Positions 1-64,000 of a stretch of 64,000 bases of DNA are shown piece after piece (within the stretch, counting starts at the first letter, position 1; each line of letters opens with the position of its first letter). A model generated the notes under the pieces. The model did not search any database, was not told the DNA's origin, and saw only the letters and a program-made list of their open reading frames with translations. Source of the DNA: Pseudovibrio brasiliensis. GTDB taxonomy: Bacteria; Pseudomonadota; Alphaproteobacteria; Rhizobiales; Stappiaceae. Where the stretch lies: positions 2,614,501 through 2,678,500 of the forward strand of contig NZ_CP074126.1 of assembly GCF_018282095.1 (NCBI RefSeq). The letters are read 5' to 3'. The translations under genes were made by a program, and so were the position numbers.

Positions 1-46
1 CGCGGGGAGACTGTCCCTCGCCTTCAACAAGAGAACGGATAAAATT

Positions 47-1933
47 ATGCTCGACGCGCTACGTAATAGCGTAGGTTCCTGGTTTGCAAAGATCCTGATC
101 GGCCTTCTGGTGCTCAGCTTTGCAGTTTGGGGGATCGCTGACGTCTTTACTGGAATCGGCTCCACATCTGTTGCCTCAGTGGGTGACAAAGAAATTTCAG
201 CTCAGGATTTCCAACGAGCTTATTCACGCGAGCTCGACCAGCTGTCACGCCGCGTCGGCCAACCTGTCACACAGGAACAGGCCGCTGCATTTGGCGTACC
301 AGCTCAGGTTCTGGGCCGCTTAGTCGCTGAAGCTGCGCTTGATAATGAAGCATCAAAGCTGCGCATCGGCGTTTCAGATGAAGCAATCATCAAAACCATT
401 CAGGAAACCCCTGCCTTTCAGGGTGTGAATGGATATGACCGCAATCGCCTCGGTCAAGTTCTTTACAATCTCGGCATGAGCGAAGACGAATTCGTCATGC
501 AGCAGCAGCTCGTCGCAGAGCGCCAGCAGCTCGCTGAAGCCGTCATTGGTGGCATTGTAGTGCCAGAAACCATGCTCGAAGCTTTCGACAAGTACGCAAT
601 GGAAGAACGCACTGTTGAATACCTCGTACTGCCAAAAAGCTCTCTGACCGACGTTCCTGCGCCGACTGACGAAGAACTCAACGCGTTCTTCGAAGATAAC
701 AAAGGCAACTATAAAGCGCTTGAATACCGCAGCGCGACCATCATCGAGCTGACATCAGACAAAATCGCAAAGCCTGAAAACGTAACGGATGAAGAGATCG
801 CTCAGGAATATGAGCGCACCAAAAACCGTTACCAGTCTCAGGAACAGCGCCGCATCTATCAGATCTCCTTCCCAACCAAACAGGAAGCAGAAGCTGCTGT
901 GGTTGAGATGGATTCCGGCAAGACCTTTGAAGACCTGATGAATGAGCGCGATCTGACAGAAAAAGACGTCGATCTCGGCCTCATGAATAAGGCGGGCTTC
1001 CTTGATCAGAAGATCGCAGATGCTGCATTTGCTCTGAAAGAAGGTCAGGCAAGTAACGTGGTCGAAGGCCAGTTCACCAACGCCATCCTTTTCGCAAAAG
1101 AAGTCAAACCAGCTGCTGTTCAGCCACTTGAAGACGTAAAGAACGAACTGCGCACCGTTGTTGCTCAGGCAAACGCTGCTGATGAAGTAGAAGACCTGTT
1201 CAACGAAGTGGAAGATGCACGCGCAGGCGGCAGCACCTTTGAAGAGATCGCAGAACGCTTCGACCTGGAACTGATCAACACCCCTGCTTTCGACGCCTCC
1301 GGCAATAACGAAGCAGGCGAAACCGTTGAACTGCCAGTCGCAAACGAGCTGACCTCCGCTGTCTTCTCAACCGATGTTGGCGTTGAAAACGATCCGCTGG
1401 AGATCGGTCGCACCGGCCACCTCTGGTACGAAGTCAAAGAGGTCACACCTTCCCGCGACAGAGAACTCTCTGAAGTCAAGGAGGCTGTGATCGCTGACTG
1501 GACAGCAAACCGCACCGGTGAACTGCTGGAAGAAAAAGCCAAAGCTCTGATTGCGGAAGTGGAAGCAGGAAAGTCGCTTTCCGAGATCGCGACAGCTGAA
1601 GGCCTGACAACAACGACCTCTCAGCCATTCACCCGCAACGGCGGCGTACAAGGCCTTTCCGGCTCAGCTGTTACAGCAGCCTTCTCCGGACCTAAAGGCA
1701 CCGCAGCACAGGTTCCTGGCAACAATGAAGATCGGATCCTTCTGGTTCTGACGGACACAACAGCTCCGGCCTTCATGACAGAGTCAGAGAACGTTCAGCG
1801 CATCAATACCCAGCTGACAGGCGCACTGGAGAGCTCATTGCTCAACCAGTTCATCAACCAGCTGGAACAGACTGAAGGCGTCCTCGTAAATCAGGCAGTC
1901 TTCAATCAGTTGACCGGCCTGGATCGCCAGTAG
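47..1933 (+). CDS. ppiD: Periplasmic folding factor PpiD (SurA-like, parvulin domain)
   Basis: This 628-residue protein has the architecture of PpiD, an inner-membrane-anchored periplasmic chaperone that helps fold proteins leaving the Sec translocon. A short cytoplasmic start is followed by one membrane segment at about residues 13-31. A SurA-N-like helical region comes next, and a parvulin-like domain covers about residues 265-355, beginning near RRIYQISFP. A second helical part completes the protein. The ATG at 47 follows a purine-rich AGAGAACGGA stretch, and only 46 bases lie upstream in the window. A strong terminator follows directly, so the gene is a unit separate from trpD. Prolyl isomerase activity is uncertain, because parvulin domains of PpiD proteins are often inactive. 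Length and order match the family. Confidence 0.93.
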   Translation: MLDALRNSVGSWFAKILIGLLVLSFAVWGIADVFTGIGSTSVASVGDKEISAQDFQRAYSRELDQLSRRVGQPVTQEQAAAFGVPAQVLGRLVAEAALDNEASKLRIGVSDEAIIKTIQETPAFQGVNGYDRNRLGQVLYNLGMSEDEFVMQQQLVAERQQLAEAVIGGIVVPETMLEAFDKYAMEERTVEYLVLPKSSLTDVPAPTDEELNAFFEDNKGNYKALEYRSATIIELTSDKIAKPENVTDEEIAQEYERTKNRYQSQEQRRIYQISFPTKQEAEAAVVEMDSGKTFEDLMNERDLTEKDVDLGLMNKAGFLDQKIADAAFALKEGQASNVVEGQFTNAILFAKEVKPAAVQPLEDVKNELRTVVAQANAADEVEDLFNEVEDARAGGSTFEEIAERFDLELINTPAFDASGNNEAGETVELPVANELTSAVFSTDVGVENDPLEIGRTGHLWYEVKEVTPSRDRELSEVKEAVIADWTANRTGELLEEKAKALIAEVEAGKSLSEIATAEGLTTTTSQPFTRNGGVQGLSGSAVTAAFSGPKGTAAQVPGNNEDRILLVLTDTTAPAFMTESENVQRINTQLTGALESSLLNQFINQLEQTEGVLVNQAVFNQLTGLDRQ

Positions 1934-1954
1934 ACAAAACCTTGTCGAAAACAA

Positions 1955-1990
1955 GCCCGCCACACTTTTAAGTGTGGCGGGCTTTTGTTT
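1955..1990 (+). terminator. Rho-independent terminator of ppiD
   Basis: A 12-bp perfect stem (1955-1966 with 1971-1982, arm GCCCGCCACACT) and a TTTA loop are followed by TTTTGTTT. It lies 22 bases after the ppiD stop and separates ppiD from trpD. Confidence 0.92.
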
Positions 1991-2078
1991 ATCTCCTAGA
2001 CAGCCCTCCTAAAGCTATCTAATAGTTAGCCTTTGTGTGCATTAAGGAATTACCTGAGGGATTGAGGGAGTTTTCGCC

Positions 2079-3116
2079 GTGAGCAATTTGAAAAATCTCA
2101 TTGGAATTGTCGCTGACGGCAACGCACTGGACCGGTCTCAGGCCCGCGAGGCATTCGAGATCATCATGTCAGGTGCCGCAACTCCTGCACAGATCGGAGG
2201 CTTCCTGATGGCTCTGCGCTTGCGCGGCGAAACCATCGATGAAATCTCCGCAGCAGTCGAGACCATGCGAGCCAAGATGATCCCGGTAAAAGCACCAGAC
2301 CACGCCATCGACATTGTCGGCACAGGCGGTGATGCATCCGGCTCCTACAACATCTCGACCTGCACGGCCATTGTAGTGTCAGGCTGCGGCGTAACCGTTG
2401 CCAAACACGGCAACCGCTCCCTCTCCTCCAAATCAGGCTCAGCTGAAGCGCTGGCCGAACTGGGCATCAATCTGGACCTAGACGCAAACGGCATCAGCCA
2501 CTGCATCCACGAGGCCGGCATCGGCTTCATGTTCGCGCCAAACCACCACAAAGCCATGCGCCACGTTGGCCCGGCTCGCATCGAGCTTGGCACCAGAACC
2601 ATCTTCAACCTGCTTGGCCCTCTCGCCAACCCGGCAGGCGCAAAACGCCAGATGACCGGCGTGTTCGCGCAGCAATGGGTTGAGCCGCTCGCCAATACGC
2701 TGAACGAATTGGGCACTGAGAAAGCCTGGATCGTCAACGGTTCCGATGGCATGGATGAAATCACCACCACCGGAACGACCTTTGTCGCCGAACTTAAAAA
2801 CGGCAGTATCAACACCTTCACCATCTCACCTGAAGATGCTGGCTTGCCAGTTGCGAAAACGGAAGACCTGAAGGGCGGCGATCCAAAAGAGAACGCTCAA
2901 GCCCTGCGCGAAGTACTGCAAGGTGCTAAGAACGCGTACCGCGATATCGTCCTGTTCAACTCCGCAGCGTCCCTGATCGTTGCTGACAAAGTCTCCACCC
3001 TCACAGACGGCGTAGAGATGGCCGCACAGGCAATCGATACAGGTACCGCCCTTTCCCGACTGGACAAACTTGTTGAAGCCTCCGACGCTGCAACAGCTGC
3101 CAACATGAAACTCTAA
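2079..3116 (+). CDS. trpD: Anthranilate phosphoribosyltransferase TrpD
   Basis: TrpD transfers the phosphoribosyl group of PRPP to anthranilate, the second step of tryptophan synthesis. The 345 residues fit the family. The PRPP-binding GTGGD lies near residues 80-84, followed by [15 protein letters not shown] and the conserved [13 protein letters not shown] region. The start is a GTG at 2079 with a good GAGGGAG ribosome-binding site; the next in-frame ATG would cut into the fold. trpC follows after 13 bases, so the two are very likely cotranscribed. No trpE or trpG gene accompanies them here, so the anthranilate synthase must be encoded elsewhere. Confidence 0.96.
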
Positions 3117-3129
3117 GACCACGGATCCC

Positions 3130-3921
3130 ATGTCAGATATCCTTAAGAAAATCGAAGCTTACAAACGTGAAGAGATTGCCGCTGCAAAAGCGCAAACTTC
3201 TCTGGCTGATCTGGATGCGGCAATCAAGGCAGCAACTCCAATCCGCGGCTTCGCAAACGCACTGAAAGCAAAGCACGCAAACGGTGAATACGCTCTGATC
3301 GCAGAGGTGAAAAAAGCCAGCCCATCCAAAGGCCTAATCCGCGCGGACTTCAATCCGCCAGTACTTGCAAAAGCCTATGAGAACGGCGGCGCAGCCTGCT
3401 TGTCCGTCCTGACCGACACGCCGTCTTTCCAGGGCAAGCCAGAGTACCTCGTCGCAGCCCGCAATGAAGTCTCCCTGCCCGTTCTGCGCAAAGACTTTCT
3501 CTATGACACCTACCAGGTGTATGAGGCCCGCGCCTGGGGAGCAGACTGCGTCCTGATCATCATGGCAGCCGTTGATGACGTATTAGCCAAAGAGCTGGAA
3601 GACGCGGCTTTTGAGCTTGGCATGGACGCGCTGATTGAGGTGCATGATGAGGCTGAGCTGGAGCGCGCACTGAAGCTCACCTCACCACTCGTCGGCATCA
3701 ACAACCGCAACCTGAAAACATTCGAGACATCACTGGAGACCAGTGAACGCCTTGCGCCATTGATCCCGCAAGACCGGATCATCGTTGGCGAAAGCGGCCT
3801 GTTCACACCGGAAGATCTTTCCCGAATGGAGAAATCCGGCATCTCCACCTTCCTCATCGGCGAAAGCCTGATGCGGCAGGACGATGTAGAGAACGCGACA
3901 AAAGCGCTGCTTAAACGCTAA
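3130..3921 (+). CDS. trpC: Indole-3-glycerol phosphate synthase TrpC
   Basis: This TIM-barrel enzyme converts carboxyphenylamino-deoxyribulose phosphate to indole-3-glycerol phosphate. It is monofunctional at 263 residues, without a fused TrpF. Visible family motifs are [13 protein letters not shown] with the catalytic Lys near residue 60, [25 protein letters not shown] and IIVGESGL. It is the second gene of the trpD-trpC-moaC-moeA run and ends 59 bases before the chosen moaC start. The ribosome-binding site before the ATG at 3130 is weak (ACGGA), which suggests coupling to trpD translation. Confidence 0.96.
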
Positions 3922-3980
3922 GAAAATCAACTGCCTGCAAAAGGCAATGACCTGAACTAACTGTGTCCAGAGGCAAGAAA

Positions 3981-4484
3981 ATGTCAGAACTTTCTCCAAA
4001 ACTCACTCACCTTGATGACAGTGGTGCGGCTCATATGGTCGACATCTCGGAGAAAGAGGTCACCTCACGCATCGCCCGCGCTGGCGGTCAGGTGAAGATG
4101 CAGCGTGAGACTCTGGACATGATCCTTTCCGGCAACGCCAAGAAAGGCGATGTGCTGGCAACAGCGCGCATCGCCGGCATCATGGCTGCCAAGCGCACGC
4201 ACGAGCTGATCCCTCTGTGCCATCCGCTGGCTCTTTCCAAGGTACAGGTGGACTTCACGCCGAACCCGGAACTGCCGGGCATTGAGATCGAAGTCTTCGC
4301 AAAGGTCTCTGGTCAGACTGGTATTGAGATGGAAGCGCTGACAGCTGCTTCTGTTGCGTGCCTGACGATCTACGATATGGCCAAAGCCGTTGATCGCTCT
4401 ATGGAGATTGGTGAGATTCGCCTGCTGGAGAAGAAGGGCGGCAAGTCCGGCCACTATCTGGCTGAGGAGGATAACTCCAAATGA
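3981..4484 (+). CDS. moaC: Cyclic pyranopterin monophosphate synthase MoaC
   Basis: MoaC acts in the first stage of molybdenum cofactor synthesis, forming cyclic pyranopterin monophosphate from the MoaA product. The protein has 167 residues, close to the usual 160. Typical stretches are [18 protein letters not shown], with the active-site His and Cys region, and [20 protein letters not shown] chose the ATG at 3981 because AGAGGCAAGAAA lies just upstream. An in-frame GTG at 3963 would add six residues and is less likely. The stop codon overlaps the moeA start (ATGA), which indicates translational coupling within a molybdopterin pair. Confidence 0.96.
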
Positions 4485-5695
4485 GCCTTATCAGCATCGA
4501 AGAAGCACTCAATCGCCTTCTCAAGGACGTGAACCCAACTGCAAGCGAGAGCTTGCCTCTTCTGGAAGCAGGCGAACGCGTTTTGGCACAAGATGTTGCC
4601 GCAACCCGGACCCAGCCTCCATTCTCAGCCTCCGCAATGGATGGCTACGCCGTAAAAGCCGCTGACACCGAAGATCCTGAGCGCGCTCTGAAGGTTATTG
4701 GCGAAGTCGCTGCCGGGCATAACTTCGACGGCACACTGCAAGACGGTGAAGCCCTGCGTATCTTCACGGGAGCACCGGTACCAGCAGGTGCGGATGCGAT
4801 CCTGATGCAGGAAAATGCCCGCCGCGACGGGGATAACCTGTTCTGCCAAGAGAGCGTAACTGTTGGCAAGTTCATCCGTCCAGCCGGACTGGACTTCCAA
4901 GAAGGCCAGATCCTGCTCAAAGCAGGCGCCCCGCTTGGCTTCCGCGAGCTTTCCCTAGCAGGCGCGATGAACCACGCAAGCTTGCCAGTGCGCAAAAAAC
5001 CGGTTGTCGCAATCCTTGCAAACGGAGACGAGCTTGTTGAGCCGGGCCAGACACCGGGTCCGAATCAAATCATCGCCTCCAATCAGGTCGGCATCGCAGA
5101 GTTTGTGAAAAACTGCGGTGGCATCCCAATGATGCTGGGCATCGCCCCGGACCAGCCTGAAGAAATCACAGCCCGCGTTAAGCAGGCAATCGAGGCAAAA
5201 GCCGATGTTCTGGTCACACTCGGCGGCGCGTCTGTCGGCGACCACGACCTCATTCAGGACGTGCTCGGAGCAGAAGGCATGGAGCTCGGCTTCTGGCGCA
5301 TTGCCATGCGTCCGGGCAAACCACTCATGGCAGGCGCTCTTGGCCCGATGAAAGTTCTTGGCCTGCCGGGCAATCCGGTTTCAAGTCTTGTCTGCGCCCT
5401 CCTCTTCCTTGGGCCTCTCCTCGACAAAATGCTTGGCCGCTCAGTACCTTTGGCAAATCAAGGCGTTACCAAAGCCACCTTGACCGCTGATCTACCAGCA
5501 AACGACATGCGCCAGGACTACCTGCGCGCCAGCCTGAGCACAGATGCGCAAGGCAATCTGACAACTGAGCCGTTTGGTAAGCAGGATTCCTCAATGCTTG
5601 CGCTACTCACCAAAGCAGACGCTCTGATTATTCGCCCGCCACACGCACCGGCTGCATCGGCAGGCGAAAAAGTTGAGCTTCTCAAGCTACGCTAA
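4481..5695 (+). CDS. moeA: Molybdopterin molybdenumtransferase MoeA
   Basis: MoeA inserts molybdate into adenylylated molybdopterin, the last common step of Mo-cofactor synthesis. The 404 residues match the family. [11 protein letters not shown] occurs near residue 47, the MogA/MoeA-type [10 protein letters not shown] near 247 and GLPGNPVSS near 297. The start overlaps the moaC stop by four bases. No gene follows on the same strand until lexA, which has its own operator region, so this is probably the end of the trpD-moeA unit. I saw no clear terminator after it. Confidence 0.96.
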
Positions 5696-5791
5696 ATCCG
5701 CAGGACGAGAGTGGACAACCCCTGTCCACTCACCCATCAAAATCCAATTCCCCCAGTTCTAGCAGGGCTTAAACACAACAAACCCATTGCA

Positions 5792-5806
5792 GAACACAAT
5801 GAGAAC
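5792..5806. promoter_or_regulatory. LexA box 1 upstream of lexA
   Basis: The sequence is GAAC-N7-GAAC, which on the other strand is the GTTC-N7-GTTC operator described for alphaproteobacterial LexA. It lies 152 bases upstream of the lexA start, which indicates autoregulation. Confidence 0.8.
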
Positions 5807-5817
5807 AGGTAGAGTAC

Positions 5818-5832
5818 GTTCGTGTTTTGTCC
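5818..5832. promoter_or_regulatory. Possible second, imperfect LexA box upstream of lexA
   Basis: GTTC-N7-GTCC has one mismatch to the GTTC-N7-GTTC operator and begins 11 bases after box 1. Two close operators in front of lexA would allow graded or cooperative repression. This is inferred from sequence only. Confidence 0.45.
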
Positions 5833-5958
5833 TCCCAATCGCAGAAGTTGAAGCCTTTCAGCTTGTTGGGAATACAAAACAGCGAATGGCCATCTCCGGA
5901 AGTCGAGAGTATGGCCGCTCACTTTCAATCTGCGCTTAGGAGCGAACGGGGATAAAAG

Positions 5959-6681
5959 ATGCTTACACAGAAGCAACACGAGCTTTTGATGTTCATCCAT
6001 CAACGCTTGAAGGAAGCAGGTGTTCCACCTTCCTTCGATGAGATGAAGGACGCGCTGGACCTCCGTTCCAAATCCGGCATTCACCGGCTGATCACAGCCC
6101 TGGAAGAGCGCGGCTTCATTCGCCGCCTGCCAAACAGAGCCCGTGCGCTGGAAATCCTCAAGCTGCCAGAGTCCATTGCACCCGGCCTGAAGCCTGCGGC
6201 CAAGGAAAAGGGCTTTGCACCTGAGGTCATTGAAGGCTCGCTGAGCAAGAAGGTCGCGACACCGCCTCCACCACGCACACCGTCTCCTGATGAAGTGCCG
6301 ACACTGGAAATCCCGGTGATGGGTCGCATCGCAGCGGGTGTGCCGATCGAAGCAATCCAGCATCAGAGCCATTCCATTGCAATGCCTGCAGATCTGATGG
6401 GCCGCGGCGAACACTACGCGCTGGAGGTCAAAGGCGACTCCATGATCGACGCTGGCATCTTCGACGGGGATACTGTGCTGATTAAACGCGGCGACACCGC
6501 GGATAACGGCGAAATCGTCGTGGCGCTGATCGATGACGAGGAAGCAACCCTGAAGCGCCTGCGCAAAAAAGGTGCCTCAGTCGCGCTTGAAGCGGCCAAC
6601 CCCGCCTACGAAACTCGCATCTTCGGCCCGGGGCGCGTCCGCATTCAGGGCAAGATGATTGCGCTCTTCCGCCGCTATTAA
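5959..6681 (+). CDS. lexA: SOS repressor LexA
   Basis: LexA represses the DNA-damage regulon and is inactivated by RecA-stimulated self-cleavage. The 240 residues carry an N-terminal winged helix-turn-helix (about 1-65). A linker rich in Pro and Lys follows, and then the S24-type protease domain. The cleavage site is visible as RIAAGVP with Ala126-Gly127. The nucleophile is Ser161 in GDSMID and the general base is Lys199 in ATLKRL. The length, with a longer linker than in E. coli, is typical of alphaproteobacteria. One perfect and one imperfect GTTC-N7-GTTC operator lie upstream. The last 105 bases overlap the convergent comEC reading frame, and a strong terminator lies 39 bases past the stop. 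Confidence 0.97.
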
Positions 6682-9192
6682 AGCGCTGGTTGCTTTAGGC
6701 AATTTAGGATTCCAAGGTCTGCGCTGAGCATCATATGCCCAGCGCACTTTTTTTATTTTATGCCCGCTTTCCGCTTGATCTGACAACCAGATGTAAACCG
6801 AGCCTCTTTCTCCAAAAATCTTCTGGTCCAAAACCAGCTCAGCATTGCAGCTGGAAGGGGCCTGAGCTTGGGTGACTATGATGGAAGCCAACTGACAATC
6901 AGCTTCCAGAACGCTCATCCCCTTTGACTGCGCCAGAAGGACTGACGGCTTTTGATCCCCTCCATTGCCTGTCACTGCTTGCGGGTATAACGCCAACACA
7001 CAGCCCTCCTCATCACAGGAACGGTCTGGAGCTCTTACTTTGTGCTCTTTAAAGGAGTTCGCAGAGTATCCCCCTGCCCGCAGCAGGCTGTCAGCAGCAA
7101 ATGACATACGCGAGGAAGTCAGGAGAAAGGACCCGTCCTCGCCATAAAACCCTATATGCTTACCTGCATCGGCAATCATCACATCAGGTGGTCGTTCCAC
7201 CGCAAAGCCTATGAAGCCCACTGCAAACGCTGGCACTGAAAGCCATTTCAGGCGTAAGGGCATGATGCAGAGCGTGATACTCGCAAGGATCACCAGCAAA
7301 TAGCCAGAGGCACTGGCAGCGCCCAGATTGGTAAGCCCATCACTCAGTGCGCTCACCCAATAGGCTGCCTTTAGCACCAGAGATAATCCCACCTCCATGC
7401 CCTGCAGAAAGAACGCATCGGCCCCGAAGGGGATCGTGAGCAAGGCAAGCAGACCAAGGGGCATAACCACAAAGGTCACCAATGGCATGGCCAGTACATT
7501 ACCAACCACCCCATAGGGGGCGATCTGCTCAAAGTGCATGGCCGCAATTGGAGCGGTGGCAGCGCCTGCGATCAGGGAGGTCATTGCGCAGGCAAAAAGC
7601 CACTTTGCGGGTCTTCTAAGAGTAAGCAGAACGCCTGTTTTCCCTTTTAAAACAACAACTTCCCGATCGTCCCGAAGCCAGTCCTTGCCAAAGGAGTAAG
7701 CTGACAGCAAAGCTAGGACGGCGATGAAGGACATCTGGAAGCCCGGGGATAAGACCTCTTCTGGGCGCAGGCTTAAAAGGAGGAGACAGGCGAGAGCAAG
7801 TCCGCGCAGGCTGAACGCGCGGCGACCAAGCAGCCCGGCGCATAAGATCAGCACAGCCATTAGATAGGCCCGCTGCGTGGCCACAGAAGCCCCTGACAAA
7901 CCAAGATAAACTGTTGCTGCAATCAACGCGGCAATACTGGCGTAAACGTGGATATGTCCCTTCAAAGCAAGGCTGTGACTAAGAGACAAAACCAACCGCG
8001 CGGCGAGGAAAACCAGTGAGGTCACCAGCCCCATATGCATGCCTGAAATAGCGAGGACATGTGCGAGGCCAGCATTACGTAGGGCGTCTTTATCAGCAGA
8101 AGCCAGATAGTCTCGCTTGCCGACCAACAGGGCAACGGCAAAAGCACTTTCTGGCGAATAATCCAACACCCGCCGGATGCGTCCAGCGATACCGCTTCGT
8201 ATCGTATCCACACGCTGCAGAAATCCAGTGCCCCCCTCACGGGCCAGCACAACAGGCCTGGAAAGCGCATAACCCACCGCACCAATCCCATCAAAAAACG
8301 CAGTTCTGGCAAAGTCATAGCCTCCGGGTCGCACAGCCCCACCGGGCGGCAGCAGACGCGCCTTCAGCTGCATCTTATCCCCCATCACCGGAGCCTCTTT
8401 CATCCCCTTCAGGCTGAGCCGGATTTTGTATCCAAGCGGAGTTGTTCCCTTCTTGGAATGTTCCAACACCTCCCCGAGGATCACAGAGTAAGAGTGCTGC
8501 CCAGACTGCTTGATACCGGTAACAACTCCTTCCACCTTCCGCGTAACAGAACGCTCTAGCGGATCACCACGCGCAAATTCCACGCGCAAATCCGAGAGAA
8601 AAAAGCCGAGTGCAAAAAACAAAAGCGCTGTGAGACCAATCGTAGACCGCCCACCCTTCAACCTTCGAAAGGCAAACAATCCCAACAAGATAACGGAAAG
8701 TCCGCTTAAAACACTGTAAGGCTCAGCTGGCAGCCAAAAATACACCAGTACGCCCGCCATATGGCTCAGTGCATACCAGACAATGCCCTGCCCGCGATCC
8801 CAGTCCTGAGAGAGGGCCGTACGGGCATAACCCATTGCCGCCGGCCAATCCGGCCTCATTATCCAGAACAGCGCAGCGCGAGTGGCCAACGCAGCCGCAA
8901 CACAGTGCTCCTGTATCCCAACGCGCTGATTTTCCTCATGAAAACCCTTAGTTGCGTTGCTATGTGCGTTTTTTGCGTTGATTTGCGTTTTTCTGCGTTG
9001 CTGTGTTTTAGCAGCCTCCAGAACACCCTCAGCAGGCAACAGATCCCCCTCAAAGGCACGGGAAGAAAACTTATCCCCCTTCAGGCAAAGCTCATCTATT
9101 CTGGGAGCCGAACCACCAGATTGCGTCTTGTCTGAGGATGATTGCCCCTCGCGCACCCTTAAGTCCCTTTCTGCCACTTGGGAACTTTTCAA
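6577..9192 (-). CDS. comEC: ComEC/Rec2-family competence membrane channel protein
   Basis: ComEC proteins form the inner-membrane channel for single-stranded DNA during natural transformation. This 871-residue protein has an N-terminal membrane/DUF4131 part, where [16 protein letters not shown] begins the typical homology. The multi-pass Competence domain follows, with the conserved [13 protein letters not shown]. The C-terminal region is short, without an intact metallo-beta-lactamase motif. The N-terminus is uncertain: the longest frame starts with TTG at 9192, the next ATG is about 110 residues later, and the first 70 residues look low-complexity. The C-terminus is odd, because after the family-like RRPWNP about 40 further residues run antisense into lexA. 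It is the only gene on this strand between lexA and gltX, and no other competence gene is seen nearby. Confidence 0.9.
6720..6755 (+). terminator. Rho-independent terminator of lexA, inside the comEC reading frame
   Basis: The stem TGCGCTG (6720-6726) pairs with CAGCGCA (6740-6746) and is extended by GCAT/ATGC inside the loop. Seven T follow. The hairpin lies within the 3' part of comEC on the opposite strand. Confidence 0.9.
8953..9008. repeat. Cluster of TGCGTT hexamers at near 10-bp spacing
   Basis: Exact TGCGTT copies start at 8953, 8965, 8974, 8984 and 8994, and a TGTGTT variant starts at 9003. Successive spacings are 12, 9, 10, 10 and 9 bases, close to one DNA turn. The cluster lies in the doubtful N-terminal part of the comEC frame, about 280 bases upstream of the divergent gltX start. 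Confidence 0.7.
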
Positions 9193-9281
9193 TGCTATGG
9201 TACACAGCCCGCTAAGATACGGCGCCCCGTCGTAATTACCCCAAACTATTCGAAGTAACTTGAAACTTTTCCGGACGAGCT

Positions 9282-10706
9282 ATGACTAAACCTGTCGTCA
9301 CGCGCTTTGCGCCTTCTCCTACCGGCTACCTGCATATTGGTGGCGCCCGTACAGCCCTGTTCAACTGGCTGCTGGCTAAACACAGCGGCGGCAAAATGCT
9401 GCTGCGTATTGAAGACACAGACCGGTCCCGCTCCACCGAGGAAGCTGTAGACGCGCTTCTGGATGGCCTGTCCTGGCTGGGCATGGATTGGGACGGCGAG
9501 CCGATCTCTCAGTATGGCCGCGTAGATCGTCACCGCGAAGTGGCTGAGCAGATGGTTAAGGAAGGCACAGCTTACTATTGCTACTGCACTCCGGAAGAAG
9601 TGAACGAAATGCGCGAGAAGGCACGCGCAGAAGGCCGTCCGCCGCGCTATGACGGCACTTGGCGCGATCGTGACCCTTCTGAAGCACCAGAAGGCATCGC
9701 GCCTGCAATCCGCCTGAAAGCGCCTCTGGAAGGCGATACAATCGTGGAAGATCAGGTTCAGGGCACAGTCAAATTCGCAAACGAGAATCTAGACGACCTG
9801 ATCCTCGTGCGCTCTGATGGAAACCCGACCTATATGCTGGCTGTTGTTGTCGACGACCACGACATGGGCGTAACCCATATCGTGCGCGGCGATGACCATC
9901 TGACCAACGCTGCACGTCAGTCCCTGATCTACAAGGCCCTGAACTGGGATGTCCCGGTCATGGCACACATTCCGCTGATCTACGGTCCGGACGGCGCAAA
10001 GCTCTCCAAACGTCATGGTGCAATTGGCGCAGAAGCATACCGTGCAATGGGCTACCTGCCATCCGCAATGCGCAACTATCTGGCGCGCCTCGGTTGGGCA
10101 CATGGCGATGACGAGATCTTCTCCACCGAGCAGATGATCGAATGGTTTGGTCTGGACGCAATCGGCAAGTCCCCATCCCGCTTCGACTTCAAGAAGCTGG
10201 AAAACCTGAACGCCCACTACATGCGGTCTGAAAGCGACGAAGAGCTCTATCAGCACTTCCTCACCTACCTGATGGATGTGGAAGGCGGCGCAGACGTCAT
10301 GGCGTGGCTTGCAGGCGATGGCAACCAGGACAAATTCATGGCCGCTCTGCCAGGCCTGAAAGAGCGTGCAAAGACCCTTGTGGAGCTGCAGGAATCTGCA
10401 CGCTACCTGTGGGTTCAGCGCCCGTTGGATCTGGATGCAAAGGCTGAAAAGATCCTGTCTGACGAGGCTAAAGCTGTTCTGGGCAAGGTGCTGCCAGCTC
10501 TGGAAGCCCTCACCGACTGGACCGTGGAAAGCACCGAGACTGCCGTTAAGGCAGTGGCGGAGACAGAAGAGCTGAAACTCGGCAAAGTTGCTCAGCCATT
10601 GCGCGCTGCACTCACCGGTCGCGGGACATCCCCAGGCATCTTTGATGTGCTTGTTGTGCTCGGAAAAGACGAATCCTGCGCACGCATTCGTGATTTTGCA
10701 GCGTAA
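9282..10706 (+). CDS. gltX: Glutamyl-tRNA synthetase
   Basis: GltX charges tRNA-Glu with glutamate; in many alphaproteobacteria one GltX also charges tRNA-Gln. The 474 residues are normal for this class I synthetase. The HIGH signature appears as HIGG at residues 18-21 within [14 protein letters not shown]. The KMSKS signature appears as KLSKR at residues 240-244. A helical anticodon-binding domain fills the C-terminus. The ATG at 9282 is preceded by a GGACGAG element. A hairpin follows the gene, so it appears to be transcribed alone. Its promoter must lie in the 90-base gap to comEC or inside the start of comEC. Confidence 0.97.
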
Positions 10707-10724
10707 TCCGCTGAAATTTCAGTA

Positions 10725-10770
10725 AAACTACCGCTACAAATGCCCGTGGGTCGTAGCGGTAGTTTCACTT
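10725..10770 (+). terminator. Hairpin, probable terminator of gltX
   Basis: A 13-bp perfect stem (10725-10737 with 10753-10765, arm AAACTACCGCTAC) has a 15-base loop. The T-tract after it is poor (CACTT), so termination may be weak. Confidence 0.6.
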
Positions 10771-10937
10771 ATAACTAAAAGCGGTGGTTGCGGGTGCTTG
10801 CCCCATCGCGGCAAATGATATAGGCAGTTCCACGACAACACTCTCCTCCGGGCGGAAACGTCAGATCATGCAGTGTATTCATTTGTACACAAATGGAACA
10901 AGTCGCATGAGGAGATACAAAATGGGGGTTGCCTGAT

Positions 10938-12230
10938 ATGAGCGACAAAACAGCGAAACTGACTATTGGAGACAACAGCTGGGACTTTAATGTCCACTCT
11001 GGCTCCATGGGCCCTGATGTTCTGGACATCGGTTCGCTTTACAAGCAAACTGACCACTTCACACTGGACCCTGGTTTCACATCGACTGCCTCATGCGAAT
11101 CCAAGATCACTTTCATCGATGGTGACGCAGGTACTCTGCTTTACCGCGGTTACCCGATTGAACAGCTCGCCGAGCATGGCGACTTTTTGGAATCCTGCTA
11201 CCTGCTGCTGTACGGCGAACTGCCAACACGCGCAGAAAAGGACGACTTTGTTCACCGCGTAACCTACCACACCATGATCCACGATCAGATGAGCTCTTTC
11301 TTCAAAGGCTATCGTCGTGACGCCCACCCAATGGCAGTCATGACCGGTACCGTTGGAGCTCTCTCGTCCTTCTATCATGACAGCACCGACATCTCCGATC
11401 CACATCAGCGCATGGTAGCTTCCCTGCGCATGATCGCGAAGATGCCGACCATTGCTGCAATGGCCTACAAATACCACGTTGGCCAGCCATTCGTTTACCC
11501 AAGAAACGATCTGGACTACGCATCCAACTTCCTGCACATGTGCTTCGCAGTTCCATGTGAGGAATACAAAGTAAATCCGGTTCTGGCCCGCGCTATGGAC
11601 CGTATCTTCATCCTGCACGCTGATCACGAGCAGAACGCTTCCACCTCCACAGTCCGTCTTGCTGGTTCTTCAGGCGCGAACCCATTTGCATGTATTGCAG
11701 CTGGTATCGCATGTCTGTGGGGTCCATCTCACGGTGGTGCAAACGAAGCAGCTCTGAACATGCTCTCCGAAATCGGCTCTGTTGACCGTATTCCTGAGTA
11801 CGTTGCACGTGCAAAAGACAAAAATGACCCGTTCCGCCTCATGGGCTTCGGTCACCGCGTCTACAAAAACTACGACCCACGCGCACGCATCATGCAGAAA
11901 ACCTGTCATGAAGTGCTTGCTGAGCTGGGCCACCAGGACGATCCGCTTCTTGAAGTGGCAATGGAACTGGAAAAAGTTGCTCTCACCGATCCTTACTTCG
12001 TTGAGAAGAAGCTTTACCCGAACATTGACTTCTACTCCGGCATCACCCTGCGTGCTCTGGGCTTCCCAACCACCATGTTCACCGTGCTCTTCGCACTGGC
12101 GCGTACAGTAGGTTGGATCGCACAGTGGAAGGAAATGATTGAAGATCCTTCCCAGCGTATCGGTCGTCCACGCCAACTGTACACCGGCTATTCCGAGCGT
12201 TATTATCAGCCAATCGACCAGCGTCGCTAA
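10938..12230 (+). CDS. gltA: Citrate synthase
   Basis: GltA condenses acetyl-CoA and oxaloacetate to citrate at the entry of the TCA cycle. The 430 residues have the length of the hexameric, NADH-sensitive type II enzyme of Gram-negative bacteria. The catalytic triad is visible as His265 (PSHGGANEA), His306 (GFGHRVYK) and Asp364 (YPNIDFYSG), equivalent to E. coli His264, His305 and Asp362. I chose the ATG at 10938, which has GGGGG about ten bases upstream; a TTG nine bases earlier is in frame but less likely. A classic terminator follows, so the gene is monocistronic. Confidence 0.97.
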
Positions 12231-12308
12231 AAACATTCTGCCGAAAAGCGGTCTCCGGTTTTTGGCAAATGTAGCGAAGCTCGAGAAGCTGAAAAGCGAT
12301 ACTTCAGA

Positions 12309-12336
12309 AAAAGGAGGCACTTTGCCTCCTTTTTTA
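12309..12336 (+). terminator. Rho-independent terminator of gltA
   Basis: The stem AAGGAGGCA (12311-12319) pairs with TGCCTCCTT (12323-12331), has a 3-base loop and ends in a T-tract. Confidence 0.92.
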
Positions 12337-12472
12337 TTTGAAACATTCTGTTTGCATTCAGCCCCTGCAAACCATGAGGCATCTTAATCCTGTTCATGCC
12401 TCGCCACTTCCCTATCCTCAACCTTTGAGCCAGCGTCTGGCCATGCCACCGGCATCAGGAAAGGAAGTGTTG

Positions 12473-12925
12473 ATGCGCCTTGTACCCCTCCCAGTTTTTG
12501 CAGCTGCTGCCCTCTTCTCAGCCGGACTGGTAACTTATTCCTTCGCCAACACCGATGTCACACAGGCCTCCAGAGATGTAACCTTCTCAGACCTCAGTAT
12601 GCAGGACGGCTCCTCAGACAATTCCATCTGCGTGGAGCGTTATGGCGACGGATACACGGTCTCCCCCTCCAAGGAAGCCCCAAAGCGCACCTACATCAGC
12701 GACAAGGGCCACACAGTCACCCTGGTAGACCGCAGTGAGATCATGGGACAAGGTATCTTTGCCGAACACGACCGGTTCATGATGACGTTCCCGGGCAATG
12801 GAGAGGAAGAGATCGAAGTCACTCAGTTCGTCACAGGACTGATCGGTGGCGATTCATATAGTGGCGTATTCACAGATGGCACCTGCACGGGCAAAGTTTC
12901 TGTTGGTCCATGGATAATGCCTTAA
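12473..12925 (+). CDS. Small secreted two-cysteine protein, tandem family member 1
   Basis: I do not recognise this family. The 150-residue product begins with a signal peptide (hydrophobic from about residue 5 to 24, likely cleavage near SFA-NT). It carries the features shared with the next five paralogs: VTFSDLSM, then Cys53 in CVERYGDGY, SDKGHTVTL, a FPGN turn, ITQF/VTQFVTGLIG and a C-terminal TDGTCTG with Cys138. The two Cys, 85 residues apart, suggest one disulfide in a periplasmic or secreted beta-rich domain. The ATG at 12473 has AGGAAAGGAAG upstream and gives a clean signal peptide; an upstream in-frame ATG at 12338 would bury it. It is closest to member 2 and is separated from it by 175 bases. 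Confidence 0.8.
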   Translation: MRLVPLPVFAAAALFSAGLVTYSFANTDVTQASRDVTFSDLSMQDGSSDNSICVERYGDGYTVSPSKEAPKRTYISDKGHTVTLVDRSEIMGQGIFAEHDRFMMTFPGNGEEEIEVTQFVTGLIGGDSYSGVFTDGTCTGKVSVGPWIMP

Positions 12926-13100
12926 CGCTCTGCCAAACCCAACCAGAGAGCCTAGGATTTTTCTTAAACACCCGCCGGTTCAATTCAGATGCGTTAAGCG
13001 GTGCACTTTAAACTCCGCTCAAGACAGCTGACAGCAACACAAATGCCATATTTTCCGAAATGAGAGGCAGGATACAGCAGGGTTTGAAATGGGAGTGGAC

Positions 13101-13586
13101 ATGCACCTAAACCAACTCAAGTATGCAGGTGTTTTGCTCGCCTTCACCCTTGCCTTCCCCGGCTCTGCAAGCGGCCAGTTCATTCATCGCGATAATCGGG
13201 CAAATCCATTCACCGACTTAAAGCGTCTGGGCACCTCCCGCCAAATCTCAATCCAGAGCCTGACTGTTCTCACCGATGCGGTGGGCGTCGAGTTCTGCAA
13301 AGAGCGCTATGGCAATGGCTACACCGTCTACCCTGACCCAAACGGGCGGCGCGGCCAGTTCGTCAGCGACAAGGGTCACAAGTTTAGTCTCTACGCTCGC
13401 AGTGAACTGCGTGGAGATGGGATTTATGCGGAACATTCCCAGATACTGATCAACTTCCCAAATGACCCGGATGTAGAAGTGGAGATCACTCAGTTTATCA
13501 CCGGCTTTGTGAACTCCAAGATGTTCAGCGGCGTCTTCTCAGACGGCGTCTGTTCCGGAAGATTCTCCGTCATCGACGCAAGATGA
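13101..13586 (+). CDS. Small secreted two-cysteine protein, tandem family member 2
   Basis: This is the second paralog of the unknown family, with 161 residues from the ATG at 13101. That start has GGGAGTGG just upstream; an ATG at 13089 is also possible and adds four residues. A signal peptide covers about residues 1-24 (ASG-QF). A 25-residue insert separates it from the conserved domain. The domain has Cys66 in CKERYGNGYTV, SDKGHKFSL, FPNDPDVEVEITQFITGF and SDGVCSG with Cys151. With member 1 it shares the ITQF/VTQF motif and lacks the HPD insertion of members 3, 5 and 6, so these two form a subgroup. The inverted acetyltransferase gene follows after 13 bases. Confidence 0.8.
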   Translation: MHLNQLKYAGVLLAFTLAFPGSASGQFIHRDNRANPFTDLKRLGTSRQISIQSLTVLTDAVGVEFCKERYGNGYTVYPDPNGRRGQFVSDKGHKFSLYARSELRGDGIYAEHSQILINFPNDPDVEVEITQFITGFVNSKMFSGVFSDGVCSGRFSVIDAR

Positions 13587-13599
13587 CACCGCCGGTTGT

Positions 13600-14064
13600 T
13601 TAAACACGCAACTCAAGACACTTGCTGACAGCATTCTCGGTGCTTTTGTAGGTGCGAAAACCAATTGCCTCATAGTAACCCAGACCTTCTGGATTGCTCG
13701 CCCCAATAGTCGCATCAATCTTCTCAAGGCCAGCCCCCTGCGCAGCGTCCAGTGTGGATGCAAACAGCGCACGCCCTACACCGCGGCGCGCAGCACTCGG
13801 GCGCACATGAGTACCGATAATGCCCCAGCCCGGCGTCACACCGTACGGATTGCCTTCTGAAGCACGTTTCAGGATCTGCAGACCGAGCAGTGCTCCATCC
13901 TTATCCTCAACCACAGAGCAGCGAATTTTGTCCGCATGAGCGATGTACTGTGAGCGCACATACTCTTCATCACTCGGCAGGCTCCGCTTTCCAAGCGCTG
14001 CCAACTCCTGCAAAAATCCGCTGATTTCCACAGCATCTGCCAGAACGGCTTCTCTGACTTTCAT
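13600..14064 (-). CDS. GNAT-family N-acetyltransferase
   Basis: The 154-residue protein is a cytoplasmic GCN5-related acetyltransferase; its substrate cannot be told from sequence. The acetyl-CoA binding motif A is visible as HVRPSAARRGVGRALF near residues 88-103. The C-terminal IGASNPEGLGYYEAIGFRTYK is the usual motif B region. I chose the ATG at 14064, which has GAGGTC at good spacing; an in-frame extension to 14124 lacks a ribosome-binding site. It lies on the opposite strand between members 2 and 3 of the secreted-protein family and splits that array. Whether it acts on them is unknown; cytoplasmic location makes it unlikely. Confidence 0.85.
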   Translation of the reverse strand: MKVREAVLADAVEISGFLQELAALGKRSLPSDEEYVRSQYIAHADKIRCSVVEDKDGALLGLQILKRASEGNPYGVTPGWGIIGTHVRPSAARRGVGRALFASTLDAAQGAGLEKIDATIGASNPEGLGYYEAIGFRTYKSTENAVSKCLELRV

Positions 14065-14367
14065 AAAAGACCTCAAATTGTGGATGTGCCCGTAAACCGC
14101 AATTGCAACGGGTAAAAAGAACAATGCAACAGAGTGGCTACCCTAGCACAACACCTTAGGCGCCCACGCCCGTACGAGGCGCAAATCTTCAGTTTTCACC
14201 TATGTTTACGCCCAGTGCATTACAAACCGACTAAATCCAGACACTCACTTCAAACCTATTCTTCATCCTAATGAAAATCAAAGTGCAACAAGAGCATTTG
14301 CGTTAACGCAGCAGGACTACTCTTTGCACGGCCTTTGGCCGGAAAAAGTAACGAGTGGTGGCACCCC

Positions 14368-14823
14368 ATGAAAAAAATCCTCTGCGCAGCAGCAAGTCTT
14401 GGCACAATCGCCTTTGTCAGCACCGCAGCTCTGGCAGACAATCACAGCCTCAGCAGCGACAATGAAACCGTCACATTCTCCAACCTGACAATGGCAGACG
14501 GAACACCTGACGACGGCACCTGCGCAAAACGCTACGGAACCGGTTATAAAACCACCGAACATCCCGACACAAACTCGCAGGCGGCTCAAAAAACAACGAC
14601 GCAGGGCCACGACATCATCATCTCCTCCACCGGAGGCACCATTGGTGATGGCATCCTATCCATCGAGAATGAGTACGAGATCATCTTCCCCAACGATGAG
14701 CATAAAGAAGCCATCGACGTGAAGATGTTCGCCACCGGCCTGATCGGCAGCGGCACAGCCACTGGCGTCTTTTCCGACGGCACCTGCCGCGGCAACGTCA
14801 CCATTCAATCTGCTCAGCAATAG
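14368..14823 (+). CDS. Small secreted two-cysteine protein, tandem family member 3
   Basis: This is the third paralog, 151 residues from the ATG at 14368. A standard signal peptide (MKKILCAAAS start, cleavage near ALA-DN at 23) is followed by VTFSNLTMADGTPDDG and Cys52 in CAKRYGTGY. An acidic and His-containing loop (TTEHPDTN), QGHDIIISS, IENEYEIIFPNDE and VFSDGTCRG with Cys140 complete the domain. It is very close to member 5, so these two look like a recent duplication. It starts a run of four genes (members 3-6) with short gaps that is probably one operon. The upstream 240 bases hold a 12-bp palindrome (14299-14310). No function can be assigned. Confidence 0.82.
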   Translation: MKKILCAAASLGTIAFVSTAALADNHSLSSDNETVTFSNLTMADGTPDDGTCAKRYGTGYKTTEHPDTNSQAAQKTTTQGHDIIISSTGGTIGDGILSIENEYEIIFPNDEHKEAIDVKMFATGLIGSGTATGVFSDGTCRGNVTIQSAQQ

Positions 14824-14835
14824 GACGACCGCCCC

Positions 14836-15342
14836 ATGAAAGCTGTCGCAAGCGCAGCACTAAGCTTGTTCATGGTTGCCTATGCAACACCCGCGGCTAA
14901 CGCTCTCAGCATCCGCGTTGGGATTGGCGATAAGATCACAACTTTCTCCGAAGTTGCACCGATCTACAACAAGTCAAATGCCAGCATATGTAAACAGCGC
15001 TACGGCAAGAGTTTCATCACAAAAGGCCATGCAGCGACAATCGAGGAAGAACGCCTGATAACCACCTCTGAAGGTCATAACATCGAACTCACCTACATCG
15101 GTGGTTATGTCGGAAGCGGAGTGTACTCCATTGAAAATCAGTACAAGTTCACCTTTCCCAATGACGGAGACCGAGATCCGATCAAGCTGCAACTCGCAGC
15201 AACAGGTTTCATTGGTGGAGGCCGCGCCAACGGCGTTTTCTCAGACGGCACATGTGTCGGCAAAATCACGATTGAGTTGATCGCACAACAGAACAGTGAG
15301 GCCACCTCCTCCTCACAGAGAAATGGCCCCGATAAAAACTAG
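14836..15342 (+). CDS. Small secreted two-cysteine protein, tandem family member 4
   Basis: This is the fourth paralog, with 168 residues, starting 12 bases after member 3. A signal peptide covers about residues 1-24 (ANA-LS). The domain is recognisable but more diverged: TTFSEVAPI, Cys52 in CKQRYGKSF, SEGHNIELTYIGG, SIENQYKFTFPNDGDRD, LAATGFIGG and VFSDGTCVG with Cys140. It ends in a polar, Ser/Gln/Asn-rich tail of about 20 residues that the other members lack. The remnant at 16345-16537 resembles this member most in its FPND and RAN-FSDG segments. The stop lies 10 bases before the start of member 5, consistent with one transcript. Confidence 0.8.
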   Translation: MKAVASAALSLFMVAYATPAANALSIRVGIGDKITTFSEVAPIYNKSNASICKQRYGKSFITKGHAATIEEERLITTSEGHNIELTYIGGYVGSGVYSIENQYKFTFPNDGDRDPIKLQLAATGFIGGGRANGVFSDGTCVGKITIELIAQQNSEATSSSQRNGPDKN

Positions 15343-15352
15343 TGACGGTATC

Positions 15353-15811
15353 ATGAAGACTCTATTCTGCACCGCAATCGCCTTTACAGCACTGGCCATC
15401 ACCGGTACGTCAGCCTTGGCTGTCGCCCAAAGGTTGGGCCCCGGCGACAAAGAAATCACCTTCTCCAACCTGTCCATGACCGACGGCACCCCGGATGACG
15501 GCACCTGCGCCAAACGCTATGGCGAAGGCTTCACCACCAGAAATCATCCAGACTCCACCAATGACGCCCTCAAACGCGGAACCGACAAAGGCCACGACAT
15601 CGTTGTGATTTCCATCGGCGGCAGCGTGAGCGCAGGCATCTTCTCCATCGAAAACGAGTACGAAATCATTTTTCCGAATGATGAGACCAAAACACCCGTA
15701 GATGTGGAACTCGCCGCCACAGGCCTTGTGGGAAGCCAGGAAGCCTCCGGCGTATTCTCCGACGGCACCTGCCGTGGCACCCTCCACATCAAAGTACTGA
15801 ACGAACCTTGA
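15353..15811 (+). CDS. Small secreted two-cysteine protein, tandem family member 5
   Basis: This is the fifth paralog, 152 residues from the ATG at 15353. The frame is open further upstream into member 4, but MKTLFCTAIA begins a normal signal peptide with cleavage near ALA-VA. The domain reads ITFSNLSMTDGTPDDG, Cys52 in CAKRYGEGF, a TRNHPDSTND loop, DKGHDIVVISIGG, SIENEYEIIFPNDE, ELAATGLVG and VFSDGTCRG with Cys140. Long stretches are identical or nearly so to member 3, including TPDDGTCAKRYG and ENEYEIIFPND. The neighbours, spacing and signal peptide suggest co-secretion with members 3, 4 and 6. Confidence 0.8.
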   Translation: MKTLFCTAIAFTALAITGTSALAVAQRLGPGDKEITFSNLSMTDGTPDDGTCAKRYGEGFTTRNHPDSTNDALKRGTDKGHDIVVISIGGSVSAGIFSIENEYEIIFPNDETKTPVDVELAATGLVGSQEASGVFSDGTCRGTLHIKVLNEP

Positions 15812-15864
15812 GGGTAACGAGACAGACCCCTCACCCCAGCTAAAGAGATTGAATGGAGCGAACC

Positions 15865-16326
15865 ATGAAAGCCGTTTCTCTCGCCATGTTCAGTACGCTT
15901 GCGCTAGTTATGACAAGCATCTCTGCACAAGCAATAATAGAAAAGCTCCACTTCAATGAAAACGTACTCACATTCTCGAAACTTGCTCTCGTTGATCCGA
16001 ACACAAAAAACGAGGATCTCTGCCAAAGCCGGTATGGTTCTATTTTCAAAACAACAGACCACCCGGAGTCTAATCAGTTCTCAATAAAGCGCACGACAGA
16101 CCAGGGGCATGATATCACGGTGATTTCGCGCAGCATCGACGTCAGAAAAGGCATCTTTTTCATCGAGAGCCAATACGAAGTCATTTTCCCGCAAGATACA
16201 AGCAAAACCCCAATTATCTTGGATATATCCGTCACTGGACTCATCGGAGCCCCAGACGCATCAGGCCTTTTTTCCGATGGCACGTGCAGAGGAGCCATTC
16301 ATGTCAGAAAACAGAACACTGACTGA
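15865..16326 (+). CDS. Small secreted two-cysteine protein, tandem family member 6
   Basis: This is the sixth paralog, with 153 residues from the ATG at 15865. That start has GGAGCGAACC upstream and opens the signal peptide MKAVSLAMF; an ATG at 15853 adds four residues. The domain keeps LTFSKLALVD, Cys53 in CQSRYGSIF, a TTDHPESN loop, DQGHDITVIS, IESQYEVIFPQD, VTGLIGAPDASG and LFSDGTCRG with Cys141. It differs by lysine-rich and isoleucine-rich stretches, a faster-diverging copy. It is 53 bases from member 5 and is the last intact gene of the array. Confidence 0.8.
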   Translation: MKAVSLAMFSTLALVMTSISAQAIIEKLHFNENVLTFSKLALVDPNTKNEDLCQSRYGSIFKTTDHPESNQFSIKRTTDQGHDITVISRSIDVRKGIFFIESQYEVIFPQDTSKTPIILDISVTGLIGAPDASGLFSDGTCRGAIHVRKQNTD

Positions 16327-16344
16327 ACACATAGATAATGAACA

Positions 16345-16537
16345 GTGATCAAGGAAAAAGCATACTCTATTATCTGCCTGCGTATTCATGAGAGCAGCCA
16401 CAGTTTTCAGCTCCCAGACAATGACCCTGATTAAAGAACCTGAGACCAACAACGCCCAAGTCTCATGGTTTGATGAGAGGCCAGCAAACGCACGCATCTT
16501 TTCAGATGGCAAATGTAACGACACAATAACCGTTTAA
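16345..16537 (+). pseudogene. Frameshifted remnant of a seventh family member
   Basis: Only the 3' part of the domain survives, split over two frames. In the frame starting at the GTG at 16345, SFQLPDNDPD resembles the FTFPNDGDRD segment of member 4 before a stop. In a second frame, from the ATG at 16388 to the stop at 16537, RPANARIFSDGKCNDTITV matches the C-terminal GRANGVFSDGTCVGKITI of member 4. No signal peptide and no first Cys motif are present. The array therefore once reached further towards lpxB and has decayed. A 49-residue product from 16388 could be made in theory but would lack most of the domain. Confidence 0.65.
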
Positions 16538-16554
16538 GGGGAAAACAATCCCAA

Positions 16555-16579
16555 CCACTTAAAGCATCACTTTAAGTGG
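16555..16579. terminator. Inverted repeat between the secreted-protein array and lpxB
   Basis: A 10-bp perfect stem (CCACTTAAAG with CTTTAAGTGG) has a CATCA loop. It sits between convergent units and may end transcripts from either side. Neither flank has a good T-tract, so this role is tentative. Confidence 0.5.
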
Positions 16580-16643
16580 CAAACCAAATGACTCTTCGTT
16601 TTCAATGAACTACGCCCATTTCATGAATCACTTTAAAAAGCAC

Positions 16644-17840
16644 TTAATCTGAGATTCCAGCTGTCTTCAGAATGATCCGCGCAGCTTTACCGGCCTGACT
16701 TTCCCCTTCAGGCAATCGCATCTTTTCATCAATACGAGAAAATGCATCCAGCTGCGCCTGCCGCTCCGGACTATCAGAAAGCAGCGCCAGAACACCCTTG
16801 CTGAGTGCTTCAGGATTAGCCTCTTCCTCAATGTATTCTTTGATGCTGTAATCACCCAGAACAAGGTTCGGCAGCACAATAGTGTCCACCGCAACAATCT
16901 TGATAAAGCGGTTGATTTGCTTCAGGCGGCGGAAAAACCAGTCCAGCTTATACGCAATCACCATGGGCACACCGGCAATCGCCAGCTCCAGAGAAACCGT
17001 TCCGCTCGCTGCAAGCGCAGCATTGGCACACCGGAGAGCCGCAAACTTTTCAGCCTCTCCCGTCACAATACGCGGCTGCACATTCCATGATTTCACGCCT
17101 TCACGAATGCGCTGCTCCTGATGCGGTACCGCCGGAATAGTCACCTCAACATCCGGATCCTGCGCACAGATCAGCTCAACAGCTTTGCCAAACGGCTCCA
17201 GCAACCGCGAAACCTCACTGGTTCGGGACCCCGGAAGCACCACCAATTGCTTCTTGCCCTCTCCCAGCTCAGCACGCTCACCAGAAGCAGGACGCAGATC
17301 ATCCAAACGCTCAATCAGCGGATGCCCCACATAATCGCAAGGCGGACCACCAAGGCGCTTATGCGCATCCGGTTCAAACGGCAGCAGCGCAAGCAGTTGA
17401 TTCACATAAGCCGCCATCTTCTTCGCCCGGCCCGGACGCCATGCCCAAACAGACGGACTTACATAATCCACCACCGGAATATGCGGCGCTTTCTTGCGCA
17501 CACGCTTGGCCACATTATGCGTAAAGTCAGGGGAGTCGATAATAAGCAGCAGATCCGGCTGCTCGGCAATCACCGCATCAACCGTCTGATGCACGCGGCG
17601 AATAATGGTCGGCAAGCGCTCCAACACAGCCGTAATGCCCATCACGGCAATATCATGCAGCGGAAAGATAGACTGAACACCCTGCGCAGCCATCCGCTCA
17701 CCACCAAGCCCGCAAACCTCAAGGCGATCACCAATGCGCGCCCGCAAGGCTTTGATCACCTCAGCACCAAGCTGATCACCGGATTCCTCACCAACAACAA
17801 AGAACAGTTTGAACGGCTTTACGTCTTCCAACTCGCTCAT
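16644..17840 (-). CDS. lpxB: Lipid-A-disaccharide synthase LpxB
   Basis: LpxB is a peripheral inner-membrane GT-B (family GT19) enzyme that joins UDP-2,3-diacylglucosamine and lipid X into the lipid A disaccharide. The 398 residues are normal. Typical stretches are FFVVGEESGDQLGAEV at the start, MGITAVLERLP, IDSPDFTHNVAKRVRK, YVSPSVWAWRPGRAKKM, LPGSRTSEV and the C-terminal VLPNLVLGDYSIKEY. The start overlaps the lpxI stop by four bases, so the two consecutive pathway steps are translationally coupled. It ends the long rpsB-to-lpxB gene run. Confidence 0.97.
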   Translation of the reverse strand: MSELEDVKPFKLFFVVGEESGDQLGAEVIKALRARIGDRLEVCGLGGERMAAQGVQSIFPLHDIAVMGITAVLERLPTIIRRVHQTVDAVIAEQPDLLLIIDSPDFTHNVAKRVRKKAPHIPVVDYVSPSVWAWRPGRAKKMAAYVNQLLALLPFEPDAHKRLGGPPCDYVGHPLIERLDDLRPASGERAELGEGKKQLVVLPGSRTSEVSRLLEPFGKAVELICAQDPDVEVTIPAVPHQEQRIREGVKSWNVQPRIVTGEAEKFAALRCANAALAASGTVSLELAIAGVPMVIAYKLDWFFRRLKQINRFIKIVAVDTIVLPNLVLGDYSIKEYIEEEANPEALSKGVLALLSDSPERQAQLDAFSRIDEKMRLPEGESQAGKAARIILKTAGISD

Positions 17841-18697
17841 ACTTCAGCCTCTTCGCCGCGTGTACAGCCATAAAGGAACACACCCAGCTCATTACAAAGC
17901 CGCTCAACTTCGTCCCTATGAGCCACCAGCACCCGCCCAGCTTCCACACAGACGCCTTTTAACTGCGCCTCAGCAGCTTTCTGGATGGTTTGCGGCCCAA
18001 TAGTCGGCATATCAAGACGAAGGTCTTGCTGTGGCTTAGAGCACTTTACCAGCACACCCGCCGCACCTTTGGATCGCACTCGGCCATTGGTACGCAAACC
18101 GGCAACGCGCTCAAGCATGGCATCGGTCCCCTCAGCCCCTTCAACCGCCACTACACGAGCACCAACGGCAATGGCACCCTGCCCGATATCCAGCCGCCCG
18201 ACAGCATCAACAGCCTCAATAGCAATCTTCATATCACTCAACGCTTTGGCGTCAGGCTTCGGTCCGGCCACATGCCCTGGATTGGCCACCAGCCCAGGCG
18301 CAACTTCATGAGCACCAACCACGTGCAAACCCTCTCGTTCAAAAATTCCGGCGACTTTCACCAGCAAATGGTCATCACCGCCAACAACAGCTCTGATGAT
18401 GCGTGGCAACCGCCAGATCGTACCAAAATCTCCAAGGATGGATGTAAAGTCTGGGCGCTGTTGTACACTGCCGATCAAAACCACATCACGCACGCCTTTG
18501 GATTTCAGCGTCGAGAACAGTTTTCCAATCTGCCCCCAGCCAAGCTCGACGGGATTAAACGCAGAAAGGGAGGCATCTGCCTCCCCCTTAATCGCAATAG
18601 TAACGACCTCACGTCCTTGCGCCATAGCTGAACGTATGACCAGGCCTGGCAAATCGCCACCACCAGCAATCACAGCAATAGGTGCCTGTTTCACCAT
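17837..18697 (-). CDS. lpxI: UDP-2,3-diacylglucosamine diphosphatase LpxI
   Basis: LpxI hydrolyses UDP-2,3-diacylglucosamine to lipid X and UMP. It is the alphaproteobacterial replacement for LpxH and was formerly annotated as DUF1009. The 286 residues start with APIAVIAGGGDLPGLVI, and the C-terminal domain contains NGRVRSKGAAGVLVKCSKPQQDLRLDMPTIG. Asp in the latter region is the family's catalytic position. It lies between lpxA and lpxB as in other alphaproteobacteria; 17 bases separate it from lpxA and it overlaps lpxB by four. The absence of an lpxH-like gene here supports this call. Confidence 0.95.
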   Translation of the reverse strand: MVKQAPIAVIAGGGDLPGLVIRSAMAQGREVVTIAIKGEADASLSAFNPVELGWGQIGKLFSTLKSKGVRDVVLIGSVQQRPDFTSILGDFGTIWRLPRIIRAVVGGDDHLLVKVAGIFEREGLHVVGAHEVAPGLVANPGHVAGPKPDAKALSDMKIAIEAVDAVGRLDIGQGAIAVGARVVAVEGAEGTDAMLERVAGLRTNGRVRSKGAAGVLVKCSKPQQDLRLDMPTIGPQTIQKAAEAQLKGVCVEAGRVLVAHRDEVERLCNELGVFLYGCTRGEEAEV

Positions 18698-18714
18698 GAA
18701 TTCAAAACAGACCC

Positions 18715-19515
18715 TTATTCGCCATTATTGCGCGGCGTACAGAACCGGCGCTTCTCATCTTCCAGCATGAACGACGTCATCGTCTGCACACCTTCAAACT
18801 CAGCATATTTGGTGCGCGCAGCCTCAGCGCGAGACCGCAGCGTTCCTTCCTCACTGTTGAAGACTTCCTTATAGGCTCCACGAAGAGCATGGATTTCTTC
18901 ACGAGAGAAGTTGCGGCGCTTCAAACCAATCAGGTTCAGGCCAGCAAGACGCGCACGATCACCAATAACAGAACCGTAAGGGATCACATCAAACTCAACG
19001 CCAGTCAAACCACCCACGATGGCATGCGAGCCAACGCGGCACCACTGACGCACAGCAGACAGACCACCAAAGATCACGAAGTCTTCAACTTCCACATGAC
19101 CGGCAAGCGTCGCATTGTTCGCCAGAATGACGTTGCTGCCCACGATGCAGTCATGTCCCACATGGGTGCCCATCATGAACAGACCGCCATTGCCAACCCG
19201 CGTGACACCACCACCACCAGCAGTGCCAGGGTTCATGGTCGCATGCTCACGGATCTGGTTGTCTTCACCGATCTCCAGAAGCGTGTCTTCGCCGGAAAAC
19301 TTCAGATCCTGCGGCTGATGCCCCAAGCTTGCAAACGGAAAGACCTTGGTCCGGGCACCGATAATTGTCCGTCCAGCGATCACCACATGTGAAACAAGCT
19401 CTACATCATCGCCAAGTGTTACCTTGGGCCCCACCATGCAGTAAGGACCGATCTTGACATTCTCTCCAAGTACGGCCCCATCCTCGATAATTGCGGTGGG
19501 ATGAATCTGTTGCAT
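18715..19515 (-). CDS. lpxA: UDP-N-acetylglucosamine acyltransferase LpxA
   Basis: LpxA starts lipid A synthesis by moving a hydroxyacyl chain from ACP to UDP-GlcNAc. The 266 residues form a left-handed beta-helix of hexapeptide repeats (IHPTAIIEDGAVLGENVKIG onward). The catalytic His is in MGTHVGHDCIVG, and a C-terminal helical part begins near LKRRNFSREEIHALR. I chose the ATG at 19515, with GAGG six bases upstream. A TTG at 19527 overlapping the fabZ stop is in frame but would add four residues. It lies directly after fabZ, as usual for this cluster. Confidence 0.96.
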   Translation of the reverse strand: MQQIHPTAIIEDGAVLGENVKIGPYCMVGPKVTLGDDVELVSHVVIAGRTIIGARTKVFPFASLGHQPQDLKFSGEDTLLEIGEDNQIREHATMNPGTAGGGGVTRVGNGGLFMMGTHVGHDCIVGSNVILANNATLAGHVEVEDFVIFGGLSAVRQWCRVGSHAIVGGLTGVEFDVIPYGSVIGDRARLAGLNLIGLKRRNFSREEIHALRGAYKEVFNSEEGTLRSRAEAARTKYAEFEGVQTMTSFMLEDEKRRFCTPRNNGE

Positions 19516-19523
19516 CAATGACC

Positions 19524-20000
19524 TCAATTCGCCTCGTCTGAATCGACAAGCATCGCGCTGATTTCGGCTTCAGCGACCTTCTGACCATCAACCATTGCAA
19601 CACCTTCGAACTTCCAGATGGTTGCGCGGTTGCGGATCTTCTTCACATGAAAGCGGACCTGATCACCAGGAACCACTGGCTTACGGAACTTACACTTATC
19701 GATGGTCATAAAGTAAACCAGAGAAGGCACATCCGTCTTTTCACGGGCATGAACACAAAGCGCACCAGCAGTCTGAGCCATCGCTTCGATAAGCAGAACA
19801 CCCGGCATCACAGGCTGGCTAGGAAAATGCCCCTGAAAATGTGGCTCATTGATGGTTACATTCTTGATACCAACACCAGAATTATCACCGTCCATATCAA
19901 CGATACGGTCAATCATCAGGAATGGGTAGCGGTGGGGCAGCAGCTCCATAACCCGCATGATATCCGCAGCTTCCAGTGTTTTGGTCTCTACATCACTCAT
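19524..20000 (-). CDS. fabZ: 3-hydroxyacyl-ACP dehydratase FabZ
   Basis: FabZ dehydrates 3-hydroxyacyl-ACP in fatty acid elongation and so competes with LpxA and LpxD for the same pool. The 158 residues hold the hot-dog fold. [14 protein letters not shown] comes early, and the active site lies in [20 protein letters not shown] with its catalytic His and Glu. The gene stands between lpxD and lpxA, which links saturated fatty acid and lipid A supply. A short intergenic inverted repeat (CGGGAG/CTCCCG) lies just upstream at about 20098-20112. Confidence 0.96.
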
Positions 20001-20123
20001 AATAATGCCTCAGCAATATTGGTTGGACTGGCGCTCGTCTCTCTTAGAGACAGTGAGGACACGCCCTCCTCGTTCACCAGCCACCCCAGTTAACTATCGG
20101 GAGCAACTCCCGGTTCTAATCTG

Positions 20124-21188
20124 TTATTTCTTGCCGCTCTGCGACGTCAGACGACGCAGTACGGTCATTTCCTTGAACCACTCGCGGATCGGCCGCGCCG
20201 GAACACCACCATAACGCCCGCCTGGCGCCAGATCATCGTGTACAGCACTCACACCGGCAACCTGTGCACCCATTCCAATGCGAACATGACCGGAAACACC
20301 AGACTGCCCGCCCAGAACGACATAATCCTCAAGGGTCGAACTTCCGGAGATCCCCACCTGAGAAACAATCACACAGTGCTTGCCGATATTCACGTTGTGG
20401 CCAACCTGAACCTGATTATCAATCTTGGTTCCATCGCCCACAGTCGTATCGCGGTTCGCACCGCGGTCTATACAGGAGCCAGCACCAATTTCAACATCAT
20501 TTCCTAGCACAACTCGGCCCAGCTGGGGAACCTTGATATGTCCGCCTGCCCCCATCGCAAAGCCAAAGCCATCCTGCCCAATGCTTACGTTTGGGTGAAT
20601 AATGACACGATCACCAAGCACGCAATGCTGCAGGCTGGCATTTGCCCCGATGGAACAGTTCTCGCCCAACTGACAGTTGGCAGCAATCACGGCATTCGGA
20701 CCAATACAACACCCGGCCCCAACCACCACATCAGCGCCAATCACAGCCCCTGCTTCAACAACAACACCTTCACCCAGCTTCGCACTCTCTTCAACATAAG
20801 CGCGCGGACTAACAGAAGTCTCACGGGTTACAGGAAGTGGCCGCATAGCGTCCGGATAGAGTTCCGCCAGAACTTTTGCCAGAGAACGATACGGCTCCTT
20901 GGCAAGCAGCGGAACAACACCCTCAGGAACCTTCTCCAGATGCTTTTTACTCACCAGACAAGCCGTTGCCGTGGTGCCCTCAAGCTGATCCAGATATTTA
21001 GGGTTATCGATGAACACGAGCGTTCCGGGAACGCCTTCATCCAATGGAGCGACACCAGAAATGGTCAGCTCACAATCACCACGAACAATCTCCGCCCCAG
21101 CCCATTCAGCAACTTGCTTAACTGTTATTGTTTGAGCTTCAGGGAAGAAAACCGGGCTCATTTCAGACTGATTTGATGGTTCTGTCAT
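20124..21188 (-). CDS. lpxD: UDP-3-O-acyl-glucosamine N-acyltransferase LpxD
   Basis: LpxD adds the second, N-linked hydroxyacyl chain to UDP-3-O-acyl-glucosamine. The 354 residues have an N-terminal uridine-binding domain (VAEWAGAEIVRGD, EGVPGTLVFIDNPKY). A left-handed beta-helix of hexapeptide repeats follows, with GSCIDRGANRDTTVGDGTKI and the catalytic His in VQVGHNVNIG. A C-terminal helix completes it. The ribosome-binding site AGGA is only a few bases past a terminator-like hairpin that separates the gene from bamA. Expression of lpxD and the genes after it may therefore be partly uncoupled from bamA. Confidence 0.97.
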   Translation of the reverse strand: MTEPSNQSEMSPVFFPEAQTITVKQVAEWAGAEIVRGDCELTISGVAPLDEGVPGTLVFIDNPKYLDQLEGTTATACLVSKKHLEKVPEGVVPLLAKEPYRSLAKVLAELYPDAMRPLPVTRETSVSPRAYVEESAKLGEGVVVEAGAVIGADVVVGAGCCIGPNAVIAANCQLGENCSIGANASLQHCVLGDRVIIHPNVSIGQDGFGFAMGAGGHIKVPQLGRVVLGNDVEIGAGSCIDRGANRDTTVGDGTKIDNQVQVGHNVNIGKHCVIVSQVGISGSSTLEDYVVLGGQSGVSGHVRIGMGAQVAGVSAVHDDLAPGGRYGGVPARPIREWFKEMTVLRRLTSQSGKK

Positions 21189-21196
21189 AGGGTCCT

Positions 21197-21236
21197 ACAA
21201 AAAAAAAATCGGCCGCCGAGGGTTTCGGCGACCGAT
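21197..21236 (-). terminator. Terminator-like hairpin between bamA and lpxD
   Basis: On the minus strand a 12-pair stem with one mismatch (21225-21236 with 21208-21219) is followed by about ten T (21199-21208 on the plus strand). It ends right before the lpxD ribosome-binding site. Confidence 0.85.
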
Positions 21237-21257
21237 TATAATCAAATTTTAAGCGGA

Positions 21258-23630
21258 TCAGAAGCGTGTACCACCGCTGAGCTTAAATACCTGCGTTTCA
21301 TCAACATCGTTTTTCAGCACAGGCCAAGCAAAGTCAGCACGCAGCGGTCCAAACGGAGACTGCCACAGTACACCAAAGCCGACAGACGCACGCAGATAGA
21401 AGTCTTCAGACTGGATCTGTGAACCATCGCTGGTAATCACATTAGCCAGATCGCTATCGACGCCCCACAAGGAGCCCGCATCAGCAAAGACCGCACCAGA
21501 CAATCCAAGCTCTTCAGGGAAGACCGGGAACGGGAACTGACCTTCAACAGTACCAGCAACGTAGTACTTACCACCAAGTGCATCACCACCAGTCTCATCA
21601 CGTGGACCATAACCGTTGGTTGCAAAACCACGAATACGATCAGGAGAACCTTGATACTGATCAGTCACGCGCAGACGATTACCGATGGATTCAATATAAC
21701 CAGCAGAACCCTTCACAAAGCCAACAAGACCCCATTCAGCGTAAAGTTCTTCAAATGCACTCGCTTTAACCTGACCGCGAAGATACTGAGATTCACCACC
21801 GAGACCTGCAATTTCCTGCTCATAAGAAGCAGCATAACCGTCGCGTGGGTTCAGGTTGTTATCCAGCGTATTGTAGACAAAAGAGAAGCCGGCAAGAGAT
21901 GTAGTGTACTGACCAAGTGAGTCACAAACACCCAAAGACACACCATCTGCACAATCACCAGGGCCAATACCAGTTGAATCGCTACGGGTCAGATCACGCT
22001 GGTACAGCTTGTAGAACAGGTTGAGCGTCAACTCGTCTTCGCGAAGCGGAAGACCAAAGTTCACCGCACCGCCAGTTGTCTGCTCCTCGTATGCACGGGT
22101 GCTGTTCTGGTCGTATACGCGGCGGTATACATCCAAACCGGCGGAGATACGGCGTCCCATGAAGAATGGTTCAACGAACTTGAACTCATACTTCTGATTA
22201 TCGGTACCACCGCCAACAGCAGCTTTCACGTACTGACCACGACCAAGGAAGTTGCGCTCGGTGATGGAAATATCACCGATCACACCATCAGAGGTGGAAT
22301 AACCTACACCGAATGAAACTTCACCGGTTGGCTGCTCTTCAACATCCACATTGATGATCACACGGTCAGGAGCACTACCTTGCTGTCGGGTAATGCGAAC
22401 GTTCTTGAAGTAACGAGTGTTACGCAGACGACGCTCAGCCTTATCCAGCAGGATACGGTTGTAAGCATCACCCTCAGCAAGATCAAACTCGCGGCGGATC
22501 ACGTACTCACGAGTACGGTCGTTACCACGAACATTGATACGTTCAACGTAAACACGAGGACCTTCTTCAATCAGGTAAGTGATCGAAACAGTCTTATTCT
22601 CGTAGTCGCGCTCACCACGAGGGCGAACCTGAGCGAACGCGTAGCCTGCTTTGGAAACTTCCAGTGTCAGAGCTTCAAGCGTCTTTTCAACTTCGAGAGA
22701 GTTATAAGTATCACCAGACTGAGTGCGCAGGTACTGACGCATAGCCTCTGGATCAATCGCAGACAGAGAAGTATCGATTTCGATATCACCGAATTCGTAC
22801 TGCTCACCTTCATCAACCGTGAAAGTCACGTAGAAGATGTTCTGCTCACGGTCCAAATCTGCAACCGCAGAAACAACGCGGAAGTCAGCGTAACCCTTCT
22901 GGTAGTAGAACTGACGCAGAGCTTCCTGATCCACCTCAAGGCGATCCGGGTCATAAACGTCGGTTGTACGCAACCAGCCGAGGAAACCACTTTCGCGGGT
23001 CTGGATCTGCTCACGCAAGTAACCGTCAGAGAATGCCTGGTTACCGATGAAGGAAATACGGGCAACGCCTGTCTTATCACCTTCTTCGATTTCAAAAACC
23101 AGATCCACACGGTTATTAGCGCGCTCAATAATCTTCGGCTCAACAGACGCACGATAGCGACCGGAGCGACGATAAGCTTCCAGAAGGTTCTGAGCATCAG
23201 ACTGAACACGCGCCCGTGTCAGCATGGAGCGCTCGGAAGAACGAACAACTGATTGCAGAGCCTGGTCGGTCAGCCGGCTGTTACCTTCGAAGGAGATTTT
23301 GCCGATAACTGGGTTTTCTTTAACATCAACAACAAGAGTGCCGCCGCGCTGTTCAATGGAAACATCAGCAAACAGACCGGTCGCATAAAGCGTAGTCAGG
23401 CTCTCGTCGATATCAATTGCAGAAAACGATTTTCCTGGACGGATAGTCAGGTAGTTACGAACTGTTTCATCTTCGATGCGGGTAGCACCGTTGACGACAA
23501 TCTTGTTAACCACCGCGGCCTCGGCAACCCCTGCTCCGATGAACGGAACCCCAACCGGAGCAACTGTACTAGTAGCTGCAACGGCCATTGCCAAAAGCGA
23601 CACACGTGACAGGTTCTTAAATGACTGCAT
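21258..23630 (-). CDS. bamA: Outer membrane protein assembly factor BamA
   Basis: BamA is the central subunit of the BAM complex that inserts beta-barrel proteins into the outer membrane. With the ATG at 23630 the protein has 790 residues: a signal peptide to about residue 39 (VAEA-AVV), POTRA domains up to about residue 435, and a 16-stranded barrel of the Omp85 family. The barrel ends in the typical Phe (GGTRF). The barrel motif VRGF appears as IRGFATNGYGPRD. The frame is open upstream to 23729, but that extension has no signal peptide character. It lies between rseP and lpxD as in most proteobacteria. Confidence 0.96.
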   Translation of the reverse strand: MQSFKNLSRVSLLAMAVAATSTVAPVGVPFIGAGVAEAAVVNKIVVNGATRIEDETVRNYLTIRPGKSFSAIDIDESLTTLYATGLFADVSIEQRGGTLVVDVKENPVIGKISFEGNSRLTDQALQSVVRSSERSMLTRARVQSDAQNLLEAYRRSGRYRASVEPKIIERANNRVDLVFEIEEGDKTGVARISFIGNQAFSDGYLREQIQTRESGFLGWLRTTDVYDPDRLEVDQEALRQFYYQKGYADFRVVSAVADLDREQNIFYVTFTVDEGEQYEFGDIEIDTSLSAIDPEAMRQYLRTQSGDTYNSLEVEKTLEALTLEVSKAGYAFAQVRPRGERDYENKTVSITYLIEEGPRVYVERINVRGNDRTREYVIRREFDLAEGDAYNRILLDKAERRLRNTRYFKNVRITRQQGSAPDRVIINVDVEEQPTGEVSFGVGYSTSDGVIGDISITERNFLGRGQYVKAAVGGGTDNQKYEFKFVEPFFMGRRISAGLDVYRRVYDQNSTRAYEEQTTGGAVNFGLPLREDELTLNLFYKLYQRDLTRSDSTGIGPGDCADGVSLGVCDSLGQYTTSLAGFSFVYNTLDNNLNPRDGYAASYEQEIAGLGGESQYLRGQVKASAFEELYAEWGLVGFVKGSAGYIESIGNRLRVTDQYQGSPDRIRGFATNGYGPRDETGGDALGGKYYVAGTVEGQFPFPVFPEELGLSGAVFADAGSLWGVDSDLANVITSDGSQIQSEDFYLRASVGFGVLWQSPFGPLRADFAWPVLKNDVDETQVFKLSGGTRF

Positions 23631-23832
23631 AGAACTGCTATGCCTTTTATTTTCAGCCTGAAGTTGCACTAGTCCCCTGATCCTCAGATCACTAATGCGC
23701 TTCAGGGTAATGGATAGAATCTGAAACACCTAGGAACTTTGTACAAGGTTTTCAGAGTAAAGCAAGGCGCCACAACCGGATTTAATGCAATTTGCCCAAT
23801 CCTTTGCTCAGGCCTTCGGTTACGCAACTTAC

Positions 23833-24969
23833 CTAAGAGCCGATTATCGACCGCAGATCATTCCAGGTCGCAAAAACCATTAGAAGTAGAACCAGAGTGA
23901 TTCCGATACGGAACCCGAAATCCTGCAGTTTTTCACTCAACGGCTTCCCCCTTACAATCTCGATGATGTAGTACAGCAAATGCCCGCCATCCAGCATGGG
24001 GACCGGCATGAGGTTGAGTAAACCAATAGAAATTGACAAAACTGCGGTAAGGTTAATTAGCGGTAAAATACCATGGGTCGCAACTTGCCCAGAAATTTGC
24101 GCTACGCGAATCGGACCACCCAGTTGATCCGGATCTTCTTTACCAAGGAAGAGACCGCCAATATAACCCAATGTCCTGTCTAGAATATACCATGTCTCTT
24201 TTACCCCTTCACCTACGGCTTCCACGGGGCCAAATCGCTTCACTATGATATCTTCTTGGGAAGTATTCCGCTGAATACCCAGAATGCCAACTTTCTGAGT
24301 GTTTCCAAAACCATCGCTGATTTCCTGCAGTTCCGGCGTAGCAGTCAGACGCTCGATCGCATCCCCGCGCTCAACATCGATTTCCATCGGAACACCTGCG
24401 CTCGCGGTCACAAGACGCTGAACATCGCTGAAGCTCTCTACAGGATTGCCGTCAATAGCGACAATCAGGTCTCCTGGCATCATGCCAGCCATCTCGGCGG
24501 CACTGCCCGGACGCACCTGATCCACACGCGGCAATGTTTCGTATTTTCCTAAAAATCCAAACATTGCTGCAAAGATAAGAATAGCGAGGATAAAATTGGC
24601 AATAGGCCCTGCGGCCACAATTGCGGAGCGCTGCCACGGGTTCTTTGCAAAGAATGCAGTCCGGCGCGTCTCCTCATCCATTCTGGCCTGCTCATCACGA
24701 TCAGGAACACTTGCAGCATTCTCATCACCGGAGAACTTCACATAGCCACCCAGCGGGATGGCACAAACCTTCCAGCGCGTACCGTGCTTGTCATCACGAC
24801 CAAACAGCTCCGGCCCAAACCCGACTGAAAACGCAAGAACCCTGACGCCGCACCAGCGCGCAACGAGGAAATGCCCTAACTCATGGAAAAACACGACCAC
24901 GGTAAGCACAGCCAAGAAAGGAATGATGACTCCGAGCGAACCACCAAGAACTGAACTCAGAACGTCCAT
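23833..24969 (-). CDS. rseP: Site-2 protease RseP (M50 family)
   Basis: RseP is an intramembrane zinc metalloprotease that cleaves anti-sigma factors and signal-peptide remnants. The 378 residues carry HELGH at 29-33 inside the first membrane segment. A single visible PDZ region lies around residues 115-200 (VRPGSAAEMAGMMPGDLIVAIDG), where E. coli has two. The second metal motif PMLDGGHLLYY is near residue 330, followed by a last membrane segment. It lies between dxr and bamA in the conserved envelope block. Confidence 0.96.
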   Translation of the reverse strand: MDVLSSVLGGSLGVIIPFLAVLTVVVFFHELGHFLVARWCGVRVLAFSVGFGPELFGRDDKHGTRWKVCAIPLGGYVKFSGDENAASVPDRDEQARMDEETRRTAFFAKNPWQRSAIVAAGPIANFILAILIFAAMFGFLGKYETLPRVDQVRPGSAAEMAGMMPGDLIVAIDGNPVESFSDVQRLVTASAGVPMEIDVERGDAIERLTATPELQEISDGFGNTQKVGILGIQRNTSQEDIIVKRFGPVEAVGEGVKETWYILDRTLGYIGGLFLGKEDPDQLGGPIRVAQISGQVATHGILPLINLTAVLSISIGLLNLMPVPMLDGGHLLYYIIEIVRGKPLSEKLQDFGFRIGITLVLLLMVFATWNDLRSIIGS

Positions 24970-25008
24970 GCGAACAGCCTTACCTTATTTCTTAAAGGAA
25001 GCGCCGGA

Positions 25009-26181
25009 TTAGGCGGCCATCTTCCCAATAACTTCGTTTGCAACTCGACGCGCTACCTGATCCAACTGAAGAATCTCCTCCAGCTGATCTGAACAATCTA
25101 GCATATTTTGCGTATGAAGCCGATTCAGAACATCCTCAAGAAGCTCTGGTATCTGTAGGAAACCAATCTTCCGTCCAAGAAACGCTTCCACGGCAACTTC
25201 GTCCGCTGCATTAAAAACAGTGCCTGCCCCATCACCCATCTCCATCACACGCCGCGCGAGTGAAAGAGCAGGAAAACGCTCTAAATCAGGCTTTTCAAAG
25301 TCCAGACGCCCGATCATCCCCAGATCAAGATCCGCAACCGGAGCTGTCTTGCGGGTTGGCCAGGCCAGACAGTGAGCAATAGGCCCGCACATATCCGGAA
25401 CAGACATATGGGCCAATAATGACCCATCACAATATCTAACCATCCCATGGACAATTGATTGTGGATGGACCACCACATCCAGCTGCTCCGCAGTAATTGG
25501 GAACAAATGGAAAGCTTCAATCAGCTCCAGACCCTTGTTCACCATGGACGCACTATCAATGGTGATGCGCTGCCCCATGGACCAGTTTGGATGCTTCAAA
25601 GCCATCTCAGGTGTAGCAACCCGCATCTCGTCCAATGTGGATTTGCGGAACGGTCCACCAGATGCAGTGACAATCACCTTATCGACGGCTTTAGGATCAT
25701 CCTGCTCAAACACTTGAAAGATCGCGTTATGCTCAGAGTCCATCGGCAGCAGTTTGGAGCCATGCTTCTCAGTAAGGCCACACACAATGGTGCCCGCACA
25801 TACCATGGTCTCCTTGTTGGCCAGCGCAATATTGCTACCAGCCTTGATGCCTTCAACGGTCGGCTCGAGCCCCGCAGCACCAACCATAGCTGAAACAAGC
25901 AGATCAACTTTCTGACCAGCCGCTTCCAGCACCGCTGCACGGCCTGCAGAAACCTCAACATCTGTACCGGCCAGAGCATCCTTCAGCTCATCATACTTGC
26001 TGGCATCGCCGATCACAGCACGTTTTGCATTGGTTTCGCGGCACGCTTTGGCAAGTGCCTCAACATTCTGGCCTGCAACAAGTGCGTTGACCTCATAGCG
26101 CTCAGGGCTGTGGGCGATAACTTTGAGCGTACTGGCTCCAACCGATCCGGTTGCTCCCAACACTGAGAGGGACTTTGTCAT
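25009..26181 (-). CDS. dxr: 1-deoxy-D-xylulose 5-phosphate reductoisomerase
   Basis: Dxr makes 2-C-methyl-erythritol 4-phosphate, the first committed step of the MEP isoprenoid route, using NADPH and a divalent metal. The 390 residues begin with the nucleotide-binding LGATGSVGAST. The metal and substrate region MDSEHNAIFQ follows, then TASGGPFR and the conserved HPNWSMGQRITIDSASMVNKG. The gene supplies precursors for the undecaprenyl chain made by UppS, encoded two genes upstream. The ATG at 26181 has AAGGG upstream. Confidence 0.97.
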   Translation of the reverse strand: MTKSLSVLGATGSVGASTLKVIAHSPERYEVNALVAGQNVEALAKACRETNAKRAVIGDASKYDELKDALAGTDVEVSAGRAAVLEAAGQKVDLLVSAMVGAAGLEPTVEGIKAGSNIALANKETMVCAGTIVCGLTEKHGSKLLPMDSEHNAIFQVFEQDDPKAVDKVIVTASGGPFRKSTLDEMRVATPEMALKHPNWSMGQRITIDSASMVNKGLELIEAFHLFPITAEQLDVVVHPQSIVHGMVRYCDGSLLAHMSVPDMCGPIAHCLAWPTRKTAPVADLDLGMIGRLDFEKPDLERFPALSLARRVMEMGDGAGTVFNAADEVAVEAFLGRKIGFLQIPELLEDVLNRLHTQNMLDCSDQLEEILQLDQVARRVANEVIGKMAA

Positions 26182-26236
26182 ATCAACAACCCTTGCAAAT
26201 CAAACAGTCAGCACATGAAGCTGCAATCAGGCATCC

Positions 26237-27127
26237 TTAGGATGCAAAGAGCATCAACCCAGCGTTTGGATTAAACAGCTGACCGCCAAGCACAACACCA
26301 ATCACATAGGAGAATACTGCAGCCGCAACAAGACCATCCACACGATCAAGCAGGCCGCCATGTCCAGGAATGAGGCGGCTGGAATCCTTAACCTTAAAGC
26401 GACGCTTCATGGAACTTTCAAACAGATCACCAAGCTGGGAGACCGCAGAAAGCACAACAGCAAGGCCAAACGCCCAAATCAGCTGAGATCCACCAACAGC
26501 AGCAACAAAACCCATTCCCAGCAGGGAAGAGAAGAAAACGCCGCCAAGCGCGCCGCTCCAGGTCTTATTCGGAGAAACAGCAGGCCAAAGCTTAGGGCCG
26601 CCAAAGCTGCGACCGCAGACGTATGCTGCAATGTCAGTACCCCAAACAACAAGGAAGAGGTAAATAATGAAGAACAGACCTTCATCCCCTTCCCGCAATG
26701 CCAGAAGCGAAACAAAAGTCAGGCCAGCATAAACATAGCCTTCACTCACCCAGCGCGAGATACGGTCGAAACCGCCAGCGCCATAGAGCACCACAGCACC
26801 AGCAATCAGCGCACCGGCAATCCAGAGCGGCTGGGCCTGAAAATAGGCAAATCCAATAAACAGAAGAAACAGGTAACCCAACAGCACAACAGGACGCTGG
26901 GTGTTTTGCAGAATGATCTTGTACCATTCCCAGTAAACAATCAGCATGCCAACCAGCACAAGACCGGCAAACCAGAAACCACCTGCCCATGTCAGCGCCA
27001 AGGCGACAGGGGCTAGAATAACTGCGGAAAGAGCGCGTACCAGCAAATCAGGGTTTGCATTAAGTACGCGCCGGATAATTCCTCCGGAGGCGCCTTCAGA
27101 ATTGTTCTGATTGTTTTTATCAGGCAT
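26237..27127 (-). CDS. cdsA: Phosphatidate cytidylyltransferase CdsA
   Basis: CdsA is a polytopic inner-membrane enzyme that makes CDP-diacylglycerol from phosphatidate and CTP for all phospholipids. The 296 residues show repeated membrane segments and the family signature near the C-terminus: QLGDLFESSMKRRFKVKD followed by RLIPGHGGLLDRVDG, which holds the metal-binding acidic residues. The start overlaps the uppS stop by one base (TAATG), so both are translationally coupled. Confidence 0.96.
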   Translation of the reverse strand: MPDKNNQNNSEGASGGIIRRVLNANPDLLVRALSAVILAPVALALTWAGGFWFAGLVLVGMLIVYWEWYKIILQNTQRPVVLLGYLFLLFIGFAYFQAQPLWIAGALIAGAVVLYGAGGFDRISRWVSEGYVYAGLTFVSLLALREGDEGLFFIIYLFLVVWGTDIAAYVCGRSFGGPKLWPAVSPNKTWSGALGGVFFSSLLGMGFVAAVGGSQLIWAFGLAVVLSAVSQLGDLFESSMKRRFKVKDSSRLIPGHGGLLDRVDGLVAAAVFSYVIGVVLGGQLFNPNAGLMLFAS

Positions 27128-27900
27128 TACGTCCCAGTCGCGTCAGAGCTCAAACCCCCGTACCGCCGATCGCGGTTAGAGAACGCCAGCAAAGCATCGT
27201 CAAAAGCACCTGAATCGAACTCAGGCCAGGGCGTAGGAGCAAAATAGAATTCGGCATATGCTGCCTGCCACAACAGGAAGTTGGAAAGACGCTGCTCTCC
27301 CCCCGTGCGGACAATGAGGTCCGGATCCGGCATTTCATGGGTATCCAGACAAGCGCTGACATCATCCTCCCCGATGTCAGCAGCCTTCAACTCACCAGCT
27401 TCCACGCGTTCGGCCAGCTTACGGGCAGCTCGGACGTACTCGTCCCGCGCGCCGTAGTTAAAAGCAATCACCAAGACCAACCCGGTGCAATGCGCAGTCT
27501 TTTTCTCCGCATCATCAAGCAGGGTCAGCATGGATTTATCAAGATTTTCCTTGGATCCGATTACGCGAACCTTCACATTGGCTTTCACCAGATCTTTCAG
27601 GTCGTCGTAGACAAACCGGCGCAGCAAAGCCATCAGGAAGGAAACTTCCTGTTGCGGGCGCGACCAGTTCTCAGAGGAAAAACTAAACAGCGTCAGGTAG
27701 GAGATCCCGCGCTTTTGTGCGTGTTTTAAGGCTTCGCGCAGTGTTTTCACACCGCGCCGATGCCCTTCAGTACGCGGAAGACCACGGCGCTGAGCCCAAC
27801 GACCATTGCCATCCATGATGATGGCGACGTGACGAGGCACACTCAAAAGTCCGATGTCGGAATTTGTATCGACTGCCTCAAATTCAACGCTCGCCGTCAT
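27127..27900 (-). CDS. uppS: Undecaprenyl diphosphate synthase (isoprenyl transferase)
   Basis: UppS extends farnesyl diphosphate with isopentenyl units to the C55 carrier used for cell wall and O-antigen synthesis. The 257 residues contain the cis-prenyltransferase motifs: HVAIIMDGNGRWAQRRGLPR with the catalytic Asp, EGHRRGVKTLRE, FSSENWSRP, and RTGGEQRLSNFLLWQAAYAE near the C-terminus. It lies between frr and cdsA in the standard order. Confidence 0.97.
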   Translation of the reverse strand: MTASVEFEAVDTNSDIGLLSVPRHVAIIMDGNGRWAQRRGLPRTEGHRRGVKTLREALKHAQKRGISYLTLFSFSSENWSRPQQEVSFLMALLRRFVYDDLKDLVKANVKVRVIGSKENLDKSMLTLLDDAEKKTAHCTGLVLVIAFNYGARDEYVRAARKLAERVEAGELKAADIGEDDVSACLDTHEMPDPDLIVRTGGEQRLSNFLLWQAAYAEFYFAPTPWPEFDSGAFDDALLAFSNRDRRYGGLSSDATGT

Positions 27901-27923
27901 ATAGTCCCCGCTCTCAAACAGGA

Positions 27924-28481
27924 TTAAACCTGCTTGATCTCCTGTTCTTTTTTGGCAAGTACGGAATCAACTTCACCAATGATGTCGTCAGTCATCTTCT
28001 GAACCATGTCAGAAGCAGAACGCGCATCGTCTTCGCTCATGTCACCAGCTTTTTCGAGCTTTTTGATGGTGTCCATACCATCACGGCGAACATGACGTGC
28101 AGCGATCTTTGCTTGCTCGGCATATTTATGCGCAACTTTGACGAGTTCTTGACGACGCTCTTCATTGAGTTCAGGAATTGGCAGGCGCAGCACCATTCCA
28201 TCCACAACCGGGTTCAGACCAAGGCTGGATTCACGGATGGCTTTTTCAGTTGCAGCAACCATGGACTTGTCCCACACCTGAACGGAAAGCATGCGAGGCT
28301 CTGGAACACTTACTGTCGCGACCTGGTTGATCGGCATTGGAGCGCCATAGGCCTCCACAGTGATTGTGTCCAGCATACTTGCAGAAGCACGACCAGTACG
28401 AAGACCAGCAAATTCATGCTTCAAAGCTGTGATCGCACCATTCATGCGGCGGTCAAGATCGTCATAGTCCAGCTCTGACAT
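27924..28481 (-). CDS. frr: Ribosome recycling factor
   Basis: Frr works with EF-G to split the ribosome after termination. The 185 residues are exactly the E. coli length and show the family stretches [33 protein letters not shown] and [11 protein letters not shown], with a long three-helix bundle. I chose the ATG at 28481, which has GAGG six bases upstream; the frame is open 15 bases further. It follows pyrH after about 98 bases. Confidence 0.97.
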
Positions 28482-28579
28482 AATTTCCTCTTTCACCTAT
28501 CATTTAAACGGACCGGCATTCCAAAACGGGAAACCGGCCCGGGTCAATTTCTGACAGTTAAGATACCAGTCGGCACCTG

Positions 28580-29299
28580 TTAGTCTTCAATGACCGTAAA
28601 TAGCCCCTGCCCGCGCAGCACATTTACAAGCGCGCTGGAGGTCTTGATGGAAAAGACAACTACAGGAATAGAGTTGTCTCGGGCAAGTGCAATCGCGGTC
28701 GCATCCATGACTTTCAGGTTCTTTTCAAGAACTTCCCCCGGTGTAAGCGTGTCAAAACGCTTTGCATCAGGCTTAAGCTTAGGATCAGCGTCATAAACGC
28801 CATCAACACTGGTGCCTTTAAGGAACACATCGCACTGCATCTCTGCTGCGCGCAATGCCGCACCAGAATCAGTGGTAAAGAACGGATTGCCCGTACCACC
28901 TGCAAACAGAATAACGTCCCCGTCTTCCATGTAACGCTCTGCACCGCGCTGAGTAAAGCTCTCACAAATGGAAGGAACCGGAACAGCAGAAAGCACACGC
29001 GCCTGAATACCGCGCTGACGCAGAGCATCGGCAAGCGTGAGCGAGTTCATGATTGTCGCGAGCATACCCATGTGGTCACCGGTGACACGGTTTCCGCCTT
29101 TGGCTGCCAGAGCTACACCACGGAAGATGTTACCACCACCAACAACGATGCCGAACTGCGCACCCAGGTTTACAGCCTCTGAAATTTCCGCCGCGACCCG
29201 TTCAACCACCTTTGGATCGATGCCAAAGTCCTGGTCGCCCATCAGCGCTTCCCCTGAAAGCTTCAGAAGAACTCGTTTCCAGCGAACACCATCAGACAT
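28580..29299 (-). CDS. pyrH: Uridylate kinase
   Basis: PyrH is the bacterial UMP kinase of the amino-acid-kinase fold, feeding UTP and CTP pools. The 239 residues hold LLKLSGEALMGDQDFGID, VVGGGNIFRG, DHMGMLATIMNSLTLAD and the CDVFLKGTSVDGVYDADP loop. I chose the ATG at 29299 because GAGGTTTACT precedes it; an ATG at 29320 is in frame but lacks a ribosome-binding site. A perfect palindromic hairpin separates it from tsf. Confidence 0.97.
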   Translation of the reverse strand: MSDGVRWKRVLLKLSGEALMGDQDFGIDPKVVERVAAEISEAVNLGAQFGIVVGGGNIFRGVALAAKGGNRVTGDHMGMLATIMNSLTLADALRQRGIQARVLSAVPVPSICESFTQRGAERYMEDGDVILFAGGTGNPFFTTDSGAALRAAEMQCDVFLKGTSVDGVYDADPKLKPDAKRFDTLTPGEVLEKNLKVMDATAIALARDNSIPVVVFSIKTSSALVNVLRGQGLFTVIED

Positions 29300-29331
29300 A
29301 GTAAACCTCTTTTCATGCATCCAGATACAAA

Positions 29332-29358
29332 GAGGGCGTCGACTGAGTCGACGCCCTC
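29332..29358. terminator. Perfect palindromic hairpin between tsf and pyrH
   Basis: The 13-base arm GAGGGCGTCGACT pairs completely with AGTCGACGCCCTC around a single central base. On the minus strand it follows the tsf stop and is trailed only by TTTGTAT, so it may attenuate or protect the 3' end rather than fully terminate. Confidence 0.65.
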
Positions 29359-29364
29359 AATAAA

Positions 29365-30288
29365 TTAGTTACCAGCAGCAGCAGCAACTTCAGCTGCGAA
29401 ATCTGTTTCTTCTTTTTCAATACCTTCACCAAGGGCAATGCGAACAAAGCCGGTGAGTTTGATTGGAGAACCGATTTCTTTAGCTGCTTCTTCAACGGCC
29501 TTCTCTACAGTCAGATCAGGGTTGATAACGAAAGACTGCTTAACCAGTGTAACTTCTTCATAGAACTTACGCAGGCGACCTTCAACCATCTTTTCGATGA
29601 TGTTTTCAGGCTTACCGGACTCACGAGCCTGTTCCATGTAAACAGTGCGCTCACGCTCAACTGCTTCTGGGTCCAGTTCGTCAGTGTTCAGTGCCATTGG
29701 GTTGGTCGCAGCAACGTGCATTGCGATCTGCTTGCCCAGAGCTGCCAGCTTGTCTGCATCGCCTGCAGATTCAAGAGCAACCAGAACACCGATCTTGCCG
29801 AGGCCTTCGCCAGCAGCGTTGTGCATGTAAGAAGCAACAACACCTTCGGAAACAGACAGGCCAGAAGCACGACGAAGGGTCATGTTTTCACCGATGGTGC
29901 CAACAGCTTCCTTCAGCTCGCCTTCAACGCTCTTGTCAGAACCTGGGTAAGGAGCAGCAGCCAGCTTCTCAACGTCGCCATCAACGGTAAGAGCGGTCGC
30001 AGCAATGTCACGAACCAGTTTCTGGAAGTTGTCGTTACGTGCAACGAAGTCTGTTTCGGAGTTAACCTCAACAACAACAGCTTTGTTGCCATCAGCTGCA
30101 ACTGCAACAAGACCTTCAGCTGCAACACGGCCTGCTTTTTTAGCAGCCTTTGCAAGGCCTTTGGTGCGCAGCCAATCAACTGCAGCTTCCATGTCGCCGC
30201 CTGTTTCTTTCAGGGCAGCTTTACAATCCATCATGCCAGCACCGCTAGTTTCGCGGAGCTCTTTCACCATAGCAGCGGTAATGCTCAT
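29365..30288 (-). CDS. tsf: Elongation factor Ts
   Basis: EF-Ts recycles EF-Tu from the GDP to the GTP form. The 307 residues include the N-terminal UBA-like region with [21 protein letters not shown] and the core [14 protein letters not shown]. The dimerisation part [10 protein letters not shown] is also seen. I chose the ATG at 30288 with GAGGCG upstream; an ATG at 30300 is in frame. It follows rpsB as in nearly all bacteria. Confidence 0.97.
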
Positions 30289-30410
30289 CGTACGCCTCAT
30301 GGACGGGAGTGTGTCTAAAAAAATCGGAGGAAACCGACTTCCCTACGGATCTATCCGATTTATCGCATAGCGATTGTGACGGTTCGGCGCATGCGCACAA
30401 ACAATCACAT

Positions 30411-30445
30411 AAAAACTGGAGGGGAAGCGCATAAATGCGCTTCCC
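30411..30445 (-). terminator. Hairpin between rpsB and tsf, probable partial terminator
   Basis: The stem GGGAAGCGCAT (30422-30432) pairs with ATGCGCTTCCC (30435-30445). On the minus strand it follows the rpsB stop, with five T beginning five bases past the stem. It may set the rpsB to tsf transcript ratio. Confidence 0.55.
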
Positions 30446-30456
30446 GAGAGAAAACC

Positions 30457-31254
30457 TTAGCCTTCGCTCTTGTCAGCAGCAGCTTCTTCAGAAGCTTCTT
30501 CAGCAAGTGCAGGCTCTTCAAGGAGTTCTTCAGATTCGCCAAGATCAATACCCATGGAACCGGATGCGCGTGCGATGCCGTCAATAGCAGCGCGAGCGAT
30601 CAGATCTGTGTAAAGAGTAATTGCACGACCAGCATCATCGTTACCCGGAACTGGGTAGGTGATGCCATCTGGATCACAGTTGGAATCCAGGATCGCAGCA
30701 ACTGGAATACCCAGGCGACGGGCTTCCTGAATTGCGTTAGCTTCGCGGTTGGTGTCGATAACAAAGATCAGGTCCGGAATACCGCCCATGTCTTTAATAC
30801 CACCAAGGTTGCGCTCAAGCTTCTGACGCTCACGGTCAAGGAACAGACGCTCTTTTTTGGTCATGCGGTTTGCATCACCACCGTCGAGCAGCTCTTCAAC
30901 CTTACGCAGACGCTGGATAGACTGAGAGATCGTCTTCCAGTTGGTCAGCATGCCGCCGAGCCAACGAGCGTTGACGTAGTACTGAGCAGAGTTGCGAGCA
31001 GCTTCTGCAACAGCTTCCTGAGCCTGGCGCTTGGTACCAACCAAAAGCACGCGACCACCAGCAGCAACAGTGTCAGACACAGCTTTAAGAGCCTGGTGCA
31101 GAAGTGGAACTGTCTGACCAAGATCAAGAATGTGAATGTTGTTGCGAACACCGAAGATGTAGTTGTTCATCTTTGGGTTCCAGCGGTGCTTCTGGTGACC
31201 AAAGTGTACGCCTGCTTCAAGCAGCTGGCGCATGGTAAAATCAGGCAAAGCCAT
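30457..31254 (-). CDS. rpsB: 30S ribosomal protein S2
   Basis: S2 is a late-assembling small-subunit protein needed for S1 binding. The 265 residues begin [21 protein letters not shown], then [11 protein letters not shown] and the conserved [27 protein letters not shown]-terminal acidic tail ([17 protein letters not shown]) makes it longer than the 241-residue E. coli protein; such tails are common in alphaproteobacteria. The ATG at 31254 has AAGGAGAA upstream. A structured leader and a promoter precede it, so rpsB starts the long block that ends at lpxB. Confidence 0.97.
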
Positions 31255-31275
31255 GCCTTTATTCTCCTTAGTTTT

Positions 31276-31324
31276 CCGGTTTAATCCTCCGCAGGGCAGC
31301 ACAACCGTGCAACTCTCTAACCGG
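31276..31324 (-). promoter_or_regulatory. Structured rpsB leader, possible S2 autoregulatory element
   Basis: Within the untranslated leader, AACCGG (31319-31324) can pair with CCGGTT (31276-31281), enclosing a GCAC-AACC-GTGC hairpin at 31299-31310. A further GC-rich hairpin lies nearer the promoter. The closing stem ends about ten bases before the ribosome-binding site. Autoregulation by S2 is known for rpsB in other bacteria; assignment here is inference. Confidence 0.4.
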
Positions 31325-31373
31325 ATGGAGCTCGCCACAAGGACAAACCCCGCCCTGCGTGCGGGATGGGGCG

Positions 31374-31402
31374 CTTATAGAACCCCTTTTCAAGAAGATC
31401 AA
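31374..31402 (-). promoter_or_regulatory. Sigma-70-type promoter of rpsB
   Basis: On the minus strand TTGATC (31397-31402), a 17-base spacer and TATAAG (31374-31379) form a good housekeeping promoter. The -10 is 120 bases upstream of the rpsB start, which leaves room for the structured leader. Confidence 0.7.
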
Positions 31403-31612
31403 GCACTCAAGGTTTAAGATCAACATATAGGCCCGATTTAGTAAATCAGATGCCCACTCACCGCGCTCACGCAACCAGAAAGTTTACCCCTAAAACCAAA
31501 GCAACCTGCCACGAAATCAAACTGTGGGTATGCGCATTACATATTATGCTTTTCGAAAAAATCATGGTTAACAAATCATCAATAAAAAGACTCAATTCGG
31601 ACACATTTCAAT

Positions 31613-32299
31613 ATGGCACTAAAGAAACTCGCCGTAGCAGCACTTATTGCTATGACCCTGGGCGGCTGCGCCAAAACCATCAAGCTTTCTGACGTTGATG
31701 CAAAGACAATCTCCAACTCCGCAGTAAAACCAGTCAAGAACCGGCATGTAAGAGAGAGCCACATTAACACCCATGGCATCCAGCATGGCCTTCTGGGTAT
31801 TGTTGTGACAACCGCCATGAATGCAGCCTCCGGCGCTTATGGCGAGATGGCCTCCATTCCGGCAGCAAAGCACGATCCACAAACCGCCATGCGCGAACGG
31901 TTGACCAAGTATCTGCAGAAAACCCACAAGTTCCAATTTAAAGGCACAATCAAAGGCCCATACAGCAAGCCAACCATCAGCGAGGAACAACGCGCAAAAG
32001 CTCTCACGAAGCTTGCCAGAGAAACCGGCTACTCCGGTTATTACCTGGATGTATCAACGGTCTTCTATCAGTCAATAATGGAAGGCGCAGGCTGGTTCGC
32101 AAATCTCGCCTACCGTTACCGCGGACGCGCGCTTCTGGTTTCAGCAAAAGACGGCAAGATCCTCGCCGCATCTACTTGCAACGTGACTGACACTTCCGAC
32201 TTAACTGATCTGGCAGGCAAAGGACAAAAGAGCGTAGACCGCTTCGCCAGAAACCTTGGTTACGCCTGCGCTGAACAGGTCATCCAGAAAATCTTCTAA
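31613..32299 (+). CDS. Putative lipoprotein of unknown function
   Basis: I do not recognise the family. The 228-residue protein starts with a lipoprotein signal peptide: KK at 4-5, a hydrophobic stretch, and a lipobox LGGC with the lipidated Cys at 19. The residue after Cys is Ala, which favours the outer membrane. The mature part has a short hydrophobic stretch near residues 60-75 (GLLGIVVTTAMNAASGAYG) and a C-terminal domain containing GYYLDVSTVFYQS, RGRALLVSAKDGKILAASTCN and ACAEQVIQKIF. It is monocistronic and diverges from the rpsB unit, with a bidirectional terminator shared with dnaE. The start lacks an obvious ribosome-binding site, so the exact start is less certain than the frame. 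Confidence 0.85.
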   Translation: MALKKLAVAALIAMTLGGCAKTIKLSDVDAKTISNSAVKPVKNRHVRESHINTHGIQHGLLGIVVTTAMNAASGAYGEMASIPAAKHDPQTAMRERLTKYLQKTHKFQFKGTIKGPYSKPTISEEQRAKALTKLARETGYSGYYLDVSTVFYQSIMEGAGWFANLAYRYRGRALLVSAKDGKILAASTCNVTDTSDLTDLAGKGQKSVDRFARNLGYACAEQVIQKIF

Positions 32300-32352
32300 G
32301 ACTGGGCTAAATGGCATGAACACCAATAAACGCAACATGCCCTGAAACAACA

Positions 32353-32388
32353 AACCCCGCTGACCATCTTCAGCGGGGTTCTTTTTTG
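32353..32388. terminator. Bidirectional terminator between the lipoprotein gene and dnaE
   Basis: AACCCCGCTGA (32353-32363) pairs with TCAGCGGGGTT (32370-32380). On the plus strand CTTTTTT follows; on the minus strand TTTGTTGTTT follows. The flanking genes converge here. Confidence 0.88.
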
Positions 32389-32404
32389 CAAATACCAATG
32401 CAGG

Positions 32405-35400
32405 CTAAGACATCTGGACATCCATCACTCCGGGGAGCGTTTTCAGTGCGCCTGAGAGTTGAGGTGAGAGCTGATAGTTGCCCGGTAGTTTGACCTCCAC
32501 CTCACGCTGACCATCATCCAGCAGCACGACACAGCTTACTTCACCATCTCCACCGCGGCGCAACTGACGCTGCAGGCTCGCAATCGGCTCATCAGAGCCA
32601 AGGAAGATGCGAAGGGTTCGATGCACCCTACCCGCCACCTTCTCAAGCGGTTCCACTTGCGAGATGCGAACACTGACTTCTTCGTCCCGCATATCCGCTT
32701 GCACCAACAGCACGACAGAAGCCCCTGGCTCCAGCAGATCACGGCACTGGTTCAGCGTTTCGGAGAACATGACCGCTTCATACTGTCCGGTCGGGTCCGA
32801 GATGCGCACAATGCCCATCTGGTTACCGGTGCGCGTCTTGCGCTCCTGCTTGGCTGTAACCGTACCAGCCAGACGCCCGGCAGAAGAACCCGCCTTCACA
32901 GAGCGCTCAAAGTCCTTCCATAGCTGCACTCGCAGCTTGGTGAAGAGCTCGCGGTATTCATCAAGCGGGTGCGCGGAGATATAAAAACCAACCGCAGCAT
33001 GCTCTTTCTGTAAGCGCTCCGACGGCAACCATGGATCGGTCGGATTAAGGATCAACGGCTCCGGCGCATTATCACCGCCAAAGAAGTCGTTCTGTCCGGA
33101 GTTTTTATTCTCTTCCGTACGCTGCGCCATACCGATGATGCGATCCAGACCATCCAGCAACTGGGCGCGGTTTGGATTGAGCTCATCAAAGGCTCCAGCA
33201 GAGATCAGGTTCTCAATGGTGCGCTTGTTCAGAACCTTCGGGCTAATGCGGGTCGCAAAGTCTGCCAGATCCTTGAATGGCTCGTCACCGCGCACCTCTA
33301 CAATATGCTCAACAGCCTGCTCGCCCACGCCCTTGATCGCGCCCATGGCGTAAACGATCTTGCCGTCTTGCACATCAAAATGCACACCGGATTTGTTGAC
33401 GTTCGGCGGCACCACCTCGATGCCCATACGCATCGCTTCCTGACGGAAGTCGCTCAGCTTATCCGTGTTACCAAGATCGAGCGTCATGATACCGGCGAGG
33501 AACTCCACCGGATAGTTCGCTTTAAGCCAGGCCGTCTGATAAGCCACCAGGGCATACGCAGCCGCGTGTGATTTGTTGAAGCCGTAGTTCGCGAACTTGG
33601 CCACCAGGTCGTAAATCATACCGGCCTGGTCTTTATCCACCTTTTGCTCAACAGCCCCCTCAACGAAGCGGGCACGCTGGATCTCCATTTCAGAGGCAAT
33701 CTTCTTACCCATCGCACGGCGCAGCAAATCCGCTTCACCAAGAGAGTAACCAGAAAGCACCTGCGCGATCTGCATCACCTGCTCCTGATAAACGATAATA
33801 CCATTCGTCTCAGTCAGGATCGGCTCAAGCAACGGGTGAAGGTAATCAGGCTCCTGCTCGCCGTGCTTAACAGCGTTGTAGATTGGAATATTGTCCATTG
33901 GGCCTGGGCGATACAGAGCCACCAAAGCAATAACGTCTTCAAAACGATCAGGTCGCATACCCGCAATCGCGCGGCGCATGCCCTGACTTTCCAGCTGGAA
34001 CACACCAACGGTCTCACCTGCTGCAAGAAGCTTATAGGTTACCGGATCGTCGATTGGGATCTCTTCGATATTAACGTCAATGCCACGCTTCTTGATGTGC
34101 GCAACCGCTGTATCAATCACCGTGAGCGTCTTAAGGCCAAGAAAGTCAAACTTCACCAGACCGGCAGCTTCCACCCACTTCATATTGAACTGGGCAACCG
34201 GCATGTCAGAGCGCGGGTCTCGGTAGAGCGGCACCAGCTGTTCCAGTGGACGGTCACCAATCACCACGCCTGCCGCGTGAGTGGAGGCGTGACGATAAAG
34301 ACCTTCCAGCTTCATCGCCATTTTCAAAAGGCGATCAACAACCTCTTCCTGTTTGGCAGCTTCACGAAGCCGTGGCTCCTGCTCCAGCGCCTCAGGCAGG
34401 GTGCAAGGGTTCGCCGGGTTACCAGGCACCAGCTTACTTAAGCGGTCCACCTGACCATATGGCATCTGTAGAACACGGCCCACATCGCGCAGCACCGCTT
34501 TGGCCTGCAGCGTTCCGTAGGTAATGATCTGCGCCACCTGCTCGCGGCCATACTTGCGCTGCACATACCGGATCACTTCTTCTCGCCGGTTCTGGCAGAA
34601 GTCGATATCAAAGTCCGGCATGGACACACGTTCCGGGTTCAGGAAGCGCTCGAACAGCAGCGAGAACCGCATAGGGTCAAGGTCAGTAATGGTCAGCGAC
34701 CACGCAACCAGCGAGCCCGCACCAGAACCACGCCCCGGCCCCACCGGAATATCTTCGTTCTTCGCCCACTTGATAAAGTCCGCAACGATCAGGAAGTAGC
34801 CAGGGAACTTCATGCGGATAATAATGCCCAGCTCGTAGTCCAGACGCTCCCAGTAATCTTTCTCTTCAAGATCCGGCGCCAGACCATGCATATCAAGACG
34901 CGCCTGCAGGCCCTCTTTCGCCTGACGGGTCAGCTCTTCCGCCTCTGCCCGTTCTGCTTCTTCAGCATCAGCATCTGCCCCGGCGAAGCGCGGCAGGATC
35001 GGCGCGCGTTTCAACGGTCGATAATGACAGCGCTGTGCAATCACAACAGAGTTCTCAAGCGCCTCCGGCAGATCGGAGAACAGCTCCATCATCTGCTCGC
35101 GGGTCTTGAAGCAATGCTCTGGCGTCAGCTGTCGTCGATCAGTCTCAACAAGAACACGACCTTCAGAGATCGCAATCAGAGCATCATGCGCTTCATAATC
35201 ATCCGGGTTCGGAAAGAACGCCTCATTGGTCGCGACAATCGGAATGTTCAGATCATAGGCAAGGTTCAGGAGCTCAGGCTCAACATCTTCCTCACCTTTC
35301 ATATTGTGGCGTTGCAGCTCCACATAGAGGCGATCCCCAAACGTGCTCTGCAACAACTCCAGACGGGACTTGGCAAGGTCAACATGCCCTTCTCGAAGCT

Positions 35401-35839
35401 GAGAGTTGATCGGCCCCTCACTCGCACCCGTCAGAACAATCACGCCACCAGATTTATCCAGCACGCGCGAAATGGGAACATTCGCCTTAAATCCGGGCTC
35501 CGTATCAAGGAACGCACGAGACACCAGATCCATCAGGTTCTCGTAGCCCTCCTCGTTTGCTGCCAGCAAAACCAGATCACTTACCGCCTCATCCCCTGCG
35601 GCATCCGGCTGATCTTCGAAGTTGACAGAAACCTGACACCCGATGATCGGCTGCATCCCAGAGCCAAAGGCTTTTTCAGAAAACTCCAGCGCACCAAAAA
35701 GGTTGCCACTGTCCGTGATCGCCAGTGCTGGCTGTTCATCCTTGGAAGCAAGATTAATCAGCTTGCCAATAGGCAATGCCCCTTCAAGCAGAGAGTAAGC
35801 TGAGTGAACACGGAGATGGACGAATCCTGGAGATGACAT
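32405..35839 (-). CDS. dnaE: DNA polymerase III alpha subunit
   Basis: DnaE is the replicative polymerase subunit. The 1144 residues carry an N-terminal PHP domain (VHLRVHSAYSLLEGALPIGKL). The polymerase core has catalytic acidic residues in SMPDFDIDFCQNRRE near residue 405. VGPGRGSGAGSLVAW, the finger region with YQEQVMQIAQVLSGYSLGEAD, helix-hairpin-helix and OB-fold parts follow, and then a C-terminal domain. This is the housekeeping DnaE1 type rather than the damage-tolerance DnaE2/ImuC, judged by length and the full C-terminal region. I chose the ATG at 35839; an in-frame start at 35860 would add seven residues. A small LexA-boxed ORF lies upstream and could share its transcript. Confidence 0.97.
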   Translation of the reverse strand: MSSPGFVHLRVHSAYSLLEGALPIGKLINLASKDEQPALAITDSGNLFGALEFSEKAFGSGMQPIIGCQVSVNFEDQPDAAGDEAVSDLVLLAANEEGYENLMDLVSRAFLDTEPGFKANVPISRVLDKSGGVIVLTGASEGPINSQLREGHVDLAKSRLELLQSTFGDRLYVELQRHNMKGEEDVEPELLNLAYDLNIPIVATNEAFFPNPDDYEAHDALIAISEGRVLVETDRRQLTPEHCFKTREQMMELFSDLPEALENSVVIAQRCHYRPLKRAPILPRFAGADADAEEAERAEAEELTRQAKEGLQARLDMHGLAPDLEEKDYWERLDYELGIIIRMKFPGYFLIVADFIKWAKNEDIPVGPGRGSGAGSLVAWSLTITDLDPMRFSLLFERFLNPERVSMPDFDIDFCQNRREEVIRYVQRKYGREQVAQIITYGTLQAKAVLRDVGRVLQMPYGQVDRLSKLVPGNPANPCTLPEALEQEPRLREAAKQEEVVDRLLKMAMKLEGLYRHASTHAAGVVIGDRPLEQLVPLYRDPRSDMPVAQFNMKWVEAAGLVKFDFLGLKTLTVIDTAVAHIKKRGIDVNIEEIPIDDPVTYKLLAAGETVGVFQLESQGMRRAIAGMRPDRFEDVIALVALYRPGPMDNIPIYNAVKHGEQEPDYLHPLLEPILTETNGIIVYQEQVMQIAQVLSGYSLGEADLLRRAMGKKIASEMEIQRARFVEGAVEQKVDKDQAGMIYDLVAKFANYGFNKSHAAAYALVAYQTAWLKANYPVEFLAGIMTLDLGNTDKLSDFRQEAMRMGIEVVPPNVNKSGVHFDVQDGKIVYAMGAIKGVGEQAVEHIVEVRGDEPFKDLADFATRISPKVLNKRTIENLISAGAFDELNPNRAQLLDGLDRIIGMAQRTEENKNSGQNDFFGGDNAPEPLILNPTDPWLPSERLQKEHAAVGFYISAHPLDEYRELFTKLRVQLWKDFERSVKAGSSAGRLAGTVTAKQERKTRTGNQMGIVRISDPTGQYEAVMFSETLNQCRDLLEPGASVVLLVQADMRDEEVSVRISQVEPLEKVAGRVHRTLRIFLGSDEPIASLQRQLRRGGDGEVSCVVLLDDGQREVEVKLPGNYQLSPQLSGALKTLPGVMDVQMS

Positions 35840-35971
35840 CTTGAGCCTTTTGGTTCGCAAGGTGTGCGCGACAGTAGCACCTCATTTGGAGGACCCAAAA
35901 GCAAAATGCAATTCCTTGGCAAATCGCACCACCGGTTATCCCGAGTTTCCCAACGCCTACTCCCAAGGAAC

Positions 35972-36073
35972 TTACGGGAGCATCTGCGTCAGAGCATCAC
36001 CCCACATCAGGCAGCTGCTTGCAAAAAGAACAATAGAACCGAATGCTGCTGTTTCACGAAGTACAAATGACAT
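35972..36073 (-). CDS. Small hydrophobic peptide (33 residues) behind a LexA box
   Basis: This ORF encodes a 33-residue peptide beginning MSFVLRETAAFG. A hydrophobic stretch of about 14 residues (SIVLFASSCLM near 13-23) could span or insert into the inner membrane. It has the ribosome-binding site AAGGGTG six bases before the ATG. A perfect GTTC-N7-GTTC site lies 41 bases upstream. Small SOS-induced membrane peptides are known, for example SidA of Caulobacter, a 29-residue division inhibitor, and TisB of E. coli. I claim an analogous architecture, not homology. The gene ends 132 bases before dnaE on the same strand. Because it is so short, coding is likely but unproven. Confidence 0.6.
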   Translation of the reverse strand: MSFVLRETAAFGSIVLFASSCLMWGDALTQMLP

Positions 36074-36113
36074 AACAAACACCCTTAGTTTGAACTCTGT
36101 TTGTATCCGATAT

Positions 36114-36128
36114 GTTCTATCAATGTTC
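36114..36128. promoter_or_regulatory. LexA box upstream of the small ORF and dnaE
   Basis: The sequence is GTTC-TATCAAT-GTTC, a perfect match to the alphaproteobacterial LexA operator and the same class as the box before lexA. It lies 41 bases upstream of the 33-residue ORF and 275 bases upstream of dnaE. Confidence 0.75.
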
Positions 36129-36129
36129 T

Positions 36130-36347
36130 CATTTACACAACCCCTAATTCGGCTGGGTCAAACTCATAGTTAATGAGTGGTATACGCATATGCCCTGCAA
36201 AAACAGTGCACGCCAATTCCCTCATCAACTCAATGAGTTGAGGACTGGATCAAAGTTAATACTGGAAGAAAAAATACTCAATCACACGCTCTAAAAAGGA
36301 ACTCGAGCCACAAGAACAGGGGCATCAAAACGAGAACAGAGCCTTGA
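36130..36347. other. Non-coding stretch between the LexA box and the lolD terminator
   Basis: I see no convincing gene here. It contains two small inverted repeats with related half-sites: ACTCAT-N5-ATGAGT at 36162-36178 and CAACTC-N3-GAGTTG at 36226-36240. Their role is unknown. Confidence 0.5.
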
Positions 36348-36349
36348 AA

Positions 36350-36382
36350 CGCAAAATGCCAGCGACCGTATCGCTGGCATTT
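36350..36382 (-). terminator. Rho-independent terminator of lolC-lolD
   Basis: A 12-bp perfect stem (36354-36365 with 36371-36382, arm AAATGCCAGCGA) has a 5-base loop. On the minus strand the stem ends in TTT and runs on as TGCGTT, about 30 bases past the lolD stop. Confidence 0.8.
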
Positions 36383-36413
36383 GATTCTTACTCAGACTTT
36401 CACAGAAAGCGCC

Positions 36414-37148
36414 CTAAGGCAGCTCCACCACTTTACCGTCGCGAAGCGTAATCCGGCGGTCCATCTGCTTGGCCAGTTCCAGATTGTGCGTCGCCAACAG
36501 CGCCGCCACACCGGACGCACGCACCAAAGCAGTCAGGGCCTCAAACACATACTGAGAGGTGTTCGGATCAAGGTTTCCAGTTGGCTCATCTGCCAGCAGC
36601 ACACGCGGTGCATTGGCAACCGCACGGGCAATGGCAACACGCTGCTGTTCACCACCGGAAAGCTCTGCCGGGCGATGACTCTCACGCTCAGCCAGGCGCA
36701 TATAGGAAAGCAACTGACGTGCCCGCTCTTCCGCATCCTTGCGCTTCAGGCCGCAAATCATTTGCGGCAAAGCGATGTTCTCCAGCGCGGTGAACTCAGG
36801 CAGCAACTGGTGGAACTGGTAGACGAACCCCACCTCAGTGCGGCGAATAGCAGTGCGCGCGTCATCATTGAGCTTGGAGCACTCACGCCCACCAATCATC
36901 ACCTCACCACTCTGCGGCTTCTCCAGCAACCCAGCAAGGTGCATCAGCGTAGATTTACCGGCACCAGACGGCGCCACCAGCGCAACCATCTCCCCCTCAT
37001 AGAGGTTGAGATCCGCGCCCTTCAAAATCTCCAGCTTGCTCTTGCCTTCATCATAGCTGCGAACCACATTTTGCAGGCTGAGCACAGGAACACGCTCTTC
37101 GCCTTCAAGCGAAACACCAGCAACTGGTTTTGTTGGTTTGTTCATCAT
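36414..37148 (-). CDS. lolD: Lipoprotein-releasing ABC transporter ATPase LolD
   Basis: LolD is the ATPase of the LolCDE-type complex that extracts outer-membrane lipoproteins from the inner membrane. The 244 residues have Walker A ([13 protein letters not shown]) and the LolD-typical Q-loop [22 protein letters not shown]. The ABC signature [14 protein letters not shown] and Walker [14 protein letters not shown] follow, then the H-loop His in [10 protein letters not shown]. It overlaps lolC by four bases, so the subunits are co-translated. Confidence 0.97.
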
Positions 37149-38431
37149 TCGTAGCGCAAAGCCTCAACAGGATCGAGCCGGGCTGCGCGCCAGGCAGGGT
37201 AAATCGTAGCAAGCAAGCTCAACACCAGAGCCATAATCACAACACTGGCGGTCTCGCCTGGATCCATCTCAGCCGGAAGCTTGGAGAGGAAGTAAAGCTC
37301 AGGTGAGAACAGCTCCGTCGCAGTCAGCCAGGAAATCGCCTGACGAATGCTCTCAATATTCCAGCACACCACCGTGCCCAGAATGAAGCCAGCAAACGTG
37401 CCGATAGTACCAATGCTTGCGCCGGTGATGATAAAGATCCGCATCACGGCACCGCGGGTCGCTCCCATGGTGCGCAGCACTGCAATGTCACGGCCCTTGT
37501 CTTTCACCAGCATGGTCATGCCGGAAATAATGTTAAGAGCCGCTACAAGCACAATCAGCGTAAGGATCAGGAACATCACGTTGCGCTCAACCTCAAGCGC
37601 AGAGAAGAACGTCATATTGCGCTGGCGCCAGTCTGAAACGAACACTGGCCGCCCCGCTTCCTCTTCAATCATCGGACGCAGCGGCCCAACAGCATCCGGG
37701 TCATCTGCATAGACCTCAATGCCGGTCGCCAGACCTTCCTTGTTGAAGTAAAGCTGCGCTTCATTGAACGGCATAAACGCGATGGTACCGTCATACTCGC
37801 TCATGCCAATCTGGAAGATTGCAGAAACAGGATATCCCTTCACACGCGGGGTCATCCCCATCGGGGTGATACTGCCACGCGGGGTAATCACACGAACCGT
37901 ATCCCCAACCGTCACACCAAGCTGGCGCGCAAGGCGCGAACCAATCGCAATGCCCTCACCCTCATCAAAGCCATCCAGCGTGCCAAGCAAAACATTGCCG
38001 GAAACAAGGTCCAGCTTATCAAGATCTGACTTGTGAACACCACGGAACAAGGCGCCAAGGTCAGCGCTTGGGCCGGAAATCATCGCCTGCCCTTCAACAA
38101 ACGGCATGGCAAAATCCACACCGTCGATGCCAGCCAGTTTGACGGAGGTTTCCTGATAATCATTGAGCGGGCTATCAATCGGCTGAACCAGCACGTGCCC
38201 ATTAATGCCAAGAATTTTGGTCAGGAGCTCTGTGCGGAACCCATTCATCACCGCCATAACGATGATCAGGGTTGCAACGCCCAAAGTGATACCCAAAAAG
38301 GAAAGACCGGCAATAATAGAAATGAAAGTTTCTTTGCGTCTGGAGCGCAGATAACGCCCTGCCAGCATCCACTCAAAGGGTGCAAACCACCGGTTCTTTC
38401 CGGGATGAGCCGCCTGAATCTCTGCCGTCAT
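37145..38431 (-). CDS. lolC: Lipoprotein-releasing ABC transporter permease LolC/E
   Basis: This is the membrane subunit partner of LolD. The 428 residues have the MacB/FtsX-type layout. A first membrane segment (about residues 40-62, [20 protein letters not shown]) is followed by a large periplasmic domain and then three membrane segments within the FtsX domain. The protein ends in [15 protein letters not shown], the standard permease C-terminus. Only one permease gene is present, so the complex is probably a LolC/E homodimer (LolF type), as in other alphaproteobacteria. It lies downstream of proS. Confidence 0.94.
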
Positions 38432-38592
38432 ACTAGACTATTCTCCGTTTCCGCCTGTTCAACTACTCCGTGGAATATAGGGAGCATGAAGAGCAAGTGC
38501 CATAAGCTCTGGCAAAAAGGCCCGGCAGCAGAAAGACCGCCGGCACCTAGCATACCATTGAAGCTACTGAGTTACCCCAAGCTTCGCTGATA

Positions 38593-39918
38593 TCAACCTT
38601 TTAAGGCAGAAATCAGTTTGTTGACAGCCGCTTCCGGGGTCAACATTTCGCGATCACCGGTTGCACGGTCTTTCACTTCCACTTCACCGGTCTTCAGACC
38701 ACGTGGGCCAACAACCAGCTGATAAGGCAGACCGATCAGATCCATGCTTGCAAATTTCTGGCCTGCACTGGTCTTACGATCATCATAAAGAACCTCAACG
38801 CCAGCTTTTTCCAGCTCAGCATAAACGCTCTCACAAACCTCATCACACTCAGAACCGGCTTTCATGTTGATCAGACCAACATGGAACGGCGCAACTTCTT
38901 TCGGCCAGATAATGCCATCATCATCATGACAAGCTTCGATGATCGCACCCAACAAACGGGAAACACCGATGCCGTAAGAACCCATCTGAACAGGCACTTC
39001 CTTGCCTTCAGCGGTCATCACCTTCGCGCCCATTGGCTCAGAGTACTTGGTGCCGAAGTGGAAGATGTGACCAACTTCAATACCGCGTGCAGACACTTTC
39101 TTGTCTTCTGCAACAGCACCAAACGCAGCTTCATCGTGCATCTCGTCAGTTGCAGCATATGGAGTGGTCCACTGCTCGATGATACCGGAAAGATCACCAT
39201 CAAAATCGGTGTCTTCACCTGGAATTGGCAGACCTAAAATGTCTTTATCCAGGAACACTTCACTCTCGCCAGTAGACGCCAGCACGATGAACTCGTGAGA
39301 CAGATCCCCACCGATTGGGCCAGTGTCCGCTTTCATAGGAATAGCTGTCAGACCCATGCGCGCGAAGGTACGCAGGTACGCCACGAACATACGGTGATAC
39401 GCTTCAGTTGAGCGCTCTTTGTCCAGATCGAAAGAGTAAGCGTCCTTCATCAGGAACTCACGACCACGCATCACGCCAAAACGAGGACGCACTTCATCGC
39501 GGAACTTCCACTGAATGTGATAAAGGTTCAGCGGCAGATCCTTGTAGGAACGCACGTAAGAACGGAAGATATCCGTGATCATCTCTTCGTTGGTTGGGCC
39601 AAAGAGCATTTCGCGCTCATGACGGTCCTCAATGCGCAGCATCTCTTTGCCATACGCATCATAGCGGCCACTTTCGCGCCACAGATCAGCAGGCTGAATG
39701 GTTGGCATAAGCAGCTGCACCGCACCTGAGCGGTTCTGCTCTTCTTCAACAATACGTTGAATCTTGTTCAGCACACGGTGGCCAAGCGGCAGCCATGCAT
39801 AAATCCCGGCTGACTGCTGACGGATCATACCAGCACGCAACATCAGGCGGTGCGATACAATCTCGGCTTCTTTCGGAGTTTCCTTCAAAATAGGCAGGAA
39901 ATATCGGGACAAACGCAT
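38593..39918 (-). CDS. proS: Prolyl-tRNA synthetase (short, alphaproteobacterial type)
   Basis: ProS charges tRNA-Pro. It is a class II synthetase of 441 residues, much shorter than the 570-residue E. coli enzyme, because the cis-editing insertion domain is missing. This short form is usual in alphaproteobacteria. Visible are the N-terminal [22 protein letters not shown], motif 2 [28 protein letters not shown], motif 3 region [17 protein letters not shown], and the anticodon-binding domain at the C-terminus. Editing of Ala-tRNA-Pro would need a free-standing ProX-type enzyme elsewhere. Confidence 0.96.
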
Positions 39919-40199
39919 TAGTTTAACTCTTCAGTTTTTAAGGCTAGCAAGCTCAGGTTCACCACCAAGCTTCTCTTCTATGCCTTCTTAGCAAGCAGAA
40001 CGCTCGTTGTAACTGCCAACATGGCTATATGCCAATTTTCTAAGAGACATTTCCCCATGCACGCGGCTTTTGGCCCACCCTTGCTGCTGCAGTGCACAGG
40101 ATTTCCCAAAAATTATAGCTAAAATTTTAGGCAAGCAAAAAATTGCGGCGAATTGATACAAAATGATGACAAACAATTGTGATTACGCTAGTGTCTGTC

Positions 40200-40373
40200 C
40201 AACAACAAAAACAGCACCCTTAAGCGGTGTTGCAAGGTATCGCGATCTTTAGTCTTGGGAGGAAGGTTCTCGGGCGCCCGTTATGGTTGCAGCCGGCACT
40301 CTACGCAAGTGCAAAGAGAACATTTAGACGCGGAACTCGTTCTAATAGCAAGGCTTCGGCCTTGCTTTTTTTT
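40200..40373 (+). ncRNA. Structured small RNA candidate with strong terminator
   Basis: In the 680-base gap between proS and the DUF1467 gene the plus strand shows a dense set of stems. GTTCTC (40266-40271) pairs with GAGAAC (40316-40321). That stem encloses the self-complementary CGGGCGCCCG and the hairpin GCACT-N7-AGTGC. After it come a TTAGA/TCTAA stem and a terminator with a UUCG tetraloop. No plus-strand gene lies downstream, so a trans-acting RNA is more likely than a leader. A copy of GCAAGG at 40232-40237 could also pair with the terminator's 3' arm, so an alternative fold exists. The 5' end is a guess, and I cannot assign a known RNA family. Confidence 0.55.
40348..40373 (+). terminator. 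Terminator of the small RNA candidate
   Basis: GCAAGGC (40348-40354) and GCCTTGC (40359-40365) flank a TTCG tetraloop and are followed by eight T. This is a textbook intrinsic terminator with no gene ending before it. Confidence 0.92.
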
Positions 40374-40503
40374 CGCCGTTTTCTGCCGTTTCCATTCAGT
40401 GAAACCTACTCAGCATAGTCACAGGCACACCACAGATACGCAGAACCGCCTGCACGCATGACGTTATACTCACCTCATCACAAACTGACTTGCCCCCTGA
40501 AAC

Positions 40504-40528
40504 GCAAAAAGCGATTCCGTAGAATCGC
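40504..40528 (-). terminator. Rho-independent terminator after the DUF1467 gene
   Basis: On the minus strand GCGATTC (40522-40528) pairs with GAATCGC (40511-40517) around a 4-base loop, followed by TTTTTGCG. It ends the nuo-side gene run before proS. Confidence 0.8.
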
Positions 40529-40601
40529 TCAGCATTCGTCTTGATGGATATGTCTGTAACTCTCTGATTTTGCGCCACACATTTGATGTGCAAAAGCAAA
40601 A

Positions 40602-40880
40602 TCAGGATGGGGCATTGCCCATAAACTGATCAACCAGTGGAAACAGCTGCGCTCCAAGACCAGATTCCAAGAACCAATAGACCCCGGCAAACACGATGGT
40701 CGTGACGATGGTGTTGATGATCACCTTCTTCAGCAGCTGCGGGTTCTTAGGAGCGCTCTCGGTCGTGCCCGGAATAACGTCACCTTCTTCCGCTTGCGTG
40801 CGCACCCCAAAAGGCAAAATGGCCAGAAATAAAATCCACCACATCATGAAATAGAGTGCAACGAGTAGCGGCGTAGCCAT
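40602..40880 (-). CDS. DUF1467 family small membrane protein
   Basis: The 92-residue protein matches the DUF1467 pattern of alphaproteobacteria. A first membrane helix (about residues 5-25, ending in LPFGVRTQ) is followed by a short acidic linker with PGTTESAPKNP. A basic stretch and a second membrane helix (about 51-71) complete it. The function is unknown. The position between mce and proS is conserved in this bacterial group. It lies about 150 bases after mce and has its own terminator. Confidence 0.88.
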   Translation of the reverse strand: MATPLLVALYFMMWWILFLAILPFGVRTQAEEGDVIPGTTESAPKNPQLLKKVIINTIVTTIVFAGVYWFLESGLGAQLFPLVDQFMGNAPS

Positions 40881-41028
40881 AAATCTGCTCCAGGGGTTTC
40901 TTGTTGTGTCTGCGGCTGGTCACTTATATCACAAAGCAACCAGCCAGCTAGATAGTTCTACCTACAAGAAATGGACGCAGGCCGAAAGACATCCAGTTTT
41001 CACAAACCACAAGTCTTTCAAAGCAACC

Positions 41029-41433
41029 TTAAGCCTGTTCCAGCTCGGTCAGCGTGCCGAGGAAGTCTTTTGGATGCAGGAACAGCACTGGCTTGCCGTG
41101 CGCGCCGATCTTCGGCTCACCATCACCAAGAATGCGGGCGCCATTAGCCACCAGCTGATCACGCGCAGCAATGATGTCATCCACTTCGTAGCAAATGTGG
41201 TGAATACCGCCCTGAGTATTGCGCTCCAGGAACTTGTTGATCGGAGAGTTCTCGCCAAGTGGCTCCAGCAGCTCAATCTTGGTGTTTGGCAGTTCAACAA
41301 ACACAGTAGAAACGCCGTGGTCTGGCTGCGCAACTTTGTCAGACACAATGCCACCAAGGGTATCACGATACACCTTCAGCGCTTCTTCCATATCCAACAC
41401 AGCAATCGCTACGTGGTTTAGTCGTCCAATCAT
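41029..41433 (-). CDS. mce: Methylmalonyl-CoA epimerase
   Basis: The enzyme interconverts (S)- and (R)-methylmalonyl-CoA in propionate and branched-chain degradation. The 134 residues form two VOC (glyoxalase-like) repeats. The metal ligands are in GRLNHVAIAV (His), TKIELLEPL (Glu), GGIHHICYEVDDI (His) and the C-terminal GTLTELEQ (Glu). I chose the ATG at 41433, with GGGAGGACC just upstream; the frame is open to 41505 without support. A hairpin terminator lies between it and rnj, so it may have its own promoter. Confidence 0.94.
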   Translation of the reverse strand: MIGRLNHVAIAVLDMEEALKVYRDTLGGIVSDKVAQPDHGVSTVFVELPNTKIELLEPLGENSPINKFLERNTQGGIHHICYEVDDIIAARDQLVANGARILGDGEPKIGAHGKPVLFLHPKDFLGTLTELEQA

Positions 41434-41499
41434 GGCGGTCCTCCCAATAACTCTTTGCTCTAAGGAACAGATTTCCCACGCAAAGTCCATTGGATCAAA

Positions 41500-41540
41500 A
41501 GTCAAAGGCCGCAGATGATGTCCTCACCTGCGGCCTTCAA
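41500..41540 (-). terminator. Hairpin terminator of rnj
   Basis: AAGGCCGCAG (41505-41514) pairs with CTGCGGCCTT (41528-41537) around a 13-base loop. On the minus strand the stem ends in TT and continues TGACTTTTG, about 25 bases past the rnj stop. Confidence 0.7.
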
Positions 41541-41563
41541 AATCTCAATTCGCACAAAGCTAA

Positions 41564-43231
41564 TCAGACGCGTTGCACCAGCGCTTTGCAAAGTGGCTTC
41601 TTGCCCCAATGCTCCACAACCGCATAACGCCCAGACCGGCGCGCCGCTTCACGAACCAGTTCAACATCCCGGCGACGGCTTTTAGGAATGGAGATTACAG
41701 CGCCATAAACAGCATCACGCACAACGTCTTCAAACGGCGTACCATCCTCGGTTTCATCCGGCATGCCAAACAACACCACATCGATGTCGCCCAGCAGCTC
41801 ACCACGGCCATCCACGATGAGAGAAACCGTCACGCAGCCACCATAAGAAAGTTTGCGACGCTCCTGCACACCGGTCTCTTCCGGCGCAGCCACCAGACGA
41901 CCATCGCGAACAAGAATACCAGCAGGCGCCTCATCAATAACCTTAAGCCCACCCGGATGCAGACGAACCATGTCGCCATCGCGGATGATCTTGACGTCTT
42001 TCACGCCCTTGCTCTCGGCAAAGTCCTTATGGCACTGCAAATGCAGGGGCTCACCATGAACCGGCAGAACCTTTTTCGGGCGCACAAGGTTATAAACCTG
42101 ATCCAGCTCACCACGGCGTGGGTGACCAGATACATGCACCAGAGCGTCACGGTCTGTCACCACCTGAAGCCCCTGTTGGGTCAGCTGGTTGATGATGCCG
42201 TAAACAGCCTTTTCGTTACCCGGAATGGTACGACTGGAGAAAATAACCATATCACCAGCTGACAAACCAATCTGACGATGCTGATCCCCGGCAATACGCG
42301 CCATAGCAGCACGGGCTTCACCCTGAGAACCAGTGCACAGCGCCACAACCTTATCACGCGGCAAAGATCCATAAGTCTCTTCATCACGAAACGGTGCCAA
42401 ACCATCAAGATAGCCAAGATCACGCGCAATCTCGACAGTACGCTGCATGGAACGGCCAATCACCACAATTTCACGTTCCGCAGCCATTGCCGCTTCCGCC
42501 ACCGCACGCATACGCGCAACGTTGGAGGCGAACGTGGTCACCGCCACACGGTTCGGCGCTTCCTTGATGATGCGGGTCAGCTCTTCCTTCACATCCGCTT
42601 CACTCGGGCTCACCCCATCACGAACCGCGTTAGTGCTGTCGCAAACGAAAACATCAACGCCTTCGTCGCCCAGCTCACGCAAACGCTGCAGATCAATCGC
42701 TTTACCCACACCCGGTGTCAGATCAATCTTCCAGTCACCGGAATGCAGAACCAGCTGTCCGCCGATACGGATAGCCAAAGCACACGGCTCCGGGATCGAG
42801 TGGGTCATGGTCACCAGCTCAATATCAAAGATACCGGCTTTGAACCGATCCCCTTGATTAACAACCGTCACTGGAATTTGGTAATCTGCTCCATCACCAA
42901 TCAACTTGGCTTCCAGAAGGCGTGCAGTAAACGGTGTGGCATAGACCGGCAGTTCAAGACGCTTCCAGAGATAGGACAGTGCGCCATAGTGGTCTTCATG
43001 CGCGTGGGTGATAACGATCCCATCAATGCGGGAACGCTCTTCTTCCAGAAAGCGAATGTCCGGAAGAACCAGATCCACGCCCGGCATTTCAGGACCGGCG
43101 AAGGACACACCAAAATCAACGATCAGCCAGCGACGATCATCCTCAGGTCCATATCCGTAAAGACCCAGGTTCATACCAATTTCGCCAACACCGCCCAAAG
43201 GCAGGAACACGAGCTCTTCAGTGCTCGACAT
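41564..43231 (-). CDS. rnj: Ribonuclease J
   Basis: RNase J is a metallo-beta-lactamase/beta-CASP nuclease with 5'-exonuclease and endonuclease activity, used in rRNA maturation and mRNA turnover. The 555 residues contain the zinc motif HAHEDH at 76-81, VLHSGDWKIDLTPG and FVCDSTNAVRDGVSPSE. The beta-CASP part has TFASNVARMRAV and CTGSQGEARAAM, followed by HVSGHPRRGEL and LPVHGEPLHL. It lies downstream of birA after 132 bases. In some alphaproteobacteria a type III pantothenate kinase gene lies between the two; none is present here. Confidence 0.95.
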   Translation of the reverse strand: MSSTEELVFLPLGGVGEIGMNLGLYGYGPEDDRRWLIVDFGVSFAGPEMPGVDLVLPDIRFLEEERSRIDGIVITHAHEDHYGALSYLWKRLELPVYATPFTARLLEAKLIGDGADYQIPVTVVNQGDRFKAGIFDIELVTMTHSIPEPCALAIRIGGQLVLHSGDWKIDLTPGVGKAIDLQRLRELGDEGVDVFVCDSTNAVRDGVSPSEADVKEELTRIIKEAPNRVAVTTFASNVARMRAVAEAAMAAEREIVVIGRSMQRTVEIARDLGYLDGLAPFRDEETYGSLPRDKVVALCTGSQGEARAAMARIAGDQHRQIGLSAGDMVIFSSRTIPGNEKAVYGIINQLTQQGLQVVTDRDALVHVSGHPRRGELDQVYNLVRPKKVLPVHGEPLHLQCHKDFAESKGVKDVKIIRDGDMVRLHPGGLKVIDEAPAGILVRDGRLVAAPEETGVQERRKLSYGGCVTVSLIVDGRGELLGDIDVVLFGMPDETEDGTPFEDVVRDAVYGAVISIPKSRRRDVELVREAARRSGRYAVVEHWGKKPLCKALVQRV

Positions 43232-43363
43232 CTAAGACTCCTTCAAAGCATGCTCTGCAAAATGGTCCCGGTTACGGAACAAGAACACGCTGATAAACTC
43301 TATGCCCTGTCAGACGTGTGGCTTCATCTCTTCAAAAGCCAGCACCACGTGCTTTGCACGTCG

Positions 43364-44140
43364 TCAGGAAAAGAAAACATCACCGGCTGTCACCAGCCGC
43401 TCGCCGCCATGATCCATTTTCACGATCAGTCGGCCCATTTGGTCGATATCTATAAAGACACCGGAAAATTCTTCATTGCTCAGGCGAACGCGGATTGATT
43501 TTCCACGCCCCACGGCGCGCCGCAACCATGCAGATCTGATCTCCTCAAACCCACTGGCTGCCTTCCACGTTTCCAGCCATCGTGCGAAGCTTTGCGCAAG
43601 TGCATCAAACACCTGGCTCGGGTCACACATGTACCCCATGCTGCGCAAATCCGTAACAGCATAATCACCAAGATCCGGGTGATGAGACACGTTGACGCCA
43701 AAACCGCACACAAGGCACAGCTCACCATTAGGCCCACTTTCGCTCTCAAGCAAGATGCCAGAGACCTTTTGTCCGTCAATGAGCACATCGTTGGGCCACT
43801 TCAGCTGCGCCAGATTATGCGCGCCAGTTGCCCGCTCAATAGCCTCGCCAAGTGCAAGAGCCGCCACAAATGGCAACTGAACGATCTTCTCATTCTGCAC
43901 GTCAACGCGCAGCAGAACAGAAGCAAACAGATTGCCCGATTCAGAAGTCCACTCACGTCCCCGGCGCCCTCGTCCAGTCACCTGAATATCGGAGCGCACC
44001 CATAGGTTACCGGGATGCCCATCCCGCGCTTTTTGTAGGCCGTAGGAGTTGGTGGAACCGATTTGATCGTAGTGCTCAAAACAAAAGCCCGGCGCTGAGC
44101 GCACCGGGCCTTCGTCTTTTAATTGTCCAAGGTTCATCAT
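43364..44140 (-). CDS. birA: Biotin-[acetyl-CoA-carboxylase] ligase BirA
   Basis: BirA activates biotin as biotinyl-AMP and attaches it to the carboxyl carrier protein. The protein has about 258 residues and lacks the N-terminal DNA-binding domain, so it is a ligase only and not a repressor. Motifs are IGSTNSYGLQKARDG, the biotin loop TGRGRRGREWTSESGNLFASVLLR, LKWPNDVLIDGQKVSGIL and a small C-terminal SH3-like domain. The start is uncertain: I chose the ATG at 44140 just after nuoN, but ATG 44137 and a later GTG are possible. A terminator-like hairpin falls inside the first codons. Confidence 0.92.
   Translation of the reverse strand: MMNLGQLKDEGPVRSAPGFCFEHYDQIGSTNSYGLQKARDGHPGNLWVRSDIQVTGRGRRGREWTSESGNLFASVLLRVDVQNEKIVQLPFVAALALGEAIERATGAHNLAQLKWPNDVLIDGQKVSGILLESESGPNGELCLVCGFGVNVSHHPDLGDYAVTDLRSMGYMCDPSQVFDALAQSFARWLETWKAASGFEEIRSAWLRRAVGRGKSIRVRLSNEEFSGVFIDIDQMGRLIVKMDHGGERLVTAGDVFFS
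44077..44110 (-). terminator. Terminator-like hairpin at the nuoN-birA junction
   Basis: On the minus strand GCCCGG (44104-44109) pairs with CCGGGC (44087-44092), with further G-C pairs possible inside, followed by TTTTGTTTTG. It lies within the first part of the birA frame and could end most nuo transcripts. Confidence 0.5.
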
Positions 44141-44147
44141 CGATGCA

Positions 44148-45590
44148 CTAGAACAGAACGCCAGCTGCGTTGGCAGCAGCATTCATGATTGGCTCTGGCA
44201 TGATGAAGAACAGTCCGACAACTGCACTGGAAAGACCCAGTACAATTTTCATTTCACCGGACATTGGCAGGAACTCACCAGTCGCATCATCAAAGAACAT
44301 GACCTTGATCACACGCAGGTAATAGTAAGCAGCCACAACGCTGGTCACCAGACCGATCACCACCAATGGAGCAAGACCTGCGTCCATCGCAGCGATGAAG
44401 ACGTAGAACTTACCGAAGAAGCCGATGAGCGGAGGCAGACCAGTCAGAGAGAACATGATCACAGCCAGCAGCACAGCCATTGGCAGGTTGGTCTTGGAAA
44501 GACCAGCCAGATCAGAAATTTCTTCAACCATGCCTTCCTTGCGGCGCATGGACAGGATGCAGGCAAACGCACCCAGTGTCATGGCAAGGTAAGCGGTCAT
44601 GAAGACGATCAGACCATGTACACCAGCTTCAGTACCAGCTGCCAGACCTACCAGCGCGTAACCCATGTTACCGATGGAAGAGTAAGCCATCAGACGTTTG
44701 ATGTTCTTCTGACCAATCGCAGCAAACGCACCAAGCGCCATAGAAGCGATTGCGATGAACACAACGATCTGCTGCCAGTCAGTGGTCACGTCACCCAGAG
44801 CTTCAATCAGCACGCGGATCAGCATACCAAACGCAGCAATCTTAGGTGCTGCCGCAAAGAAGGCAGTCACTGGAGTTGGCGCACCCTCGTAAACGTCCGG
44901 GGTCCACATGTGGAATGGAACCGCAGAGATCTTGAAGGCAATACCTGCCAGCATGAACACGATACCAAACACCAGGCCCAGAGACGCGCGCTCTTCAGTC
45001 AGAGCCGCCGCGATACCGACAAAGTCAGTGTGACCGGTAAAGCCGTAGATGAAGGACATACCGTAAAGCAGCATGCCGGAAGACAACGCACCAAGGACGA
45101 AGTACTTCAGACCAGCCTCAGTAGAGCGAACAGAGTCACGGTTGATCGAAGCGACCACGTAAAGCGCCAGAGACTGCAGCTCAACACCCAGATACATAGA
45201 GATCAGGTCGTTGGCAGAAAGCATCAGCATCATACCAACGGTCGCAATCACGATGAGGATCGGGTACTCGAAGCGGTCAAAGTTCTGAGAACGGGCATAA
45301 GCAACGGACATTGCAATGGCAAAACCGGAACCGATCAGCACCAGCACTTTCATGTACTGGGAGAACGCGTCCTGAATGAAAGCGCCATTGAAAGTGGTGC
45401 CGTAATGCGGGCTCACCAGCAGGATCAGACCTGCAACAGTGAGCAACGCAACGCAGATACCCGTTACCAGCGGAGTAGATTTCTCTCCACCAAATGCACC
45501 AACCATCAGCAGGACCATGGCACCGAGAACCAGAAGGATCTCAGGCATCACCGGCATCAGATCAGGAATTGCTAGAAGCTCAGCATTCAT
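44148..45590 (-). CDS. nuoN: NADH-quinone oxidoreductase subunit N
   Basis: NuoN is one of the three antiporter-like proton-pumping membrane subunits of complex I. The 480 residues form about 14 membrane helices, with the typical [20 protein letters not shown]-like [48 protein letters not shown] and [12 protein letters not shown]. The pumping Glu and Lys residues sit in these helices. It is the last nuo gene, 18 bases after nuoM. Confidence 0.97.
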
Positions 45591-45608
45591 GAGTGCACAG
45601 CTCCCCTG

Positions 45609-47135
45609 TTAATGGCTGACAGCTGCAGCAGCGTGAGTGGCGATGCCACCTGCTTCTAGTGCAGCGTTATAGTTTTCGATAAGGGCACCAACGGACGCGG
45701 ACGTCACATCCAGCACCGCTGCCGGATAAAACCCGAAGAAGATCGTCAAAATGATCAGTGGAGCCAGGATCAGCTTCTCACGCCCAGTCAGGTCCAGCAT
45801 GGACTTGAGGCTTTCCTTCTCCAGCGCACCAAAGACGACGCGGCGGTAGAGGAACAGAGCGTAAGCAGCAGACAGGATCACACCGGTCGCAGCAAAGAAC
45901 GCAACCCATGTGTTCACCTGGAACACACCAATCATAGTCAGGAACTCACCCACAAAGCCGGCAGTACCTGGCAGACCAACGTTCGCCATGGTGAAGATCA
46001 TGAAGGCAACAGCGTAACGCGGCATGTTGTTTACGAGGCCACCATAAGCCGTAATCTGACGGGTATGCATGCGGTCGTAGATAACACCAACACACAGGAA
46101 CAGTGCGCCAGAAATCAGACCGTGAGCCAGCATCATGAAGATCGCGCCTTCAATACCCTGCGCATTCGCAGAGAAGATACCCATAGTCACGAAGCCCATG
46201 TGAGCGACGGATGAGTAAGCGATCAGCTTCTTGATGTCTTCCTGAGCCAGCGCCACCAAGGAGGTGTAGATGATCGCCACAATGGAAAGTGTGAAGATCA
46301 GCGGCGCGAACATGTCACTCGCAATCGGGAACATTGGCAGAGAGAAGCGCAGGAAACCGTAACCACCCATTTTCAGGAGGATCGCTGCCAGAACAACAGA
46401 ACCAGCAGTCGGTGCTTCCACGTGCGCATCCGGCAACCATGTGTGAACCGGCCACATCGGCATCTTCACAGCAAAGCTTGCGAAGAATGCCAGCCACAGC
46501 CAGGTCTGCATCTGTGCAGGGAAATCACTCTTGTCAAGCAGTTCCACGATGTCCAGCGTACCAGCCTGCCAGTACATAGCCATGATAGCAGCGAGCATCA
46601 GCACGGAGCCAAGCAAGGTGTACAGGAAGAACTTGTAGCTCGCGTATACACGGCGCGGACCACCCCAGACACCGATGATCAGGAACATCGGAATGAGGCC
46701 AGCCTCGAAGAATACGTAAAACAGTACCAGATCCAGCGCACAGAACACACCGATCATCAGTGTTTCCAGCACCAGGAAGGCGATCATGTATTCTTTCACG
46801 CGGTCCTGAATACTATCCCAGCTTGCCAGAATACAAAGTGGCATCAGGAAAGTGGTCAGAATGACGAACAGCATGGAAATGCCGTCCACACCCATGTGGT
46901 AGGTGAAAGTATCACCGAACCAGTCGTACTTCTCAACCATCTGGAAACCTGGGTTCTCATTGGTGAACCCACCCCAGATGAACAGGGAGACGATGAATGT
47001 GAAGGTCGTTGTAATCAGCGCAACACGCCGAATGTTTGTCTTCGCATCGGGATCATCACCCCGCACCAGTAGGATGAAAAGAACACCTACCAGCGGGAGA
47101 AATGTTGTGATGGAAAGGATGGACCAGTCGTTCAT
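45609..47135 (-). CDS. nuoM: NADH-quinone oxidoreductase subunit M
   Basis: NuoM is the second antiporter-like proton-channel subunit of complex I. The 508 residues include [22 protein letters not shown] with the key Glu, [23 protein letters not shown] with the key Lys, and [15 protein letters not shown] chose the ATG at 47135, which overlaps the nuoL stop by one base (TAATG). The frame is open to 47246 inside nuoL, but that extension is not hydrophobic. Confidence 0.97.
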
Positions 47136-49111
47136 TAATGAACTCCCCCACCGGAGAACATGGCCAGGGTGACGAAGAAGGCAACCCCGATCAACATGGC
47201 GAATGCGTAGTGATAGATGTAGCCAGACTGCAGGCGAACAACCCAACCGGTCACCTGCTGAACGCGTGAGGCAATACCATCAGGACCAAGTCCGTCGATA
47301 ACTGTGCCATCACCACGCTTCCACAGGAAGCGGCCAAGTGCCATAGCAGGCTTCACAAACAGGAAGTCATAAAGCTCATCGAAGTACCACTTGTTCAGGA
47401 GGAACTTGTAAAGTGGCTGATGACGCTCTGCCAGAGCCTTCGGCATGTCTGGTTTTGCGATGTAGAATACGTAAGCGATGATGAAGCCGGTGATCATTGC
47501 GAAGGTCGGAGACCAAGCAACCAGCCAATGCACGTGGTGCATTTCTTCAATCACAGCAAGTTCACTGTTAGTACCGCCAAAGACGTCTTTCCAGAAGTGC
47601 GCATAGTCATGACCCATGAACGCTTCTTTGAAAGCCATACCAGCAAACAGTGCGCCGATAGATAGAAGGATCAATGGAACCAGCATGACCCATGGGCTTT
47701 CATGGATGTGTTTCATCACATCAACAGAAGCGCGTGGTTTGCCATGGAAGGTCATGAACACAAGACGCCAGCTGTAGAAGCTTGTCAGCAGTGCAGCAAG
47801 GACAGTCGCCCAATAAGCGTAACTTGCAAAGGCATTATGACCAACATAAGCAGCTTCGATAATCGCATCTTTGGAAACGAAGCCTGCTGTACCAGCGAGG
47901 CCTGGAATACCGAAACCTGTCAGTGCCAGCGTACCAATCATCATAGTCCAGTAGGTCCATGGGATGTGCTTGCGCAGGCCGCCCATCTTACGCATGTCCT
48001 GCTCGTCGGAAACCGCATGGATAACGGAACCGGCGCAAAGGAACAGAAGCGCTTTAAAGAAGGCGTGTGTGAACAGGTGGAAGATACCAACACCGAACGC
48101 GCCCACACCCAGAGCAACAAACATGTAACCCAGCTGGGAACAGGTGGAATATGCAATCACGCGCTTGATGTCGTTCTGCACACAGCCAATGGTCGCTGCA
48201 AAGAAGGCGGTGGTCGCACCGAAGAAGGTCACAACTGTCATCGCAGTTGGTGCCAGTTCAAAGATCGGCGCAAGACGCGCCACCATGAACACACCAGCTG
48301 TCACCATGGTCGCTGCGTGGATCAGCGCGGAAACAGGCGTTGGGCCTTCCATCGCATCCGGCAACCAGGTGTGAAGCAGGAACTGAGCTGACTTACCCAT
48401 AGCACCCATGAACAGCAGCAGACAAACAACTGTCAGCGCAGGTTCAGCCATCAACTCATAACCCAGGAAGTTCAGCACAGGCTCTTTGTTCTCAAGAAGA
48501 GATGGGCCACTTGCGAAAATCGAGGTGAAGTCGATGGAGCCATACAGGTAGAAGACACCGAAGATACCCAGAGCGAAACCAAAGTCACCCACGCGGTTGA
48601 CGATGAACGCTTTCATCGCAGCCGCGTTAGCAGATGGTTTCTGGTACCAGAAGCCGATCAGCAGGTAAGATGCCAGACCAACGCCTTCCCAACCAAAGAA
48701 CATCTGCAGCAGGTCATCAGCAGTGACCAGTGTCAGCATCGCAAAGGTGAAGAGCGAAAGGTAGGCAAAGAACCGCGGACGATGCGGATCGTGGTGCATG
48801 TACCCGATAGAGTAAATGTGAACCAGACAGGACACAGAGTTCACAACCACCAGCATCACTGCGGTGAGTGTATCCACGCGGATTGTCCAGTTAACCGAAA
48901 GATCCCCTGAGGTGATCCAGCGGAAAATGGTAATAAGCTGCGTGCTTTCTGAACCAAGCCCGTATTGAAAAAACACCACCCATGACAGAAGGGCTGCGAC
49001 AATCATGAAGCCGCTGGTGATGTACTCGCTGGCTTTGACCCCAAGCCGATTGCCGAATAGCCCGACAATCAGGAAGCCAAGCAACGGCAGAAAAACGATT
49101 GCTGAAAACAT
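47135..49111 (-). CDS. nuoL: NADH-quinone oxidoreductase subunit L
   Basis: NuoL is the distal antiporter-like subunit, with a lateral helix that clamps NuoM and NuoN. The 658 residues show [18 protein letters not shown] with the key Glu, [31 protein letters not shown] with the key Lys, and [12 protein letters not shown]. An amphipathic lateral-helix region lies near the C-terminus. It lies 7 bases from nuoK and overlaps nuoM. Confidence 0.97.
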
Positions 49112-49118
49112 CCGCCCC

Positions 49119-49427
49119 TCAGCCTTTCATCATATTGATGTCTTCCACGGCGATAGAGCCGCGGTTACGGAAGTAAACAACCAGAATAGCAAGACCAATG
49201 GCCGCCTCTGCAGCTGCAACGGTAAGAACCAGGAGCGCAAAGATCTGACCAACCATGTCCTGCATGAAGTAGGAAAATGCCACCAGGTTGATGTTAACTG
49301 CGAGCAGTAAGAGCTCGATAGACATCAGGATGACGATGACGTTCTTCCGGTTGAGGAAGATGCCAAAGATCCCGATGGTGAATAGGATCGCTGCGACCCC
49401 GAGATAATGCGCTAAGCCAATTTCCAT
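49119..49427 (-). CDS. nuoK: NADH-quinone oxidoreductase subunit K
   Basis: NuoK is a three-helix subunit in the proton path linking the quinone site to the pumps. The 102 residues contain the conserved [16 protein letters not shown] with the essential Glu in helix 2, and [13 protein letters not shown] with the second Glu. It follows nuoJ after 111 bases that hold a nested hairpin. Confidence 0.97.
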
Positions 49428-49464
49428 GGGCGCCTCTCAGTGCTCCCCGTGTTCTATTCAAACT

Positions 49465-49502
49465 CCGGAGAAGGAACCTTCAGGTGAAGGTCTTTTCTCC
49501 GG
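49465..49502 (-). other. Nested intergenic hairpin between nuoJ and nuoK
   Basis: The outer arms CCGGAGAA (49465-49472) and TTCTCCGG (49495-49502) enclose an inner hairpin ACCTTCA/TGAAGGT (49476-49482 with 49485-49491). There is no T-tract on the minus strand, so it looks like an mRNA stability or processing element rather than a terminator. Confidence 0.65.
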
Positions 49503-49538
49503 TACGAATTAATGGTGAAGACCCGTCAAAGACGGCTC

Positions 49539-50153
49539 TTACAAACCCTTGCCACTTTCAACCTTGACCACTTCAATCGCGGTCTCTGGACGACGGGCAA
49601 CCTGCTCAGAGATATTCTGACGGCGTACACCCGGCTTGTGACGAAGGGTCAAGACGATCGCACCGATCATTGCCACCAGCAGCACCAGACCAGCAACCTG
49701 GAACCAGTAAATGTAGCGGGTGTAAAGCAATTCACCGATAGCGGCGATATTCTGTGTCTGCTCGACAGGAGGTGTTGGGGCAGCCCCCTCACCCAGCATG
49801 CCAGGAGCGATGTACCAGCCACTGACAACCATCAGCAGTTCAACCAGCAAAATCACACCAATCAGCGCGCCGATCGGCAGATACTGCAAGAACCCCTGAC
49901 GCATCTCAGCAAAATCAACATCCAGCATCATGACCACGAACAGGAACAGCACCATGACCGCACCCACGTAGACAACAACCAGAAGCATCGCCAGATACTC
50001 GGCACCAATCAGCACAAACAACCCGGCTGCATTAAAGAAGCACAGGATGAGGAACAGCACTGAGTGAACCGGATTGCGAGATGCAATCACCATGAAGGCA
50101 GAGGCCACCGCAAGTGCGGCAAACAGATAGAAAAACAGGGCCTGCAAAACCAT
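49539..50153 (-). CDS. nuoJ: NADH-quinone oxidoreductase subunit J
   Basis: NuoJ is a five-helix membrane subunit at the quinone-pump junction. The 204 residues include ASRNPVHSVLFLILCFFNAAGLFVLIGAEYLA, the family's third-helix region with the pi-bulge, and VVYVGAVMVLFLFVVMMLD. A C-terminal basic tail (RHKPGVRRQN and onward) is cytoplasmic. It follows nuoI after 75 bases. Confidence 0.97.
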   Translation of the reverse strand: MVLQALFFYLFAALAVASAFMVIASRNPVHSVLFLILCFFNAAGLFVLIGAEYLAMLLVVVYVGAVMVLFLFVVMMLDVDFAEMRQGFLQYLPIGALIGVILLVELLMVVSGWYIAPGMLGEGAAPTPPVEQTQNIAAIGELLYTRYIYWFQVAGLVLLVAMIGAIVLTLRHKPGVRRQNISEQVARRPETAIEVVKVESGKGL

Positions 50154-50228
50154 TTTTAGGTTGCCTTTGTCCTATTGTCTCGCCCGGTCAGTGCAAAGCT
50201 CCAACCGGACACAACCTACTCCCCCGCC

Positions 50229-50717
50229 TTAGCGGTACGGAGCATCCAATTCGATATTGCGAGCGATCTCACGCTCCCAACGCTCCCCATTCGCAAGCAA
50301 CTTGTCCTTATCGTAGAACAGTTCTTCTCGCGTCTCGGTCGCAAATTCAAAGTTCGGGCCTTCCACGATCGCATCAACCGGACACGCTTCCTGACAGAAC
50401 CCGCAGTAAATGCACTTGGTCATGTCAATATCGTAGCGAGTAGTACGGCGAGTACCGTCGTTACGACGCGGTCCAGCTTCAATCGTAATGGCCTGCGCAG
50501 GGCAGATCGCCTCACAAAGCTTACAAGCAATGCAGCGCTCTTCTCCGTTCGGATACCGGCGCAGCGCGTGTTCGCCGCGAAAACGCGGACTTACCGGCCC
50601 CTTCTCAAAGGGATAGTTGATTGTCGGCTTCGGCTTGAAGAAGTAACGCATGGCAAGAAAAAACGCCGATACGAACTCCTTCAAAAGCAACGACTTTGCG
50701 GCCTGTCCCAGTCCCAT
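50229..50717 (-). CDS. nuoI: NADH-quinone oxidoreductase subunit I (two 4Fe-4S clusters)
   Basis: NuoI carries clusters N6a and N6b that pass electrons to NuoB. The 162 residues show two ferredoxin motifs, [12 protein letters not shown] and [12 protein letters not shown], near residues 62-110, after an N-terminal amphipathic helix ([21 protein letters not shown]). I chose the ATG at 50717 because it gives the length usual for this group; an ATG at 50747 is in frame. Confidence 0.96.
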
Positions 50718-50779
50718 AGCCTTTACAGCCCTTTCTTGATCGAACATGCCAGAGGCATGGAAGATCGATTACAATCCAA

Positions 50780-50820
50780 GAGAACCTGCGAACACTTCAA
50801 GGAAGTCATACAAGGTTCTC
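50780..50820 (-). other. Nested intergenic hairpin before nuoI
   Basis: The outer arms GAGAACCT (50780-50787) and AGGTTCTC (50813-50820) enclose ACTTC/GAAGT (50794-50798 with 50802-50806). Like the nuoJ-nuoK element, it has no T-tract. It follows the extra 78-residue gene. Confidence 0.6.
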
Positions 50821-50839
50821 GTTACCCTTTCCTCTCGAA

Positions 50840-51076
50840 TTAAGGAGCAATACTAGCTCCGGCGAGATATCCGATAATCGGGATCCCGATTATCGTCAGG
50901 GTAAAAATGACTTTGCGGATCGTCGGTTCCGCCAGCTCAACCCAGCCTTTTTCGGTTGGGTTGCGCTCTCTTCCTTTGTTGATGGCTGCCTCCATAAATC
51001 CAAGAAGGAGACGGTAGTTCAGCCATCCAAGGTAAATTCCCATCACACCGCCGATCAAACCGGCGATGGAAATCAT
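50840..51076 (-). CDS. Small membrane protein inserted between nuoH and nuoI
   Basis: I do not recognise this family. The 78-residue protein has two hydrophobic segments, about residues 1-21 ([20 protein letters not shown]) and 54-74 ([19 protein letters not shown]). A polar loop between them contains the charged stretch [19 protein letters not shown]. The start overlaps the nuoH stop by four bases (ATGA), so it is translated with nuoH. That suggests a role in assembling or stabilising the membrane arm of complex I. The standard nuo set has no gene here. The frame is open upstream inside nuoH, but only the coupled start gives a sensible protein. Confidence 0.75.
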
Positions 51077-52146
51077 GCTCCAAATCCGCCGACCGGTGGA
51101 GTCCAGCCCATGAACATCAGCACGAACGCTACGATGAACACCATTGCCAGAGACAGCGGCAGGAAGACTTTCCAACCCAGACGCATCAGCTGGTCATAGC
51201 GGTAACGAGGTACCATTGCTTTCGCCATGGAGATGAAGAAGAACACCAGCAGACATTTCAGCAGGAACCAGACAATGCCAGGAACCCAGGTGAATGGAGC
51301 GATGTCCAGCGGAGGCAGCCAGCCACCCATGAACAGGATGGTCATCAGACCACACATCAGGGAGATCGCCACGTACTCACCCAACATGAACATCATGTAA
51401 GGGGTAGAGCCATACTCAACCATGAAGCCTGCAACCAGTTCGGATTCCGCTTCCGCAAGATCGAATGGAGGACGGTTTGTTTCAGCAAGTGCGGAAACAA
51501 AGAACACCACGAACATTGGGAACAGCGGCAACCAGTACCAGTTCAAAATGGACAGCCACGGAACGCCCAGCACATGGGCAAGGCCACGAGCCTGCTGTGC
51601 GTAAACGATCTCGGAAAGGTTCAGCGAACCAACGCAGAGCAGAACAGTTACGATCACGAAGCCGATAGACACTTCGTAAGAAACCATCTGTGCCGCAGAA
51701 CGCAAAGCTGACAGGAACGGGTATTTGGAGTTGGACGCCCAACCACCGATGATCACGCCGTAAACTCCAAGGGAGCTGATCGCGAACACATAAAGAATAC
51801 CCACGTTGATGTCTGCAATCACCCAGCCCTGCGCAACCGGAATAACGGCCCAAGCAGCAAGGGAGAGAACCACTGTAATCAGCGGCGCAAACAAGAACAG
51901 GAACTTGTCAGATCCGGAAGGGATCATTGGTTCTTTCAAAACGAATTTCAAAAGATCCGCAAAACTCTGCAGCAAGCCCCAGGGGCCAACCACGTTAGGA
52001 CCACGACGGATCTGAACAGCAGCCCAGATCTTACGGTCAGCGTAAAGAATGTAAGCAACGATCAGCAGCAGCACGACCATCAGCAGCACGCTCTGGAAGA
52101 GCATGATGATCAGTGGCCAACCGTAATCCCAGAAAAAAGCTTCCAT
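51073..52146 (-). CDS. nuoH: NADH-quinone oxidoreductase subunit H
   Basis: NuoH forms the quinone-binding cavity at the base of the membrane arm. The 357 residues have eight predicted helices. Conserved loop motifs are [46 protein letters not shown], and [20 protein letters not shown] with its acidic residues. I chose the ATG at 52146, 13 bases after nuoG; the frame is open to 52194. Confidence 0.97.
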
Positions 52147-52159
52147 GCTCACCGTCCCC

Positions 52160-54256
52160 TTATTCCGCCGCCTCAGCTCGGCGCTGCATGGCAAGTGCAG
52201 AACACTCGGCCATCACCGCTGAAGCTCGGGCAATCGGGTTGGTTAGATAAAAATCACTGAATGCCTGCGCAAAACCGGCACCACTCATGTCACCACCGCG
52301 TGCAGCAAGCTTGGAAACATCCGAAGCCACACCGGTTGCAATGCAATTTACGTTCGCCATGTGAGGAACAGCTTCAACAAGTGCACCGCGCAGCTGCGCA
52401 AAACTGTTGAAGGCAAGCGGCTTACCAAGTGCACCGGAAAGCGCACGAATGATCGCCCAGTCCTCACGTGCATCACCTGGAGGGAATGCAGCGCGGTTAG
52501 CCAGCTGTACACGGCCTTCCAGGTTCACGTAGGTACCTGGCTTCTCGGTGTAAGCAGCACCTGGCAGAATAACGTCAGCGCGGTGTGCGCCGCGGTCGCC
52601 GTGAGTACCGATGTAAACAACGAACGCATCACCGAAGGAAGACATGTCCAGTTCGTCTGCACCAAGCAGGAACACAACATCAACGTCGCCCTTGGCAGCT
52701 GCATCCTGAATGCCACCAGCATCCAGACCACCCTCACCCGGAACAAATCCGATATCCAGACCACCAACGCGGCTTGCAGCGGTGTGCAGAACGTTAAAGC
52801 CGTTCCACTCATCGCTCACAGCACCAACGCTCTCAGCCAGCTTTGCAGCGCTCGAGAGAACAGCAGCACCGTCTTCACGAGCGATTGCGCCTTCACCAAC
52901 GATGATCATTGGCTTCTTCGCACCCTTCAGAACCTCTGCAAAAGCATTCTTGCCAGAAGCTATGTCTGCCAGAGTGTCTGGACCAGCGCCAAGATAGTCT
53001 ACGTCATAGGTCAGATCTGCAGGCTGGCCGATAAAGCCAATCTTCGCACCGCCGTGACGCCAAACCTTACGGATGCGGGCATTAAGAACCGGCGCTTCAA
53101 CACGTGGGTTCGCACCCACGAGAAGAATTACATCAGCATCTTCAATACCTTCAACGGAAGAGTTAAACAGATATGTTGTACGGCCAAGAGATGGATCAAG
53201 CTGAGCACCATCCTGACGGCAGTCCATGTTCGCAGAGCCAATGCTCTCCATGAGAGCTTTCAGCGCAAACATGTCTTCAACAGAAGCAAGATCACCAGCA
53301 ATCGCAGCAGTCTTAGCACCGCCAGCCGCTTTCACCCTCGAAGCAACCGCGTTCAGAGCGTCAGTCCAGCTCGCTGGAGCCAGCTTACCGTTCTGCTTCG
53401 CATATGGGCGATCCAGACGCTGTGTCTTCAAACCATCCCAGATGAAACGGGTTTTGTCAGAGATCCATTCCTCGTTCACCTCTTCATTAAGGCGAGGCAT
53501 GATGCGCATGACTTCTTTACCACGTGTATCAACACGGATAGCGGAGCCAAGAGCGTCCATCACGTCGACGCTCTCTGTCTTCACCAATTCCCAAGGACGA
53601 GCGTTAAACTCATATGGGCGGGAAGTCAGAGCACCAACCGGGCAAAGGTCAATCACGTTGCCCTGTAGCTCTGAGGAAAGCGCTTCTTCAAGATAAGTGG
53701 TAATCTCGGCGTCTTCACCACGGCCAATCAGGCCCAGCTCGGAAACACCTGCAACTTCGGTCGTGAAGCGAACACAACGGGTGCAGTGAATGCAGCGTGT
53801 CATGATCGTCTTAACAAGCGGACCAATGTATTTATTTTCAACTGCGCGCTTGTTTTCAGCAAAGCGCGAACTATCTACACCGTAAGCCATGGCCTGATCC
53901 TGAAGATCACACTCACCGCCTTGGTCACAGATAGGGCAGTCCAGCGGGTGGTTGATCAGGAGAAACTCCATCACACCTTCACGCGCCTTTTTCACCATTG
54001 GAGACTTTGTAAAGATCTCTGGTGGCTGGCCTTCTGGTCCCGGACGCAGATCGCGCACGCCCATTGCGCAAGAGGCAACCGGCTTTGGCGGTCCGCCTTT
54101 AACTTCCACAAGGCACATGCGGCAGTTGCCGGCTACGGAGAGCCGGTCATGAAAACAGAACCTAGGAATTTCCGCACCGGCCTCTTCACAGGCCTGCATA
54201 ACGGTATATTCCGCAGGAACTTCAATTTCTTTGCCGTCGACGACAAGCTTAGTCAT
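52160..54256 (-). CDS. nuoG: NADH-quinone oxidoreductase subunit G
   Basis: NuoG is the large iron-sulfur subunit of the peripheral arm. The 698 residues start with a 2Fe-2S ferredoxin domain ([20 protein letters not shown]). The His-Cys 4Fe-4S segment follows ([18 protein letters not shown]), then [10 protein letters not shown] and a molybdopterin-oxidoreductase-like domain that no longer binds molybdenum. The Cys ligands for the non-conserved N7 cluster of E. coli are not seen. It overlaps the pentapeptide-repeat gene upstream by four bases. Confidence 0.97.
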
Positions 54257-54603
54257 GCGTTGGCATCCTCACCCTTAGCTTCCTGGGCGCGATAGGCCTT
54301 AAGAAGCTCAGTCACTTCAATTCCATCGATGGTCATGCCAAGAAGCCGGCAGCTTTTGATTTTAGCGCCAGCCAGATTGGCATTTTCAAGGATCAGCCCA
54401 GAAAGATTGACTTTCTCAACTGACCAACCAGAGAGATTTGCGTCATAGATGGACCAACCGGAGAGATTAACGTCATTGATGCGGCCACCAGACAGGTTCA
54501 CATTTTCAAAAGAGCAACCAGACAAGTTGCAATCTTCAAATCTGGAACCGGATAGATCGCTCTCGCTTACATCCAGACATTTTTTCTCTTGGTTGATCTT
54601 CAT
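54253..54603 (-). CDS. Pentapeptide-repeat protein inside the nuo operon
   Basis: The 116-residue protein is built mostly of pentapeptide repeats, giving a right-handed beta-helix. From about residue 14 to 85 the pattern repeats every ten residues as NLSG followed by six variable positions: [62 protein letters not shown]-terminal helix ([14 protein letters not shown]) follows, which in this fold often mediates dimerisation. The gene starts 3 bases after nuoF and overlaps nuoG by four, so it must be made together with the peripheral arm. It has no signal peptide. Pentapeptide proteins bind proteins or mimic DNA; a role in complex I assembly is inference only. Confidence 0.9.
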
Positions 54604-54606
54604 CCC

Positions 54607-55908
54607 TTACTCCGCAGCGATCTTGTCGGTCGGTGTACGGTGCTTAGCAACGTACTGGTCGATCCGGTCTTCAATCACAGGGCGGAAGTTTTTGATCAAA
54701 CCCTGAATAGGCCATGCAGCCGCATCACCCAGCGCGCAGATCGTATGACCTTCCACCTGTTTGGTAACTTTGAACAGCATGTCAATTTCGTCGTAAGAGC
54801 TCTCGCCCTTGACCATCCGCTCCATCACGCGCCACATCCAGCCCGTACCTTCACGGCACGGCGTACACTGACCGCAGCTTTCGTGTTTGTAGAAGTAGGA
54901 CAGACGGGCAATCGCTTTGATGATGTCGGTGGAGTTGTCCATCACGATCACGGCAGCTGTACCCAGCGAGGAGCCAACTTCACGCAGACCGTCAAAGTCC
55001 ATCTTCGCATCACGGATATCTTCGCCCTTCACACAAGGAACGGAAGAGCCACCCGGAATAACCGCAAGCAGATTGTCCCAGCCGCCGCGGATACCACCGC
55101 AGTGCTTTTCAATCAGTTCCTTGAAGGAAATGCCCATCGCTTCTTCAACGGTACAAGGCTTGTTCACGTGTCCGGAAACACAGAACAGCTTGGTACCAGC
55201 GTTGTTTTCACGGCCAATACCGGAGAACCATGCACCACCGCGCTTCAAAATAGTCGGCGCAACAGCAATGGATTCCACGTTGTTCACTGTGGTTGGGCAG
55301 CCGTAGATACCCATGTTCGCAGGGAACGGAGGCTTCAGACGCGGCTGACCTTTTTTACCTTCAAGGCTTTCCAGCAGTGCAGTTTCCTCACCGCAGATAT
55401 AAGCCCCTGCACCGTGGTGCACGTAGATATCAAAGTCGTAGCCGTTCTTGTTGTTCTTGCCGATCAGGCCAGCATCATAAGCCTGATCAATCGCAGCCTG
55501 CAGGCGTTCACGCTCACGAATGAACTCACCGCGCACGTAGATGTAAGCCGCAATAGCACCCATCGCGAAACCAGCAAGCAGACAACCCTCAACCAGGTGG
55601 TGAGGATCGTGACGCATGATTTCACGGTCTTTACAGGTGCCCGGCTCGGACTCATCCGCGTTAACCACGAGATAGGCCGGACGACCGTCACTTTCCTTCG
55701 GCATGAAGGACCACTTCAAACCGGTTGGGAAGCCCGCACCACCGCGACCACGAAGACCGGAAGTCTTCATTTCGTCGATGATCCAGTCACGACCTTTTTC
55801 AATAATTTCTTTGGTACCAGACCATGATCCGCGCTGACGTGCTCCTTCGAGACCCCAATCATGCAGACCATAGATATTGGTGAAGATACGATCGGAATCG
55901 TTCAGCAT
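54607..55908 (-). CDS. nuoF: NADH-quinone oxidoreductase subunit F
   Basis: NuoF binds NADH, FMN and the 4Fe-4S cluster N3. The 433 residues show the FMN/NADH glycine-rich loop [16 protein letters not shown] and [32 protein letters not shown] and the cluster motif [10 protein letters not shown] with a later Cys in [13 protein letters not shown] follow. It lies 3 bases after nuoE. Confidence 0.97.
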
Positions 55909-55911
55909 CGC

Positions 55912-56712
55912 TTACCCCTCACCTTTCGCTTTGGCTTCCTGAGCCTTGCGGTGGCGCTCAACGAACTCCGCAACACCAGCCTCAGCTGGGCGAGGAACAC
56001 CGGTGTAACCAGCACCGCCAGTATTCAGAGCAGCACCTGCATGGTGTTTGGACGCAGCATCAGAACCGTCAACAATCACTGCTTCCTGAGGCGCACCCTT
56101 TGTGGTGTCTTCAATATTCAGCAATGTGGTCTGGCCACCCTCTGGTGCCGCAAAGATGCGGTCAACACCCTGAGGGCCCGGCAGAACCGGCTTTCCGCCT
56201 GCGATGTCATCAAGAAGCTTCTCGAACTTCTCAACGTCCAGATCCTCATAGAAATCCTTGAAGATCTGCACCATCGGCGCATTCACACAAGCACCAAGGC
56301 ACTCAACCTCTTCCCAGGAGAAGTTTCCATCTTCGGAAAGGGTGTGAGGTGTCTCAGAAATCTTGCTTTTACAAACTTTGATAAGCTCTTCAGAACCACG
56401 CAGCTGACATGGGGTCGTGCCACACACCTGGATGTGCGCTTTTTTGCCGACCGGCTGCAGCTGGAACATGGTGTAGAAGGTTGCCACTTCCAGAACACGG
56501 ATGCGAGGCATATCGAGCATTTCAGAGATCACGCGGATCGCTGGCTCGGTCACCCAACCAACCTGTTCCTGAGCACGCCACAGAATAGGCACGACAGCAG
56601 AAGCCTGACGTCCTTCCGGGTAACGCTCGATGACCTTTTTCGCCCACGCCAGGTTTTCTGGAGAGAACTCAAAAGACTCTGGCTGTTCGTGATGAAGACG
56701 ACGCACTGACAT
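55912..56712 (-). CDS. nuoE: NADH-quinone oxidoreductase subunit E (extended)
   Basis: NuoE carries the 2Fe-2S cluster N1a. The ligands are in [10 protein letters not shown] and [11 protein letters not shown], within a thioredoxin-like domain ending near residue 175. The protein has 266 residues, about 100 longer than in E. coli. The extra C-terminal part is low-complexity, rich in Ala, Gly and charged residues ([14 protein letters not shown] at the end). Similar extensions occur in other alphaproteobacteria. It overlaps nuoD by one base. Confidence 0.96.
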
Positions 56713-57896
56713 TACCGGTCAATCTCCCCAAATACGATATCGATGGAACCAATGACAGCGGCAACGTCAGCCAACATATGGCCGCGGCACAGGTAATCCA
56801 ACGCCTGCAGGTGAGCAAAGCCAGGAGCCTTGATCTTGCAGCGGTAAGGCTTGTTGGTTCCATCAGAAACGAGATACACGCCGAATTCGCCTTTTGGCGC
56901 CTCAACGGCTGCATAAATCTCGCCTTCAGGAACTTTATAGCCTTCGGTGTAAAGCTTGAAGTGGTGGATCAGAGCTTCCATGGAGCGCTTCATTTCACCG
57001 CGCTTCGGAGGAACCACCTTACCATCGGTAGAAGAAACAGGACCTGTTTCCTTACCCAGCATCTCCAGACACTGCTTCATGATACGCACAGACTGGTGCA
57101 TCTCGAACATGCGGATCAGGTAACGATCATAACAGTCGCCGTTCTTGCCGATTGCGATGTCGAATTCCATTTCATCGTAGCACTCATAAGGCTGCGACTT
57201 ACGCAAATCCCATTTTGCGCCGGAACCACGAACCATCACACCGGAGAAGCCCATTGCCCAGGCTTCATCAAGATCAACAACGCCGATATCAACGTTACGC
57301 TGCTTGAAGATACGGTTATCGGTCAAAAGACCTTCGATGTCGTCGAGAGTCTTGAGGAACGGATCACACCAGTTCCACATATCATCGAGCAGATCCTGTG
57401 GCAGATCCTGGTGAACACCACCCGGACGCACATAAGCTGCGTGCATACGCGCACCACAACCACGCTCATAGAAACCCATGAGCTCTTCGCGAGGCTCAAA
57501 GCCCCACAGTGGCGGCGTCAACGCACCAACGTCCATCGCCTGCGTGGTCACGTTCAGCAAGTGTGACAGCAGACGTCCGATTTCGGAGTAAAGCACACGG
57601 ATCAGCTGACCACGCTTAGGCACCTCAATGCCCAGCAGGCGCTCAACAGCAAGAGCATACGCATGCTCCTGGTTCATCGGTGCCACATAGTCCAGACGAT
57701 CGAAGTAAGGCACAGCCTGAAGATAGGTCTTGTGCTCGATCAGCTTTTCAGTACCCCGGTGCAGCAGGCCGATATGCGGGTCAACGCGAGTGACCACCTC
57801 ACCGTCCAGTTCCAAAACCAGACGAAGCACACCGTGCGCCGCAGGGTGCTGCGGACCAAAGTTAATATTAAAGTTTCGTACCTGAGCCTCAGCCAT
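56712..57896 (-). CDS. nuoD: NADH-quinone oxidoreductase subunit D
   Basis: NuoD is the 49-kDa-type subunit forming half of the quinone site with NuoB. The 394 residues start with [20 protein letters not shown], whose HPAAHG loop lines the quinone pocket. [18 protein letters not shown] and [16 protein letters not shown] follow, and the C-terminal DIVFGEIDR. It is separate from nuoC, unlike the fused nuoCD of E. coli, and lies 14 bases after it. Confidence 0.97.
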
Positions 57897-57910
57897 TCTC
57901 TACCCGTGCC

Positions 57911-58513
57911 TCAGTTCGATGCTTTTTCATCACCAGGAAGCACATAGTCGGTGCCTTCCCATGGTGAGAGGAAATCAAAACTACGGAATTCCTGAGTAAG
58001 CTGCACAGGCTCATAAACAACACGCTTCTTGGTGTCGTCGTAACGAACCTCTACATAACCTGTCAGAGGGAAATCCTTGCGAAGCGGGAAACCGTCAAAA
58101 CCGTAGTCGGTCAGCAAGCGCCGCAGATCAGGGTTACCGGTGAACAGAATGCCGTACATGTCGTAGGCTTCACGTTCAAACCATTCAGCACCCTTGAAAA
58201 TGGAAATCACAGACGGAACCGGAGTGGTTTCGTCTGTCTGAACCTTCACGCGGATGCGCAGGTTCTGAACAGGGGAAAGCAGGTGGTACACAACGTCGAA
58301 ACGTTTTTCCCGAGCCGGCCAGTCCACACCGCAAATATCAACCAATGCTATAAAACCGCACCGCGCGTCATCGCGCAGGAAACGCAGAACACTGATAATC
58401 TGGTCATGGGACACATTAAGAGTGAGATCGCCATAAGCAACCGACCAGCTCTCAACCTTGTCTCCAAGCGTTAGCTCGATAAATTCACCGAGTTCGCTAA
58501 GCGTCTCGTCCAT
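57911..58513 (-). CDS. nuoC: NADH-quinone oxidoreductase subunit C
   Basis: NuoC is the 30-kDa-type structural subunit of the connecting fragment. The 200 residues contain [29 protein letters not shown] and the family signature [29 protein letters not shown]. It starts about 100 bases after nuoB. Confidence 0.97.
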
Positions 58514-58612
58514 TACCTTGTTTCCTATAGGTTGGACATCTCACAAATGGCAGGGAAACCCTTACCAGCAATGTCGATAAGGCCGTGCACCCATCAGCGC
58601 ACGACCTGTAAA

Positions 58613-59197
58613 TCATCTTTCGATCGTACCCGTGCGACGGATCTTTTTCTGCAGCAGCAGCACACCGTAAAGCAGCGCTTCAGCAGTTGGAGGACAACCC
58701 GGCACATAGATGTCAACCGGAACAACCCGGTCACAACCGCGCACAACAGAATAGGAATAGTGATAGTAACCACCGCCGTTCGCACAGGATCCCATGGAGA
58801 TCACATAGCGAGGCTCTGGCATCTGGTCATAAACCTTGCGCAGCGCAGGTGCCATCTTGTTGGTCAGCGTACCTGCAACAATCATCACGTCAGACTGACG
58901 TGGGGAGCCACGAGGAGCAAAGCCGAAACGCTCTGCGTCATAACGCGGCATCGACATCTGCATCATTTCCACTGCACAACAGGCAAGACCAAACGTCATC
59001 CACATGAGAGAACCGGTACGTGCCCACTGGATCAGGCTTTCACTGGAAGTAACCAGAAAGCCTTTGTCAGAAAGCTCGTTGTTCACATTCATGAAGAATG
59101 GATCATTCTCGCCCACCGGGCGACCTGTGTTGGGATCGATGATCCCTTTTGGAGCTTGAGAGACAAGAGGCTTGGAGCCGTCAAAGATCAATCCCAT
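58613..59197 (-). CDS. nuoB: NADH-quinone oxidoreductase subunit B
   Basis: NuoB carries cluster N2, the last in the chain, next to the quinone site. The 194 residues show the adjacent cysteines of [12 protein letters not shown], and then [10 protein letters not shown] and [15 protein letters not shown] chose the ATG at 59197, with GGGAGC upstream. It overlaps the nuoA stop by ten bases; an ATG at 59218 is in frame. Confidence 0.96.
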
Positions 59198-59553
59198 TCC
59201 AGTGCTCCCTTCTTCCATTCATAGATGAACCCAATCGTGAGCACGCCCAGGAAGATCATCATGGAGACGAAGCCAAACCAACCCAGATCACCAAAGGCAA
59301 CAGCCCATGGGAAGAGGAAAGCAACTTCGAGGTCAAAGATGATGAAGAGGATCGATACCAGATAAAACCGGATGTCGAATTTCATACGCGCGTCATCAAA
59401 AGCGTTGAAACCACACTCGTAAGCAGAGAGCTTTTCAGAATCTGGGTTCTTGAAAGCAACAATGAACGGGGCGATGAGAAGCGCGAGGCCAATAACGAGG
59501 GCAACACCGATAAAGACGACAATCGGGATGTACTCCCTGAGGAGGTCTTCCAT
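59188..59553 (-). CDS. nuoA: NADH-quinone oxidoreductase subunit A
   Basis: NuoA is the first gene of the complex I operon. The 121 residues have three membrane helices and the conserved loop [27 protein letters not shown] with the functionally important Cys. I chose the ATG at 59553; the frame is open to 59619 without membrane character. The promoter should lie in the AT-rich region further upstream. Confidence 0.96.
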
Positions 59554-60169
59554 TTGAATATCCGTCCCTGGACGTAACAGGTCATGCGACCAATAAAACT
59601 CTTGGTGCACTGCACACACTGCAGAAAGTAGGGCGTAAGGATAGGAAGGACACCCTAGGATCCGGTGTATCTAGTCGCACCGCAACGCACGATTAGCTTA
59701 GCCCCACAATCTGCGCAAGACCTTACAACGGAGTAAATCGGGTAGGAAAGAGTGCCTTACGCCACGAGAAGATCACATTCTCGTAAGGCGGGCACAAAAA
59801 AACCGCTAAAAACCTAGAGATATATATTATGAGTAAAATACTCATATTAAAATAGAAAAATGACGATTTCTAACAATTGCTTGGGAAAACTACTCAAGGC
59901 TTAAAATTAAACACTAAAACAGGCACAATTTCCTGCGTAGTTCCACGTAAATAGTCAAAATGTCTCAATTGAAGAGTCGCCCTTCAATACCCATGAGGTA
60001 GTGACACCGGCCTTCATTTTAAACACCTGCCTTAGAAAAATTTTTAGCTAAATTCGCAAAGCAACGCAGCTCCCCTGCCCTAAATGTAAGGCAGCAAATA
60101 CCCTTAAATTACAATAATTAAAAACAACAGGGAAATAAAGGAAAGATCAGCGAAAGCTGAGCCCAGATA
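59554..60169. other. AT-rich non-coding region upstream of nuoA
   Basis: I find no convincing gene. It should hold the nuo promoter, which I could not fix. It contains a long stem (GCCTTA/TAAGGC with inner CGAGAA/TTCTCG) at 59754-59789. A 17-base palindrome ATGAGTA-AAA-TACTCAT lies at 59829-59845. Confidence 0.55.
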
Positions 60170-60215
60170 CACGAAAGCACGGCGCGCTATTCAAAGCGAT
60201 CACCGTGCTTTTCGT
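60170..60215 (-). terminator. Probable terminator of the tRNA-Asp cluster
   Basis: AAAGCACGG (60174-60182) pairs with CCGTGCTTT (60203-60211) around a 20-base loop. It lies directly downstream of the last tRNA on the minus strand. The T-tract is short. Confidence 0.6.
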
Positions 60216-60227
60216 AGTAAATGAAAG

Positions 60228-60304
60228 TGGCGCGAGTGACGGGGCTCGAACCCGCGACCTCCGGCGTGACAGGCCGGCACTCTAACCAACTGAGCTACAC
60301 CCGC
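60228..60304 (-). tRNA. tRNA-Asp (GTC), copy 4 in transcription order
   Basis: A full cloverleaf on the minus strand has acceptor GCGGGTG pairing with CACTCGC (one G-T pair), discriminator G and encoded CCA. The D-loop AGTTGGTTAGA, anticodon loop CTGTCAC with anticodon GTC, and T-loop TTCGAGC are present. It is 77 bases long and identical to its three neighbours. Confidence 0.97.
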
Positions 60305-60351
60305 AACTCTCATTTCTAGGGTCGTTATAGCAGCAACCTCTCAAAGAGAAG

Positions 60352-60428
60352 TGGCGCGAGTGACGGGGCTCGAACCCGCGACCTCCGGCGTGACAGGCCG
60401 GCACTCTAACCAACTGAGCTACACCCGC
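60352..60428 (-). tRNA. tRNA-Asp (GTC), copy 3 in transcription order
   Basis: It is identical over 77 bases to the other three copies, with anticodon GTC in loop CTGTCAC and an encoded CCA end. A 47-base spacer separates it from copy 4. Confidence 0.97.
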
Positions 60429-60473
60429 AGCTATAACTTGGCGCTTGAATTGAACACCTCTTCCAAAGGGAAG

Positions 60474-60550
60474 TGGCGCGAGTGACGGGGCTCGAACCCG
60501 CGACCTCCGGCGTGACAGGCCGGCACTCTAACCAACTGAGCTACACCCGC
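60474..60550 (-). tRNA. tRNA-Asp (GTC), copy 2 in transcription order
   Basis: It is identical over 77 bases to the other copies, with anticodon GTC and an encoded CCA end. A 45-base spacer separates it from copy 3. Confidence 0.97.
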
Positions 60551-60609
60551 TCAATCCAAACTACCTTCAACAACACTTTGTTACCGTGGCGCCACCCTCC
60601 GAAGAAAAG

Positions 60610-60686
60610 TGGCGCGAGTGACGGGGCTCGAACCCGCGACCTCCGGCGTGACAGGCCGGCACTCTAACCAACTGAGCTACACCCGC
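60610..60686 (-). tRNA. tRNA-Asp (GTC), copy 1, promoter-proximal
   Basis: It is identical over 77 bases to the other copies, with anticodon GTC and an encoded CCA end. It is the first of the array, about 36 bases downstream of a strong promoter. A 59-base spacer separates it from copy 2. Confidence 0.97.
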
Positions 60687-60722
60687 TTGGGTCAGCAACG
60701 TTGTGTCGTTGTTGGTGGCGCT

Positions 60723-60751
60723 GATGTACGGCGGGGGCGGGTCCAAGTCAA
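60723..60751 (-). promoter_or_regulatory. Promoter of the tRNA-Asp cluster
   Basis: On the minus strand TTGACT (60746-60751), a 17-base GC-rich spacer and TACATC (60723-60728) form a housekeeping promoter. The GC-rich region right after the -10 is typical of growth-controlled stable RNA promoters. Confidence 0.75.
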
Positions 60752-60759
60752 GCACCGTT

Positions 60760-61065
60760 GGATGCAGTTTGCGAGTTTTTCCTGAATAACCTGTTTTCAC
60801 TGTGAAAATTGGCCTCTGAAAGCCCTCAGATGTGGAAAACAAGGTCTCGAAATAGGCATTTTATCCCCTTCTGGACTCAAGGATATTTCGCCTGACTTCG
60901 AAAAAAATCTTTTTTGCCGTCCATGAAATTTCGAAAACCGCCTCAAAAAAGTCAAATCTCGTAATTCTACTTAGTTCGGGGCGGCTTCCGCGATACACTT
61001 TTCGCGATCATCACAGCCAAAAAACAAAAAAGTCGACAGTCCAATTCATTTTAAGGACCGGTTTT
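60760..61065. other. Non-coding region between the tRNA promoter and the next gene
   Basis: I see no gene here. It should contain the promoter of the secreted protein gene at 61066, but no clear -35/-10 pair stood out. It contains several short A-tracts. Confidence 0.5.
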
Positions 61066-62184
61066 ATGGGCACATTTTTCAAAACGCTTGCTCTCGTAGC
61101 AACAACAGCTGTCGTAGCACCATCACTTGCACAGGCAGACACTGGGGACTTCATCATCGGCCTTGGCGTGGGCGCCATCGGAAAGACGATCATCGATCAC
61201 GCCACCAACGAGCAGCAGCCCTCACAAGTGGTGAACGCACAGCCGCAACCGCCACACAGCGTCCCGCGCATCCCAAGCCAGCAGACAGTCGCGCTCAGCC
61301 GCATTCAGCTCAAAGACGTCCAGTATCGTCTCAATCTTCTTGGATACAACGCAGGCTTTCCTGATGGCGTCGCCGGCAAACGCACCCTGCGCGCCATCGG
61401 CAAGTTCCAGCACTCTCTTGGTTATGTGGCCACCGGGCACCTCACCTCTTCTCAGCTGGAAGCACTTTACGCCCGCACCATAAAGGTACGTCGCCCCAAG
61501 ACGCAGATCGATCAGGCACAGCCCTCCCCGGTCAAACCACCCCTGCCCCAGTCCAATCCGGGCGGATACACCGAAGCTGAAAAGGCGACCGCCAGACTTC
61601 CCAAAGAGAGCAAGCTCGCCCTAGACCCGAAAAACCCGCCCAACATCTATGGGTTGGTCACGGGTATGCGCAGCGACAGAACAGCCGACCTGCTGAAAAC
61701 AGAAGGCTATGAGGAATGCGTTGAAACCACCGGCCTCACAATCTGCGAAAAAACCTCCAAGAACCTGGAGGAAACAGTCAGCGTCGTCAAAGTCGGGAAA
61801 GTCATCTACGGCATCTCCCGGAATGTCAGCTTCAAAACAGCCGCCCCACGCTCAGCCGTGCTGACCAAACTTGCAGAAGCCTACCCCAACCTCACCCGTT
61901 TTAAGAAGATGGCCACTTCAACATCAAAAAGCTGCCTCGAACGCTACACCGGAGATGCCAACAGCCTGCTCGCCACAGCCGAAGCCAATCCATCAGATCC
62001 GGAAACACTTCTGACATTGACCGAGAACTGCCGGAACTTCTACGCCATCGAGCTAGAAGGTAGCCGCAACCTCAAATCCATGAGCATCGTGCTTTACGAC
62101 GGCTACCCGATCCAGCTCGCTGAAGAAAAGCAAACCGGCATCTTCCAAACCAAATCAGAAGCGGCCGACGAACTGAAGTTTTGA
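61066..62184 (+). CDS. Secreted peptidoglycan-binding-domain protein of unknown role
   Basis: The 372-residue protein has a signal peptide (about 1-24, cleavage near AQA-DT). A short glycine-rich segment (FIIGLGVGAIGKTII) is followed by a PG_binding_1-type domain around residues 80-135: QLKDVQYRLNLLGYNAGFPDGVAGKRTLRAIGKFQ. A Pro-rich linker leads to a C-terminal domain from about residue 190 that I do not recognise, with Cys at about 220, 229, 285 and 325 that could form disulfides. It probably acts in the periplasm, tethered to peptidoglycan by the N-terminal domain. It stands alone between the tRNA cluster and the next secreted protein, 191 bases apart. The ATG at 61066 has AAGGACC about ten bases upstream. 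Confidence 0.85.
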   Translation: MGTFFKTLALVATTAVVAPSLAQADTGDFIIGLGVGAIGKTIIDHATNEQQPSQVVNAQPQPPHSVPRIPSQQTVALSRIQLKDVQYRLNLLGYNAGFPDGVAGKRTLRAIGKFQHSLGYVATGHLTSSQLEALYARTIKVRRPKTQIDQAQPSPVKPPLPQSNPGGYTEAEKATARLPKESKLALDPKNPPNIYGLVTGMRSDRTADLLKTEGYEECVETTGLTICEKTSKNLEETVSVVKVGKVIYGISRNVSFKTAAPRSAVLTKLAEAYPNLTRFKKMATSTSKSCLERYTGDANSLLATAEANPSDPETLLTLTENCRNFYAIELEGSRNLKSMSIVLYDGYPIQLAEEKQTGIFQTKSEAADELKF

Positions 62185-62375
62185 GCTCTGCCCTTTGCTA
62201 CGAAGCCTTGTGTTGACCCACTCAGCGTTGGTCAACACAAATTGCCCTGCTTCTCCGTCCTGTAAGAAATACCTCCCCACAACCTAAGGGATTATTCCTG
62301 CTGCATGCACAGTTAAAGTAGCTTCCAAATTTCATTTCTGCCCACCCGCATATATGACCCTTTGGGAGCTCCAAT

Positions 62376-63644
62376 ATGCTGAGAATAAAAGCGCTGGCTT
62401 TGCTGGCTACCTACTGCCTGTGCATCACCCCCGCTCTTTCTGACAAGCTGTATAAGCTGAAAGAGTTCAAGCCAGTAGTCTCATACACCGCAACATCATA
62501 CTCCTTCCCATTCCTCGCCAATGAGATTGTGGCCGAAAGTTATGATGCCAATGGGCACCCAGGTTACATTCTCGTCGCCTCAGATTCAGCAGACAACCTT
62601 GTCATCTCCACCTGGCAATCTGATGTCGCTACCCCAGTAGACCTCGTAGACCGCAGCAAAGCCCGCAGCGTCTCCATCGCGAAAATTGACGACACACACT
62701 TCATCACACCGATCATCGATGGTGATAACAAGCTCAGAGTGATGCTCTGGGAGATCACTGGAAACGGGACCATCACACTTCGAGACTATGACGTAGGCCC
62801 ATTAATTACAGAAGTAACTTCAGCCAACTCAGGTTCGGCAGCCATGGTCCTCGCACAACGCGCAAACGGCACACTGTTTGCCAGAACCTATAAACTCAAA
62901 CGGGCTGCCAACACCAATAATATGGAGCTGGACCACAAAGGCACGTTCAACTTCCAAGGCTCCGCAGACCAACTTGTCCTTAGCGACGGCAGTGTAAACC
63001 TCGCCGCGTTTCGCGACGACGACGGCAAACTGAGAGTAACGCGCCTCCGCAAACGACAAGATGCAACCGTAATTGAGCGTGGACACACCGCCGTAAGTTT
63101 AGGCGGCATCCAAAAGGCAGCCATCGCTACCGCAGACGGCAGTCCCAATGGCCGCTGGATCACCCTCACAACCAGCAGAGGCCCCAGTGAGTTCAAGACT
63201 GGACATAGATGTCTGGGACGAACAATACACAAAGAACCCCACGGTCGCGGAAAGCTCATTGAATGGGACATCGGAACAGATGGCACCCAAAACGTCCGAC
63301 GCGGCGCAGAACGAGAGTTTCAGGGCAGCGGCGGCGTAGCAAAGGAAATCGCCGTCGAGGTGATCGGCAACGGTAACTATCTGGTCAGCAGCCACCTGGG
63401 CTTTGACACCTTCTGCAAACGCAACCCCAAAAACCGTGGCAAACAGCGCATGGAAGTCCACCTTTGGAAACACGCTGGCCCGACTTATGACAAAGAAGCC
63501 TCAGGCCGCATCAATGGCAAATACTACGACGTCTCTATCGCCGAGTTCCGCGCCCTCCAAAACCGAAACTACGACGCCAACTTCGTCGTCGCCCTCATCG
63601 GCGAAAACCAACAAGTCAAACTCTCCATCTGGGGCGTGAAGTAA
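62376..63644 (+). CDS. Secreted protein of unknown function, beta-propeller-like
   Basis: I do not recognise a family. The 422-residue product has a signal peptide (about 1-22, cleavage near ALS-DK). A series of short beta-rich units then repeats the pattern of a hydrophobic strand ending in W or R followed by an acidic turn: NLVISTWQSD, KLRVMLWEITGNG, GTLFARTYKL, GKLRVTRLRK, MEVHLWKHAG and QVKLSIWGVK. This spacing of 45-60 residues resembles WD-like or FlgD-like propeller repeats and suggests a periplasmic beta-propeller. Two Cys (near 279 and 349) may pair. It is followed by a hairpin. The assignment to a fold is inference. Confidence 0.8.
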   Translation: MLRIKALALLATYCLCITPALSDKLYKLKEFKPVVSYTATSYSFPFLANEIVAESYDANGHPGYILVASDSADNLVISTWQSDVATPVDLVDRSKARSVSIAKIDDTHFITPIIDGDNKLRVMLWEITGNGTITLRDYDVGPLITEVTSANSGSAAMVLAQRANGTLFARTYKLKRAANTNNMELDHKGTFNFQGSADQLVLSDGSVNLAAFRDDDGKLRVTRLRKRQDATVIERGHTAVSLGGIQKAAIATADGSPNGRWITLTTSRGPSEFKTGHRCLGRTIHKEPHGRGKLIEWDIGTDGTQNVRRGAEREFQGSGGVAKEIAVEVIGNGNYLVSSHLGFDTFCKRNPKNRGKQRMEVHLWKHAGPTYDKEASGRINGKYYDVSIAEFRALQNRNYDANFVVALIGENQQVKLSIWGVK

Positions 63645-63654
63645 CTCCAGCAAA

Positions 63655-63678
63655 GCAAGCCTCTCATCAGAGGCTTGC
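63655..63678. terminator. Perfect hairpin after the propeller-like gene
   Basis: GCAAGCCTCT (63655-63664) pairs with AGAGGCTTGC (63669-63678) with a CATC loop. It lacks a T-tract on the plus strand, so termination is uncertain. Confidence 0.5.
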
Positions 63679-63921
63679 AACCTCATAATCTACTCAGAAT
63701 TTGCCACCGACCCTACAAGATGCTCTACTGCGTAAATCTCCCAAGCAAATTATTGAGCTGGAAGATTCGCAAAGGCGACGGTTTAGCGCAGCGCATCTCA
63801 ACCCTTGCGCGATTTCATTCAAATATTCAACTTACAATTTATTATAGTTTGAGATAAATGTACGGCAGCGAGTTTTTTCTCTCCGCTTCTTTAAGTTTAT
63901 TGATACGTGCAAGGCAAAAAT

Positions 63922-64000
63922 ATGCGCAAAACGACAAAGCTTACTTCAGCTCTCTGCCTCTCTTTAGCAATCAGCGCCACATCTGCCCGCGCAGGCTCTG
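63922..64000 (+). CDS. Start of a secreted protein, cut by the window end
   Basis: An ATG at 63922 with AAGGCAAAA upstream opens a frame that stays open for 26 codons to the window edge. The residues MRKTTKLTSALCLSLAISAT and the following SARAG form a clear signal peptide with likely cleavage after ARA. Nothing can be said of the mature protein. It is the third secreted product in a row on this strand. Confidence 0.7.
   Translation, partial: MRKTTKLTSALCLSLAISATSARAGS

What the first reader, a model, noticed from the sequence alone, without database searches (positions are those of the whole stretch)
12473..16537. Tandem array of six paralogous small secreted two-cysteine proteins of no family I recognise
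The sequence shows six genes of 150-168 residues, each with a signal peptide. They share one domain: TFS-L at the start, C-x2-RYG, (D/S)(K/Q/E)GH, a FPND-like turn and FSDG-x-C-G at the end. The two Cys are 85-88 residues apart in all six. Expansion at one locus of a secreted disulfide domain suggests roles in envelope stress, competition, adhesion or host interaction; this is inference. Members 1-2 and 3-6 form subgroups, and 3 and 5 look like a recent duplicate pair. The core genes on both sides are conserved, so this is an accessory insertion between gltA and lpxB.
Basis: partly seen in the sequence, partly recalled or inferred. Interest (0 to 1): 0.85.

Follow-up and report, generated by a model that had tools for sequence, protein, structure and literature searches.

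The report
Secreted beta-barrel gene family in Pseudovibrio
Six neighbouring genes in a marine bacterium encode relatives of one small exported protein, predicted to fold as an eight-stranded barrel, that matches no family in the libraries searched and was found almost only in this genus; its job is still unknown.

Summary
Six intact paralogues (150-168 aa, signal-peptide-like starts, two mature cysteines 85 or 88 apart) lie between gltA and lpxB. Corrections: a GNAT gene on the other strand separates genes 2 and 3; a probable decayed seventh copy lies at 16388-16537; genes 3 and 5 are old paralogues, not a recent pair. No Pfam, NCBIfam, PHROGs or PADLOC family fits. Of 87 Stappiaceae genomes 12 carry it: 11 of 16 Pseudovibrio (1-10 copies) and one sister-genus genome; samples of order, class and phylum gave no others. 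All 12 have a copy at the gltA-lpxB junction. In the sister-genus genome and one Pseudovibrio the single copy precedes a GRDP-like and an aminotransferase gene, perhaps the founding cassette. Two models give the same eight-stranded barrel; the best fold match, Cap15, is not diagnostic. Orthologues are under purifying selection; paralogues differ in charge. Best reading: exported binding proteins that block or sequester an outside molecule, built like ACP/MliC lysozyme inhibitors but not members by sequence; function is inferred, not shown. MliC was found in 0 of 11 family-bearing Pseudovibrio but in 16 of 26 other Stappiaceae.

The parts
12303..12342 (+). hairpin with T run behind gltA, probable terminator separating gltA from the array
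   Evidence: fold -19.4 kcal/mol, z -5.7, 0 of 200 shuffles as low; the consensus scan did not list it
12473..12925 (+). family member 1, 150 aa
13101..13586 (+). family member 2, 161 aa (an ATG at 13089 in frame is also possible)
   Evidence: model
13600..14064 (-). GNAT acetyltransferase gene inserted in the array
   Evidence: PF00583 E 1.6e-8; at the junction in 9 of 10 arrays
14368..14823 (+). family member 3, 151 aa
   Evidence: model
14836..15342 (+). family member 4, 168 aa
15353..15811 (+). family member 5, 152 aa
15865..16326 (+). family member 6, 153 aa
16388..16537 (+). probable remnant of a seventh copy (C-terminal part, degenerate)
   Evidence: best tblastn E 2e-4 among 60 queries, so probable only

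Best explanation
The array encodes a lineage-specific family of small proteins exported by a cleaved signal peptide. The mature part is predicted to be an eight-stranded antiparallel beta-barrel with a conserved Cys pair that can tie a short helix between strands 1 and 2 to the start of strand 8. I propose that they are binding proteins rather than enzymes: each blocks or sequesters a molecule met in the periplasm or outside (most likely an enzyme or peptide of a host or competitor), and the paralogues have diverged in charge and in the loops of one barrel end to cover different targets. The array grew by tandem birth and death from a copy at the gltA-lpxB junction. Computed here: homology, distribution, synteny, purifying selection, predicted fold. 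Inferred: export, disulfide, binding, targets. I hold the anatomy at about 0.85 and the blocking/sequestering function at the confidence given.
For: Same barrel predicted for genes 3 and 2 (pLDDT 79.3 and 78.7). C52 in 61 of 61 and the second Cys in 59 of 61 sequences, spacing 83-92, mostly 85 or 88. ACP, a barrel lysozyme inhibitor with a first-to-last-strand disulfide, has its Cys 83 apart and lacks the MliC motifs (PMC5507604). 17 of 18 orthologue pairs measurable, dN/dS 0.04-0.21. Charge differs by paralogue: gene-1 type pI 4.3-5.3 (9), gene-3 type 4.1-4.5 (10), gene-2 type 5.0-8.6 (13) on rough mature ends. MliC found in 0 of 11 family-bearing Pseudovibrio against 16 of 26 other Stappiaceae.
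Against: No target, ligand or activity was tested. No profile similarity to MliC (hhalign probability 0.2%); MliC motifs in 0 of 61. ACP/MliC are not among the fold rows shown. The first Cys lies in the helix after strand 1, not in strand 1. The MliC contrast is p 0.083 within the genus and is not corrected for relatedness; G774 was not examined for MliC. The orphan copy behind a peptide-type importer and the GRDP-like/aminotransferase neighbours point elsewhere.
Confidence: 0.35

Rival explanations
1. Lipocalin/avidin-like carriers: the barrel interior holds a small ligand (lipid, peptide, cofactor) and the protein serves uptake or scavenging in the periplasm.
Against: No Foldseek match under E 0.001; coordinates were not given, so no cavity was measured; the array itself has no transporter next to it.
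Confidence: 0.25
2. Surface or secreted factors for adhesion or competition, without inhibitor or carrier function.
For: Exported, multicopy, variable; carriers of the family include named Pseudovibrio species, a genus that papers describe as common with marine invertebrates (abstract starts).
Against: No adhesin, toxin or immunity family match; no surface anchor or lipobox in the six.
Confidence: 0.2
3. Substrate or partner of a small enzyme cassette: the barrel is modified by, or works with, the GRDP-like protein and the aminotransferase next to the single copies.
For: Same three-gene order at gltA-lpxB in G774 and G010; 4 of 5 close GRDP-like copies in 87 genomes directly follow a barrel gene.
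Against: In 8 of 12 family-bearing genomes, the window's included, no close GRDP-like relative was found, and in 10 of 12 no aminotransferase relative, yet the barrels there are conserved.
Confidence: 0.08
4. Cap15-like receptors of cyclic nucleotides.
Confidence: 0.03

Closest known systems
Neisseria ACP and the MliC/PliC lysozyme inhibitors (PF09864)
   Same: Signal peptide, about 100-residue or somewhat longer mature single domain, eight-stranded antiparallel barrel, one conserved Cys pair 83 (ACP) against mostly 85 or 88 apart.
   Different: No Pfam, motif or profile match; longer; helix between strands 1 and 2 carrying the first Cys; CxxRYG and FSDGTCxG signatures; tandem arrays.
Cap15, CBASS effector barrel (PDB 7n34)
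   Same: Best fold row for both models.
   Different: Export-type start, Cys pair, about 10% identity, no defence-family match. That Cap15 is a cytoplasmic domain on two membrane helices is recalled.
Avidin-like and fatty-acid-binding barrels
   Different: No sequence match in three PDB sequence searches.

Membership tests
MliC/PliC (PF09864) | match to the Pfam model | tested here: not met
   no match at E 0.1 in 47 members; the model does find MliC genes in 21 of 61 relatives but none in the window's genome
MliC/PliC (PF09864) | motifs SxSGAxY and YxxxTKG (as given in PMC5507604) | tested here: not met
   0 of 61 each; a looser SG-x(1,3)-Y in 7 of 61
MliC/PliC (PF09864) | profile similarity | tested here: not met
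   hhalign of A5 (31 rows) with 11 MliC domains: probability 0.2%, 6 columns
MliC/PliC and ACP | eight-stranded barrel with first-to-last-strand disulfide | tested here: inconclusive
   eight strands predicted twice; Cys pair conserved; disulfide geometry not measured; ACP/MliC not in the rows shown
MliC/PliC and ACP | lysozyme inhibition | not testable with these tools
   needs purified protein
Cap15 | barrel fold | tested here: inconclusive
Cap15 | recognised by a defence-system model | tested here: not met
   no PADLOC match for the six at E 0.1
Avidin family | barrel fold | tested here: inconclusive
Avidin family | biotin binding | not testable with these tools
   not examined

The most novel reading that the evidence does not exclude
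A Stappiaceae-specific family of exported, disulfide-closed barrels that took over the role of MliC-type inhibitors: founded as single copies in a barrel - GRDP-like - aminotransferase cassette at gltA-lpxB, then expanded in Pseudovibrio into a set of paralogues of different charge, each neutralising a different enzyme of an animal host or competitor.
Probability: 0.12. Interest if true: 0.65.

Novelty: new variant of a known kind. Interest (0 to 1): 0.45.

Why it matters
It is a well-bounded orphan family (61 sequences used here, a fixed locus, a sister-genus copy) that most larger Pseudovibrio genomes keep in 3-9 copies per array under purifying selection. If the proteins bind host molecules, a genus often isolated from sponges and other invertebrates gains a defined set of candidate contact factors; the two genus-wide genome comparisons looked at (PMC4811931, PMC5959193; passages for six terms each) showed no mention of it.

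Tried and rejected
Known family: no convincing match in Pfam, NCBIfam, PHROGs (E up to 1), Pfam for 47 members (best stray E 0.045), PADLOC or three PDB sequence searches (none, or cortactin SH3 chains at E about 1). Mobile origin: gene 3 has no match in 72,556 plasmid or 50,697 phage records, the G774 copy none in plasmids, the profile none confirmed in viral contigs. Wider spread: order sample 3 of 397, all Pseudovibrio; class sample 1 of 385, the window's genome; phylum sample 398, besides the window's genome two hits of E 0.015 and 0.025 over 46-48 positions, judged chance. These are samples and may miss members. In one search hits at G008 (E 0.24), G798 and G800 were judged chance; so was a 26-residue match in L104 (E 0.0082). 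GRDP-like as a general partner: no barrel within 3.5 kb of five plasmid GRDP-like genes, and none at the second G010 copy. Recent 3/5 duplication: rejected. MliC membership: rejected. Families missing from the 50 fold rows (MliC/ACP, Inh) are not thereby excluded. Viral structure library: nothing under E 0.001. Papers: Pseudovibrio searches gave no mention of the family in what was seen (passages of PMC4811931, PMC5959193, PMC11796379, PMC5348524; the rest only as listings); supplements were not open.

Full report
WHAT IS THERE. Six intact ORFs on the + strand encode paralogues of 150, 161, 151, 168, 152 and 153 aa. Their alignment has 18 invariant columns, among them C52, R55, Y56, G57, G80, H81, F107, P108, G133, F135, D137, G138, C140 and G142 in gene 3 numbering. 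The array is interrupted: a GNAT acetyltransferase gene (PF00583, E 1.6e-8) lies on the minus strand between genes 2 and 3. Behind gene 6 a short frame holding IFSDGKC looks like the remains of a seventh copy (best E 2e-4 among 60 queries, so probable only). A strong hairpin follows gltA, so the array is probably transcribed on its own; the promoter scan found 3 sites with 3.3 expected, which says nothing.

EXPORT. A simple heuristic finds a basic start, a hydrophobic stretch and a possible signal-peptidase site in all six; its cut positions are rough. No lipobox in the six.

NO KNOWN FAMILY. The six match nothing convincing in Pfam, NCBIfam or PHROGs at E up to 1 or PADLOC at E up to 0.1; 47 members scanned singly against Pfam gave stray matches only, best E 0.045.

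DISTRIBUTION. The window's genome has seven members: the six and an orphan about 1.5 Mb away. Ten named loci put the family in Pseudovibrio. Of 87 Stappiaceae genomes 12 carry it: 11 of 16 Pseudovibrio and G774 of a sister genus (three further genomes with E 0.24-0.56 not counted). Samples of 397 order, 385 class and 398 phylum genomes gave no convincing member outside Pseudovibrio. The five Pseudovibrio genomes without it are the smallest (3.7-4.4 Mb against 4.7-6.5 Mb).

THE SITE. All 12 carriers have a member between gltA and lpxB. Ten arrays hold 3 to 9 copies, truncated ones included; G010 and G774 hold one. In G008, G011 and G012, which lack the family, the two genes end about 140-160 bp apart; G013 has 4.4 kb of unrelated ORFs there, and in G001 no lpxB was found in the stretch behind gltA. 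In G005 an IS21-type element lies between copies 1 and 2, and copy 1 has lost its normal end. The GNAT gene is at the junction in 9 of 10 arrays, and elsewhere in G010. Eight genomes also have the orphan; in the four orphan loci read it lies behind a peptide-type ABC importer operon (SBP_bac_5, two BPD_transp_1, a double ABC_tran with oligo_HPY in the window's genome).

A POSSIBLE FOUNDING CASSETTE. In G774 the single copy is followed by a 110-aa GRDP-like protein (PF07173, E 0.0037, below its cut-off) and a HisC/CobD-like aminotransferase (PF00155), then lpxB. In G010 the three genes stand in the same order at the same site. Close GRDP-like relatives (E 2e-30 or better) were found in 4 of 87 genomes, five copies, four of them next behind a barrel gene; 28 further genomes had only weak matches (E 2e-11 or worse). 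An aminotransferase relative at E 1e-40 was found only in G010 and G774. I read this as the founding arrangement, lost where the barrels multiplied; that is inference from two sites.

EVOLUTION. Trees of 60 and 57 rows separate genes 1-2 from genes 3-6 with the orphans (100/100). Each of genes 1-6 has counterparts in at least two other genomes, so most duplications predate those species; genes 3 and 5 are not a recent pair. Of 18 orthologue pairs 17 were measurable, dN/dS 0.04-0.21, one had saturated dS; gltA and lpxB pairs gave 0-0.06. So the genes are constrained, but evolve faster than their core neighbours. Truncated copies in G002, G005 and G009 and the window remnant show that copies are also lost.

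FUNCTION. No call shows a function. I favour exported binding proteins that block or sequester an outside molecule. The nearest working analogy is Neisseria ACP, an eight-stranded barrel with a first-to-last-strand disulfide (Cys 38 and 121) that inhibits lysozyme although it lacks the MliC motifs (PMC5507604, abstract and passages). The present family fails sequence membership of MliC. One hint in favour: MliC matches occur in 14 of 21 genomes of other Stappiaceae genera in the set and 2 of 5 family-less Pseudovibrio, but in 0 of 11 family-bearing ones (p 0.0006 overall, 0.083 within the genus; not corrected for relatedness; some MliC matches look like domains of larger proteins). G774 was not in that set. 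The orphan's place behind an importer and the cassette fit a carrier or an enzyme partner as well.

VERDICT. A real, well-bounded family with no match in the libraries searched; a known type of fold; function unknown. Worth a structure and a deletion; not a new kind of system on present evidence.

Noticed in passing
L103:7943-10035 (G774) and L068:6697-8783 (G010): Barrel, GRDP-like and aminotransferase genes in the same order at the gltA-lpxB junction in two genera.
   Followed up: yes
L144:1508-5227 (Halomonas plasmid) and L147:3342-5227 (Pseudomonas plasmid): In both, a GRDP-like gene is followed by a gene of about 440 codons of unknown function; in the Halomonas plasmid they sit beside a LuxR-type regulator and an acyl-homoserine-lactone synthase.
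   Followed up: no
G010:C3:6243-7522: Pieces of a second gltA-like sequence (74-90% identical to the window's gltA, with an in-frame stop in two of the pieces) on another contig.
   Followed up: no
L080 (G013), between gltA and lpxB: 4.4 kb with three unrelated ORFs of 341, 682 and 138 codons (glycosyltransferase-like by eye) at the same junction, which may be a general insertion site.
   Followed up: no
window 13600-14064: The GNAT gene is found in 10 of the 11 family-bearing Pseudovibrio genomes at 72% identity or more and in none of the five others, possibly only shared ancestry.
   Followed up: partly
L104 (G008:C25, near 4.3 kb): A 26-residue match to the C-terminal motif in a genome without the family, E 0.0082 in a small set, probably chance.
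   Followed up: partly
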